From the NCBI GenBank assembly GCA_017631635.1, contig JAGBSX010000039.1, forward strand, positions 1-42,967: DNA of 42,967 nt, read 5' to 3'. This DNA is from Clostridia bacterium. GTDB taxonomy: Bacteria > Bacillota > Clostridia > Christensenellales > RUG350. Shown in pieces: positions 1 through 42,967 of this stretch (within the stretch, counting starts at the first letter, position 1; each line of letters starts with the position of its first letter). A program made the position numbers and the translations under genes. The notes below the pieces were generated by a model. That model did no database searches. It saw only the letters and a program-made list of their open reading frames with translations, and had not been told where the DNA came from.

Positions 1-122
1 CCGCTGATGTCCTTGATTTCACGAGCTTGGACCCATCTACCTTCTTCTGGTATAGGGGCTGGACCGTGATTAGGACCTTTTTTCACGCACATCATCTGTT
101 CGACTTCGTGGGAATACTGCAT
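1..122 (-). CDS. Fe-S cluster assembly scaffold-like protein, N-terminal fragment
   Basis: Only the first 40 codons are inside the window and the gene runs off the left edge. The start ATG (120-122) has a strong GGAGG about 6 nt upstream. The peptide begins MQYSHEVEQMMCVKKGPNHG and continues with PAPIPEEGRWVQA and REIKDIS. From memory this matches the start of a clostridial family annotated as iron-sulfur cluster assembly scaffold (NifU/IscU-related), usually found beside a GGGtGRT protein. The family call rests on recognising this N-terminus, because the metal-binding cysteines lie outside the window. The gene is divergent from prs and the 180-bp gap carries promoters for both. Confidence 0.65.
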   Translation of the reverse strand, partial: MQYSHEVEQMMCVKKGPNHGPAPIPEEGRWVQAREIKDIS

Positions 123-237
123 ATATACCTCCAAATAAATAATTTTATTTTTATCTAGTATAGCACATTATTTTTAATTTGAGAAACGTTTTTGGGTATT
201 TAATTTTCAAAAATATGACAAAATGCACACTTATAAG

Positions 238-266
238 TTGAAAAAAAGTTTTTGATGTGATATAAT
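238..266 (+). promoter_or_regulatory. prs promoter
   Basis: TTGAAA (238-243) and TATAAT (261-266) are separated by 17 bp, with an extended -10 TG at 258-259. Transcription should start near 273, giving a leader of about 34 nt that carries AAGGAG before the prs ATG. Confidence 0.8.
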
Positions 267-306
267 CACCTTACAAAGTCAAAAATTTAATCAAAAGGAG
301 TCAATT

Positions 307-1446
307 ATGACAAGCAACATGCCACTATTTACCAACGTTAGTCAACACGGACCACTAGCCCTTATCGTGCTAGAGAGTGCCAAGGAACTAGGCGACAAGA
401 TAGACAAGCACCTGATCAAATGGATGGAAGAGTCCACAGGTCGCAAGGTTGACACCTTCATCACCCCTTCCAAATGCCCTAGATTTACCACAGGCGACGG
501 CAAGGGTATGCTATACGACTCTATCAGAGGCAAGGACGTATATATACTAGTAGATGTAGGCAATTATAGTTGCACGTATACTATGTTTGAGACTCCCAAT
601 CGTATGTCCCCAGACGACCACTATGCTGACCTCAAGCGTATGATAGCCGCTATCGGAGGCAAGGCAGAGCGTATCACAGTCATCATGCCTATGCTATATG
701 GTGGCAGACAGCACAAGCGCAGTTTTAGAGAGTCTCTAGACGCAGCATCTATGCTCCAAGAGTTGTACCAGATGGGCGTCAAAGACATCATTACTTTTGA
801 TGCACACGACCCTAGAGTGCAAAATGCAGAGCCACTCATGGGCTTTGACAACTTCATGCCTACTTACCAAGTACTCAAGGCATTGTTCAAGAAGTACCCC
901 AACGTCAAGTTTGACAAAGACCACTTTATGATAGTATCCCCAGACGAGGGTGCTATGAGTAGAAATATATACTATTCATCTGTACTAGGAGCAGACCTAG
1001 GTATGTACTACAAGCGTAGAGATTACACTACCATAGTCAATGGTCGCAATCCTATCGTAGCACACGAGTATCTAGGTAATTCGGTCATGGGTATGGACGT
1101 ATTTGTCGCTGACGATATCATAGCCACGGGAGATAGCACTTTGTCCTTGGCCAAAGAACTTCGTGAGGCAGGAGCAAATCGTATATTCCTCAATGCTACC
1201 TACGCACTATTTACAGAGGGTATAGATAGATTCCGCAAGGCGTACGAAGAGGGTATCATAGAGAGCGTAGTCGCTACCAACCTTACTTATATGAAACCAG
1301 AACTCAAGGATGAGCCTTGGTTCACGGTAGCAGATATGTCCAAGTATATCGCGCTCATCATAGCCGCATGCAACCAAAATAGATCCGTAGGAGACTTGCT
1401 AGACCCTATCTCCAAGATACACGCATTACTAGAGAATAGGAAATAA
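307..1446 (+). CDS. prs: Ribose-phosphate pyrophosphokinase (PRPP synthase)
   Basis: Makes PRPP from ribose 5-phosphate and ATP for nucleotide, His and Trp synthesis; cytoplasmic. The 379-residue protein has the two phosphoribosyltransferase-type halves of the family. The catalytic-flap region appears as PMLYGGRQHK (about 128-137), followed by FDAHDP (164-169). The PRPP-binding loop is VADDIIATGDS (about 267-277). It is longer than the classic ~315-residue enzyme, which agrees with the longer form common in Clostridia. AAGGAG sits 6 nt before the ATG. The gene is monocistronic with its own promoter and a strong terminator downstream. Confidence 0.95.
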   Translation: MTSNMPLFTNVSQHGPLALIVLESAKELGDKIDKHLIKWMEESTGRKVDTFITPSKCPRFTTGDGKGMLYDSIRGKDVYILVDVGNYSCTYTMFETPNRMSPDDHYADLKRMIAAIGGKAERITVIMPMLYGGRQHKRSFRESLDAASMLQELYQMGVKDIITFDAHDPRVQNAEPLMGFDNFMPTYQVLKALFKKYPNVKFDKDHFMIVSPDEGAMSRNIYYSSVLGADLGMYYKRRDYTTIVNGRNPIVAHEYLGNSVMGMDVFVADDIIATGDSTLSLAKELREAGANRIFLNATYALFTEGIDRFRKAYEEGIIESVVATNLTYMKPELKDEPWFTVADMSKYIALIIAACNQNRSVGDLLDPISKIHALLENRK

Positions 1447-1456
1447 TCAACGAAAC

Positions 1457-1490
1457 AAAAATATACGCACGCACGTGCGTATATTTTTTT
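1457..1490 (+). terminator. Intrinsic terminator after prs
   Basis: A 14-bp perfect stem (1457-1470 with 1475-1488) closes a 4-nt GCAC loop. The 3' arm ends in a run of T. Confidence 0.9.
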
Positions 1491-1572
1491 GTTAATTGTA
1501 GACATATACTTGCTCAATAGGGTAGATATGGTGTATATTTGATATATAGTGAATAATATATAGGGGGCAATT

Positions 1573-2154
1573 ATGTCGATAGAATACGAGATAGTATCGA
1601 GGATAGTATCCTCTCGTCGTACCATTAGGAAATTTGTTGACAAACAGATAGATGAGTCTATCTTACTAGACGTTCTATCTCTAGCCAGACTATCTCCCTC
1701 AGGTGCTAATCGTCAACCACTCAGTTACGTAGTGGTACTAGACGAGGCTATGAGAGAGGAGATGTTTAAGCACGTCAAATGGGCAGGATATATAGCGCCA
1801 GACGGCACTCCTAGCGAGGGAGAGAGACCTACGGGATATATAGCGATTGTCTCTGACGATACTATTAGCAAATCCCCCGATATCGACCTAGGTGCTAGCG
1901 CTATGACTATCAATTATCTACTAGAGGCTAGAGGGATAGGAGTATGCTGGATGGGAGCGATAGATAGAGTGGCTATCTCATCACTACTAGGTATCGCAGA
2001 GCCACGCAGACTGCTACTAGTATTAGCCATAGGATACAAGGGCGAAGAGCCTGTGGTAGAAGATATGGTAGATAGTGTCAAATATTACAAAGATGACGAA
2101 GGCGTACTACACGTACCCAAGAGAAAAATAGGAGATATAGTACGTATTATATGA
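1573..2154 (+). CDS. Nitroreductase-family flavoprotein
   Basis: The 193-residue protein fits the small FMN-dependent nitroreductase fold. It has an N-terminal RRTIRKF (15-21, FMN phosphate contact), then SPSGANRQP (41-49) and GVCWMG (about 122-127). Members reduce nitro compounds, quinones or flavins with NAD(P)H, and the substrate cannot be read from sequence. AGGGGG lies 6 nt before the ATG. The stop overlaps the next start (ATGA at 2151), so it is translationally coupled to the MBL gene downstream. A weak promoter (TTGCTC, 18 bp, TATATT) lies at 1510-1539. Confidence 0.88.
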   Translation: MSIEYEIVSRIVSSRRTIRKFVDKQIDESILLDVLSLARLSPSGANRQPLSYVVVLDEAMREEMFKHVKWAGYIAPDGTPSEGERPTGYIAIVSDDTISKSPDIDLGASAMTINYLLEARGIGVCWMGAIDRVAISSLLGIAEPRRLLLVLAIGYKGEEPVVEDMVDSVKYYKDDEGVLHVPKRKIGDIVRII

Positions 2155-3422
2155 AAACCAAGAAAAAACTAGGAGTTTATACCCCGTTAGCCAAGAGTTC
2201 GCCTATATATGATTGTGGATATGGAGTAGGTTTTAGCGAAGAAGAGAGAGTATATATGCAGATATTCTCATCTTTTAGCATAGACAAATACCAAAGGTAT
2301 TGTACCTCACTTATCAAAAAGGGATATAGATACCTACACACCGACATTATAGACAACTTTGTCTCAAATTCGTACCTAAAGGACGACCAACTCGTATACA
2401 CCTATTACAATCTAAAGACAGAGGTGCTTCGAGTGATTGAGGACAACGTATCAGTCCCCAAGTTTTCATTTGACTACGAGAGTGATGAGGAGACTACCTC
2501 TACTTTGTATCAATATGGACTTTACTACGCTCCTGCCTACAAGGAGATAGGCAAGAGTGAGGATTGTGGTATGCTATATATCCTCACCCTATCCGACGGC
2601 AAGTTTATACTCATAGACGGAGGAGATAGAATTCAAGCGACTGATGAGATGATAGAGGGACTATATGCCTTTTTGAGAGAGCGTAGTAGCGCTGACAAGG
2701 TAGAGATAGCGTGTTGGATATGTACTCACGGACATAGCGATCACCTAGACGTCTTTTCAAAACTCATTAGACTTCATCATCAAGATATTATCCTAGAGAG
2801 ATGTTTGTTCAATTTTCCTAGATATCAGGCTTTTACCAAATCGCAAGCCGAATCAGAGGATTTGGTTAAGGAGCGCATTAGAGAATATTATCCTAGCGTG
2901 ATATACGTCAAGCCACACACGGGGCAGACCTTTAGACTAGCCAACTGTGGCATAGAGATACTCTACACTCACGAAGACTGTGTAGGAGACATAGACGGAG
3001 TAGTTATCAACCAAAATAGTTATAACGACGCATCACTTGTATTTAGGCTCAACTATGACCACACGTCATTTTTGGTACTGGGAGATGCTTGGAAACATAC
3101 GGAAAAGGTAATGACTCGCAATTATAGTGACAAGGCGTACAAATGCCACATAGTTCAAGTGGCGCACCACGGATTTAATAATCTCCCCAAGTTATACTCC
3201 TCTATACCCAAGGGTACTGTACTACTGTATCCACAAGTCAAATCTCACGTAGACCTATTTAGAGGAGATGCAGATGTATATAGTATGCTGATAGACACTA
3301 TCAATCCTAGCGAAGTATACTTCGCAGGAGGAGGTACGGACGCTATCAAATTTGTCACAGGCGTCATACATCACGAGCATTATGACCTAGTAGGAGGAGA
3401 GTACGACGGCTCGCCTATTTGA
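2151..3422 (+). CDS. MBL-fold metallo-hydrolase, ComEC C-terminal-like
   Basis: A 423-residue protein with a zinc-binding metallo-beta-lactamase fold. The diagnostic HxHxDH motif is THGHSDHLD (192-200), preceded by the beta-strand FILIDGGD (152-159). Later conserved elements are GDA (311-313) and AHHG (338-341). This layout resembles the hydrolase domain of ComEC/Rec2-like proteins. No signal peptide or membrane segment is visible. The first ~120 residues match nothing I recognise. The start overlaps the nitroreductase stop by 4 nt, so the two probably form one operon. The substrate is unknown; ComEC-like domains are often nucleases or phosphodiesterases. Confidence 0.85.
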   Translation: MKTKKKLGVYTPLAKSSPIYDCGYGVGFSEEERVYMQIFSSFSIDKYQRYCTSLIKKGYRYLHTDIIDNFVSNSYLKDDQLVYTYYNLKTEVLRVIEDNVSVPKFSFDYESDEETTSTLYQYGLYYAPAYKEIGKSEDCGMLYILTLSDGKFILIDGGDRIQATDEMIEGLYAFLRERSSADKVEIACWICTHGHSDHLDVFSKLIRLHHQDIILERCLFNFPRYQAFTKSQAESEDLVKERIREYYPSVIYVKPHTGQTFRLANCGIEILYTHEDCVGDIDGVVINQNSYNDASLVFRLNYDHTSFLVLGDAWKHTEKVMTRNYSDKAYKCHIVQVAHHGFNNLPKLYSSIPKGTVLLYPQVKSHVDLFRGDADVYSMLIDTINPSEVYFAGGGTDAIKFVTGVIHHEHYDLVGGEYDGSPI

Positions 3423-3479
3423 TAGATATAGTAGGGTAGATATTACTTCTCGAAACTAAATAAGCAACTAAATATCCTC

Positions 3480-3533
3480 AATTCGCGCTATTTTCGTACC
3501 AAAAATGCACCTCAACTTACATTTTTGCGAATT
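3480..3533 (+). terminator. Two-part hairpin after the MBL gene, possible terminator
   Basis: CAAAAATG (3500-3507) pairs with CATTTTTG (3520-3527), and outside it AATTCG (3480-3485) pairs with CGAATT (3528-3533). A 14-nt asymmetric bulge lies on the 5' side. The sequence after it is T-rich but has no clean U-tract immediately behind the stem, so a terminator role is likely rather than certain. Confidence 0.5.
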
Positions 3534-3541
3534 TAACCTTT

Positions 3542-3570
3542 TTGATTTGATTTACTTGACCTTATATACT
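3542..3570 (+). promoter_or_regulatory. Promoter of the small-ORF/ComEC-like operon
   Basis: TTGATT (3542-3547) and TATACT (3565-3570) are separated by 17 bp, about 23 bp before the first small gene. Confidence 0.7.
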
Positions 3571-3592
3571 AATATGGTGTTGAGGTGATTCT

Positions 3593-3760
3593 ATGAAGAT
3601 TAGAAAAGGACGCAAGACTTACACCATAGTAGAGACTAGACTAAGTTGGCAGATTATGTACGACACGGTAGACTACAGCGTAGACTACGAGATACTCAAG
3701 ATACATTGTCCTACACTCACAGGGCTAAAGAATTGTATATTTGAGTCGAGTGCTTTTTGA
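3593..3760 (+). CDS. Small hypothetical protein, 55 aa
   Basis: ATG at 3593 with GAGGTG upstream, ending in TGA at 3758-3760. The product begins MKIRKGRKTYTIVETRLSWQ and continues with IMYDTVDYSVDYEILKI, a basic N-terminus followed by a Tyr/Asp-rich middle. No membrane segment or known family is recognised. Support comes from the promoter just upstream, the ribosome binding site and the tight spacing (10 bp) to the next small gene. Confidence 0.6.
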   Translation: MKIRKGRKTYTIVETRLSWQIMYDTVDYSVDYEILKIHCPTLTGLKNCIFESSAF

Positions 3761-3770
3761 GGAGGATATT

Positions 3771-3896
3771 ATGAATACGATTTTAATAGTGGCTATATGT
3801 GTGAATATCATAGGGCTTGTGGTAGCGAATATTAGTTTGTTCGCTCCCAAGAAGAGTGATAAGCAACTCATATTACCACCAAACGTAATGGAGTGA
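3771..3896 (+). CDS. Small single-pass membrane protein, 41 aa
   Basis: ATG at 3771 with GGAGG 6 nt upstream. The product begins MNTILIVAICVNIIGLVVAN, which is one hydrophobic helix, followed by a short tail that includes APKKSDKQLILPP. Its stop lies 2 nt before the start of the ComEC-like gene, so the two are likely co-translated. The function is unknown; a role anchoring or helping the neighbouring membrane-bound hydrolase is inference only. Confidence 0.65.
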   Translation: MNTILIVAICVNIIGLVVANISLFAPKKSDKQLILPPNVME

Positions 3897-3898
3897 AT

Positions 3899-5113
3899 AT
3901 GGCACGCAAAAAGTCAAATAAGAATCAACGATCCAAGCAAGCCAAAAAGGCTGTCAAGGCATTGAGCAAACTCAATCCAGTAGTACTAGTTATAGTGCTA
4001 GTTTTGGTGATATCTATAGCATTTGGTACTTATATGTATGAGACCAACGGCGACTTTAGAGATTTTGTCGACGTCAATATATTTGGCAAAGAACCTACTG
4101 CAGATATAGGAGACGAGGCTCTGACTATATCCCTTATAGACGTAGGCAACAAGTACAATTCGGATTGTGTCTACATCAAGGTAGGATCTACCGATATACT
4201 AGTGGATAGTGCAGGCAAATTTGACAAAAAGACTTCAAATGACAATATCGAGGCTTACCTCAAATCCAAGATGACCGACACTCTACTAGACTACGTAATA
4301 GTCACCCACGCAGACGCCGATCATATAGGAGGCTTTGCAGGAGATGCTACTGTTACTAGCCTATTTGAGCGATTCAAGTGTGGTACTATCATAGATTTTC
4401 CTAGGACCAACAAAGATACTGCTACCTACGATAGGTATATAGAGAATCGTGATGCAGAGGTGAGAGATGACGGTGCTGTGCATTATACGGCATTACAATG
4501 CTATCTAGGTCAAGACGGTGCTAGTCCTACCTATGATTTGTCAAACGGTGCTACCTTGGAGATATTGTACAACTACTATTACGAAAATAATTCTAGTAAT
4601 GAGAACAATTATTCGGTATGTTTTAGGATAAAGCACGGAGACAAACAATTCTTATTTACAGGCGATTTAGAAGAAGAAGGCGAATTTAAGTTCGCTACCA
4701 AATATGCAGATATTGGGCAAGTAGACTTCTTCAAGGCAGGACATCACGGCTCAAAGACCTCCAACAATATAGAATTGCTTGAGGTGATTAGACCCAAGAT
4801 AGTAGGTATTAGTTGTGTAGCAGGACACAACGAGTTTGATAGTGCTCCAGAGAATATATTCCCGACTCAGACTGCTATACACAATATAGCCAAATACACA
4901 CAGGAGGTATACGTGACTGCGTGCTATGTGGACGAAGAGTACGCACCACTCAACGGTACTATCGTAGTCATCTCAGACCAAGAGGGTGTGAGGGTAGACT
5001 GCGTAGTGAGTGACGACGTGCTAGCGCGTAGCGAGTGGTTTAGAGATACCGTCAGCGACAGCACTACCCAAAAGACTTGCCCTACTGAGTGGTTAGACCT
5101 GATGAGTGCTTGA
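3899..5113 (+). CDS. Membrane-anchored ComEC-like MBL-fold hydrolase
   Basis: A 404-residue protein with a Lys/Arg-rich N-terminus and one membrane helix (about 27-45). An extracellular-type MBL domain follows, with the motif THADADHIGG (136-145), then FTGD, then GHHGSKTS. This is the hydrolase arrangement seen in ComEC/Rec2 C-terminal domains and stand-alone relatives. The basic tail inside and the helix direction place the enzyme outside the membrane. ATG 3899 is preferred to GTG 3893 because GGAG (3890-3893) is correctly spaced for the ATG and would overlap the GTG. Nucleic-acid hydrolysis is a reasonable guess but is not shown. It is the last gene of a three-gene operon. Confidence 0.88.
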   Translation: MARKKSNKNQRSKQAKKAVKALSKLNPVVLVIVLVLVISIAFGTYMYETNGDFRDFVDVNIFGKEPTADIGDEALTISLIDVGNKYNSDCVYIKVGSTDILVDSAGKFDKKTSNDNIEAYLKSKMTDTLLDYVIVTHADADHIGGFAGDATVTSLFERFKCGTIIDFPRTNKDTATYDRYIENRDAEVRDDGAVHYTALQCYLGQDGASPTYDLSNGATLEILYNYYYENNSSNENNYSVCFRIKHGDKQFLFTGDLEEEGEFKFATKYADIGQVDFFKAGHHGSKTSNNIELLEVIRPKIVGISCVAGHNEFDSAPENIFPTQTAIHNIAKYTQEVYVTACYVDEEYAPLNGTIVVISDQEGVRVDCVVSDDVLARSEWFRDTVSDSTTQKTCPTEWLDLMSA

Positions 5114-5119
5114 TTGATT

Positions 5120-5152
5120 AAGACCGTAGCGAAATTACTACGGTCTTTTTTT
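5120..5152 (+). terminator. Intrinsic terminator after the ComEC-like gene
   Basis: AAGACCGTAG (5120-5129) pairs with CTACGGTCTT (5138-5147) around an 8-nt loop, followed by T7. Confidence 0.92.
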
Positions 5153-5248
5153 GTGGATATTTTACATAAATCGATAGGATTTTTGTTGTAAAAATGTTAA
5201 TAGGGTGTATATTTTTGTATTCAAGTAGTTGTACAAAGTAGTATTTTA

Positions 5249-5263
5249 TGTTATACTGTGATT
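5249..5263 (+). promoter_or_regulatory. Extended -10 promoter abutting the acyltransferase start
   Basis: TG-T-TATACT (5249-5257) is a good extended -10 element. The -35 position (TTGTAC, 5229-5234) is weak at 17 bp. Transcription would begin at about 5263-5265, which is the A of ATG 5264, leaving no room for a Shine-Dalgarno sequence. Confidence 0.55.
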
Positions 5264-6709
5264 ATGAAGAAGAACCAAGAGACAACTTCACCTAACAGCG
5301 CAGAGACGCCTATTGATACCAATCAAGACGCGAAGACCAAGAAGAGAGAGGCGAAACTCAAACGAAAAAAGGACAAAGAAATCAAAAGGTACGAATCGTT
5401 GCCTATAGAGTCCAAGATAGATTTGATTGCTAGAGAGCAACGTCAATCTGCCGACTGGATTCAACTAGACAATGCCGCTTTGATATTCCCAGCATCAGAG
5501 ACAATCGACCGTATGAATATGTTTAGATTGTCCGTAGTGCTCAAGGACAAAGTAGATCCTCTAGCCTTGCAGAGGGCTGTGAATATGATAGTGCCTAGAT
5601 TTCCTACTATAGCCACCTCTGTCAAGAGAGGCTTATTTTGGTGCTATCTCGAGCCATCCAATACCCCTATCGTAGTTAGAGAACAGAGAGAGTTCCCTTG
5701 TAGGAAGTTGGCTTTGGATTCACGCAATTCGCTATTTAGAGTGACATACTTTAATTATGAGATATCCGTAGAGTTTTTCCACGTGGCTAGTGACGCCAAT
5801 GGTGGTATAGTATTTCTCAATACTCTGTTAGACGCCTATTTTGAGGTGCTAGGATATGAGACTGTGGATAGGACCAATACTTTATCTTATCGAGACAAGC
5901 CAAACGAAGAGGAGATGGTAGACGCTTATCAGCAATATCACGACGGTGTCACCCCCAAGAAGACCAAGGACGTCAAATCATACGTACTCAAAGGAAATCG
6001 ACTAGATAGCAATATGCTTATACTCACCAAAGGCGTGTGCAATAGCGACGACTTACGTAGAGTAGCCAAGAGTAGAGGTATGTCGGTAGGAGAACTGCTA
6101 TCATCTTGCATCACTTACGCTATAGAGCAGGAGAGAGAATTTTGTCTAGGTGACAAGAAACACCCCGTAGTCGTATCCGTACCTGTGGATATGAGACGAA
6201 TTTTTCCCTCCAAGACTTTACGAAATTTCGCAGTATTATTTAGGATATATAGCGACGGACTCAAGTCATTTGACGAGACTTGTCAGTTAGTCAAGAAAGC
6301 ATACGTAGAGGGAGTCAAGAAGGATTATCTCCAAGGCTACGTCAATTTTAACATTGCCTCCCAAAATAATCCTTTGATTAGATATCTGCCCCTACCTATC
6401 AAGATGCTAGGTATGAGAGTCGCGCTAAATATGTACGACTACAACGTGTCTACCACGACTATATCCAATCTAGGTATTATCAAAGCCCCAGAGGACTACA
6501 AGGACAGGATACTTCGATACGAATTTTCATTAGGAGCGAAGAAGACCGAACTATCCAACCTAGCCATAGCCACTTTCAATGGTACTACTGTGATGACCTT
6601 TAGTAGAGTGATAGATAGTGCGCTAGTGGAGAAGTATTTCTTCCGTCAACTTAGCGCGCTAGGAGTAGACGTAGTCATAGAGACGAATTATCAAGGAGAT
6701 TTGATTTGA
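5264..6709 (+). CDS. Condensation-domain-like acyltransferase (alcohol acetyltransferase-type)
   Basis: A 481-residue protein. The first ~45 residues are charged and Lys-rich. The rest looks like the two-lobed CoA-dependent acyltransferase/condensation fold. The likely catalytic motif is FFHVASDANGG (His173, Asp177), a variant of HxxxDG. A later segment (VVSVPVDMRRIFP, then LRNFAVLF) resembles the second-lobe motif of the family. The protein may move an acyl group to an alcohol or amine; the substrate is unknown. No ribosome binding site is seen before ATG 5264 (or GTG 5258), and the promoter suggests a leaderless mRNA. The gene overlaps the next by 4 nt, so it is coupled to the DUF6320 gene, a pairing I recall from other Firmicutes. 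Confidence 0.75.
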   Translation: MKKNQETTSPNSAETPIDTNQDAKTKKREAKLKRKKDKEIKRYESLPIESKIDLIAREQRQSADWIQLDNAALIFPASETIDRMNMFRLSVVLKDKVDPLALQRAVNMIVPRFPTIATSVKRGLFWCYLEPSNTPIVVREQREFPCRKLALDSRNSLFRVTYFNYEISVEFFHVASDANGGIVFLNTLLDAYFEVLGYETVDRTNTLSYRDKPNEEEMVDAYQQYHDGVTPKKTKDVKSYVLKGNRLDSNMLILTKGVCNSDDLRRVAKSRGMSVGELLSSCITYAIEQEREFCLGDKKHPVVVSVPVDMRRIFPSKTLRNFAVLFRIYSDGLKSFDETCQLVKKAYVEGVKKDYLQGYVNFNIASQNNPLIRYLPLPIKMLGMRVALNMYDYNVSTTTISNLGIIKAPEDYKDRILRYEFSLGAKKTELSNLAIATFNGTTVMTFSRVIDSALVEKYFFRQLSALGVDVVIETNYQGDLI

Positions 6710-7425
6710 AATATTGTACCGAGTGCAAAGTATCAGCCAACGATAACCTCACAAATTGCCCTTTGTGTGGTGCGTATCTAAAAGACACTATCGTAGATAG
6801 TGCCGATATTTATCGTGGTTACGAATCTCACTACGAATACACTCCATTGACCAAAAATAGTGGCAAGAAAAACAACTTTTTGAGGCAAAAGTCCTTTTTA
6901 CTTGTACTTGCTATAACCCTCATTTGCATATTTATCAACTGGACGACCTCTCCTACGGTATGGTGGTCTGCGTACACTACGATAGGTATGTTTTTGGTGT
7001 ACACGTGCGTACTCAATCCTATATATACCAAGCGTAGATTTTATGCTAATATCGCAGTATGGACGCTATGCATTTGCGTAGGACTTATCGTGATAGACCT
7101 ATTCAACAATTATCTTATATTTGGTACGTGGGATATAGACTTGGCGTTTAGATACGAATTGCCGGCAGTATTGGTAGTGGTAGTGATACTCAGCGACTTT
7201 ATGATTTTTTTCGAGAAGACTCATTACAAATACTACCTCATGACCATGGTGGGTATGAACTTATTGTGTCTAGTACCAGGCATAGTAGCCTTGGCGGTAG
7301 GTACGGAGGGAGATACTTGGGTACTACTCACGTCGCTATATTTTGGCATAGCCAATTTGCTGATAATGAGTATAGTGTACTTCAAGCAAATGAGATATGA
7401 ATTTAAGAAAAAATTTTTTGTATAA
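6706..7425 (+). CDS. Zinc-ribbon multi-pass membrane protein (DUF6320-like)
   Basis: A 239-residue protein starting with TTG at 6706, with AAGGAG 7 nt upstream. The N-terminus is a zinc ribbon (Cys4, Cys7, Cys18, Cys21; CTEC and CPLC). After a ~40-residue linker come about six hydrophobic helices from residue 63 to near the end, finishing in a basic tail. This matches the DUF6320 architecture. Function is unknown. The 4-nt overlap with the acyltransferase suggests it works with it at the membrane. Confidence 0.8.
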   Translation: MKYCTECKVSANDNLTNCPLCGAYLKDTIVDSADIYRGYESHYEYTPLTKNSGKKNNFLRQKSFLLVLAITLICIFINWTTSPTVWWSAYTTIGMFLVYTCVLNPIYTKRRFYANIAVWTLCICVGLIVIDLFNNYLIFGTWDIDLAFRYELPAVLVVVVILSDFMIFFEKTHYKYYLMTMVGMNLLCLVPGIVALAVGTEGDTWVLLTSLYFGIANLLIMSIVYFKQMRYEFKKKFFV

Positions 7426-7436
7426 GGAGATAATAT

Positions 7437-7757
7437 ATGATTAGACAGTATTGTTTTGTCAATTTTGTAGTCAATACTTTTGCTCCTGTGTCAGATATGT
7501 ATATATCAGGTTCTACCAAGAATCTAGGATTGTGGAACGCCTCCAAGGCAGTACGACTCACATCTACAGATGGATACAAGTTCAATATTCGCAAGCGTTT
7601 TAGGATAGGCGAGAGTGTAGAGTTCAAGGTCCTAACCCTTAGAGATTGGAGGGGTGTGGAGAAGGGAATGTTTGCCGAAGAGATCGCCAACCACCATATC
7701 ATAGCAGACAAGGGCGCAGTTGCCGAAGTGACAGTATACAATTGGCGCAGAGATTGA
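7437..7757 (+). CDS. Stand-alone CBM20-like starch/glycogen-binding domain
   Basis: The 106-residue protein is almost exactly one CBM20 domain. The pattern is an early beta strand VNFVVNTF, then MYISGSTKNLGLWNASKAV (compare the family pattern vyivGs...LGnW....A), then VEFKVL in the position of the vEyKy strand, then DWRGVEKG. The sugar-platform Trp is Trp33, and Trp71 sits near the second site. The usual WE-x-GpNR segment is not well kept, so binding strength is uncertain. No signal peptide, so it is cytoplasmic and would meet glycogen or starch inside the cell. AAGGAG precedes the ATG, and it lies 11 bp after the DUF6320 gene, so it is probably in that operon. Confidence 0.72.
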   Translation: MIRQYCFVNFVVNTFAPVSDMYISGSTKNLGLWNASKAVRLTSTDGYKFNIRKRFRIGESVEFKVLTLRDWRGVEKGMFAEEIANHHIIADKGAVAEVTVYNWRRD

Positions 7758-7763
7758 AGATAG

Positions 7764-7792
7764 TCTTCTCACGAGAGTGAGAAGATTTTTTC
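7764..7792 (+). terminator. Intrinsic terminator after the CBM20-like gene
   Basis: TCTTCTCAC (7764-7772) pairs with GTGAGAAGA (7777-7785) around a 4-nt loop and is followed by T6. Confidence 0.92.
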
Positions 7793-7823
7793 ATTTTGCT
7801 TATTAGTAATTATTGCTATTTAC

Positions 7824-7857
7824 TTGACATTGTTTGAAGATTATAGTACAATACTAT
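7824..7857 (+). promoter_or_regulatory. perR promoter with palindromic operator over the -10
   Basis: Perfect -35 TTGACA (7824-7829), 17-bp spacer, -10 TACAAT (7847-7852). A perfect inverted repeat, ATAGTA-CAA-TACTAT (7843-7857), covers the -10. It has the size and AT-rich look of a Fur/PerR box and lies just before a PerR-type gene, so autorepression is likely. Confidence 0.75.
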
Positions 7858-7870
7858 CAGGAGAAAGATT

Positions 7871-8263
7871 ATGAACGCAGTTATTTCACCAGCAAAACGT
7901 AATACCAAGCAAAAGGAGAGCATATTTCGTGCTGTCACTAGCGTATACACACATCCTACTGCCGAAGAGATATACAATATGGTAGTAGTCGATTGTCCAC
8001 ACGTGAGTTTGACCACCGTTTATCGCAATCTAAATATGCTAGTCGAAGAGGGGAAACTCAGGAGAATAGCCATACCCAACGATTCGGATAGATTTGATGC
8101 TACGTTGACACCACATTATCACGTCAAGTGTGACAAATGTGGCGCATTTGTAGACGTAGACGGCTATGATACAGACATCAATGGAGAGTGCGAGCGTCTC
8201 ACTGGCTACAAGGTCAATTATCACGACATTATCTTTCATGGTGAATGTGGGGAGTGTAGATAG
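7871..8263 (+). CDS. perR: PerR-type peroxide-sensing Fur-family repressor
   Basis: A 130-residue winged-helix regulator. The metal ligands of Bacillus PerR (H37, D85, H91, H93, D104) are all present with identical spacing as H28, D76, H82, H84 and D95. Having Asp at the last position rather than Glu favours PerR over Fur. The structural zinc site is kept as C87-x2-C90 and C126-x2-C129. In PerR the Fe-bound form represses DNA and is inactivated when H2O2 oxidises the histidines. AGGAGA precedes the ATG. Its stop overlaps the rlmH GTG start, so the two are co-transcribed. Confidence 0.88.
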   Translation: MNAVISPAKRNTKQKESIFRAVTSVYTHPTAEEIYNMVVVDCPHVSLTTVYRNLNMLVEEGKLRRIAIPNDSDRFDATLTPHYHVKCDKCGAFVDVDGYDTDINGECERLTGYKVNYHDIIFHGECGECR

Positions 8264-8724
8264 TGCTCAAGGTTAATATCATAGCAGTAGGTTCTATCAA
8301 AGAGAAGTATCTGAGCGACGCTATTAGCGAATATCTCAAACGCCTATCTAGATTTGCTAGCGTATCTATCATAGAGATAGAGGAGAAGTCTGTCTCTAGC
8401 GACCTTCGTCTCAAAAAGGAGCAGGAGGGTATAGCCATACTCAAGAAGGCTAGAGGATATATCATAGCCCTAGACGGTGGTGGAGTACAACTTAGTAGCG
8501 TAGATTTTTCTAAGAAAATAGAGGATATAGCACTATCAGGTGTTAGTGAGATTAGTTTTGTGATAGGTGGCTCAAATGGTCATAGTGAGCAGGTACTCAA
8601 AACTTCAAATATGCAGTTGTCTTTCGGCAAGATGACTTATCCTCACCAACTATTTAGAGTGATGCTACTAGAGCAGATATATAGAGCATTTACTATCACG
8701 GCAGGCACACCTTATCACAAATAG
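8263..8724 (+). CDS. rlmH: 23S rRNA pseudouridine-1915 N3-methyltransferase
   Basis: A 153-residue SPOUT methyltransferase that methylates pseudouridine 1915 in helix 69 of 23S rRNA, using SAM. The whole length fits RlmH (~159 residues). The N-terminus is MLKVNIIAVGSIKEKYL. The SAM-site motifs are ALDGGG (66-71) and FVIGGSNGHS, and the C-terminus is EQIYRAFTITAGTPYHK, which is diagnostic. It starts with GTG 8263 overlapping the perR stop by one base. Confidence 0.95.
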   Translation: MLKVNIIAVGSIKEKYLSDAISEYLKRLSRFASVSIIEIEEKSVSSDLRLKKEQEGIAILKKARGYIIALDGGGVQLSSVDFSKKIEDIALSGVSEISFVIGGSNGHSEQVLKTSNMQLSFGKMTYPHQLFRVMLLEQIYRAFTITAGTPYHK

Positions 8725-8748
8725 AGTAGATTTTATGTATAAAGCAAC

Positions 8749-8778
8749 AAAAAACATCAGTTTTTACTGATGTTTTTT
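8749..8778. terminator. Bidirectional terminator between rlmH and the small minus-strand gene
   Basis: AAAAAACATCAG (8749-8760) and CTGATGTTTTTT (8767-8778) form a 12-bp stem with a 6-nt loop. The A and T flanks serve both strands of the convergent pair. Confidence 0.93.
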
Positions 8779-8788
8779 CATTTTTCGC

Positions 8789-9157
8789 TTATTCTTTTAC
8801 GGTGTAGATATATCTAGAGGTGAAAGTGAAGTTTTCACCTTTGTTGACTACTATGTTTATCTTTGGCTCTGGTGAGATTATGCGCTTGTTGATATATACT
8901 TGAAATTCGTAGCAAGCCTTATCGCACTCTACAGATAATGTATATTCGTCTAGTGCTAGAGTATAACGATTGACAGCCTCATTAGGTACGTCCCAGTTGA
9001 AGCACTCTCCTCTAGCGCTATAATTATTAGATAGGGTATAGGTGCGACTATCAGAGGATATATCCGAGCAATTTTCTCTTTCTACGAAAGAGACTGGTAG
9101 AGATATAAGAGCGTTATCTTGTCCCTCTAGGCTTATGAAACAATGCGAATACCACAT
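8789..9157 (-). CDS. Hypothetical protein, 122 aa
   Basis: Family not recognised. The protein has no signal peptide or membrane helix. It alternates short hydrophobic and polar stretches (for example NRYTLALDEYTLSVEC and YEFQVYINKRIIS), which suggests an all-beta fold, and it carries five cysteines. No Shine-Dalgarno sequence is visible before ATG 9157, and a TATAAT (9178-9173) lies so close that the leader would be only about 9 nt. The start is therefore uncertain. It ends against the shared terminator with rlmH. Confidence 0.6.
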   Translation of the reverse strand: MWYSHCFISLEGQDNALISLPVSFVERENCSDISSDSRTYTLSNNYSARGECFNWDVPNEAVNRYTLALDEYTLSVECDKACYEFQVYINKRIISPEPKINIVVNKGENFTFTSRYIYTVKE

Positions 9158-9194
9158 AGTAGATAAGGACTAATTATAGTTTTAAGAAACAAAT

Positions 9195-9226
9195 AGCACA
9201 CTACACTCTCGGGAGTGTAGTGTGCT
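9195..9226 (-). terminator. Terminator hairpin after queT
   Basis: A 14-bp perfect stem (9195-9208 with 9213-9226) with a TCGG loop, between queT and the small minus-strand gene. On the minus strand a T-rich run follows. Confidence 0.8.
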
Positions 9227-9248
9227 TTGCTTTATTTAAGGATATGAT

Positions 9249-9737
9249 TTAACTCAATAGTTGTCTATTTGTGGTAGGTAGGGCTTTGTTTAGATATTTT
9301 AGCATAGGCACTCCCAGTACGTAGAGTACCACGCTTTGACTAACGGTGAGGTATAGTACTTGGAGGATATACATATCTTGACTACCCGAGAGTATCCACA
9401 CTAGTGGCAAAAATATAGCATTTAGTAGCACGGGAGGTAGAGGTGCTAGCCATATATTTCGTATCTTTGAGGTGATATATCCTGCTACTAGAGTGATTAG
9501 AGAGCCAAATATTATATCAAATATGCCAAATACAGATATGATGTTTGACAAAGCGCAACCTATAGCCAAGCCGATATAACACTCTGGAAATATAAGTGGT
9601 AGCAAGGTTAGAGCCTCAGCCACTCTGAGTTGAATAGGACCGTAACTAATAGGTTCTAGCAGTATATTTAGCAAAAAATACAACGCCGATATTACGGCGT
9701 TGCGTGTGAGTTTAGTCAACAATACTTTATTTGACAT
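9249..9737 (-). CDS. queT: QueT-family queuosine-precursor ECF transporter, S component
   Basis: Membrane substrate-binding subunit of an energy-coupling-factor importer for a queuosine precursor (preQ1 or similar). The 162-residue, mostly hydrophobic protein carries the QueT signature PISYGPIQLRVAEALTLLP, then GLAIGCALSNIISVFGIFD. The ORF could extend upstream to 9818, but that extension covers the riboswitch. The internal ATG 9737, with GTGGAG 9 nt upstream, gives the usual QueT length and is chosen. The ECF energising module is not in this window and is probably shared, as in group II ECF systems. Confidence 0.92.
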   Translation of the reverse strand: MSNKVLLTKLTRNAVISALYFLLNILLEPISYGPIQLRVAEALTLLPLIFPECYIGLAIGCALSNIISVFGIFDIIFGSLITLVAGYITSKIRNIWLAPLPPVLLNAIFLPLVWILSGSQDMYILQVLYLTVSQSVVLYVLGVPMLKYLNKALPTTNRQLLS

Positions 9738-9746
9738 TTCTATATT

Positions 9747-9784
9747 CTCCACGGTTTTTTTAGATGGGTAGCCGAGTACCATCG
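9747..9784 (-). ncRNA. preQ1-I riboswitch controlling queT
   Basis: On the minus strand, stem P1 is GATGG (9783-9779) with CCATC, enclosing the loop TACTCGGCTAC. The A-rich tail TAAAAAAA and CCG (9754-9752) follow. The tail CCG can pair with CGG in the loop to make the H-type pseudoknot of class I preQ1 aptamers. GGCTACCC matches the conserved CUACACCC-like core. The Shine-Dalgarno GGAG (9750-9747) follows the pseudoknot strand directly, so ligand binding should block ribosome access to queT. Confidence 0.9.
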
Positions 9785-9789
9785 AGATG

Positions 9790-9818
9790 ATTGTAGTATG
9801 TTTTTCAAAAAAACGCAA
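9790..9818 (-). promoter_or_regulatory. queT promoter
   Basis: On the minus strand TTGCGT (9818-9813), a 17-bp spacer and TACAAT (9795-9790). The predicted +1 (about 9783) falls at the first base of the riboswitch. Apart from this promoter and the ppx promoter, I see nothing in 9819-10018. Confidence 0.7.
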
Positions 9819-10015
9819 GAGAAATAAAGTATATTGTCAAACGTTTTTTTCAAAATAGCATTTTTTAGTTGTCCATTTAGCCAAACTCATCTCAAATATA
9901 TACCATTTACGCATAAAATAAACAGTATATTTTGCAATATTTTGAGTATTTAATACTATTTTATATAATTTTTTATTATATTTTTGCATATGGTATGTAC
10001 AAAATGACAAATATG

Positions 10016-10024
10016 TGTTATAAT
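10016..10024 (+). promoter_or_regulatory. Extended -10 promoter of the Ppx/GppA gene
   Basis: TG-T-TATAAT at 10016-10024, about 30 bp before the ATG. No good -35 is present at 17 bp (TGTACA), so it probably relies on the extended -10. Confidence 0.65.
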
Positions 10025-10055
10025 TATGCCCGTTAGAGTATTTTAGAGGTGATTT

Positions 10056-11570
10056 ATGGAGAAAATTGCAATTATAGATTTAGGTTCACAACTTGCGAGA
10101 CTAGTCATAGCCAACGTGACTGACGACGGTTATTTTATGGTATGTGACGATATGAGAGAGCAGGTCAAACTATCCCAAGATATGGAGTGGGATGGCTTTT
10201 TGAAACCAAATAGAGTGGCTCACGCCCTCAAGGTGCTCAAGATGTTTCGCAAACTTTGCGATACCAACGGAGTAGAGAAGGTGTTTGCCTACGCTACCTC
10301 TGCAGTTCGTAGAGCCAAGAATCAAAAGGGATTTTTGGACGAGGTAGCAGTCACTTGTGGTATCAAACTCAAAGTCCTTACCGAAGAAGAAGAGGCAGGA
10401 CTCATATATTCGGGTGTCATCAACACTATGGATATCCCCAAGGGACTTATTTTGGATATATGTGGTGGTAGTATACAGTTGGTATATTACTATAGGCGCA
10501 ATCTTTTGGCTCAAGCATCTCTACCATTTGGAGCAGTCACCGTAGCCGAACTATTTAAGGACGCTACTATCGATACCGAGGAGCAGATGAAGAATATCCA
10601 AGCCTACGTCAAGGAGCATTTAGACAAGATAGAGTGGCTCAAAGACGTAGATCCAGAGACACAACTCGTGGGTGTAGGTGGAGCATTTAGAAATATCGGT
10701 CGTATGTCCCGTATGCTCAAGAGATATCCTATAGATATATCTCACAACTACCATATGACTATGGAGGATTTGTCTCAAGTATACGAGGCGTTCAAGAATA
10801 CTGAGGTTGACTCCAATACTCGTATTAGAGGACTTAGTAGCGTGAGAGCAGATATATTCCCTAGCGCACTAGCGACTATTAGCGCTCTACTAGAGACAGT
10901 CACATTTAGCGAAATGGCTATATCAGACCACGGTATCAGAGACGGAGCATTGTTTAGGACTGTGATACCTACCACGGCAGAGAGACCTATCTCCGACGTG
11001 CTAGGCTTTAGTCTCAATTCACTAGTTAGACAGTACAATCTCAATATCCCACACGCAGAGCACGTGTACAATATCGCTATGCAATTGTTTAAGCAACTCA
11101 AGGTATTGCACAAACTCCCACGTATGTACGTCAAGGTACTCAGAGTCGCTGCTATACTCCATGATGCAGGAGAGTGTGTGGACTACAATTCTCACCATAT
11201 CCACTCTATGTATATGATACATCAGTCTGATATCTACGGTATTTCGCAGAGAGAGAAATTGCTCGCAGGTTTCGTAGCCAAGGGACACCATGGCAACGAT
11301 TTGACTATAGCCGAGATGATGAAGTACAAGGATATATTGCACGAAGAAGACTACGACGCCGTACGCAAACTAGGAGTTATCCTCAAGATAGCAGAGAGTT
11401 TTGATAGGAGCAAATCTGGTATCATCACAGGCATTAGTTGTGACCTACTAGGAGATAGCGTGATACTCAAGATAGAGAGTGAGGCAGACGCAGGTCTAGA
11501 GGTAAGGAGCGCTATGTCCTCTTGTGCCGAGTTCAAGAGAGCCTTCAAGAAAAATCTAGAGATTCTCTAA
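10056..11570 (+). CDS. Ppx/GppA phosphatase with C-terminal HD domain
   Basis: A 504-residue protein that splits polyphosphate or pppGpp. It has an actin-like ASKHA fold, with phosphate-1 loop IDLGSQLARLVIA (7-19) and phosphate-2 loop LDICGGSIQLVYY (about 131-143). The second half holds an HD-type domain with AAILHDAGE (Ppx2-like), followed by HHIHSMYMI. The length and HD region match the Ppx/GppA-HD group; which substrate is preferred cannot be read. It is monocistronic. AGAGGTG precedes the ATG. Its terminator is interrupted by a small inserted element. Confidence 0.88.
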   Translation: MEKIAIIDLGSQLARLVIANVTDDGYFMVCDDMREQVKLSQDMEWDGFLKPNRVAHALKVLKMFRKLCDTNGVEKVFAYATSAVRRAKNQKGFLDEVAVTCGIKLKVLTEEEEAGLIYSGVINTMDIPKGLILDICGGSIQLVYYYRRNLLAQASLPFGAVTVAELFKDATIDTEEQMKNIQAYVKEHLDKIEWLKDVDPETQLVGVGGAFRNIGRMSRMLKRYPIDISHNYHMTMEDLSQVYEAFKNTEVDSNTRIRGLSSVRADIFPSALATISALLETVTFSEMAISDHGIRDGALFRTVIPTTAERPISDVLGFSLNSLVRQYNLNIPHAEHVYNIAMQLFKQLKVLHKLPRMYVKVLRVAAILHDAGECVDYNSHHIHSMYMIHQSDIYGISQREKLLAGFVAKGHHGNDLTIAEMMKYKDILHEEDYDAVRKLGVILKIAESFDRSKSGIITGISCDLLGDSVILKIESEADAGLEVRSAMSSCAEFKRAFKKNLEIL

Positions 11571-11623
11571 TACATAGTAAAGAGAATGAGATAGAGATTA
11601 GATTATACAAAAAACACACCCCC

Positions 11624-11725
11624 TGAAATGCACCTCCTTAAAGTGTCTAACTTTTGGGTTCACATCAGAACTCAATTCCAATATATTTAATTTAATTTTT
11701 TGTCTAAACTTTTGGGTTCACATCA
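11624..11725 (-). mobile_element. 102-bp element with IS3-like ends in a terminator loop
   Basis: Flanked by CCC on both sides (11621-11623 and 11726-11728), as expected of a 3-bp target duplication. On the minus strand it starts TGATGTGAACCC and ends TGCATTTCA, that is TG...CA ends with imperfect inverted termini (TGAnnTGnACC). It holds two direct copies of a ~24-bp end sequence (11644-11667 and 11701-11725) whose core, AACCCAAAAGTT(T)AGAC, resembles IS3/IS150-group ends. After the inner copy the minus strand reads AAGGAGGTGCATTTC, like the ribosome binding site before an orfA, but no transposase remains. It is either a decayed end or a miniature (MITE-like) element. Confidence 0.75.
11644..11725. 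repeat. Pair of direct 24/25-bp repeats (IS end-like)
   Basis: 11644-11667 and 11701-11725 read TGTCTAACTTTTGGG and TGTCTAAACTTTTGGG, each followed by TTCACATCA. They differ by one inserted A and are separated by a 33-bp AT-rich spacer. Confidence 0.95.
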
Positions 11726-11750
11726 CCCTCGGTGTGTTTTTTTGATAAAA

Positions 11751-11779
11751 AAAATCACGCAATTTAGTTGCGTGATTTT
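11751..11779. terminator. Intact terminator at the lgt end
   Basis: AAAATCACGCAA (11751-11762) with TTGCGTGATTTT (11768-11779), a 12-bp stem and a TTTAG loop. It serves lgt on the minus strand and could back up the split terminator on the plus strand. Confidence 0.9.
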
Positions 11780-11787
11780 CATTTGTT

Positions 11788-12624
11788 TTATTTATCTTTG
11801 TTATCCACTATCCTTTCGGCATTAGTATTAGTGAGATAATCTGGCAACATTTTATTTTTTGGTATAGCGTAGTGTTTTATCAAGAATATGACTGCCACAC
11901 CTAGTGCTATCATTATCAACATATAAAATTGAGATGGAGTCAATCCAGCGACAAACTCTCCTCTATGGTCGTTACGTATGTACTCTAGCAAAAATCTCCA
12001 TACTCCGTACGATATTAGATATATAGGCATAGTGTAGTGATTTTTCTTCTTTAGTAGTAGGTATGCTAGCACTCCACATAGTATTAGCAAGAATACAGCC
12101 TCGTATAGTTGCGTAGGTAGAGCCCATAGGTTGCCTCTAGCAGGGAAGTAGAAGTTGAGCCACGCCCAATCACCCTCGGCTGTGATACCGTAGCAACAGC
12201 CTGCGCACAAGCATCCTAGTCTACCAAAACCATGCGCTATAGTTATACAAATAGGCGCTATAGCGACTACTGACCAGACACTCTCTTTGTACTTTTTCAT
12301 AAATATAAGCGAGCCTAATATGAATAGAACTACTCCACCTATCAGACCACCTATGAAGGTGATATTGCCTAGTGAGAAGTTAAAGCCTAACTCGGGATTT
12401 TCGATATAGTTAAATATCGCTTGAAATAGTGCCGCCGACAAAAATCCTCCACCGACACTCACTATACCTAGTATAGTCACAAAATCGGTGTATTCGTTGC
12501 TAAGCCCTGTTTTTTTGAATATATTCCATAGTAGTACAAAACAGCATATCAATCCTATACCTATACACAATCCGTACGGATATACGCTTAGACCAAATAT
12601 GGTGAACAAAGGACCATTTATCAT
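11788..12624 (-). CDS. lgt: Prolipoprotein diacylglyceryl transferase family protein
   Basis: Transfers diacylglycerol from phosphatidylglycerol to the lipobox Cys of prolipoproteins, in the membrane. The 278-residue protein has about seven hydrophobic helices. The Lgt signature region is AHGFGRLGCLCAGCCYG, the Cys-rich variant seen in many Firmicutes, where classic Lgt has GRIGNFINGE. The N-terminal YPYGLCIGIG is also typical. The start ATG 12624 has GGAGG 6 nt upstream; longer forms would start inside the promoter. It has its own promoter at 12647-12675. Confidence 0.88.
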   Translation of the reverse strand: MINGPLFTIFGLSVYPYGLCIGIGLICCFVLLWNIFKKTGLSNEYTDFVTILGIVSVGGGFLSAALFQAIFNYIENPELGFNFSLGNITFIGGLIGGVVLFILGSLIFMKKYKESVWSVVAIAPICITIAHGFGRLGCLCAGCCYGITAEGDWAWLNFYFPARGNLWALPTQLYEAVFLLILCGVLAYLLLKKKNHYTMPIYLISYGVWRFLLEYIRNDHRGEFVAGLTPSQFYMLIMIALGVAVIFLIKHYAIPKNKMLPDYLTNTNAERIVDNKDK

Positions 12625-12646
12625 AAGAACCTCCAATGATATATAC

Positions 12647-12675
12647 ATTATACTAGTTATACGACAAAATTGCAA
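12647..12675 (-). promoter_or_regulatory. lgt promoter
   Basis: On the minus strand TTGCAA (12675-12670), 17 bp, TATAAT (12652-12647). Confidence 0.8.
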
Positions 12676-12719
12676 ATATTTTGAATATCAAAAAAAATGT
12701 TAAAATCTTAGCAAAATTG

Positions 12720-12748
12720 TTGACAAAGGGGAGGTTTGAGTGTATGAT
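12720..12748 (+). promoter_or_regulatory. Promoter of the T-box/trpB transcript
   Basis: TTGACA (12720-12725), 17-bp spacer, TATGAT (12743-12748), predicting +1 near 12755. Confidence 0.8.
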
Positions 12749-12754
12749 TGATAT

Positions 12755-13012
12755 AGTTAAATAAAACCGACGAATGAGAGTAGTATCTATATTTAGCGTC
12801 GTACAGAGAGCCACAGATGGTGGGATTGTGGCAGACGGGGTATAGTGAATGGACTCACGAGGGCGAACGAACGGGGGTATACCCTAGTAGCAATCGACGG
12901 AATCGCGACCGTACAATAGCGAATCGTATGATAGTACGTTAGAGGGCTTTTAGCCGAATTTGGGTGGCACCACGATTATATCGTCCCAAGTACAGTAGTA
13001 CTTGGTTTTTTA
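12755..13012 (+). ncRNA. T-box riboswitch (tRNA-Trp)
   Basis: The ~250-nt leader ends in the hallmark T-box sequence TTTGGGTGGCACCACG (12959-12974), followed by a terminator. The 5' part has a GAGAGTAGTA stem I entry (AGTA motif). The likely specifier is TGG at 12850-12852 followed by A, flanked by GTGA and TCAC, which reads tryptophan and agrees with trpB downstream. Uncharged tRNA-Trp would stabilise the antiterminator and allow trpB expression when tryptophan is short. Confidence 0.95.
12986..13012 (+). terminator. T-box-controlled terminator before trpB
   Basis: CCAAGTAC (12986-12993) pairs with GTACTTGG (12998-13005) around AGTA, followed by T6. This is the OFF state of the T-box switch. 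Confidence 0.92.
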
Positions 13013-13043
13013 TTTTATTAAAACATATTATAGGAGAAGTGTT

Positions 13044-14444
13044 ATGATAGACAACAATATCCCATACAAGATATACCTTACCGAAGAGGAGATGCCTACT
13101 AGTTGGATGAATTTGAGGGCGTTTATGAAAGATAAGCCTGCGCCTCTACTCAATCCTACTACTCTAGAGCCTATGACACTTGAGGAGATGAGCGAGGTAT
13201 TTTGCTACGAATTAGCCAAACAAGAGTTGGACGACGAGACCAAATACATACCTATACCTGACGCCATTAGAGATTTTTACAAGATGTATAGACCATCTCC
13301 ACTAGTCAGAGCGTATTGTCTAGAGAAGAAGTTGGGTACACCTGCCAAGATATACTACAAATTTGAGGGAAACAATACCTCAGGTAGTCACAAACTAAAC
13401 TCTGCCATAGCACAGGCTTACTATGCCAAGGAGCAGGGACTCAAGGGTGTGACCACAGAGACGGGTGCAGGACAATGGGGTACTGCGCTATCTATGGCGT
13501 GTTCGTACTTTGACCTAGATTGTCAAGTGTATATGGTCAAGGGGTCTTATGAGCAAAAGCCACACCGCAGAGAGGTGATGCGCACGTATGGTGCAAATGT
13601 CACTCCATCTCCATCTATGACTACCGAGGTAGGACGCAAGATAAATGCGAAATTCCCAGGCAACACAGGTTCGCTAGGCTGTGCTATTAGCGAGGCAGTA
13701 GAGAGGGCTAGCACTCTAGACGGATATAGATACGTATTAGGTAGTGTGCTCAATCAAGTACTGCTACATCAGTCAGTCATAGGACTAGAGAGCAAGATTG
13801 CTATGGATAAATACGGCGTCAAGCCTGATATAGTCATAGGTTGTGCCGGAGGTGGTAGCAATCTAGGAGGACTCATCACACCATTTATGGTAGAGAAGAT
13901 AGAGGGTAGGCTAGATTGCAGATTTATAGCAGTCGAGCCCAAGTCATGTCCATCACTCACTAGAGGTGTATACGCATATGATTATTGCGATACAGGTATG
14001 GTATGTCCTATCGCCAAGATGGCTACTTTGGGTAATGGATTTATGCCACCATCCAACCACGCAGGTGGACTACGTTATCACGGTATGACTCCTACGCTTA
14101 GCGAGTTGCATCATCAAGGTCTAATGGAGGCTACGTCTGTAGAGCAGACAGAAGTATTTAGAGCAGCCGAGTATTTCGCACGTATAGAGGGCATACTACC
14201 AGCCCCAGAGAGCAGTCACGCTATCAAGGTGGCTATCGACGAGGCTATCAAATGCAAAGAGACCGGTGAGGAGAAGACTATACTATTTGGTCTCACAGGT
14301 ACAGGATATTTTGATATGTACGCATACGAGAAGTATCACAATGGCACTATGGCAGACTATATCCCTACCGACGACGATTTGGCGAAGGGATTTGCTACTA
14401 TCCCACACATATCTCTCAACGAAGGATTAGTGGATAGAGTATAG
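13044..14444 (+). CDS. trpB: Tryptophan synthase beta subunit, long TrpB2-like form
   Basis: Condenses indole with serine to make tryptophan, using PLP. The 466-residue protein matches the longer TrpB2-type proteins rather than the ~400-residue TrpB1. It has the N-terminal extension, RPSPLVRA, the PLP lysine Lys117 in SGSHKLNSA, the GAGQWG loop (141-146) and the phosphate-binding GCAGGGSNLGG. No trpA or other trp gene lies nearby, so it may salvage free indole. ATG 13044 with AGGAG 7 nt upstream is chosen; the longer ORF from 13002 would start within the T-box terminator. Expression is under T-box control. Confidence 0.94.
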   Translation: MIDNNIPYKIYLTEEEMPTSWMNLRAFMKDKPAPLLNPTTLEPMTLEEMSEVFCYELAKQELDDETKYIPIPDAIRDFYKMYRPSPLVRAYCLEKKLGTPAKIYYKFEGNNTSGSHKLNSAIAQAYYAKEQGLKGVTTETGAGQWGTALSMACSYFDLDCQVYMVKGSYEQKPHRREVMRTYGANVTPSPSMTTEVGRKINAKFPGNTGSLGCAISEAVERASTLDGYRYVLGSVLNQVLLHQSVIGLESKIAMDKYGVKPDIVIGCAGGGSNLGGLITPFMVEKIEGRLDCRFIAVEPKSCPSLTRGVYAYDYCDTGMVCPIAKMATLGNGFMPPSNHAGGLRYHGMTPTLSELHHQGLMEATSVEQTEVFRAAEYFARIEGILPAPESSHAIKVAIDEAIKCKETGEEKTILFGLTGTGYFDMYAYEKYHNGTMADYIPTDDDLAKGFATIPHISLNEGLVDRV

Positions 14445-14451
14445 TAGTGGG

Positions 14452-14511
14452 TTGCGCTAATCGTAGAGATAAAGTAGTATTTTACGCATTTTATCCCCCA
14501 AAAGAGCGCAA
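14452..14511 (+). other. Possible folded 3' region after trpB
   Basis: TTGCGCT (14452-14458) can pair with AGCGCAA (14505-14511), and inside it GATAAA (14468-14473) with TTTATC (14490-14495). It has no U-tract and precedes the real terminator. It could be a 3' UTR structure or chance. Confidence 0.35.
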
Positions 14512-14544
14512 TATCATTGTCTTAATAGGGAATTGACTAATTAT

Positions 14545-14577
14545 AAAAAAGAACCGATTGAGTATCGGTTCTTTTTT
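14545..14577. terminator. Bidirectional terminator between trpB and the GH3 gene
   Basis: A 14-bp stem (14545-14558 with 14564-14577) with a TGAGT loop and A/T flanks on both sides, between convergent genes. Confidence 0.93.
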
Positions 14578-14583
14578 TGTTGA

Positions 14584-16577
14584 TTATTTGTTTATATACA
14601 AGTACTCCGTGTTCATTTCTCCACCTATACCACCACCTACGCTAGTGAGTGTAGCGTTTTTGTCGTAGTTGAGAGTAACCTCTATAGATTGTCCACTCTT
14701 AACTAGCACTTTTTGAAAGTCTATTAGAGTCTTTTTGTCTTTTTCTATAGAGTATACTTGCACGACCTCCATACCGTCCATATCGCCTACGTTTGAGATT
14801 TTGACGGTTAGGGTAGAGTCGTCGTATCGCAGGTCGGAGTATTTATAAGTGGTATACGATATACCATATCCAAATGGATACACCACCTCTCCCTCAAAGT
14901 ATCTATAAGTCCTACCTTTCATACCATAGTCGCTAAATGCAGGCAAATCATCTATAGATTTGTAGAAAGTGACAGGTAGTTTTGCACTAGGATTGACCTT
15001 GCCGTATATTATCTCGCTTACAGCCTGACCACCTAGCGCACCAGGATAAAAGCATTGCAATATGGCATCTGCGCTATCTTTCATATCAGTTAGATTGACG
15101 GCACTACCAGATACGTTGACGAATACTATAGGCTTGCCTATGGCTCGTAGCCTATGGTATAGAGCCACTTGACGAGGAGGTAGGTCTATCATGACACGGT
15201 CTCCCTTGTCACCCCAAGTGCTACCGTCAGCCATAGCCCCTTCGTCTTTGGTCTCTTCTCCTTCCATAGATGGATTTAGACCCATTACCATTACTATTAT
15301 ATCGGAGTGGCGAGCCACACACTCGGCCTCATCTTCCATTTGTTCGTCCCAATCCTCATCTCTATCTAGATAATGAGGACAACCCATGGTGTATAGGGTA
15401 TTTTCATTTTCGTCTTGCATACCTCGTAGTATGGTAGTATATCTACTCATATTGCCATTGTAGTTAGCGTATAGGGTAGAGATATCATCAGCATTTGGAC
15501 CTATGACGGCTACCTTTGCGTCTGGGGATAGGGGTAGTATACCGTTATTTTTGAGTAGTACTACACTTTCTCTAGCCATCTCTAGATTCAATTGTCTATG
15601 CTCCTTGCAATCTATGACGTCGTAGGGGATAGAGTCGTACTCAGTTTGGTCAAATTCGCCTAGTGCAATTCTAGAGGTGAGTCCTCTAATGCAAGCAGTA
15701 CGTATACAGTCGCTAGATATATAGCCTTTTTCATAAGCGCTCTCTAGATAGTCAAAACAATGTCCTAGGTCTAGGTCAAGCCCTGCCTCCAAGGCTACCT
15801 TGCAGGCTTCTTCGTAATTAGCAGTATACTCATGACCTTCGTATATACTAGTGGTCGAGCCGTAATCACTCATCACGTATCCAGCAAAGCCAAACTCTTT
15901 GCGAAGGATATCATCTACCAAGCGTTTTGAACAAGTACAAGGCACTGCATTTACAGCGTTGTATGCAGTCATTACGCTAGCAGGATTAGCCTCTTTTATA
16001 GTATTTGCAAATGCACGCAAATAGGTATCGTATAGGGTGTCGCTATCTACGATAGCGTCAAATTCACGCCTACCCCTCTCAGGTCCACTATGTACTGCAT
16101 AATGTTTGAGAGTAGCGCCACATTTACGGTACTTTTTGTCTCCTTGCAGTCCTTTGACAAAAGATATCGCCATACGAGAGGTGAGATAGGGGTCTTCGCC
16201 ATAAGTCTCGTGTCCACGTCCCCACCTAGGGTCTCTAAATATATTGATATTTGGCGAACACATATTTAGACCTTGATATTGCTTGGTGCGACCTGCCTTT
16301 TTGTACTCATTGTACTTGGAGCCTCTGTGGATATGACGTCTGCCACCTTGAGCATTAGTTTGTCGTTCCACGAAGATGCCATAGCGATAGCCTGAGGAAA
16401 TACGGTCGCTACACCAGCCCTGGCGACTCCGTGTAGACATTCGTTCCAATAGTTGTACTGAGGTATACATAGTCTCTGTATAGCACGAGCGTTTAGCCTT
16501 ATTTGGGATATTTGTTCGTACACGTTCATACTGTCCGTCATAGATATAGCACGGCTTACAAATTCGGGATTTATCAT
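14584..16577 (-). pseudogene. Glycoside hydrolase family 3, frameshifted near the N-terminus
   Basis: GH3 enzymes (beta-glucosidase/xylosidase type) release sugars from oligosaccharides. The native start is ATG 16577 (AGAGG upstream). That frame codes the GH3 N-terminus (YNYWNECLHGVARAG, then VADVISTEA) until about 16323. The rest continues in another frame from KYNEYKKAGRTKQYQ through SPNINIFRDPRWGRG to the stop at 14584. The junction CAGAGGCTCCAAGTAC (about 16327-16312) looks short of the expected Arg-Ala codons before KYNEY, as after a 1- or 4-nt loss. The nucleophile Asp lies in YVMSDYGS. The second domain (SAKLPVTF, then YPFGYGISYT) and fibronectin-III-like end are intact. There is no signal peptide. 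It is either a recent pseudogene or an assembly error. Confidence 0.85.
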
Positions 16578-16624
16578 ACAGACCTCTCAATTTTAGATAT
16601 TAGTGGGTATCGGTATATAGTTAT

Positions 16625-16654
16625 ATTATAAGTGTACTATATATAGTATGTCAA
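16625..16654 (-). promoter_or_regulatory. GH3 promoter with a palindrome in the spacer
   Basis: On the minus strand TTGACA (16654-16649), 18-bp spacer, TATAAT (16630-16625). The spacer holds the perfect 14-bp palindrome TACTATATATAGTA (16635-16648), a candidate operator between the GH3 and AraC genes. Confidence 0.65.
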
Positions 16655-16698
16655 TGCCTATTATTGCACTATTTTTCTCAAATATTGCGATTTGCTTT

Positions 16699-16728
16699 AC
16701 AATATACGAGTATTGTGCTAGTATTGTG
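16699..16728 (+). promoter_or_regulatory. Candidate AraC-type operator repeats
   Basis: ACAATA-tacgag-TATTGT (16699-16716) is an inverted repeat. AGTATTGTG occurs twice, 11 bp apart (16709-16717 and 16720-16728), about one helical turn, as AraC-family sites often are. It lies in the divergent GH3/AraC region. Confidence 0.45.
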
Positions 16729-16753
16729 TATATTTATTGCCAAAGAGGAATTT

Positions 16754-17584
16754 ATGACGGATATACTAGTAGAGAAAGATATACATACTGCGACTAGCAC
16801 TTTGCCATTTGTATCATCAGGCACGGTAGGTCTCAAGTACGTCTCGCATACACACTCGGAACTCGAGATATTCAAGTGTGATAGAGGTAGAGTCAGAGTC
16901 ACTCTACTAGATAGAGAGATTGTCCTCAAGGCTGGAGAGATAGTAGTATTTATGCCAGGAGACATACACAACGTAGACGCCGACGAAGATGCCGTCACTT
17001 CTTGCATTAAGTTTTTTCCTTCATCTACCGAAGACTTCAATTATATGAAAAATTTTAGGCTAAAGGACGTCAAAGTGACTCCTATGAGGGCTAGAGAGAG
17101 TATCATTAGGGATTTTGATGAGATTATTATGGAGGACACTCGCCGTGAGCCTATGTATGCTACTAGCATATGTGGATTAGTCCAACGCATTTGTCTCACT
17201 CTTATTAGAGAGGTGGACTTGATATCCCTCACCCAAGACGAGAGGACCAAACATCTCAAAAATTCGTCTGTACTCAAGAGTATAGACGAATATATCGCCT
17301 CACGATATAGCCAAGAGATTACTTTGGAGACGTTGGCCAAGCACGTCAATATGAGCAAGTTTTATCTATGCAGAGTATTTAGCGAGATTACGGGTATGGG
17401 CTTTGTGGAGTACCTCACTAGATTTAGACTCATCAAGAGTGTAGAGTTGATGAGTGACGCAGATTTGAGTCTAGTAGATATAGCGCTCAAGTCAGGATTT
17501 ACCGACGTCAAGTGTTATATCCGTAGTTTCAAGAGATATTATCTAGAGACACCAGGCAAATATAGAAAAAATCTACTCAAGTGA
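16754..17584 (+). CDS. AraC-family transcription regulator with cupin sensor
   Basis: A 276-residue protein. The N-terminal half is a cupin-like sugar-sensing domain (SHTHSELEIF, then LKAGEIVVFMPGDIHNV). The C-terminal ~100 residues are the double helix-turn-helix of the family (TLETLAKHVNMSKFYLCRVF, then VDIALKSGFTDVKCYIRSFK and the end PGKYRK). ATG 16754 with AGAGG upstream is preferred to the upstream ORF start. It is divergent from the GH3 gene and is probably its regulator, responding to the sugar the enzyme releases. Its terminator overlaps the last codons. Confidence 0.9.
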   Translation: MTDILVEKDIHTATSTLPFVSSGTVGLKYVSHTHSELEIFKCDRGRVRVTLLDREIVLKAGEIVVFMPGDIHNVDADEDAVTSCIKFFPSSTEDFNYMKNFRLKDVKVTPMRARESIIRDFDEIIMEDTRREPMYATSICGLVQRICLTLIREVDLISLTQDERTKHLKNSSVLKSIDEYIASRYSQEITLETLAKHVNMSKFYLCRVFSEITGMGFVEYLTRFRLIKSVELMSDADLSLVDIALKSGFTDVKCYIRSFKRYYLETPGKYRKNLLK

Positions 17585-17599
17585 GAGTAGATTTTTATT
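17566..17599 (+). terminator. Terminator overlapping the araC-type gene end
   Basis: ATCTACTC (17571-17578) with GAGTAGAT (17585-17592), extended by A/T pairs. The stop codon lies in the loop, and T-rich sequence follows. Confidence 0.85.
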
Positions 17600-17697
17600 T
17601 TTCAATTGTTGGCTAATTAAAAATTTAATAAAATTTGCTTAATTTTATTGCATTTGCCCTTTTTGGTGTGTTATCCTAAAAAAAAGGAGTTTTGATT

Positions 17698-18087
17698 ATG
17701 GAAGATTACAATGTAATAGACACCCAAGATAATGATATTGTTGTTGCACCTTCATCCAAGAAGAATGTTGCCACTACCGTACTGCTCATTATAGGATATA
17801 TCATAGCAGGCATAGTTATAGGATATTTGACGATTATCTTTGTAGATGCAATATCTAGTTATGACCCTAATCAAACCGCCGCAGGCCTAGGCATAGCAGT
17901 ATTTATGATATTAGCGCTATATGGAGCAGGTATTAATATTATACCTACTATACTTGGTATTGTGTCTTTGATTTTAGTCAATAAGAAGTCATTGTCCACT
18001 ACCAAGAGAGTTCTCTCCACAATACTCACGCTAGCCCCTATAATCATACCTATGATATATTTCTTTGTAGTTCAATCGATTATTTGA
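17698..18087 (+). CDS. Small multi-pass membrane protein
   Basis: A 129-residue protein of unknown family. After a ~22-residue acidic/polar N-terminus come about four hydrophobic segments (roughly 25-50, 60-78, 80-96 and 105-127), with KKSLSTTKR as the main basic loop. AAAGGAG lies 8 nt before ATG 17698, which is preferred to TTG 17692. It is monocistronic with its own terminator. Confidence 0.75.
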   Translation: MEDYNVIDTQDNDIVVAPSSKKNVATTVLLIIGYIIAGIVIGYLTIIFVDAISSYDPNQTAAGLGIAVFMILALYGAGINIIPTILGIVSLILVNKKSLSTTKRVLSTILTLAPIIIPMIYFFVVQSII

Positions 18088-18093
18088 CAAGAT

Positions 18094-18130
18094 AAAAGAC
18101 TATCTGCTGTAGAGTAGATAGTCTTTTTTT
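18094..18130. terminator. Terminator between the membrane-protein gene and serA
   Basis: AAAAGACTATCT (18094-18105) with AGATAGTCTTTT (18116-18127), a 12-bp stem, then T-rich. It can serve both convergent genes. Confidence 0.9.
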
Positions 18131-18139
18131 TATGCTTAT

Positions 18140-19306
18140 TTATCCTACTTTGATTACTCTGACCTTCAAGAAACCTTCGGTACTAGACAATTTGTCTAGA
18201 GTGTTTTGGTCTATGTGACCGTCGGTATCTAGTATCATATATCCATAATCTCCCTTGCTGGCACTAGCCATATTAGATATATTGATACCTAGATTTGACA
18301 TGGCTTGAGTAGCGATAGCTATCATATTAGGTTGGTTACGGTGAGCGATAGTGATACGTTCTATACCAGACAAAGGCATAGATAGGTTAGGGTAGTTCAC
18401 ACTATTTTTGATATTTCCGTTTTCGATAAAATCGGTGAGTTGTCTAGCAGCCATTACAGCGCAGTTGTCCTCTGCCTCAGGAGTGCTAGCGCCTAGGTGA
18501 GGAGTCATTACGACACCTTCTACACCTATGAGTTCTTCACAAGGGAAGTCCGTGTAGTATTGAGCCACTTTGCCACTCTTTAGAGCCTCTATCATAGCCT
18601 CGTTATCTACTAGTTCGCCACGTGCTATATTGATGATACGCACGCCGTCTTTCATCTTGGAGATAGCCTCACGATTTATCATACCTTTGGTAGATGGTAG
18701 GTAAGGGACGTGTAGAGATATATAATCACACTCTGCATATAGAGCATTGATATCTTTTTCGTGTTTTACCTTGCGAGATAGACTCCACGCAGCATCTACA
18801 CTTAGATAAGGGTCGTATCCGTATACCTCCATACCTAAATCGTGAGCGATATTGGCGACTTTAGCACCGATAGCGCCTAGACCATATACGCCTAGAGACT
18901 TGCCGTATATCTCAGGACCTACAAATTGAGATTTACCTTTTTCTACTAGTTTGGATATATCAGCGCCATTACCTTTGAGACTCTCTGCCCATTTCATAGA
19001 ATCATATATTTTACGAGAGGTTTGCAGTAGTGCAGACACGACCAACTCTTTGACGGCGTTAGCATTAGCGCCAGGGGTGTTAAATACTACTATACCTTTC
19101 TCACTCATATTAGCCACAGGTATATTGTTGACGCCTGCGCCTGCGCGAGCGATACCTACTAGGTTTGACTCTACCGTATAGTCAGCCATATTAAAACTGC
19201 GTAGTATTATACCCTCAGGGTTTTGACAATTGTCGCTATATTCGTAATTTTCAAAATATTTATCTACGAGATTACTTATTTTGTTGAGTTTTAGTATTTT
19301 TTTCAT
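18140..19306 (-). CDS. serA: D-3-phosphoglycerate dehydrogenase
   Basis: First step of serine synthesis: oxidises 3-phosphoglycerate with NAD+. The 388-residue protein has the NAD-binding GVYGLGAIGAKVA (Rossmann GxGxxG) and the catalytic segments INIARGELVDN (Arg), VEGVVMTPHLGAST (His) and the family Glu between them. A C-terminal ACT-like domain (ITIAHRNQPNMIAIATQA) may give serine feedback. It overlaps the serC stop by 1 nt (TAATG), so it is in the serC-serA operon. Confidence 0.95.
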   Translation of the reverse strand: MKKILKLNKISNLVDKYFENYEYSDNCQNPEGIILRSFNMADYTVESNLVGIARAGAGVNNIPVANMSEKGIVVFNTPGANANAVKELVVSALLQTSRKIYDSMKWAESLKGNGADISKLVEKGKSQFVGPEIYGKSLGVYGLGAIGAKVANIAHDLGMEVYGYDPYLSVDAAWSLSRKVKHEKDINALYAECDYISLHVPYLPSTKGMINREAISKMKDGVRIINIARGELVDNEAMIEALKSGKVAQYYTDFPCEELIGVEGVVMTPHLGASTPEAEDNCAVMAARQLTDFIENGNIKNSVNYPNLSMPLSGIERITIAHRNQPNMIAIATQAMSNLGINISNMASASKGDYGYMILDTDGHIDQNTLDKLSSTEGFLKVRVIKVG

Positions 19307-20385
19307 TATTTGTTCCTCATTTCGAAGTCTTTCATAAATTCTACTAGAGCCTTGACACCCTCTACAGGCATACCGTTGTAGATAGAGGCTCTCATACCAC
19401 CTACTACACGGTGACCTTTGATAGATACGAATCCGTTAGCCCCAGCCTCTTTGACAAATTGAGCGTCTAGTTCGGCACTACCGGTCACGAAAGGTACATT
19501 CATTATAGATCTATCTTCTGGCTTGATATTATTTTTGTAAAAATCAGTACTGTCGATATAATCGTATAGTAGAGATGCTTTGTAGATATTTTGTTGCTCC
19601 ATAGCCTTGATGCCACCGAACTCTTTGAGCCACTCTAGATTGAGCATAGCCATATAGATAGGGAAACATGGAGGAGTATTGTACATACTACCATTTTCGG
19701 CGTGAGTGGAGTACTTGAGCATGATAGGACAAATATCCATAGGGTAGGTAGTCATATCCTTCTTGATGATGACTATCGTGAGACCTGCAGGTGCTATATT
19801 CTTTTGAGCGCCTGCGTATAGCATACCGTACTTGGAGACCTCTATCTCTTCGCCGAGTATATGTGAAGAGCAATCGCATACTAGAGGTGCTACGGTAGTA
19901 GGTATCTTATCCTTGGTGATACGGCTACCAAATATAGTGTTGTTGGAAGTGATATGTATATAGTCTGCATCAGGTCTAAATATATCGCCAGTTAGGTCTG
20001 GTATATAGGTATAGTTATCTTGCTTAGAAGATGCTGCGATTTTGATATCACCGTATCTGCTAGCAGCCTGAGCAGCCTTGGATGCGAAGTTGCCAGTCAC
20101 TACGTAGTCAGCCTTGCCGGTCTTGAGAAGGTTGAGTGGTATAGCGTCAAATTGAGTAGATGCACCACCTTGCAAGAATAGTACGTAGTAGTCGTCAGGT
20201 ATTTGCATTAATTCGCGTAGTAGACTCTCTGTACGTTGGATAACTTCGTCAAAAGCCTTGGTTCTATGGCTCATCTCTACTATCGACATACCCGTAGAAT
20301 TGTAGTTGAGTAGTTCGTCTTGTGCCCTCTTTAGTACAGCCTCTGGCAATACGCTAGGACCAGCAGAAAAATTGTAAACTTTCAT
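19306..20385 (-). CDS. serC: Phosphoserine aminotransferase
   Basis: PLP enzyme of serine synthesis that converts 3-phosphohydroxypyruvate and glutamate to phosphoserine and 2-oxoglutarate. The 359 residues match SerC end to end: start KVYNFSAGPSVLPEAVL, then FLQGGASTQF, the PLP lysine in AGAQKNIAPAG, and the end KGHRVVGGMRASIYNG. GGAGA precedes the ATG. It is the first gene of the serC-serA operon; serB is not here. Confidence 0.96.
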   Translation of the reverse strand: MKVYNFSAGPSVLPEAVLKRAQDELLNYNSTGMSIVEMSHRTKAFDEVIQRTESLLRELMQIPDDYYVLFLQGGASTQFDAIPLNLLKTGKADYVVTGNFASKAAQAASRYGDIKIAASSKQDNYTYIPDLTGDIFRPDADYIHITSNNTIFGSRITKDKIPTTVAPLVCDCSSHILGEEIEVSKYGMLYAGAQKNIAPAGLTIVIIKKDMTTYPMDICPIMLKYSTHAENGSMYNTPPCFPIYMAMLNLEWLKEFGGIKAMEQQNIYKASLLYDYIDSTDFYKNNIKPEDRSIMNVPFVTGSAELDAQFVKEAGANGFVSIKGHRVVGGMRASIYNGMPVEGVKALVEFMKDFEMRNK

Positions 20386-20417
20386 CTTTTTCTCCTATAA
20401 AAATTTAATACAAGGCT

Positions 20418-20446
20418 ATTATATAACTATCCCAAACATTTTGCAA
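20418..20446 (-). promoter_or_regulatory. serC-serA promoter
   Basis: On the minus strand TTGCAA (20446-20441), 17 bp, TATAAT (20423-20418). No T-box or other leader is visible. Confidence 0.8.
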
Positions 20447-20595
20447 CAAAAAACACCCTATTTTAGTTACTAAATTTACGATTGTTCAAAAACTATTTAC
20501 GATAGTACAACTGTTTTTTATCTTCAAAAGTTTTTATTTAGCCATAATTTTACAAAAAAATATTTTATAAAATATTTAACCACACTTGCTTTTTG

Positions 20596-20624
20596 TTGCC
20601 AAGTATTGATATTTGGTGTATAAT
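20596..20624 (+). promoter_or_regulatory. RNase J promoter
   Basis: TTGCCA (20596-20601), 17 bp, TATAAT (20619-20624). Predicted +1 is about 20631, so an ATG at 20630 could not be translated from this transcript. Confidence 0.85.
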
Positions 20625-20677
20625 ACATAATGGAATATAATGGACAACTTGCGCAGTCCTACGAGGAGATATATACA

Positions 20678-22327
20678 TTGAAAAATAACGAATTAAAGGT
20701 CGTATTCTTGGGAGGTATCGGTGAGATAGGCAAGAATATGACTGCCATTGAGTATGGCGACGATATAGTCGTGATAGACGGAGGTCTGTCATTTCCTACG
20801 GCAGATATGCCAGGAGTAGACCTAGTCATACCAGACTACACCTATCTCAAACAAAATAAACATAGGATTTGTGCGTTTTTAATCACGCACGGTCACGAGG
20901 ACCACATAGGAGCATTACCATATATCCTAGAGGATATCAAAGCACCCGTATATGCGACGAAACTCACTCTAGCCCTACTAGAGCACAAACTTATGGAACG
21001 CAATATGGATGACTACGAATTGATACCTGTAGAGTATTCGGCAGTAGAGAAAATAGGTGGCTTTTCAGTCAAATTTATCAAGATGAGCCACTCCATAGCA
21101 GGAGCAGTCTCTCTAGCGATAGAGACGCCAAAAGGCATTATCTTTCACACAGGCGATTACAAGATAGATTTTTCACCTATAGACGATAGACGCATGGACC
21201 TAGGGGAGATAGCACAGGTAGGCAACAAGGGAGTACTACTTATGCTAGGCGAATCTACCAACGTCGAGAGAGAAGGCTACTCTATGAGCGAGAGCAAAGT
21301 AGGCGAGAGTCTAGACAAGATATTCTCTGCCAATATAGGCAGGCGTATCATAGTGGCTACCTTCGCTTCAAATATCCATAGAATGCAACAAATCATAGAT
21401 TTGGCAGACAAATATGGTAGGAGAGTGTGCTTCGTCGGTCGCAGTATGGAGAATATCTCTCATATGGCTATCAAGATAGGCGAACTCAAGCCACATAGCG
21501 AATTTGTACCTATGGACAAAGCCAATTCTATGCCCCCCGAGAGACTAGTGATAGTATGCACGGGCAGTCAAGGAGAGCCTATGAGCGCTCTCACTCGTAT
21601 GGCGTCGGACAATAGTCGTATCAAGGTAGGTCAAGGAGACACTATCATAGTATCGTCTACTCCTATACCAGGCAACGAGAAGTCTGTCTACAACGTCATC
21701 AACAATCTCTATCGCAAAGGTGCTAGAGTTATCTACGAGAGTTTGGCAGAGATACACGCATCGGGACATGCTTATCGAGAGGAAATGAAGACTATGTTTT
21801 CATTACTCAAGCCCAAGTATTTCATACCAGTCCACGGAGAGTATCGCCATCTAGCCAAGCACAAAGAGTTGGCAGAACAAATGGGTGTACCTAGTGCCAA
21901 CTGTATGATAGCAGAGATAGGAGACGTCATCTCTATCAAGAGAAAAGGTTTGACCAAGGTAGCGCAAGTGCCAGCAGGTCAACTATATATAGACGGACCA
22001 AATATCGACGACGTGAGTGGCAGTTTGGTACTCAAGGATAGACTACACCTCTCCGAAGACGGATTTATGGTAGTACTACTCAACTTATCTATCGACAAGG
22101 GAGGATTGAGCAGTCCACCAGAGATTATCATGAGAGGAGTCAATCTCAACGACGATATGCTCAGAGAGGCAGTCGGCGTAGCAGAGGATACTATAGCCAA
22201 ATTAGGCATAGGCAAGCACGACAATCGTGCCGAGATCAAGGAGGGTGTACGCAAGGCCCTCAAGAAATATTTGGCTGGTACAGCCAGACAATATCCTATC
22301 ATTATACCAGTAGTGATGGAGCACTAA
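20678..22327 (+). CDS. rnj: Ribonuclease J
   Basis: Zinc-dependent 5'-3' exo- and endoribonuclease for mRNA decay and RNA maturation. The 549-residue protein has the RNase J start LKVVFLGGIGEIGKNMTAIE, MBL motif THGHEDHIGALPY, HTGDYK, GESTN, ATFASNIHRMQQI, then the beta-CASP part with HASGHA and VHGEYRHL, and a C-terminal domain. I choose TTG 20678 because GAGGAG lies 9 nt upstream and the usual family start follows. The open frame extends to ATG 20630, but the promoter's predicted +1 falls at that codon. DUF512 follows 12 bp later. Confidence 0.95.
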   Translation: MKNNELKVVFLGGIGEIGKNMTAIEYGDDIVVIDGGLSFPTADMPGVDLVIPDYTYLKQNKHRICAFLITHGHEDHIGALPYILEDIKAPVYATKLTLALLEHKLMERNMDDYELIPVEYSAVEKIGGFSVKFIKMSHSIAGAVSLAIETPKGIIFHTGDYKIDFSPIDDRRMDLGEIAQVGNKGVLLMLGESTNVEREGYSMSESKVGESLDKIFSANIGRRIIVATFASNIHRMQQIIDLADKYGRRVCFVGRSMENISHMAIKIGELKPHSEFVPMDKANSMPPERLVIVCTGSQGEPMSALTRMASDNSRIKVGQGDTIIVSSTPIPGNEKSVYNVINNLYRKGARVIYESLAEIHASGHAYREEMKTMFSLLKPKYFIPVHGEYRHLAKHKELAEQMGVPSANCMIAEIGDVISIKRKGLTKVAQVPAGQLYIDGPNIDDVSGSLVLKDRLHLSEDGFMVVLLNLSIDKGGLSSPPEIIMRGVNLNDDMLREAVGVAEDTIAKLGIGKHDNRAEIKEGVRKALKKYLAGTARQYPIIIPVVMEH

Positions 22328-22339
22328 AGCGGAGATAAT

Positions 22340-23608
22340 ATGTTAACTATTAGTCAAGTCATACCCGATAGCATAGCCGAAGAATACGGATTTGAGGTAG
22401 GGGACAAGATAATATCTATCAATTCTACACCATGTCGAGACGTCATTGACTACGTGTACTACGAGGTAGATAGCCAGATGAGTATGGTAGTAGAGACTGT
22501 CCAAGGAGAGGAGGTAGAGGTAGATATATCCAAAGAGACCTGGGAGAGCCTAGGACTACAATTTGATGAGAAGATTTGTCCCACCCATTGTCACAACAAG
22601 TGCGTATTTTGTTTTGTCGACCAATTACCAGAGGGTATGAGAGATAGTCTATATCTCAAGGACGACGATTATAGGACTTCATTTTTGCACGGTAGTTACG
22701 TGACTATGACCAACGTGACGGATGAGGATATTAGTCGCATTATAGATATGAGATTGTCGCCACTCTACGTATCTGTGCACGCGTATGACGACGAAGTTAG
22801 GAGATTTATCGTCAAAAACCCACGCACCTTGTCTCTCATAGACAATATGCGCCGTTTGAGTGATGCAGGTATCAAGATGCATACCCAAGTGGTGCTAGTA
22901 GAGGGACTAAATGATGCAGAGGTGTTGAGAGAGACTATCCACGGTCTATATGAGATAGAGGGAGTATTGTCACTAGCAGTAGTACCAGTAGGTATCACAG
23001 GACATAGACAAGGACTATATCCTATCACTCCTATATCTAGCAAATGTGCGAGCGAGTGCATAGACCTCACGGAGAGTTTTGAGGGCAGGAGAGACGGAGA
23101 GAGATTTTGCTATTGTTCTGACGAGATGTATCTCAAGGCAGGCAGACCTCTACCACCACCAGAGTTTTACGGAGCGTATTCTCAGTTAGAGAACGGAGTG
23201 GGATTAGTCACTAGTTTTCGCCAAGAACTTGACGACTCTTTACCCAAGGTATTGGCAGGTAGATATAGCGTGATTACCGGTGTGTCAGCCACTCCTCTCA
23301 TGAGAGAGACCATAGATACTCTACAGAGCCTCAACCCTGATTTGCACTTGAGACTACATACCATATACAACGATTATTTTGGTAGGACTATCACGGTGGC
23401 AGGGCTTATCACAGGTAGAGACGTTATCGCCCAACTCAAGGATAGCGAATATTATCAAGACTTGCTGATACCTAGCGTTATGCTTAGAGACGGTGGAGAT
23501 ATGTTTTTGGACGGTACGAGGGTGAGCGATATAGAGAGAGAACTAGGCGTACGAGTTCACGTATGTGACGGTGCGTACGAATTGATAAAAGTTTTGGAGA
23601 AAGTATGA
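22340..23608 (+). CDS. DUF512 protein with PDZ and radical-SAM-like FeS core
   Basis: A 422-residue protein. The N-terminus is a PDZ-like domain (EEYGFEVGDKIISINSTPC). It is followed by the Cys cluster CPTHCHNKCVFCFVDQLPEG (about 81-100), typical of the DUF512/TIGR03279 group of radical-SAM-like proteins, and then the DUF512 domain. It sits directly before der, the order seen in many Clostridia. The function is not established; the position suggests a link to ribosome assembly. GGAG precedes the ATG, and its stop overlaps the der start. Confidence 0.9.
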   Translation: MLTISQVIPDSIAEEYGFEVGDKIISINSTPCRDVIDYVYYEVDSQMSMVVETVQGEEVEVDISKETWESLGLQFDEKICPTHCHNKCVFCFVDQLPEGMRDSLYLKDDDYRTSFLHGSYVTMTNVTDEDISRIIDMRLSPLYVSVHAYDDEVRRFIVKNPRTLSLIDNMRRLSDAGIKMHTQVVLVEGLNDAEVLRETIHGLYEIEGVLSLAVVPVGITGHRQGLYPITPISSKCASECIDLTESFEGRRDGERFCYCSDEMYLKAGRPLPPPEFYGAYSQLENGVGLVTSFRQELDDSLPKVLAGRYSVITGVSATPLMRETIDTLQSLNPDLHLRLHTIYNDYFGRTITVAGLITGRDVIAQLKDSEYYQDLLIPSVMLRDGGDMFLDGTRVSDIERELGVRVHVCDGAYELIKVLEKV

Positions 23609-24918
23609 AACCATTAGTAGCGATAGTAGGTAGACCAAACGTAGGCAAATCTACCTTTTTCAACAAAATATCTGGCAAGAGAAACTCGATAGTATCAAAT
23701 ATGCCAGGTGTCACTAGAGACAGATTGTATGCAGATGCCGAATGGTGTGGCGTCACTTTTACTATGGTTGACACAGGTGGTATAGAGATAAATAGCGAAG
23801 ACCAGATGTGGAGACATATCAAAGCGCAGGCAGAGATAGCCGTAGAGACTGCAGACGTCATACTATTTTTCGTAGACGGCAAGCAAGGGCTTACCGCAGA
23901 CGATAAGGTAGTAGCCGAATATCTGCGCAAGTCCAACAAGGACGTCATAGTAGTAGTCAACAAACTAGACAACAATGAACTAGAGCAATCTTTTGAGTTT
24001 TACGAACTAGGCATAGGAGATTTGTTCGCTATATCAGCCGAGCAGAGCAAAGGTCTAGGTGACCTATTAGACAGAATAGTGGAACTTATCAGAGATAAGG
24101 TCGTAGACGAAGAAGACGACAAGCGTATCAAGATAGCAGTAGTTGGCAAGCCAAATGCAGGTAAGAGTAGTATTACCAATAGAATACTAGGTTTTGACAG
24201 GGTTATCGTGAGTGATATCGCAGGTACTACTAGAGATGCTATCGACACGGACTTTGAGTACGACGGTAGACTATACACTATCATAGATACTGCGGGAATT
24301 AGGCGCAAGCGCAGTATAGACGAGGACGTAGAGAGTTATAGCGTGATGAGGTCTCTAGCCGCTATTCGTAGAGCAGACGTATGCCTTATCGTGCTAGATG
24401 CCTCCGAGGAGATATCCGAACAAGACGTGAGGATAGCAGGCTACGTCCACGAACAAGGCAAGCCATCTATCGTAGTTATGAATAAGTGGGACGTTATCGA
24501 GAAGGATACCCATACTGTCAATGCTTATGACAAGAAGTTGCATACCGAACTAGCCTTTATGGATTATTTTAAGTCTGCCTACGTGTCTGCCAAGACGGGA
24601 CAGAGGGTAGAGAAATTGATGAATATAGTAGACGAAGTGTACTTCAATGCATCTAGACGCATCACCACAGGTACTATCAACGACGTCATAGCAGATGCTG
24701 TAGCAGTCAACGATACCCCTACTCACAATGGTCGTAGACTCAAGATACTCTACACCACCCAAGCCTCATCAAATCCACCTACATTTATTTTGTTCGTCAA
24801 CGACGTCACTCTTATGCACTTTTCGTACAAGAGATATCTAGAGAATAGCATACGCAAGGTATTTGATTTTAGTGGCACGCCGGTGAGACTAATTATACGA
24901 AATAGAGAAGAAGATTGA
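23605..24918 (+). CDS. der: Ribosome-assembly GTPase Der (EngA)
   Basis: Double GTPase needed for 50S subunit maturation. The 437 residues hold two G domains with P-loops GRPNVGKS (near residue 8) and GKPNAGKS (near 183). They carry switch motifs DTGG and DTAG and specificity motifs NKLD and NKWD, then the KH-like C-terminal domain (ILYTTQASSNPPTFILFVND). The start overlaps DUF512 by 4 nt. Confidence 0.97.
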   Translation: MKPLVAIVGRPNVGKSTFFNKISGKRNSIVSNMPGVTRDRLYADAEWCGVTFTMVDTGGIEINSEDQMWRHIKAQAEIAVETADVILFFVDGKQGLTADDKVVAEYLRKSNKDVIVVVNKLDNNELEQSFEFYELGIGDLFAISAEQSKGLGDLLDRIVELIRDKVVDEEDDKRIKIAVVGKPNAGKSSITNRILGFDRVIVSDIAGTTRDAIDTDFEYDGRLYTIIDTAGIRRKRSIDEDVESYSVMRSLAAIRRADVCLIVLDASEEISEQDVRIAGYVHEQGKPSIVVMNKWDVIEKDTHTVNAYDKKLHTELAFMDYFKSAYVSAKTGQRVEKLMNIVDEVYFNASRRITTGTINDVIADAVAVNDTPTHNGRRLKILYTTQASSNPPTFILFVNDVTLMHFSYKRYLENSIRKVFDFSGTPVRLIIRNREED

Positions 24919-24919
24919 T

Positions 24920-25564
24920 ATGTGGTATTATTACGTGACAATTTGCATCATAGGCTATTTGCTAGGGGCGATTAACTTCGCCAGAGTGATATGCCACCTC
25001 AAGCACAAAGATATATCATCTATGGGTAGTGGCAATCCTGGCACTATGAATATGATTAGGTCTATGGGGTTATTTTGGGGTGTGCTTACACTTGTATTAG
25101 ATGCTCTCAAGGGTGCTATCCCTACCTTGCTAGGTAGTCTGCTTATAGGTCCAGAGGGTATGTATGCAGGTGGATTGTCTGCCGTCACGGGACACGTGTA
25201 TCCTATCTGGTACAAGTTTAGAGGAGGCAAGGGTGTAGCGACTGCTATAGGAGTATTCGCCGTAGCGTCACCTATTACGTCACTGTGCACTTTTCCTGCG
25301 CTTGTGTTGCTACTTATCATATTCAAATACGGTAGTGCTTGCAATCTTATTTATCTCACGGTACTGACTATCGAGCAGGGATTGCTATACCACGACGTAT
25401 TAGCGGTGAGCATATTATTATTTGCTATGTGGGTGCTAGTGTGGTATTCGCATAGAGAAAATTTATCTAGGTTGATATCAGGCAAAGAACACAAGACCAA
25501 TCTAATCAAACCTATCAAAAGAATTAAAACAGACAAAAATTATCCAAAATCTTCTGCCAAATGA
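24920..25564 (+). CDS. plsY: Glycerol-3-phosphate acyltransferase PlsY
   Basis: Membrane enzyme that acylates glycerol-3-phosphate from acyl-phosphate, the first step in phospholipid synthesis. The 214 residues show the three PlsY motifs: GSGNPGTMNMIRSMG (family GSGNxGxTN), GHVYPIWYKFRGGKGVATAIG, and a third WYSHRENLSRLISGKE. It has about five membrane helices and a basic tail. The start is one base after the der stop. gpsA, often the next gene, is absent here. Confidence 0.95.
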   Translation: MWYYYVTICIIGYLLGAINFARVICHLKHKDISSMGSGNPGTMNMIRSMGLFWGVLTLVLDALKGAIPTLLGSLLIGPEGMYAGGLSAVTGHVYPIWYKFRGGKGVATAIGVFAVASPITSLCTFPALVLLLIIFKYGSACNLIYLTVLTIEQGLLYHDVLAVSILLFAMWVLVWYSHRENLSRLISGKEHKTNLIKPIKRIKTDKNYPKSSAK

Positions 25565-25593
25565 TTGATAATATTTTTGGATAGTTGTATAAT
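25565..25593 (+). promoter_or_regulatory. Aminotransferase promoter
   Basis: TTGATA (25565-25570), 17 bp, TATAAT (25588-25593), directly after plsY. It lies inside the upstream extension of the aminotransferase frame, which shows the true start is further down. Confidence 0.85.
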
Positions 25594-25621
25594 TGATGAA
25601 ATTAGTATTATGGAGATACTT

Positions 25622-26887
25622 ATGAGATACAATGAGATGACTACAGTACAGTTAAAGAGTTTGCTTAGCGAAGAGTTAGCCAAATACGAAGGCTACAAGA
25701 GTATGAATCTAGCGCTAGATATGGCTAGAGGCAAGCCAAATGCATCACAGATAGATATGGCTATGTCTCTACTAGATAGCACTAGAGATTTTGGCAAGGG
25801 AGCAGGTGATTTGCGAAATTACGGTATGCTAGATGGTGTAGACGGTATGCGCAAGTTGTTTGCAGATTTACTAGGCGTTGACAAAGAAGAAGTTATCGCT
25901 ATGGGCAATTCTTCTCTAAATATTATGTACGATATGATTCAACGTGCTATGCAATTTGGCGTATACGGAGGAGATGGTGCTTGGAATGGCAAGAAAGTGA
26001 AGTTTTTGTGTCCTGTACCAGGCTACGATAGACACTTTGCCATCACCGAACTGTTTGGTATAGAGATGATAAATATCCCTATGCTACCTACTGGTCCTGA
26101 TATGGATATGGTAGAGCAACTCGTATCTAGCGACGAATCAGTCAAAGGTATGTGGTGTGTGCCCAAGTACTCCAATCCAGACGGCATCACTTATAGTGAT
26201 GATACTGTGAGGAGACTAGCCAATCTCAAGCCAAAGAGCAAGGACTTTAGGATATTTTATGACAATGCATACATAGTGCACGACGTCTTTGACACCAAGG
26301 ACGAACTACTCAACATATTTGATGAGTGCAAGAAGGTAGGTAGTGAGGATATGATATACGAATTCGTATCTACCTCCAAGATGACCTTCCCAGGTTCGGG
26401 AGTGGCTGCCGTGGCTATGTCTAGAGCCAACGTAGAGTACACCAACAAACTACTAGGCATACAGACCATAGGACCAGACAAGATAAATCAAGTACTACAC
26501 CTCGCTTTCTTCAAGGACGTAGACAATCTTAGAGCGCATATGAGCAAGCACGCTAGTTTGCTACGCCCCAAGTTTGAGATAGTGCTAGAGGCACTTGCTC
26601 AATTTGAGGGTAGTGGTATGCTAGAGTACGTCAAGCCAAACGGTGGATATTTTATCTCTATCAACACCATAGACGGATGTGCCAAAGAGGTAGTTAGACT
26701 ATGCCAAGAGGCTGGTGTCAAACTCACTCCTGCAGGTTCATCTTTCCCATATAGACTAGACCCACGTGATCGCAATATTAGACTAGCGCCATCATATCCT
26801 ACCGAAAATGATTTGCGTATGGCTAGTGCAGTACTTGTCAACTGTATCAAGATAGCATCATACCGTAGCGAATTAGCCAAGAGATAA
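25622..26887 (+). CDS. Aspartate aminotransferase, AspT/subgroup Ic type
   Basis: A 421-residue PLP enzyme that exchanges amino groups between aspartate and 2-oxoglutarate. The start region LALDMARGKPNASQIDMA matches the family once called Aminotran_MocR (LxLDMSRGKPS...QLDLS). The PLP lysine is in VSTSKMTFPGSG, and Arg in FPYRLDPRDRNIRLAPS contacts the substrate carboxylate. ATG 25622 has GGAG upstream, and the longer ORF to 25565 would begin in the promoter. It is monocistronic. Confidence 0.9.
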   Translation: MRYNEMTTVQLKSLLSEELAKYEGYKSMNLALDMARGKPNASQIDMAMSLLDSTRDFGKGAGDLRNYGMLDGVDGMRKLFADLLGVDKEEVIAMGNSSLNIMYDMIQRAMQFGVYGGDGAWNGKKVKFLCPVPGYDRHFAITELFGIEMINIPMLPTGPDMDMVEQLVSSDESVKGMWCVPKYSNPDGITYSDDTVRRLANLKPKSKDFRIFYDNAYIVHDVFDTKDELLNIFDECKKVGSEDMIYEFVSTSKMTFPGSGVAAVAMSRANVEYTNKLLGIQTIGPDKINQVLHLAFFKDVDNLRAHMSKHASLLRPKFEIVLEALAQFEGSGMLEYVKPNGGYFISINTIDGCAKEVVRLCQEAGVKLTPAGSSFPYRLDPRDRNIRLAPSYPTENDLRMASAVLVNCIKIASYRSELAKR

Positions 26888-26923
26888 CGCAGTTATCTAG
26901 TTGATTGCAAAATATTAGACAAC

Positions 26924-26955
26924 AAAAAATTGCATTTTTCAATGCAATTTTTTTT
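26924..26955. terminator. Bidirectional terminator after the aminotransferase
   Basis: AAAAAATTGCATT (26924-26936) with AATGCAATTTTTT (26941-26953) and a TTTC loop, between convergent genes. Confidence 0.93.
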
Positions 26956-26956
26956 G

Positions 26957-29338
26957 TTAACTTCTACGTTTTTTGACGACTATGTACGTTATCGTAGTCG
27001 CTAGTGATAACGCCAATATTATCAGGACTGCTATGAGTTGAGGAGTAGTCACACTAGAGGTAGAGAGATTGGCCGTCAGCACGTATCCTACCACCTTTAA
27101 GCCATCTATTTCTACGCATATTTTGGTGTATTGTTCACTAGTTTTGATTAGTTCGTACGTTAGCACTTGAGTACCGTCCACCACACTTGCGAGTACTTGC
27201 GAATTTTGGGTAGGTAGTAGATATATATCCACGCTACCACCTAGGCTTTGAGCAGATATCTTCGCGTCGTATCTAGCCGTTTGTTGAGTATTGTTTAGAG
27301 GGAGTAGAGTGCCACTTGATTTGATATAATAAGTATTGTCCATATATGATATACTTATCCATTTGCCATCGTCGTATCCATAAGCGCCACCATTACACTT
27401 GACTTGGGTATTTCTAGGTAGGGTAGTGATTAGATAATCGTTATTTTCTATAGGATATTTGTACAATTTGGTGTTACCCCAACTAGTCACGGCATCTATC
27501 ATACTAGGAGCAGTATCATTGATAGAGGCGAGCATATCGGTCTTGGCAAATACGCATTTGTCCCCGTAGAGTATATAACTAAATCCATCGTAGAGTGTAT
27601 CTTCGCTCAATACTATTACTTTGGTGTCGGCATTGACTAGTCTAATGCTTTCGCTATTGCTAGGATTTGTGTACACGTATGTATTAGCCTGTAGATTTTT
27701 GATTAGAAGAGGGGAGGATAGAGGCGTTTTGTCATTTAGGTCCACCTCAGGTGTAGTCGGGTCTAATATATCTTCTTCGGTGGCTATATCCATATCCTCG
27801 TCTACCACTCTTATCAAACTATGGCTATTAGTTGATATACATAGTATATCACCACCTTGTATACAGGTAGCGTCATAGGTTGCGTTTGGTATAGTAGCAT
27901 TGATATTATATATACCTTTTACTTCATATCCATTTTGAGTTTTGGTGAGTTTTGTGATAGTATTTGATGTTGTTTTGCGCAGCAGATAAATATTGCCTAG
28001 ACTATCTATATCCATATCGATTATCTCGCCATATATATCTGTATCCTCTAGCGTTATGCTGTCTAGTATAGTGGTAGAGTTTAGGTATCTATATACGGTA
28101 TCTTCGGTGGATACGTATAGCGTATATCCTATCGGTGAAAAGGCTATGTTTTTAGCCCCTTCTACCATAGCGTACGTAGTCAAAACTCCGTCGTTTACAG
28201 ACCATATAGTATCGTTTGAGAGTGCGTATAGCGAGCCACCACCATTTACGGCGATAGATATGATATCTACGTCCTCTATGGAGTATACCTCTCTACCACT
28301 AGGAGATATACGATATATACTGCTACCGTCGGTAGAATATATCACGTCGTTATGAGACACCACGCTAATAGGTGAGGATATAGATATCTCTCCTATTATA
28401 TCCTCGTCGCTAGATAGATTCAATATACGATTGTTTGCACTATCTGCTACGTATATAGTGTCGTTAGCGCAATAGATATCTTTTGGAGAGTTCAATCTAT
28501 CTATTGATTGTCCGTGGCTACCTATCGTATCGCATAGTGTCAGAGTAGGGTAGATGGTATAGGAGTATACCATATGATTTTGGTTGTCTATTAGATACAA
28601 TTTTTCAGTAATAGGATTGTAGGATATACTATTAGTAGTAGTGATTTGGTAAGGTAGAGTGTACGTTAGCACGCTATCATCTGCCATAGAGTATATAGTG
28701 AGGGAGTGCTCCTCTACCATATACGCCAAATCTCCCACTATATCAATACAAGTGGAGTTGTGGTCAAGGAGTTTGTCTTTGTCCCCAGATGATAAGTCGC
28801 AGGTATAAGTACCGTCTATGGTAGTTAGGTACAATATATCCCCTACCATATCTAGCGAAGTCGCCTCAGCCAATTTGGAGTAGGTGAGTATAGTGCTATG
28901 TGTGCCAAAATCATACAATTTTGAGCCAGCCGAATAGTATAGATTGTCTCCGTCGCTGACTAGTATCACGTCGCAATTAGGTAGAGAAGTACTCTGGTAT
29001 GAGTAGTCTAGCATTGACAATATACCTACTAGGGTGTCGCTATCTCCAGATTGATACGATATGTAGAGATTGTCTCCCACGATAGCGTAGGAGGTAGGAT
29101 GACTCTCTAGTGGGTGCGAATATATGGATTTGTCCTTGACGAGATGTATGTCATTGTCATCTACTATCACGCACACCTCACCACTAGATATGACGGCAGT
29201 AGGATTAGATAGGGGGATATAATATCCATTTGGCAATATCGTAGTAGACGTGCTTGCAAAACTGACGAGACCTATGCTCGCCATCATAATCAATGCTATA
29301 GATAATGCTAATACAAAATTTTTGTAAAAATTTAACAT
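26957..29338 (-). CDS. Exported beta-propeller protein with SH3-like region and C-terminal anchor
   Basis: A 793-residue protein. It has an N-terminal signal sequence (hydrophobic to about residue 29), then many ~40-residue beta repeats of propeller type. One (SPKDIYCANDTIYVADSANN) is a clear NHL repeat and others have the pattern D-x-YxS-x-GS. After a Pro/Asp linker near 540 come two or three SH3b-like segments (KISAQSLGGSVDIYLLP, then SYILYGDKCVF). It ends in a membrane helix and basic KKRRS, so it is displayed on the outside of the membrane. The binding partner is unknown. An AGGTG site precedes the ATG. Confidence 0.8.
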   Translation of the reverse strand: MLNFYKNFVLALSIALIMMASIGLVSFASTSTTILPNGYYIPLSNPTAVISSGEVCVIVDDNDIHLVKDKSIYSHPLESHPTSYAIVGDNLYISYQSGDSDTLVGILSMLDYSYQSTSLPNCDVILVSDGDNLYYSAGSKLYDFGTHSTILTYSKLAEATSLDMVGDILYLTTIDGTYTCDLSSGDKDKLLDHNSTCIDIVGDLAYMVEEHSLTIYSMADDSVLTYTLPYQITTTNSISYNPITEKLYLIDNQNHMVYSYTIYPTLTLCDTIGSHGQSIDRLNSPKDIYCANDTIYVADSANNRILNLSSDEDIIGEISISSPISVVSHNDVIYSTDGSSIYRISPSGREVYSIEDVDIISIAVNGGGSLYALSNDTIWSVNDGVLTTYAMVEGAKNIAFSPIGYTLYVSTEDTVYRYLNSTTILDSITLEDTDIYGEIIDMDIDSLGNIYLLRKTTSNTITKLTKTQNGYEVKGIYNINATIPNATYDATCIQGGDILCISTNSHSLIRVVDEDMDIATEEDILDPTTPEVDLNDKTPLSSPLLIKNLQANTYVYTNPSNSESIRLVNADTKVIVLSEDTLYDGFSYILYGDKCVFAKTDMLASINDTAPSMIDAVTSWGNTKLYKYPIENNDYLITTLPRNTQVKCNGGAYGYDDGKWISISYMDNTYYIKSSGTLLPLNNTQQTARYDAKISAQSLGGSVDIYLLPTQNSQVLASVVDGTQVLTYELIKTSEQYTKICVEIDGLKVVGYVLTANLSTSSVTTPQLIAVLIILALSLATTITYIVVKKRRS

Positions 29339-29357
29339 ATGTACACCTATTTTTTAT

Positions 29358-29386
29358 AGTATAACACCCGTGCGTGCAAATTGCAA
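29358..29386 (-). promoter_or_regulatory. Promoter of the beta-propeller gene
   Basis: On the minus strand TTGCAA (29386-29381), 17 bp, TATACT (29363-29358) with an extended TG. It is divergent from the coiled-coil/ABC operon promoter. Confidence 0.8.
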
Positions 29387-29396
29387 GCAAGAATTA

Positions 29397-29425
29397 TTGA
29401 CAAAAGAGCAAAAAAGAATTAAAAT
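29397..29425 (+). promoter_or_regulatory. Promoter of the coiled-coil/ABC pair
   Basis: TTGACA (29397-29402), 17 bp, TAAAAT (29420-29425), 41 bp before the ATG. Confidence 0.8.
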
Positions 29426-29465
29426 TAGATAGTATGACCAAAATTTTACCAAAGGAGGTACATTT

Positions 29466-31070
29466 ATGCAGATACCAGTCAAGACTACCGTTCGCAAAAA
29501 AACTGCCAAGATAGTCCCTACTTCGCCCAAGCGTGACAAGTGTGTAGTATCAGGACATATAGACGACGTACCTCTATGGTGGAAGGTGGCAGACGTCCAC
29601 AAGATGACCTTCAATCAACTCCGTAGAGAAAAGGGAAGTTTAGAGAGGGAGGTAGTAGGAGTAGACAAGCGTAGACGTCAGGCAGAGAAGGATTACGTTA
29701 AGTACAACGAATTGTTGCTCCGAGAGAGAGATACCAGATTTGTCGAACTAAATGCGATAGAGGAGAATATAGAACTAATCAAGCAGGAGTCTACCTTGCG
29801 TATGCAAGCAGTAGAGAGAGAGCAAGAGATAGAACTCATCAACGTCGAGAGAGATAGCCTAGAGAGGATAGAGGCAGAGAAGGTAGAGCACGCCAAGAGA
29901 CTGCGAGAGATTACCATAGAGGAGACACAGCGCGCCGAAGATGAGCATAGAGATAGATTGTCTGCTTTGAGAGAGGACAAACTAGAGGCCATCAGAGTAG
30001 CCGAGCAGACTGAATTGGACCTTATGCGTGCTAGAGAAGAGACCTCACGTATAGAGGCTCAACGTATAGCCACTCAGGACCAACTTGCCCTAGAGAGAGC
30101 AGAGATTAGAGAACGCAAGGCTCAAGAGAAGATAGCCGAGAAGAAACTCAAGCAAATAGAAGAAGAAAAGGTTAGACAACGCGAAGAACAAGCCGAGATA
30201 GATAGACTAGAGCAAAGTCGCGTGAACTTGCGTAAAAAAGAAGAAGAACGTCAACGCTATCTCAACCAATCTCTAGAGGAGAAGAAGAAGAGAGAAAAAG
30301 AGGACGAGGAGAGAGCCAAGCAGAGAGAGTCTATGGAGAAGAAACGAATCCAGAGACTCAAGCGTCGTTATCGTATTCGAGACGTGGTATTCAATCCTTA
30401 TCCACTATCACCAGATGATAATACTTCAAAATGCGCCCTTCAACTTCGAGACTTGTCTCTACTCGTACGCAAAGGAGAGACTAGTGTCATAGAGGGAGTA
30501 GACCTAGACGTCATAGCAGGAGAGACTACTATCGTAGATAGATATACCCTAGCCGAGGCAGACGTGATTATCAGCATGATACAGCGAAATTTTTCCTCTA
30601 GATATATCCTCAAAGGTGGAGAAATATTCCTGCTAGGAGAGGCTATGCTAGGTATCAAGGCGAGAGAGCATTTTGTCAAGACAAATAGAGAGATTAGCGT
30701 AGTACCTAGCGAATTGATTAGTGCTGACTATAGAGATATGACGGTGTATAGTTATATCAAGAAGATATGTACCAAGTCAAACGTCTCTAGAGTTAGAGAT
30801 ATATTAGTGAGATTACACCTTACGCATATCGACAAGATTATGCGCAAGAGGATATCTAGATGTACCTATAGCGAGATAGCCAAGATAGCCGTAGTGACTG
30901 CGCTATATAGTGGCAAGAAGGTAGTAGTTCTCAATCAGCCTGAGAGATGCCTAGATGCATTGAGTATACTGACTCTCAGAGATATTATCAAACAATGGAG
31001 AGAGACTAGCGATAGCGCGCTCGTCATATTTGGCTGTAGAGACCAAGAGGGAGGTGTAGCGTATGTCTAA
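29466..31070 (+). CDS. Long coiled coil fused to a degenerate DppD/OppD-like ABC ATPase
   Basis: A 534-residue protein with no membrane helix. Residues ~1-45 are basic, and ~45-300 are a Glu/Arg/Lys-rich heptad coiled coil. From ~325 the fold pattern follows peptide-importer ATPases (LQLRDLSLLVRKGE, then GVDLDVIAGE). The catalytic motifs are lost: no Walker A (VDRYTLAEAD in its place), no Q-loop Gln, signature LSGGQ replaced by CTYSE before IAKIAVVTAL, Walker B VVVLNQPERCLD instead of LIxDEPTxxLD, and no switch His. It should not hydrolyse ATP. GGAGG precedes the ATG. It overlaps the next gene by 8 nt. Confidence 0.75.
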   Translation: MQIPVKTTVRKKTAKIVPTSPKRDKCVVSGHIDDVPLWWKVADVHKMTFNQLRREKGSLEREVVGVDKRRRQAEKDYVKYNELLLRERDTRFVELNAIEENIELIKQESTLRMQAVEREQEIELINVERDSLERIEAEKVEHAKRLREITIEETQRAEDEHRDRLSALREDKLEAIRVAEQTELDLMRAREETSRIEAQRIATQDQLALERAEIRERKAQEKIAEKKLKQIEEEKVRQREEQAEIDRLEQSRVNLRKKEEERQRYLNQSLEEKKKREKEDEERAKQRESMEKKRIQRLKRRYRIRDVVFNPYPLSPDDNTSKCALQLRDLSLLVRKGETSVIEGVDLDVIAGETTIVDRYTLAEADVIISMIQRNFSSRYILKGGEIFLLGEAMLGIKAREHFVKTNREISVVPSELISADYRDMTVYSYIKKICTKSNVSRVRDILVRLHLTHIDKIMRKRISRCTYSEIAKIAVVTALYSGKKVVVLNQPERCLDALSILTLRDIIKQWRETSDSALVIFGCRDQEGGVAYV

Positions 31071-31977
31071 TATATTGACTATATCTATGCCCGTACTCAA
31101 CAATACCGTACGCATTATACTCCGAGAAGGGGAGAGTCTGGGTATCATAGGCGAGAATATGTCTGGCAAGAGTGAGGTATTGCAGAGGATACGATATCAC
31201 AAATTTGGTTTGACTTATAGAGGGGTAGCACCTGCCGATTTTACCAAAGAGGAAGAGGACTTATTTTTGCAAGAGATAGGTTATTCTGCTGCAGATATGT
31301 ATCTCAATCCCAAAGACAAAGTTATCGACGTATTGGGCAGATGTGCAGTAGCCATAGAGGGTATACCTGACGACGTGGCGAAAGTATTTTGTATAATGCC
31401 CACCGAGTATGACCTCAAGGTCAAGGACGTAGACAATATATTGTTGTCAAAACTTACCCTTATAGATACCTTGAGCCATAATTACAAAGTAATTATGATA
31501 GATGATGTATTTGGGTACGACTACACGTTTAAGCGTAGGCTTATACCATTTCTTGACAAGTATCGCCGAGATAGAGGAGTGACTTATCTAATAGCGACTA
31601 CGGATATAGTATTCGCGAGCCAACTTACCGAGTGGACTATGGTGTTATATGCCGATAGATTAGTAGAGTACGCTCAGACCAAGCATTTGATAACTTCTCC
31701 AAATCATCCTTATTCCAAGTGGCTTATCAATTCGACGTATATGGAGGAGGATAGGGAGATACCTACCTTTATTCGTACTGCGTCAGATCCTATCCCCCCA
31801 AAGGAAAAATGTCCATTTAGCACGATATGTCCCTATGCTATCGACAAATGCAAGACTGATTCTCCTGTGTTTGCTAGTTATAACAATACGGACTGGACGG
31901 CTTGTCATCTAGTAAATACCACAGAGCCTCCCGTCAAACGCTCACGCAGGGCTATATCCAAGAAAAACAAACAATAA
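31063..31977 (+). CDS. Degenerate DppF/OppF-like ABC ATPase, nucleotide site partly kept
   Basis: A 304-residue protein. Walker A is intact (GENMSGKS), and Walker B is IMIDDVFG with Asp where the catalytic Glu should be. The Q-loop Gln is gone (SAADMYLNP against FQDPY.SLNP), no LSGGQ is found, and the switch His is replaced (ATTD for SHD). The C-terminus is a clear peptide-importer ATPase tail: RLVEYAQTKHLITSPNHPYS, then CPFSTICPYAIDKC and ACHL. It probably binds but does not efficiently hydrolyse ATP. No permease or binding protein is nearby. GGGAGG precedes the ATG, and it likely pairs with the upstream coiled-coil protein. Confidence 0.78.
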   Translation: MSNILTISMPVLNNTVRIILREGESLGIIGENMSGKSEVLQRIRYHKFGLTYRGVAPADFTKEEEDLFLQEIGYSAADMYLNPKDKVIDVLGRCAVAIEGIPDDVAKVFCIMPTEYDLKVKDVDNILLSKLTLIDTLSHNYKVIMIDDVFGYDYTFKRRLIPFLDKYRRDRGVTYLIATTDIVFASQLTEWTMVLYADRLVEYAQTKHLITSPNHPYSKWLINSTYMEEDREIPTFIRTASDPIPPKEKCPFSTICPYAIDKCKTDSPVFASYNNTDWTACHLVNTTEPPVKRSRRAISKKNKQ

Positions 31978-31981
31978 AAAT

Positions 31982-32020
31982 AAATGCGCCACAAATCGTA
32001 ATTGTGGCGCATTTTATTTT
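31982..32020. terminator. Bidirectional terminator before the rqcH end
   Basis: AAATGCGCCACAA (31982-31994) with TTGTGGCGCATTT (32002-32014), a 13-bp stem and 7-nt loop. A/T flanks serve both convergent genes. Confidence 0.93.
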
Positions 32021-33654
32021 TAGCGTACGGTTAGATATTCTTCTCGCTTGTTTGGTGTGATTATGAGAGTTTTTTGATATTTGTACGTGACGCCACCCAA
32101 TTTTTCTCCACGATTTTTCTTTACGTGTTTGACTAGGGTGTAGTCAACGCTCACTTTGTCTGAGTCGCTACTAGAGTAATATCCCGCTATTTCGCAAGCA
32201 ATCTTAATGACGTTGTCAGGAGGGTTTTCTCCTCGTATTATTACGTGAGATCCGTGATAATTGAGTATATGTACCCAAGTATCTAGAGCAGATGCTACCT
32301 CAAAGGTGAGATGATTGTTTTGTACTGCATTTTTGCCTACTAGTATCGTGTATCCGTCTACTTCGTATGACAGAGGTTTTGACTTTTTGGTAGTATGCAC
32401 TTTTTTGCTTATCGGCATTAATTTGAGTAGAGTGAGTTCGCTCTCTATATCCTCTATATCTCTCTCATCTGTGATATTATCTATCTCTCTCAATATCTCT
32501 CGCAGAGTATCTAGCATCTCTCTATTTTCATTTACTAGAGACTCTGCGTTTTCTGCAGTACGCTTTAGTTTTGCGTATTTTTTATAATAATTTTGAGCGT
32601 TTTTTTGTATAGATAGGGTAGTGTCTAGAGGGATAGATATTTGTTCTCCCGTATAGTAGTTGGTCACCTCTACGCTATCCACGTCGTTTTTGAGCATATA
32701 CGTATACGAGGTCAACAATTCTCCATACAACTTGTACAATTCTGCTTTTTGACTATCCTTTAGCGACGCTAGATTTATATCCATTTTCTTTTGCGTACGC
32801 TTCAATGCGTTTAGAGTGATATTTTTTATACTACGAGATTTTTCTTTGAGATAAGACGTTTGCGCACGCCCCTTGTAGTACGTCTCCATAGCCTCGGATA
32901 GCGAAGGTGACGGTATGCTATTTGATAGCGTTTTGTAGGGGATAGAAGTGAAATCCACAGGATTAGCACAGTCGTCCATCACGACGTTTGGCATTAGAGA
33001 AGAGTGCTTGATAGCGTCCACAAAGGTAGACAACTTGTCGTAAGTGATAGCCTCGTTAGCAGAGGTTTTTGAAAATCCCGACACTACTTTTAACAATTCA
33101 TCAATAGATGAATAGTTAATTTGGTCTAATTTATCTTTGTCAAATACAGATATTTTGTCATTTGTAGGAGGAGAGTAGATAGTGTTTGGTAGTATACTTC
33201 TATTGCAATTATCTATCCCCGTGATTTTTAGTGCAGTTATTATGCGATTATCTTTGTTTAGTAGTAGTACGTTGCTCCTAGAGCCCATCAATTCTATGAG
33301 TAGATACACGGTCACGTCATCCATCATCTCGTTGCGAGAGGTGAGATGTAGACGTATAATACGGTCGTTTTGATATATATCCACGTCGTTGATGCGTGCT
33401 CCTGACAAATGCTTTCTTAATTGCATACAAAAATTAGGAGCTTTTAGGGGGCTCTCTTTTTTGATGGTAGTCAGATGTACTCTAGGCATATCCGGTCTCA
33501 CGGATATTAGCAATCTTATATTTGATTTTAACCTACGCACTACTAGATGAATTTCGGTATTTTCCGGTTGGGTGACCTTGTCGATTTTGCCACCGACCAG
33601 ATTATCCTTTAGTTCACGGCACAATGCATATAGCGTCAATACGTCGTTGGGCAT
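32020..33654 (-). CDS. rqcH: Ribosome quality-control protein RqcH (NFACT family)
   Basis: Binds stalled 50S subunits with peptidyl-tRNA and directs C-terminal alanine tailing of the stuck peptide. The 544 residues have the NFACT-N start DVLTLYALCRELKDNLVGGK, then the DR motif in QNDRIIRLHL and IELMGSRSNVLLL (family ELMGRHSN). A coiled-coil middle (about 270-400) and the C-terminal NFACT-R domain (WVHILNYHGSHVIIRG) follow. ATG 33654 is chosen because CGGAG lies 7 nt upstream; the longer start (33669) would place that site inside the gene. Confidence 0.93.
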   Translation of the reverse strand: MPNDVLTLYALCRELKDNLVGGKIDKVTQPENTEIHLVVRRLKSNIRLLISVRPDMPRVHLTTIKKESPLKAPNFCMQLRKHLSGARINDVDIYQNDRIIRLHLTSRNEMMDDVTVYLLIELMGSRSNVLLLNKDNRIITALKITGIDNCNRSILPNTIYSPPTNDKISVFDKDKLDQINYSSIDELLKVVSGFSKTSANEAITYDKLSTFVDAIKHSSLMPNVVMDDCANPVDFTSIPYKTLSNSIPSPSLSEAMETYYKGRAQTSYLKEKSRSIKNITLNALKRTQKKMDINLASLKDSQKAELYKLYGELLTSYTYMLKNDVDSVEVTNYYTGEQISIPLDTTLSIQKNAQNYYKKYAKLKRTAENAESLVNENREMLDTLREILREIDNITDERDIEDIESELTLLKLMPISKKVHTTKKSKPLSYEVDGYTILVGKNAVQNNHLTFEVASALDTWVHILNYHGSHVIIRGENPPDNVIKIACEIAGYYSSSDSDKVSVDYTLVKHVKKNRGEKLGGVTYKYQKTLIITPNKREEYLTVR

Positions 33655-33783
33655 AATATATCTCCGCATTTATCATAACACAATCTCACGATTCACGCAA
33701 TCGTTTGAGACTCCTATGAGAGGTGGAGGATTAAATATTATATATTTTTTCACTAAATTGAGTAGAAAATTGTACATAAGTGG

Positions 33784-33814
33784 TTGCCTTTTTTCGTAAT
33801 ATATGCTATATTAC
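33784..33814 (+). promoter_or_regulatory. tig-clpP-clpX promoter with palindrome over the -10
   Basis: TTGCCT (33784-33789), 17 bp, extended -10 TGC-TATATT (33804-33812). A perfect inverted repeat GTAATATA-tgc-TATATTAC (33796-33814) covers the -10. It is neither CIRCE nor a CtsR heptad repeat. Confidence 0.75.
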
Positions 33815-33849
33815 TATACTGAAGTAAAATGTAATCAACGGAGGATACT

Positions 33850-35157
33850 ATGAATTACATCAAAGAAATACTAAATGACAAGAGAGTTCAATTTACCTTT
33901 ACTGTAGAAGGTGCAGAGTGGGAGAATGCCGTAGAGAAGGCATATCAATCTACCAAAGGTAAGTACCAAATAGGTGGTTTTAGAAAGGGCAAAGTCCCAC
34001 GCAAGATGCTAGAGAGCATGTACGGTCCTGGACTATTTTACGAAGATGCTATCAATGACTTGATATCAGACTTCTACACCAAGGCGCTCATAGAGAACAA
34101 GGACGTAGAGCCTGTCGATAGACCTGACGTAGACGTTCCAGAAGTTAGCGCTACCAAGTGCGTGATTACTGCTACCGTAGTAGTTAAGCCTGACGTTATA
34201 CTAGGAGCATACGAGGGACTTACTTTGGACAAGATAGATTATCCTGTCAAGGCTGCCGACGTAGATGCCGAACTCAAACTTGCTCAAGACAAAGGTTCTA
34301 GACTAGTACCAGTAGAGAGAGAGGCAAAACTAGGCGACACTCTCAATCTAGACTATAGTGGTAGTGTAGATGGAGTTAAATTTGCAGGTGGTACTGCCGA
34401 GGGTCAAACTTTGGAACTAGGTAGTGGTACTTTTATACCAGGTTTTGAGGATCAACTAGTAGGCGCTAAGGCTGGTGACGAGGTAGAGGTCAAAGTGACC
34501 TTCCCAGAGAACTACCACGCTAGCGAACTAGCAGGCAAAGAGGCTATATTCGCTTGCAAAGTACACGAAGTCCAAGAGAAACAAGTCCCAGAACTCAACG
34601 ACGAATTTGCCAAGGACGTGAGTGAGTACGATACTTTGGATGAGTACAAGGCTAGCATCAAGAAGGATCTCAAGGACAAAAATTCTGCTAGAGCCAAGAA
34701 CGAGATGCAACGCAACCTTATCGACAAGATAGTAGACGACGCTATTATCGATATCCCTGAGTGCATGATAGACCAACAAGTCGAAGACGCTATCAGAGAT
34801 ATGGAATATAGACTAATGTATCAATATCAAGGTATGCGCTTAGAGGATTACCTAGGATATACTGGTATGACTATGGATGCACTACGCGCAGATATGCGTC
34901 CTCAAGCAGAGAAAGACGTCAAGACTAGACTCACTCTCGAGGCTATCATCAAGGCAGAGAACCTAGAGGTTAGTGACGAAGAGGTAGATGCTAAACTATC
35001 CGAGATGGCAGACAGAATAGGCAAGCCACTAGACGAGTACAAGAAGAATATCCCAGCACAACAACTAGAGTACATCAAGAGTGACGTGCTATATACCAAA
35101 CTTGTAGACCTACTCATGTCAAAAAATAAGTTTGCAAAGGCAAAATCTAGCAAATAA
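33850..35157 (+). CDS. tig: Trigger factor
   Basis: Ribosome-bound chaperone and prolyl isomerase. The 435 residues have the ribosome-binding N-domain with GGFRKGKVPRKMLE (family GFRxGKxP), the FKBP-type PPIase domain (about 150-245, LNLDYSGSVDGVKF and FIPGFEDQLVGAK), and the helical C-domain. GGAGG precedes the ATG. It is first in the tig-clpP-clpX operon. Confidence 0.97.
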   Translation: MNYIKEILNDKRVQFTFTVEGAEWENAVEKAYQSTKGKYQIGGFRKGKVPRKMLESMYGPGLFYEDAINDLISDFYTKALIENKDVEPVDRPDVDVPEVSATKCVITATVVVKPDVILGAYEGLTLDKIDYPVKAADVDAELKLAQDKGSRLVPVEREAKLGDTLNLDYSGSVDGVKFAGGTAEGQTLELGSGTFIPGFEDQLVGAKAGDEVEVKVTFPENYHASELAGKEAIFACKVHEVQEKQVPELNDEFAKDVSEYDTLDEYKASIKKDLKDKNSARAKNEMQRNLIDKIVDDAIIDIPECMIDQQVEDAIRDMEYRLMYQYQGMRLEDYLGYTGMTMDALRADMRPQAEKDVKTRLTLEAIIKAENLEVSDEEVDAKLSEMADRIGKPLDEYKKNIPAQQLEYIKSDVLYTKLVDLLMSKNKFAKAKSSK

Positions 35158-35200
35158 TTTAGCATATTACACAACTTTTCAATTTTAGGAGGTAATAATT

Positions 35201-35785
35201 ATGGCACTTATACCTATGGTCGTAGAACAGACCAATAGAGGAGAACGCTCCTACGACATATATTCGAGACTATTAGAGGATCGTATCATATTTCTCACAG
35301 GAGAGATCAACGACCAAATAGCCGATTTAATAGTAGCCCAACTTATATACCTAGAAGGTAAAGATCCAGACAAGGATATCAGTCTATACATCAATAGTCC
35401 AGGTGGTTCGGTCACAGCAGGTATGGCTATATACGACACCATGAACTATATCAAATGCGACGTATCTACTATTTGTATAGGTATGGCGGCATCTATGGGT
35501 GCATTTTTGCTCAGTAGTGGTACAAAGGGCAAACGTTATGCTCTACCAAATGCAGAGATTATGATACATCAACCATTGGGAGGCACACACGGTCAGGCTA
35601 GTGATATCGCTATCCAAGCCGAGCATATGCGCAAGACCAAGGACAAGATGATACGCATCATGGCAGACAATACTTCTCAATCATACGAGACTATCGAGAA
35701 AGATACCGATAGAGACAACTATATGTCTGCTATGGAGGCGAAAGATTACGGTTTGATAGACAAAGTATTCGCAAATAGAAAATAA
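35201..35785 (+). CDS. clpP: ATP-dependent Clp protease proteolytic subunit
   Basis: Serine protease that forms the ClpXP barrel. The 194 residues match ClpP throughout: [20 protein letters not shown], the catalytic Ser in [11 protein letters not shown], His in IMIHQPLGG, and Asp in [18 protein letters not shown] precedes the ATG. It lies 43 bp after tig and 16 bp before clpX. Confidence 0.98.
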
Positions 35786-35801
35786 TTTTTTAGAGGTTTA
35801 G

Positions 35802-37043
35802 ATGGACACAAATTTCACCAATCCAAAATGCTCGTTTTGTGGTAGAGATGAGTCGGAGGCAGGTAGATTAGTAGTTGGACCAAACGGGTTTTTTATATGC
35901 AAAGATTGCGTCGATATATGTAGCGAAATGCTTAGTGAGACGAGTGTAGACCTTAGTGCCAACGACAGTTTTGATTTGCCTACACCACAGGAGATCAAGG
36001 AGAAACTTGATGAATATATCGTAGGACAAGATGATGCCAAGAGGGTGTTGTCAGTCGGCGTATACAATCATTACAAGCGTATCAACTCCCGTGTTAGTGA
36101 CGAGGACGGAGTCGTACTAGAGAAGAGCAATATACTTATGCTAGGACCTACGGGTTGTGGAAAGACCTTGTTAGCGCGTACCCTAGCCAATATTCTCAAA
36201 GTCCCATTTGCAGTAGCAGACGCTACTACTTTGACTGAGGCAGGATACGTAGGCGAAGACGTTGAGAACATCTTGCTCAAACTCATACAAGCAGCAGATT
36301 TTGACATCAAGAAAGCGGAGAGAGGTATCATATATATCGACGAGATAGACAAGATCACTCGTAAGAGTGAGAATGTCTCCATCACTAGAGACGTATCTGG
36401 AGAGGGCGTTCAACAAGCACTCCTCAAGATAGTAGAGAGTACCGTGGCTAGCGTACCTCCTCAAGGTGGACGCAAGCATCCTCAACAAGAGATGCTTCAG
36501 ATTGACACTACCAATATTCTCTTTATATGTGGAGGTGCTTTTGTAGGACTAGAGAAGATAGTGGAGAAACGCAAAGATAGTTCTTCACTAGGCTTTGGCT
36601 CAAACGTGGTATCACACACGTCTACCGATATGGCTCAACTACTCAAGGAGATACAACCAGACGACCTTATCAAATATGGACTTATCCCCGAATTTGTAGG
36701 TAGATTCCCTATCACGGTAGGACTCAAATCTCTAGATGAAAAGGCGCTAGTCAAGATACTCACCGAGCCAAAGAACGCTTTGACCAAGCAATTTAAGAAA
36801 CTACTCGATCTAGACGGTGTAGAACTAGAGTTTTCGCTAGACGCTGTGAGGGCAGTAGCCTCCAAGGCTATCAAACTAAATACAGGTGCTAGAGGACTCA
36901 GGTCTATACTTGAGGGAGTGATGATGGACGTTATGTACGACATCCCCCAAGACAAGAGTATCATCAAAGTCATCATTACAGGAGATACTATCGAGGGCAA
37001 GCAGTCCCCTGAGATTATTCGCAAAGAGACTTCGATAGCCTAA
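35802..37043 (+). CDS. clpX: ATP-dependent Clp protease ATPase subunit ClpX
   Basis: AAA+ unfoldase that feeds ClpP. The 413 residues have the N-terminal zinc domain (CSFCGRDE, then CKDCVDIC), Walker A GPTGCGKT, pore loop GYVGED, Walker [11 protein letters not shown], sensor-region [13 protein letters not shown] and the C-terminal [10 protein letters not shown]. It starts at ATG 35802 after an AGAGG site. Confidence 0.97.
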
Positions 37044-37063
37044 CAATAGTCCTAACAATTTAT

Positions 37064-37098
37064 TCTCCCTTGCCGACCTCGGCAGGGGAGATTTTTTG
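37064..37098 (+). terminator. Terminator of the tig-clpP-clpX operon
   Basis: A 12-bp stem with one T-G wobble (37064-37075 with 37080-37091) and an ACCT loop, then T6. Confidence 0.92.
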
Positions 37099-37160
37099 TA
37101 TTTCTATTCTCAATGCGTAGCATTTTGGTAATATTTCGTTATTTTTAGCAAAAATGGATA

Positions 37161-37189
37161 TTGACAAGCAGTATTTTTTGATATATAAT
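37161..37189 (+). promoter_or_regulatory. Consensus promoter of the duplicated exported protein
   Basis: Exact TTGACA (37161-37166), 17 bp, exact TATAAT (37184-37189), the only fully consensus promoter I found in the window. It predicts high expression. Confidence 0.88.
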
Positions 37190-37243
37190 ATTAAAGTATA
37201 CTAATACTATAATGCATCTTTGTATATTTACGGAGGTAATTTG

Positions 37244-38713
37244 ATGAAGAACAAGATAATCAAGACTGTGATAGTTGCAGTACTTGTAGTAGCAGTTGTA
37301 TTTGGACTATGTGTGTTTGCAGAATCCTGCAACGTATCCTTGTACTCTGCACCACTTGCTGTGCGTGACGAATCTGCTATCAAGGCTGCCAAACTAGAGG
37401 TAGTCAAGGACGAGATATGGAAGGCTTATGACACCAACAAGATGCCTGCCCAAGCTGTGGTAGATTTCGAGGCTTATATGGTCGAAACTATGAGAGCTGA
37501 CATAGAGAACCTTGAGGACGTTAGGAACAACTACGTTAATGCCGTGTTATACAACACTCCTAACAAGAAGTCCTTTATAGAAAACGCACTAAAGGGAAGC
37601 CGTACAGGTGCTGGATACAAGATGCTTACTTTTGATATCACCAAGTTTGAGAGTATACTCAGTACTTTTGCTACTCTCAATTTTACCGAGGTCAAAGTGC
37701 ACTCACGTAATTCCTTGACCATAGCCAAGTATGCTATTCAGGCCAAGTATACCGTACAGTACTTTGGCGAAGCGGCTGTATCTTATGACAACGTCTTGTA
37801 CATCAAGTTGCTAGGTAACGTAGCGTACTATGATGAGAAGGTAATCTTCTACGATACCACCTATTTTGAGGCACATAGAGGAGATCCAGAGGACGGTACT
37901 ATGAAGGGTTGGGATATTGATGCCAACGGCGATAGATATCCTGTATCCCAAAAGGACCGTGACTCATTTGCCAAGCAGTTGGTAAAGTACAACGTATACA
38001 AACTTATCATCAAAGAAGGTTATGAATCAAAAGCCATATCATTGTACGATATGTCTAGTGCAGCAGTATCCGTACTCAGTTCTGATGAGACGAACCCAGT
38101 CGCATTAGTAGCAGAGAAGTTGGCTCGCATCCAAGTATACCAGAGTGTAGTAGCCTACTTGCAATATCTACAAGATATAGAGGGCAAGACTGATGAAGAG
38201 AAAGAAAATATCAAAGTCCCAAAACCTATCCCTACTGAGGACCAGATTGCTGATTATCATCCAGAGACAGGTACTGACCTAGACGTAATAGAGAGAGATA
38301 TCCTAGATGCTATATTCGGTGAGGCAAATGGCAATGGTTGGAAACTAACTGATGCTGATGATGGTACAGTTAAGTCTGCATTGGCAAAGTATGCTACCAT
38401 CGGCAATATCAGAACTAGAGATACCGAGATATATGCTTACAATAGCCTCAACAAACTCAACTACGCTATCAAGGTCACCTACAACATAGAGTACAAGGAT
38501 GCTAACGGTACAGCGCTAGGCGAGAACAAAGTAGAGAAGATACTAGTGATGACTCTAGAGGACAACCTACTCAGAGCACAAAACGTATCTATGTGGGACG
38601 TAGCAGACTTCGACACCTACAAGGGTACTACCTTTGATGGTACTGGCGAAGATATCTATGCTCCTATCAGAGCATTTGACAAGGATGCGACTTACGTATT
38701 CCCCAACAACTAA
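37244..38713 (+). CDS. Exported protein with an internal duplication, function unknown
   Basis: A 489-residue protein starting at ATG 37244 (GGAGG upstream). The N-terminus is KNKIIKTVIV plus a hydrophobic stretch to about residue 27 containing Cys; no clean lipobox is seen, so it is a signal peptide or anchor. Two similar blocks follow. Block one (about 130-210) has FATLNFTEVKVHSRNSLTIA then KYTVQY and ends YFEAHRG. Block two (about 375-460) has YATIGNIRTRDTEIYAYNSL then TYNIEY and ends FDTYKG. Family unknown. The strong promoter suggests an abundant envelope protein. Confidence 0.75.
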   Translation: MKNKIIKTVIVAVLVVAVVFGLCVFAESCNVSLYSAPLAVRDESAIKAAKLEVVKDEIWKAYDTNKMPAQAVVDFEAYMVETMRADIENLEDVRNNYVNAVLYNTPNKKSFIENALKGSRTGAGYKMLTFDITKFESILSTFATLNFTEVKVHSRNSLTIAKYAIQAKYTVQYFGEAAVSYDNVLYIKLLGNVAYYDEKVIFYDTTYFEAHRGDPEDGTMKGWDIDANGDRYPVSQKDRDSFAKQLVKYNVYKLIIKEGYESKAISLYDMSSAAVSVLSSDETNPVALVAEKLARIQVYQSVVAYLQYLQDIEGKTDEEKENIKVPKPIPTEDQIADYHPETGTDLDVIERDILDAIFGEANGNGWKLTDADDGTVKSALAKYATIGNIRTRDTEIYAYNSLNKLNYAIKVTYNIEYKDANGTALGENKVEKILVMTLEDNLLRAQNVSMWDVADFDTYKGTTFDGTGEDIYAPIRAFDKDATYVFPNN

Positions 38714-38720
38714 ACTTATC

Positions 38721-38753
38721 AAAAATACCACTCGATTTGAGTGGTATTTTTTT
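38721..38753 (+). terminator. Terminator before engB
   Basis: A 13-bp stem (38721-38733 with 38739-38751), loop GATTT, then T-rich. Confidence 0.93.
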
Positions 38754-38782
38754 GACATTTTTTGCAATAGAGCATTCTTTAC

Positions 38783-38811
38783 TTGCCAAGATATGTGGGA
38801 TATGCTAATAT
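38783..38811 (+). promoter_or_regulatory. engB promoter
   Basis: TTGCCA (38783-38788), 17 bp, extended -10 TGC-TAATAT (38803-38811). Confidence 0.7.
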
Positions 38812-38827
38812 TATCAAGAGGTGAATT

Positions 38828-39451
38828 ATGCAAATCAAGCAAGCAAGTTTTTTGATATCAGTAGCAGATAGCGAGCATATTCTTAGAGATGGAGTAGTGG
38901 AGATAGCCATAGCAGGCAAGTCAAACGTAGGCAAATCTTCACTCATCAATTATATATGTTCGCAGTCAAAACTAGCCCGTACCTCTTCAGAGCCAGGTAG
39001 AACTAGACTCATCAACTACTTTGATATCAACAAAGGGGAGTTTAGACTAGTAGACCTACCAGGCTACGGCTACGCCAAAGTATCCAAGTCTGAGCAAATG
39101 AAATGGGCTAGGCTAATGGAGGACTATTTTGCTACCTCAGAGGCTCTCAAGCACGTGTTCGTGCTAGTAGACCTTAGACACGACGTAGGGGCTAATGACA
39201 AACAAATGATAGCCTATCTACACCACTATGGCATACCTTTCACCGTCATAGGGACTAAGGCAGACAAACTCAAACGAAATGAGATAATCAAGCAAAAGAA
39301 GATAATATCTTCTTCTCTAGCGATAGGCGAGGGCAATATCATAGTAGCATCAGCAGTCGCTAGGGTAGGCAAAGATGATATTGAACAACGCATAGAGCAG
39401 ATACTAGCAGATGACGAATATATCGATATAGACGTAGCAGATGAGATTTAG
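38828..39451 (+). CDS. engB: Ribosome-biogenesis GTPase YsxC/EngB
   Basis: GTPase for late 50S assembly. The 207 residues have P-loop AGKSNVGKSSLIN (about 28-40), then SSEPGRTRLINYF (switch I), DLPGYGYAKVS (G3) and GTKADKL (G4), followed by an acidic tail rich in Asp/Glu and Ile. An AAGAGGTG site precedes the ATG. Its terminator is split by the hairpin-array element. Confidence 0.96.
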   Translation: MQIKQASFLISVADSEHILRDGVVEIAIAGKSNVGKSSLINYICSQSKLARTSSEPGRTRLINYFDINKGEFRLVDLPGYGYAKVSKSEQMKWARLMEDYFATSEALKHVFVLVDLRHDVGANDKQMIAYLHHYGIPFTVIGTKADKLKRNEIIKQKKIISSSLAIGEGNIIVASAVARVGKDDIEQRIEQILADDEYIDIDVADEI

Positions 39452-39517
39452 AGCAAACAAAAAACCTCGGTTGTATGGCAGTTCCTATTAGGGATTTTTA
39501 GTTTATAACAAAAGTAT

Positions 39518-39557
39518 AGCCCACTATACTTCGCAAAAAAGCGAAATATGGTGGGCT
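39518..39557. repeat. Largest hairpin of the array (17-bp stem)
   Basis: AGCCCACTATACTTCGC (39518-39534) pairs with GCGAAATATGGTGGGCT (39541-39557), with one G-T wobble and one mismatch, around an A6 loop. Confidence 0.9.
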
Positions 39558-39595
39558 TTTCTTATCCACAAAAGATTAAGATAATTTAGTTTTAT

Positions 39596-39853
39596 TTTTA
39601 GCCTTGTGGCTAAAAGTGATATGCAAAACAAGTTTTACGTTATATTGCGACTTACAGTCGCAGTTATATGATATTTGCCACAACTTTCCCGAAAGGGAAA
39701 ATAAAACTTTGCGTTAGCAAAATATAACTGCGTAAGCAATATAACTTGCCGATAGGCAAATATCACTGCCGATAGGCAATATCACTTGCGTTAGCAAATC
39801 TAACAAATCCATAAGGATTTATTTAGTTGCCGAATCCCTTGCGGGGACTCGGC
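39596..39853. repeat. Tandem mini-hairpins, mostly with 4-nt loops
   Basis: In order: TTTTAGCC/TTGT/GGCTAAAA (39596-39615), TGCGACT/TAC/AGTCGCA (39646-39662), TTTCCC/GAAA/GGGAAA, TTTGC/GTTA/GCAAA, TGC/GTAA/GCA, TTGCC/GATA/GGCAA, TGCC/GATA/GGCA, TTGC/GTTA/GCAA, AAATCC/ATAA/GGATTT, and a terminal GCCGAATCCC with GGGGACTCGGC. Several loops are GNNA. The linkers alternate between TATAACT and TATCACT. Confidence 0.9.
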
Positions 39854-39881
39854 TAGTACCGAGGTTTTTTATTGTTGAGAG

Positions 39882-40826
39882 TTAGTCGTCGCGTCTATAT
39901 ATAGTCACGTTTTGATATACCTTGATATTGCGACCTTTTCTAGCGCATTTACTTTGACAATCACGACAATAATTATTTATAGCGCGCTTGACGTCGTATT
40001 CGTTGGTCCAACGGCTATTGTAAGTCATACTGCCGGATATAGTCACGCTATCGCCATCTGCGCTAATGTATAGATTATCTTCTGTACCGAGCGCCCATAG
40101 GGGTTTGTTGAGTTTGAATATTTCACTCACTTCGTAGTCGTCTATAGCCTCGCCACCACTACTGCTATCGCTGTCATAAGAGGATGAATAACCACTACTA
40201 TATCCACCACTATAATCGTCACTAGACTTCGTTTGAGCATATAGAGCAGTACCTTCTTTGACACGGTGAATTATTATGACTGCTAGAGCCACAGCGCCTA
40301 TAGCCAAGGTGATTAGGGATAGAGTACCTATGTTTTCTATCATAGGGTATAGTATATTGACTAGAGCAATACTACCTATCATAGGACCTACTGTGTACCA
40401 AAAGCATAGATAATTTTTGTCCCAAGCCCTAGCACAATTTAGGTACAGTAGCATACAAGTCACGCATATACTAGGGAACATTATGAAATCGGTCGCTTGA
40501 TAGAAACTAAAGTCGTAGTATCCTTCGTAATTGAGATAATACAATGCAGAGTTTACGTGTAGGTAAGCACTAGGTATTATAGCGAGTGCCAGACCTGCCA
40601 CTAGTAGTACTAGTCTCAAGATATATTTTTCACTCTCTTGCATAAAATCTAGCGCCAATACTATAGGTGCTATGGCGAGACCATAGCAAATAGACGCCCT
40701 AGATATCTCCTCTTCGTATATAGAAGATTCGGCTAGCATACTAGGTGCTACACTCATCAATATTATAGCGATTATGCCATAAAAGATAATTCTCAAAGTT
40801 TTACTTTCAAAGTAATAAGATAACAT
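39882..40826 (-). CDS. Multi-pass membrane protein with a Ser/Gly/Tyr-rich linker and soluble tail
   Basis: A 314-residue protein of unknown family. It has about six hydrophobic segments (roughly 11-31, 45-60, 68-87, 115-130, 142-160 and 165-185). A low-complexity linker of repeated S/G/Y/D follows (about 205-225, GGYSSGYSSSYDSD). It ends in a ~85-residue domain with LWALGTEDNLYISADGDSV and four cysteines (CRDCQSKC region), then a basic end. It lies 45 bp after the ATP-grasp gene on the same strand and is probably co-transcribed. No clear Shine-Dalgarno was seen before ATG 40826 (GGAGG lies 5 nt off in the reverse complement of CCTCC, 40831-40835). Confidence 0.75.
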   Translation of the reverse strand: MLSYYFESKTLRIIFYGIIAIILMSVAPSMLAESSIYEEEISRASICYGLAIAPIVLALDFMQESEKYILRLVLLVAGLALAIIPSAYLHVNSALYYLNYEGYYDFSFYQATDFIMFPSICVTCMLLYLNCARAWDKNYLCFWYTVGPMIGSIALVNILYPMIENIGTLSLITLAIGAVALAVIIIHRVKEGTALYAQTKSSDDYSGGYSSGYSSSYDSDSSSGGEAIDDYEVSEIFKLNKPLWALGTEDNLYISADGDSVTISGSMTYNSRWTNEYDVKRAINNYCRDCQSKCARKGRNIKVYQNVTIYRRDD

Positions 40827-40870
40827 TATGCCTCCTGCTTATACAGTAGATTTTACTAATTTGTCTAGAT

Positions 40871-41731
40871 TTATTTTGAATATTTATCCATAGCATACTC
40901 TAGTATATGCTTGGCAGTATTGACGTTTGTGAGCCTGTATAGGTTGTCAAAGTGAGCATTTGAGTTGACCTCGCACACCATAGGTCCATCTTCGCCAAAT
41001 AATAGGTCTACTCCTGCGAAGTCAAGATTTAGCAACTTCGCCACCTTGATAGCGAGGGCAGATTGTTCTGGGGTAGGAGTGTAGTGTAGCATACGGCCAC
41101 CATTAGTTATATTTGCTCTAAAGTCCCCGTTTGACACTCTCTTCATACTAGCGACTACCTCGTCACCCACCACTTGTAGTCTCATATCCACACCACTAGA
41201 GGTAGAGACGAATTGTTGAAATAGGTGAGGTTTGTGAGAGATATTCTTTAGTATATCCATTAGTTGCTGTCTATCGTTAGCCAGATACACTTGTCTACCG
41301 TACGAACCAAATGCCTCCTTCACCACCACAGGATATCCTATCACGTTCTCTACGTTTTGTATATAATCGTAGTCGGTATATCCCACGTTTTCGTAGGTCA
41401 TAGGTGCTACTATAGTCCTCGGCATAGCCACCTTGCCATCTAGCGCTAGGGTAGTCAATCTCTTGTCATCACAGGTAGATATAGCCTCACTATTATTTAG
41501 CACGGGTATACCTTGACTTTCTAGATATTTGGCTAGGTTGATATCCTTGTCCCAATATATGACGAAATCAGGTCTATGAGATAGGGTAGTATCGCTAGAT
41601 ATGACTATACTATCATTGTATCTATGCTCTAGGTCTAGTCCTAGTTCTCTACTAGCATTTAGGAAATGCTCCACTATCACGTCATATTTAGGACCAGATA
41701 GATATTTATTTGTAATTAACCAACATTTCAT
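40871..41731 (-). CDS. RimK-family ATP-grasp ligase
   Basis: A 286-residue ATP-grasp enzyme that joins an amino acid (often L-glutamate) to a carboxylate. The pattern fits: N-terminal pre-ATP-grasp part, NSEAISTCDDKRLTTLAL (family NS..ai..c.DK..t...L), ATP-binding VVKEAFGSYGRQVYLA, LFQQFV, VDMRLQVVGDEVVASMKRVS, and the metal site FAGVDLLFGEDGPMVCEVNSN. ATG 41731 with GAGG 5 nt upstream is chosen over the longer ORF. The acceptor is unknown. The 41748-41776 promoter lies just upstream. Confidence 0.9.
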   Translation of the reverse strand: MKCWLITNKYLSGPKYDVIVEHFLNASRELGLDLEHRYNDSIVISSDTTLSHRPDFVIYWDKDINLAKYLESQGIPVLNNSEAISTCDDKRLTTLALDGKVAMPRTIVAPMTYENVGYTDYDYIQNVENVIGYPVVVKEAFGSYGRQVYLANDRQQLMDILKNISHKPHLFQQFVSTSSGVDMRLQVVGDEVVASMKRVSNGDFRANITNGGRMLHYTPTPEQSALAIKVAKLLNLDFAGVDLLFGEDGPMVCEVNSNAHFDNLYRLTNVNTAKHILEYAMDKYSK

Positions 41732-41747
41732 AATTACCTCAATCATC

Positions 41748-41776
41748 ATTATATCAAATATCCACACCAAATACAA
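41748..41776 (-). promoter_or_regulatory. Promoter of the ATP-grasp operon
   Basis: On the minus strand TTGTAT (41776-41771), 17 bp, TATAAT (41753-41748), with an extended TG. Confidence 0.8.
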
Positions 41777-41828
41777 GCAAATTATTTGAAAAATAACTAT
41801 CTAACACCCCCTCAATCAACTCTCAAAT

Positions 41829-41867
41829 AAAAAACAGGCTCATAGTCCCCCAACGAGCCTGTTTTTT
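41829..41867 (-). terminator. Terminator after the LRR protein gene
   Basis: AAAAAACAGGCTC (41829-41841) with GAGCCTGTTTTTT (41855-41867), a 13-bp stem with a 13-nt loop. Confidence 0.9.
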
Positions 41868-41912
41868 AATATGTACTTTAATAAGATATTTTAGTTGTAC
41901 ATTATTGTCAAA

Positions 41913-42967
41913 TTACCAAACCTTATCATCATAAGGAGTACTCTCCACACCTTCGTTTTGCAATTTTTCAACCATACGGTCAAGTGTTCCTTTCCACATT
42001 TTCTTAAACCATTTGGTCTTACCAAACCATTTTACGAGGGTAGGGCTGATTGCATAATACAATTTTATAAATGCACGACCATACCACGTAGCACCAAGTG
42101 TATCATCACGGAATCGACGGAGTGTCCAAACCTGTGGACAATCATATGAACCATATACACAAGTTGCAACGTAACAACCTCCATCAGCCTTAATATCAAG
42201 ACCTCTCTGTATATCAAAATGAGATAATGTGCGATTGTATTGATTATTGTTTTTAATACAGTTAAGTACACTTTCTGGAATAGTAATACGTTTTAGCTTA
42301 GGGCAGTCAGTAAAATCATGATCTGTTGTTACACCAATTACACTGTTTGAAAAAGTAAGGCTTTCTAGACAGTTGCAATCATAGAATCCACAACTACAGA
42401 CAATTTTGGTCTGACTATGCATCTCACAAGAGGTTATAGAAGTAGACTTAGCTCTAAATAAAAATAGGTATGGATTAGTATCATTGCCCAAGTACAATGC
42501 ATTGTCGTATTCATTGCCTACTAGGTTTACACAATCAATGAAGGCACATTCTCCTATATTTGTCACACTATCTGGAATAGTTACGCTTTTGATACTACTA
42601 CATCCAAAAAATGCACAGTTAGGTATCTCATTTATACCTTCAGGGATAACTAAATCACATACCAAATTATTTTTTATGAATAAAGAAGAACCGCAGCAGA
42701 GAGGATTAGAATGTTCACTCAAAAAATCTATATTCAACCATTCCTCTATACTACCTGTATAAAATACTTTCCTCTTTTTTTTCTTATCATTGTGATCAGG
42801 GAGGAATGCTGATGAACCGATCTTTTTGACACCCTTGCCTAAAGTCACTCTTCTTAAAGCGCAGTCCCAAAACGCATAATCTCCTATACTTGTTACGCTA
42901 TCTCCGATTACTACACTTGTCAATGAGCTGCAATCATCGAACGCATGATCACCTATACTTGTTACGC
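41913..42967 (-). CDS. BspA-type leucine-rich-repeat protein with CFI-box C-terminus, 5' end missing
   Basis: The reading frame stays open through the right edge (GDHAFDDCSSLTSVVIGD precedes the first in-window candidate start), so TTG 42923 is internal and the gene is partial. The visible part has LRR_5 repeats of the BspA type (SVTSIGDYAFWDC, SVTNIGECAFIDC). It ends in a CFI-box-like domain (GGCYVATCVYGSYDC, then VWTLRRFRD and WYGRAFIKLYYAISP). BspA-type repeats are often on surface proteins that bind hosts or other cells, while the CFI-box end has no settled function. Codon use is clearly more AT-rich, with few CTAG, unlike the neighbouring genes, which suggests transfer. Confidence 0.88.
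   Translation of the reverse strand, partial: VTSIGDHAFDDCSSLTSVVIGDSVTSIGDYAFWDCALRRVTLGKGVKKIGSSAFLPDHNDKKKKRKVFYTGSIEEWLNIDFLSEHSNPLCCGSSLFIKNNLVCDLVIPEGINEIPNCAFFGCSSIKSVTIPDSVTNIGECAFIDCVNLVGNEYDNALYLGNDTNPYLFLFRAKSTSITSCEMHSQTKIVCSCGFYDCNCLESLTFSNSVIGVTTDHDFTDCPKLKRITIPESVLNCIKNNNQYNRTLSHFDIQRGLDIKADGGCYVATCVYGSYDCPQVWTLRRFRDDTLGATWYGRAFIKLYYAISPTLVKWFGKTKWFKKMWKGTLDRMVEKLQNEGVESTPYDDKVW

Follow-up and report, generated by a model that had tools for sequence, protein, structure and literature searches.

The ATPase subunits of peptide importers, OppD/DppD and OppF/DppF (PF08352), work with permeases and a binding protein and carry a full set of ATPase motifs. Two other groups of ABC proteins also have to be considered here. 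TAP and CFTR are heterodimers in which one ATP site is degenerate, and in SMC, Rad50 and RecN a single ABC head is split into its N- and C-lobes by an inserted coiled coil. In this article we describe a pair of genes, A and B, from a 42,967-nucleotide stretch of clostridial DNA (the window), and compare it with these systems. B aligns with OppF over nearly its full length and has the same C-terminal four-cysteine tail, and the ABC domain of A is of the same general type. Unlike the importers, however, the pair has no permease, no binding protein and no full motif set, and A is without the cysteine tail and has instead a WW motif and a long helix. With TAP and CFTR the pair shares an asymmetric loss of motifs between its halves, but one site remains active there, whereas neither composite site is complete in A-B. 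The ABC fold and the long helical region are reminiscent of SMC, Rad50 and RecN, but the inserted coil, the intact motifs and the DNA function are theirs, and A, having none of these, does not belong among them.

In our opinion the closest functional precedent, by analogy, for what may be a platform of dead ABC domains is PhnK-PhnL of the Escherichia coli C-P lyase. These importer-like ABC proteins are found, without permeases, in a soluble complex of enzymes on which they dock, and they bind and hydrolyse ATP (PMC9947105). PhnK is also the best fold match (Foldseek) to our model of B, which is itself poor. The differences are that PhnK and PhnL hydrolyse ATP and have no long helix, whereas A-B lacks the canonical ATPase residues. 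No C-P lyase genes were found near the pair, among the flanking genes in the window and in its relative G001 (see below).

It had been predicted that no system of this form is described. Indeed, searches of Pfam, PADLOC and PHROGs (the last with the helix-only form) turned up no family that fits, nor did NCBIfam above the cut-off, and among the papers searched none described a system that combines a dead ABC domain with a coiled coil.

The overlapping gene pair and its surroundings

The unit consists of the following features.

29397..29425, + strand: promoter-like TTGACA-17-TAAAAT, ending 40 bp 5' of A (11 of 12 consensus positions; a consensus match only)
29466..31070, + strand: gene A, 534 aa, with a WW motif, a long charged helix and a dead OppD/F-type ABC domain (from the open reading frame, the motif table and relatives)
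31063..31977, + strand: gene B, 304 aa, a catalytically incomplete OppF-type ABC protein (PF08352 at 4.6e-10, OppF profile, tree)
31982..32014, no strand: bidirectional terminator-like hairpin, 5 bp 3' of B (13-bp stem, T-rich tails on both strands)

The two overlapping genes proposed at 29466-31977 are present as open reading frames of the claimed extent, and their frames share 8 bp. A and B are most likely co-translated. The promoter-like site and the terminator-like hairpin bracket exactly A and B, and the hairpin is common to B and to the convergent gene for RqcH. Since the flanking genes point either away from the pair (the divergent upstream neighbour) or towards it (the downstream RqcH/NFACT gene, which is followed by tig, clpP and clpX), A and B form a self-contained operon.

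Several other genes of the window deserve a mention. The divergent neighbour (26957-29338, - strand) shares with A an intergenic region of 127 bp and encodes a protein of 793 aa with an apparent signal peptide and a C-terminal membrane helix; its matches to NHL/propeller domains are weak, and it is probably secreted. Near clpX and an EngB-like GTPase gene lie two open reading frames without a Pfam match at 1e-5, one for 497 aa (37220-38713, + strand) and one for 314 aa (39882-40826, - strand). The host is a small-genome bacterium, probably from gut or rumen.

A search for orthologues that keep the two-gene order had been suggested together with the original prediction. Such a pair exists in a second genus of f1, the family to which the window host belongs (G001, contig ONBF01000048.1, 'uncultured Clostridiales bacterium isolate RUG146'), with gene order, overlap and motif losses all kept. 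The identity to the window is 30% for A and 37-38% for B, and the overlap is 4 bp. The neighbours are different, namely a NadE-like gene upstream and a MazF-like gene downstream, as named from their translations. Because the overlap is kept in two genera with unrelated neighbours, the A-B unit is autonomous and persists independently of its context. These are the only two A-B pairs found, both in f1; in a third genus of that family (G002, 84% complete) neither A nor B was found.

Motifs, descent and missing partners

We aligned A and B to 31 intact OppD/OppF proteins from the same order. The features that this comparison concerns are:

30381..31067, + strand: pseudo-ABC domain of A, with no ATPase motif left (models of RLI, MacB and other ABC proteins match weakly; motif table; f24 profile at 1e-18)
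31150..31173, + strand: Walker A of B, GENMSGKS, kept (GTANSGKS in the G001 orthologue)
31489..31506, + strand: VIMIDD, the Walker B of B, with Asp in place of the catalytic Glu (IDDVFGxDYxFKRRL is invariant in both B orthologues)
31810..31905, + strand: four-cysteine [4Fe-4S]-type tail of B, C250, C256, C263 and C281 (spacing 6-7-18 as in DppD; the same in the B of G001)

At the Walker A position of A the alignment has VDRYTLAEAD; the Q-loop position reads VPSELIS, that of the signature CTYSEIAK, that of Walker B VVVLNQPERCLD and that of the switch VIFGC. Every catalytic residue is gone and the LD of the D-loop is the sole survivor, which agrees with the claim that A lacks Walker A, Q-loop, signature, Walker B acid and Glu, and switch His. 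The companion claim, that B retains just Walker A and a DD Walker B, is likewise correct: GENMSGKS and IDD are kept, while Q-loop, signature and switch His are lost. B is also shortened ahead of Walker A, where the A-loop aromatic usually lies (the OppF alignment begins at residue 14 of B). A complete set of ATPase motifs is therefore present in neither protein, A having none and B having Walker A and the DD Walker B. The same losses are common to both B proteins and to all A-type ABC domains that we examined (nine, and a tentative tenth). As A is without all motifs, and B without signature, Q-loop and switch His and with Asp in place of Glu, the likeliest reading of the sequences is that ATP hydrolysis has been lost in both.

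Loss of hydrolysis is not the same as loss of binding. With its Walker A intact, B could bind a nucleotide, and the pair is perhaps more than a passive scaffold. One may imagine a switch in which B binds ATP or ADP through Walker A, A-B changes shape without hydrolysis, and the helix reports the state. It is in favour of this idea that Walker A and the DD pair are invariant in both B orthologues, which would be unexpected were nucleotide irrelevant. On the other hand, ABC dimers close on ATP by means of the partner's signature, which is lost in A (CTYSE) as well as in B; B is cut before Walker A, at the usual position of the A-loop aromatic; and single-gene relatives of A in family f24 manage without any B. 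We consider such a switch conceivable but rather unlikely. The term 'nucleotide-responsive', which the original prediction had applied to the pair, is not supported, as Walker A is present in B only and there is no signature in the partner to close on ATP.

In E. coli DppD the [4Fe-4S] ligands are Cys284, 290, 297 and 315, and in that organism the clusters stabilise the complex, which dissociates when a ligand is mutated (PMC12136057). The cysteines of the G001 protein (C243/249/256/274) have a spacing of 6-7-18, identical to that of the window B. Judged by this pattern, B possibly carries a [4Fe-4S] cluster. A framework of the DppD/DppF type including the CPF...CP...C tail had been assigned to both genes; for B the tail is real, but A has none, and its sequence ends after the switch region.

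PF08352 (the oligo_HPY C-terminal region) is found above its cut-off in B only, at the E-value listed above, which makes B a relative of Opp/Dpp. B matches the OppF profile at 3e-25, versus 5e-17 for OppD, and clusters with OppF with a support of 0.79 in a FastTree tree of ABC regions. These results indicate that B descends from an OppF-type peptide-importer ATPase. The A-type ABC domains form one clade in the same tree and appear to come from the same ABC branch as B, their exact parent being uncertain owing to the long branches.

Given that B is clearly of importer-ATPase descent, it may be asked whether A and B are the ATP-binding subunits of a divergent, unrecognised transporter, for peptides or something else, with its permeases elsewhere in the genome. 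The genome of the window host does have eight PF00528 permeases. However, five of them are components of sugar, spermidine and one further ABC system, as read from translations and neighbours, with their own ATPases or binding proteins adjacent, and the other three are open frames of 226-272 aa, too short for OppB/OppC. There is no second OppD/F-type protein in this genome. Genome-wide, no SBP_bac_5 binding protein and no OppC_N domain were detected in the window host or in G001, while the controls were detected. The OppB/C permeases and SBP_bac_5 protein that Opp/Dpp would need are thus missing, and the claim that no permease or binding protein lies nearby turns out to be true in a stronger form than it was made. 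Canonical ATP hydrolysis would moreover be impossible at both sites, and the Q-loop, which couples to the permease, is lost in A and B. In our opinion a divergent transporter is very unlikely indeed. The absent partners and the conserved motif losses support the broader claim that A-B is a retained ABC-derived pair with a long helix and not a transporter.

The helix of A, its relatives and selection

The N-terminal half of A has two features.

29571..29582, + strand: PLWW motif, residues 36-39 of A (near the N-terminus of A-type proteins; last W invariant in 12 of 12)
29583..30380, + strand: long charged helical segment, residues ~40-305 of A, possible coiled coil (AF2 helices; 51% charged; no proline)

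All 12 members, from families f1 and f24, have an N-terminal motif of the form P[LMFH].W or LLWW. Behind PLWW, the helix of ~265 residues makes up the N-terminal half of A; AF2, with two sequences as input, predicts helices at residues 37-116, 125-258 and 262-301. The pLDDT is ~70-80 over much of the helix and poor elsewhere, and the means of the two AlphaFold models (41.7 and 55.3) are poor. We made no claims about the fold from these models, which are too weak and gave generic ABC matches only in Foldseek. The heptad contrast of the window A is weak (local z 1.9; p 0.64 in the global test), and z is 2.1-4.3 in f24 relatives that have the ABC half. Hence the 250-residue charged coiled coil said to be fused in front stands as a long charged helix, but not firmly as a coil on the heptad pattern. 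From the sequence, a coiled coil is likely; both a coiled coil and a charged single helix fit the segment.

An ABC head combined with a long helix invites comparison with DNA clamps of the SMC or RecN kind, and the original prediction had indeed mentioned an SMC-like clamp. This part is not supported, as the helix is N-terminal and not between ABC lobes, and neither protein retains a signature motif. The helix of A lies wholly in front of a contiguous, motif-less ABC domain, and we regard a clamp acting on DNA as extremely improbable.

A profile made from the two A proteins led to distant single-gene members in family f24 of the same order, and later searches added G090, G324, G398, G400 and G108. 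Independent profiles of f1 and f24 match each other with E 1e-18, versus 9e-5 for f1 against intact OppD. The f24 ABC domains are likewise dead according to the motif table, and B-type genes were not found in the f24 genomes tested, B having been found in f1 only. If the family is defined by a WW motif followed by ~150-265 helical residues, it has 12 members, and among 396 genomes of the order the profile of this module finds members in f1 and f24 only. Intact orthologues next to permeases would have spoken for a decaying transporter; with the N-terminal profile, no version with intact motifs was found among these 396 genomes. A search at class level gave, beyond the window itself, generic ABC matches only, and scans of viral contigs gave no relative. 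In the f24 genus g46 the protein is ~205 aa or shorter and consists of the WW motif and the helix, with no ABC domain. Across the wider family, as far as sequences tell, the WW motif and helix persist and the ABC half is dispensable.

A tentative relative of the A family is seen in two f18 genomes, where a dead ABC gene has a separate ORF of ~60 residues upstream, with a DDVPFAW motif. This conserved ~60-codon ORF (L044 ~2290-2500, - strand, and the matching stretch of L104) ends in ...DDVPFAWRHIVLVDRHSHAGRVLAKIKRG...GPLERT before the dead OppD/F-like gene; its motif is like the WW motif and loosely also like the SSB-type DDDIPF tail. The TAG stops that precede the pseudo-ABC gene of f18 at first hinted at recoding, an idea we dismissed because the small ORF of G086 ends at the same stop, which is a real one. 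Candidate intermediates from other families of the order (L003, L005, L007, L010, L012) turned out to be ordinary intact DppD/DppF pairs.

Two observations concern the neighbours of f24 members. In three g46 genomes (L138:7429-16000, L139:1674-9724, L137:28-7996) the ABC-less protein is encoded just downstream of a phage-like head module with a portal (phrog_156, 5e-37), a major head protein (phrog_14242, 1e-39), and scaffold-like and DUF7934 proteins; this is possibly a shared prophage or a domesticated capsid locus. In six f24 genomes (L102:9658-13332; L100, L103, L134, L135, L136) a purple-acid-phosphatase-like secreted protein of ~1230 aa is encoded directly 3' of A. We rejected it as a partner of A, because it is absent from f1 and lies elsewhere in g46.

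One could suppose that A-B is a decaying, non-functional relic of a lost Opp transporter, given that the catalytic motifs have disappeared along with every Opp partner, that the ABC half is lost in g46 and that the sequences diverge fast. However, between the window and G001 synonymous sites are saturated (pS is 0.86-0.87, so that no ratio is derivable), and yet the frames are intact over 524-534 codons of A and 278-304 of B, the two genera have the same gene order, and pN is well below pS at 0.45-0.49. Where dN/dS is measurable, it is far from the value near 1 that had been named as the sign of neutral decay: 0.12 for the pair of f18 genes (the tentative relative), and 0.18 and 0.30 for two sub-regions of f24 pairs. 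In the other pairs synonymous sites are saturated (pS 0.76-0.95, pN 0.37-0.52). The four Fe-S-type cysteines and the DDVFGxDY block are invariant, and the gain of a 265-residue helix is not what one expects of a transporter remnant. Based on the substitution patterns, the open frames and pN below pS, free neutral decay is rejected, and A-B is maintained by selection. We find it very unlikely that the pair is a relic without function.

A possible scaffold

Our preferred reading, to which we give a probability of roughly 0.55, is that A-B is a heterodimeric, non-transporting pseudo-ABC scaffold, of which the WW motif and helix of A would be the functional end. A and B would pair as a heterodimer, with the dead ABC fold as the dimerisation platform and with the possible [4Fe-4S] cluster of B stabilising the fold. 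The long charged helix would keep the WW motif at a distance from this platform, and the motif would dock on some partner, which would give the pair its scaffold role.

A wider proposal is more tentative. This would be a new scaffold family, in which a peptide-importer ATPase was fused to a WW docking motif with a charged helix and was then disarmed; the lineage of the window would have added an Fe-S pseudo-ATPase as an obligate partner, and the dead heterodimer may serve as a structural or redox-sensing part of a machine.

ATP hydrolysis is what defines ABC ATPases, and a conserved pair that lacks it at both sites is a rare case of a pseudoenzyme, one that combines a likely Fe-S site with a new motif-plus-helix module. 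Related genera present graded stages, namely a two-gene pair, a single gene, and a form in which the ABC half is lost, and these stages make the remaining use of a dead ABC fold directly testable.
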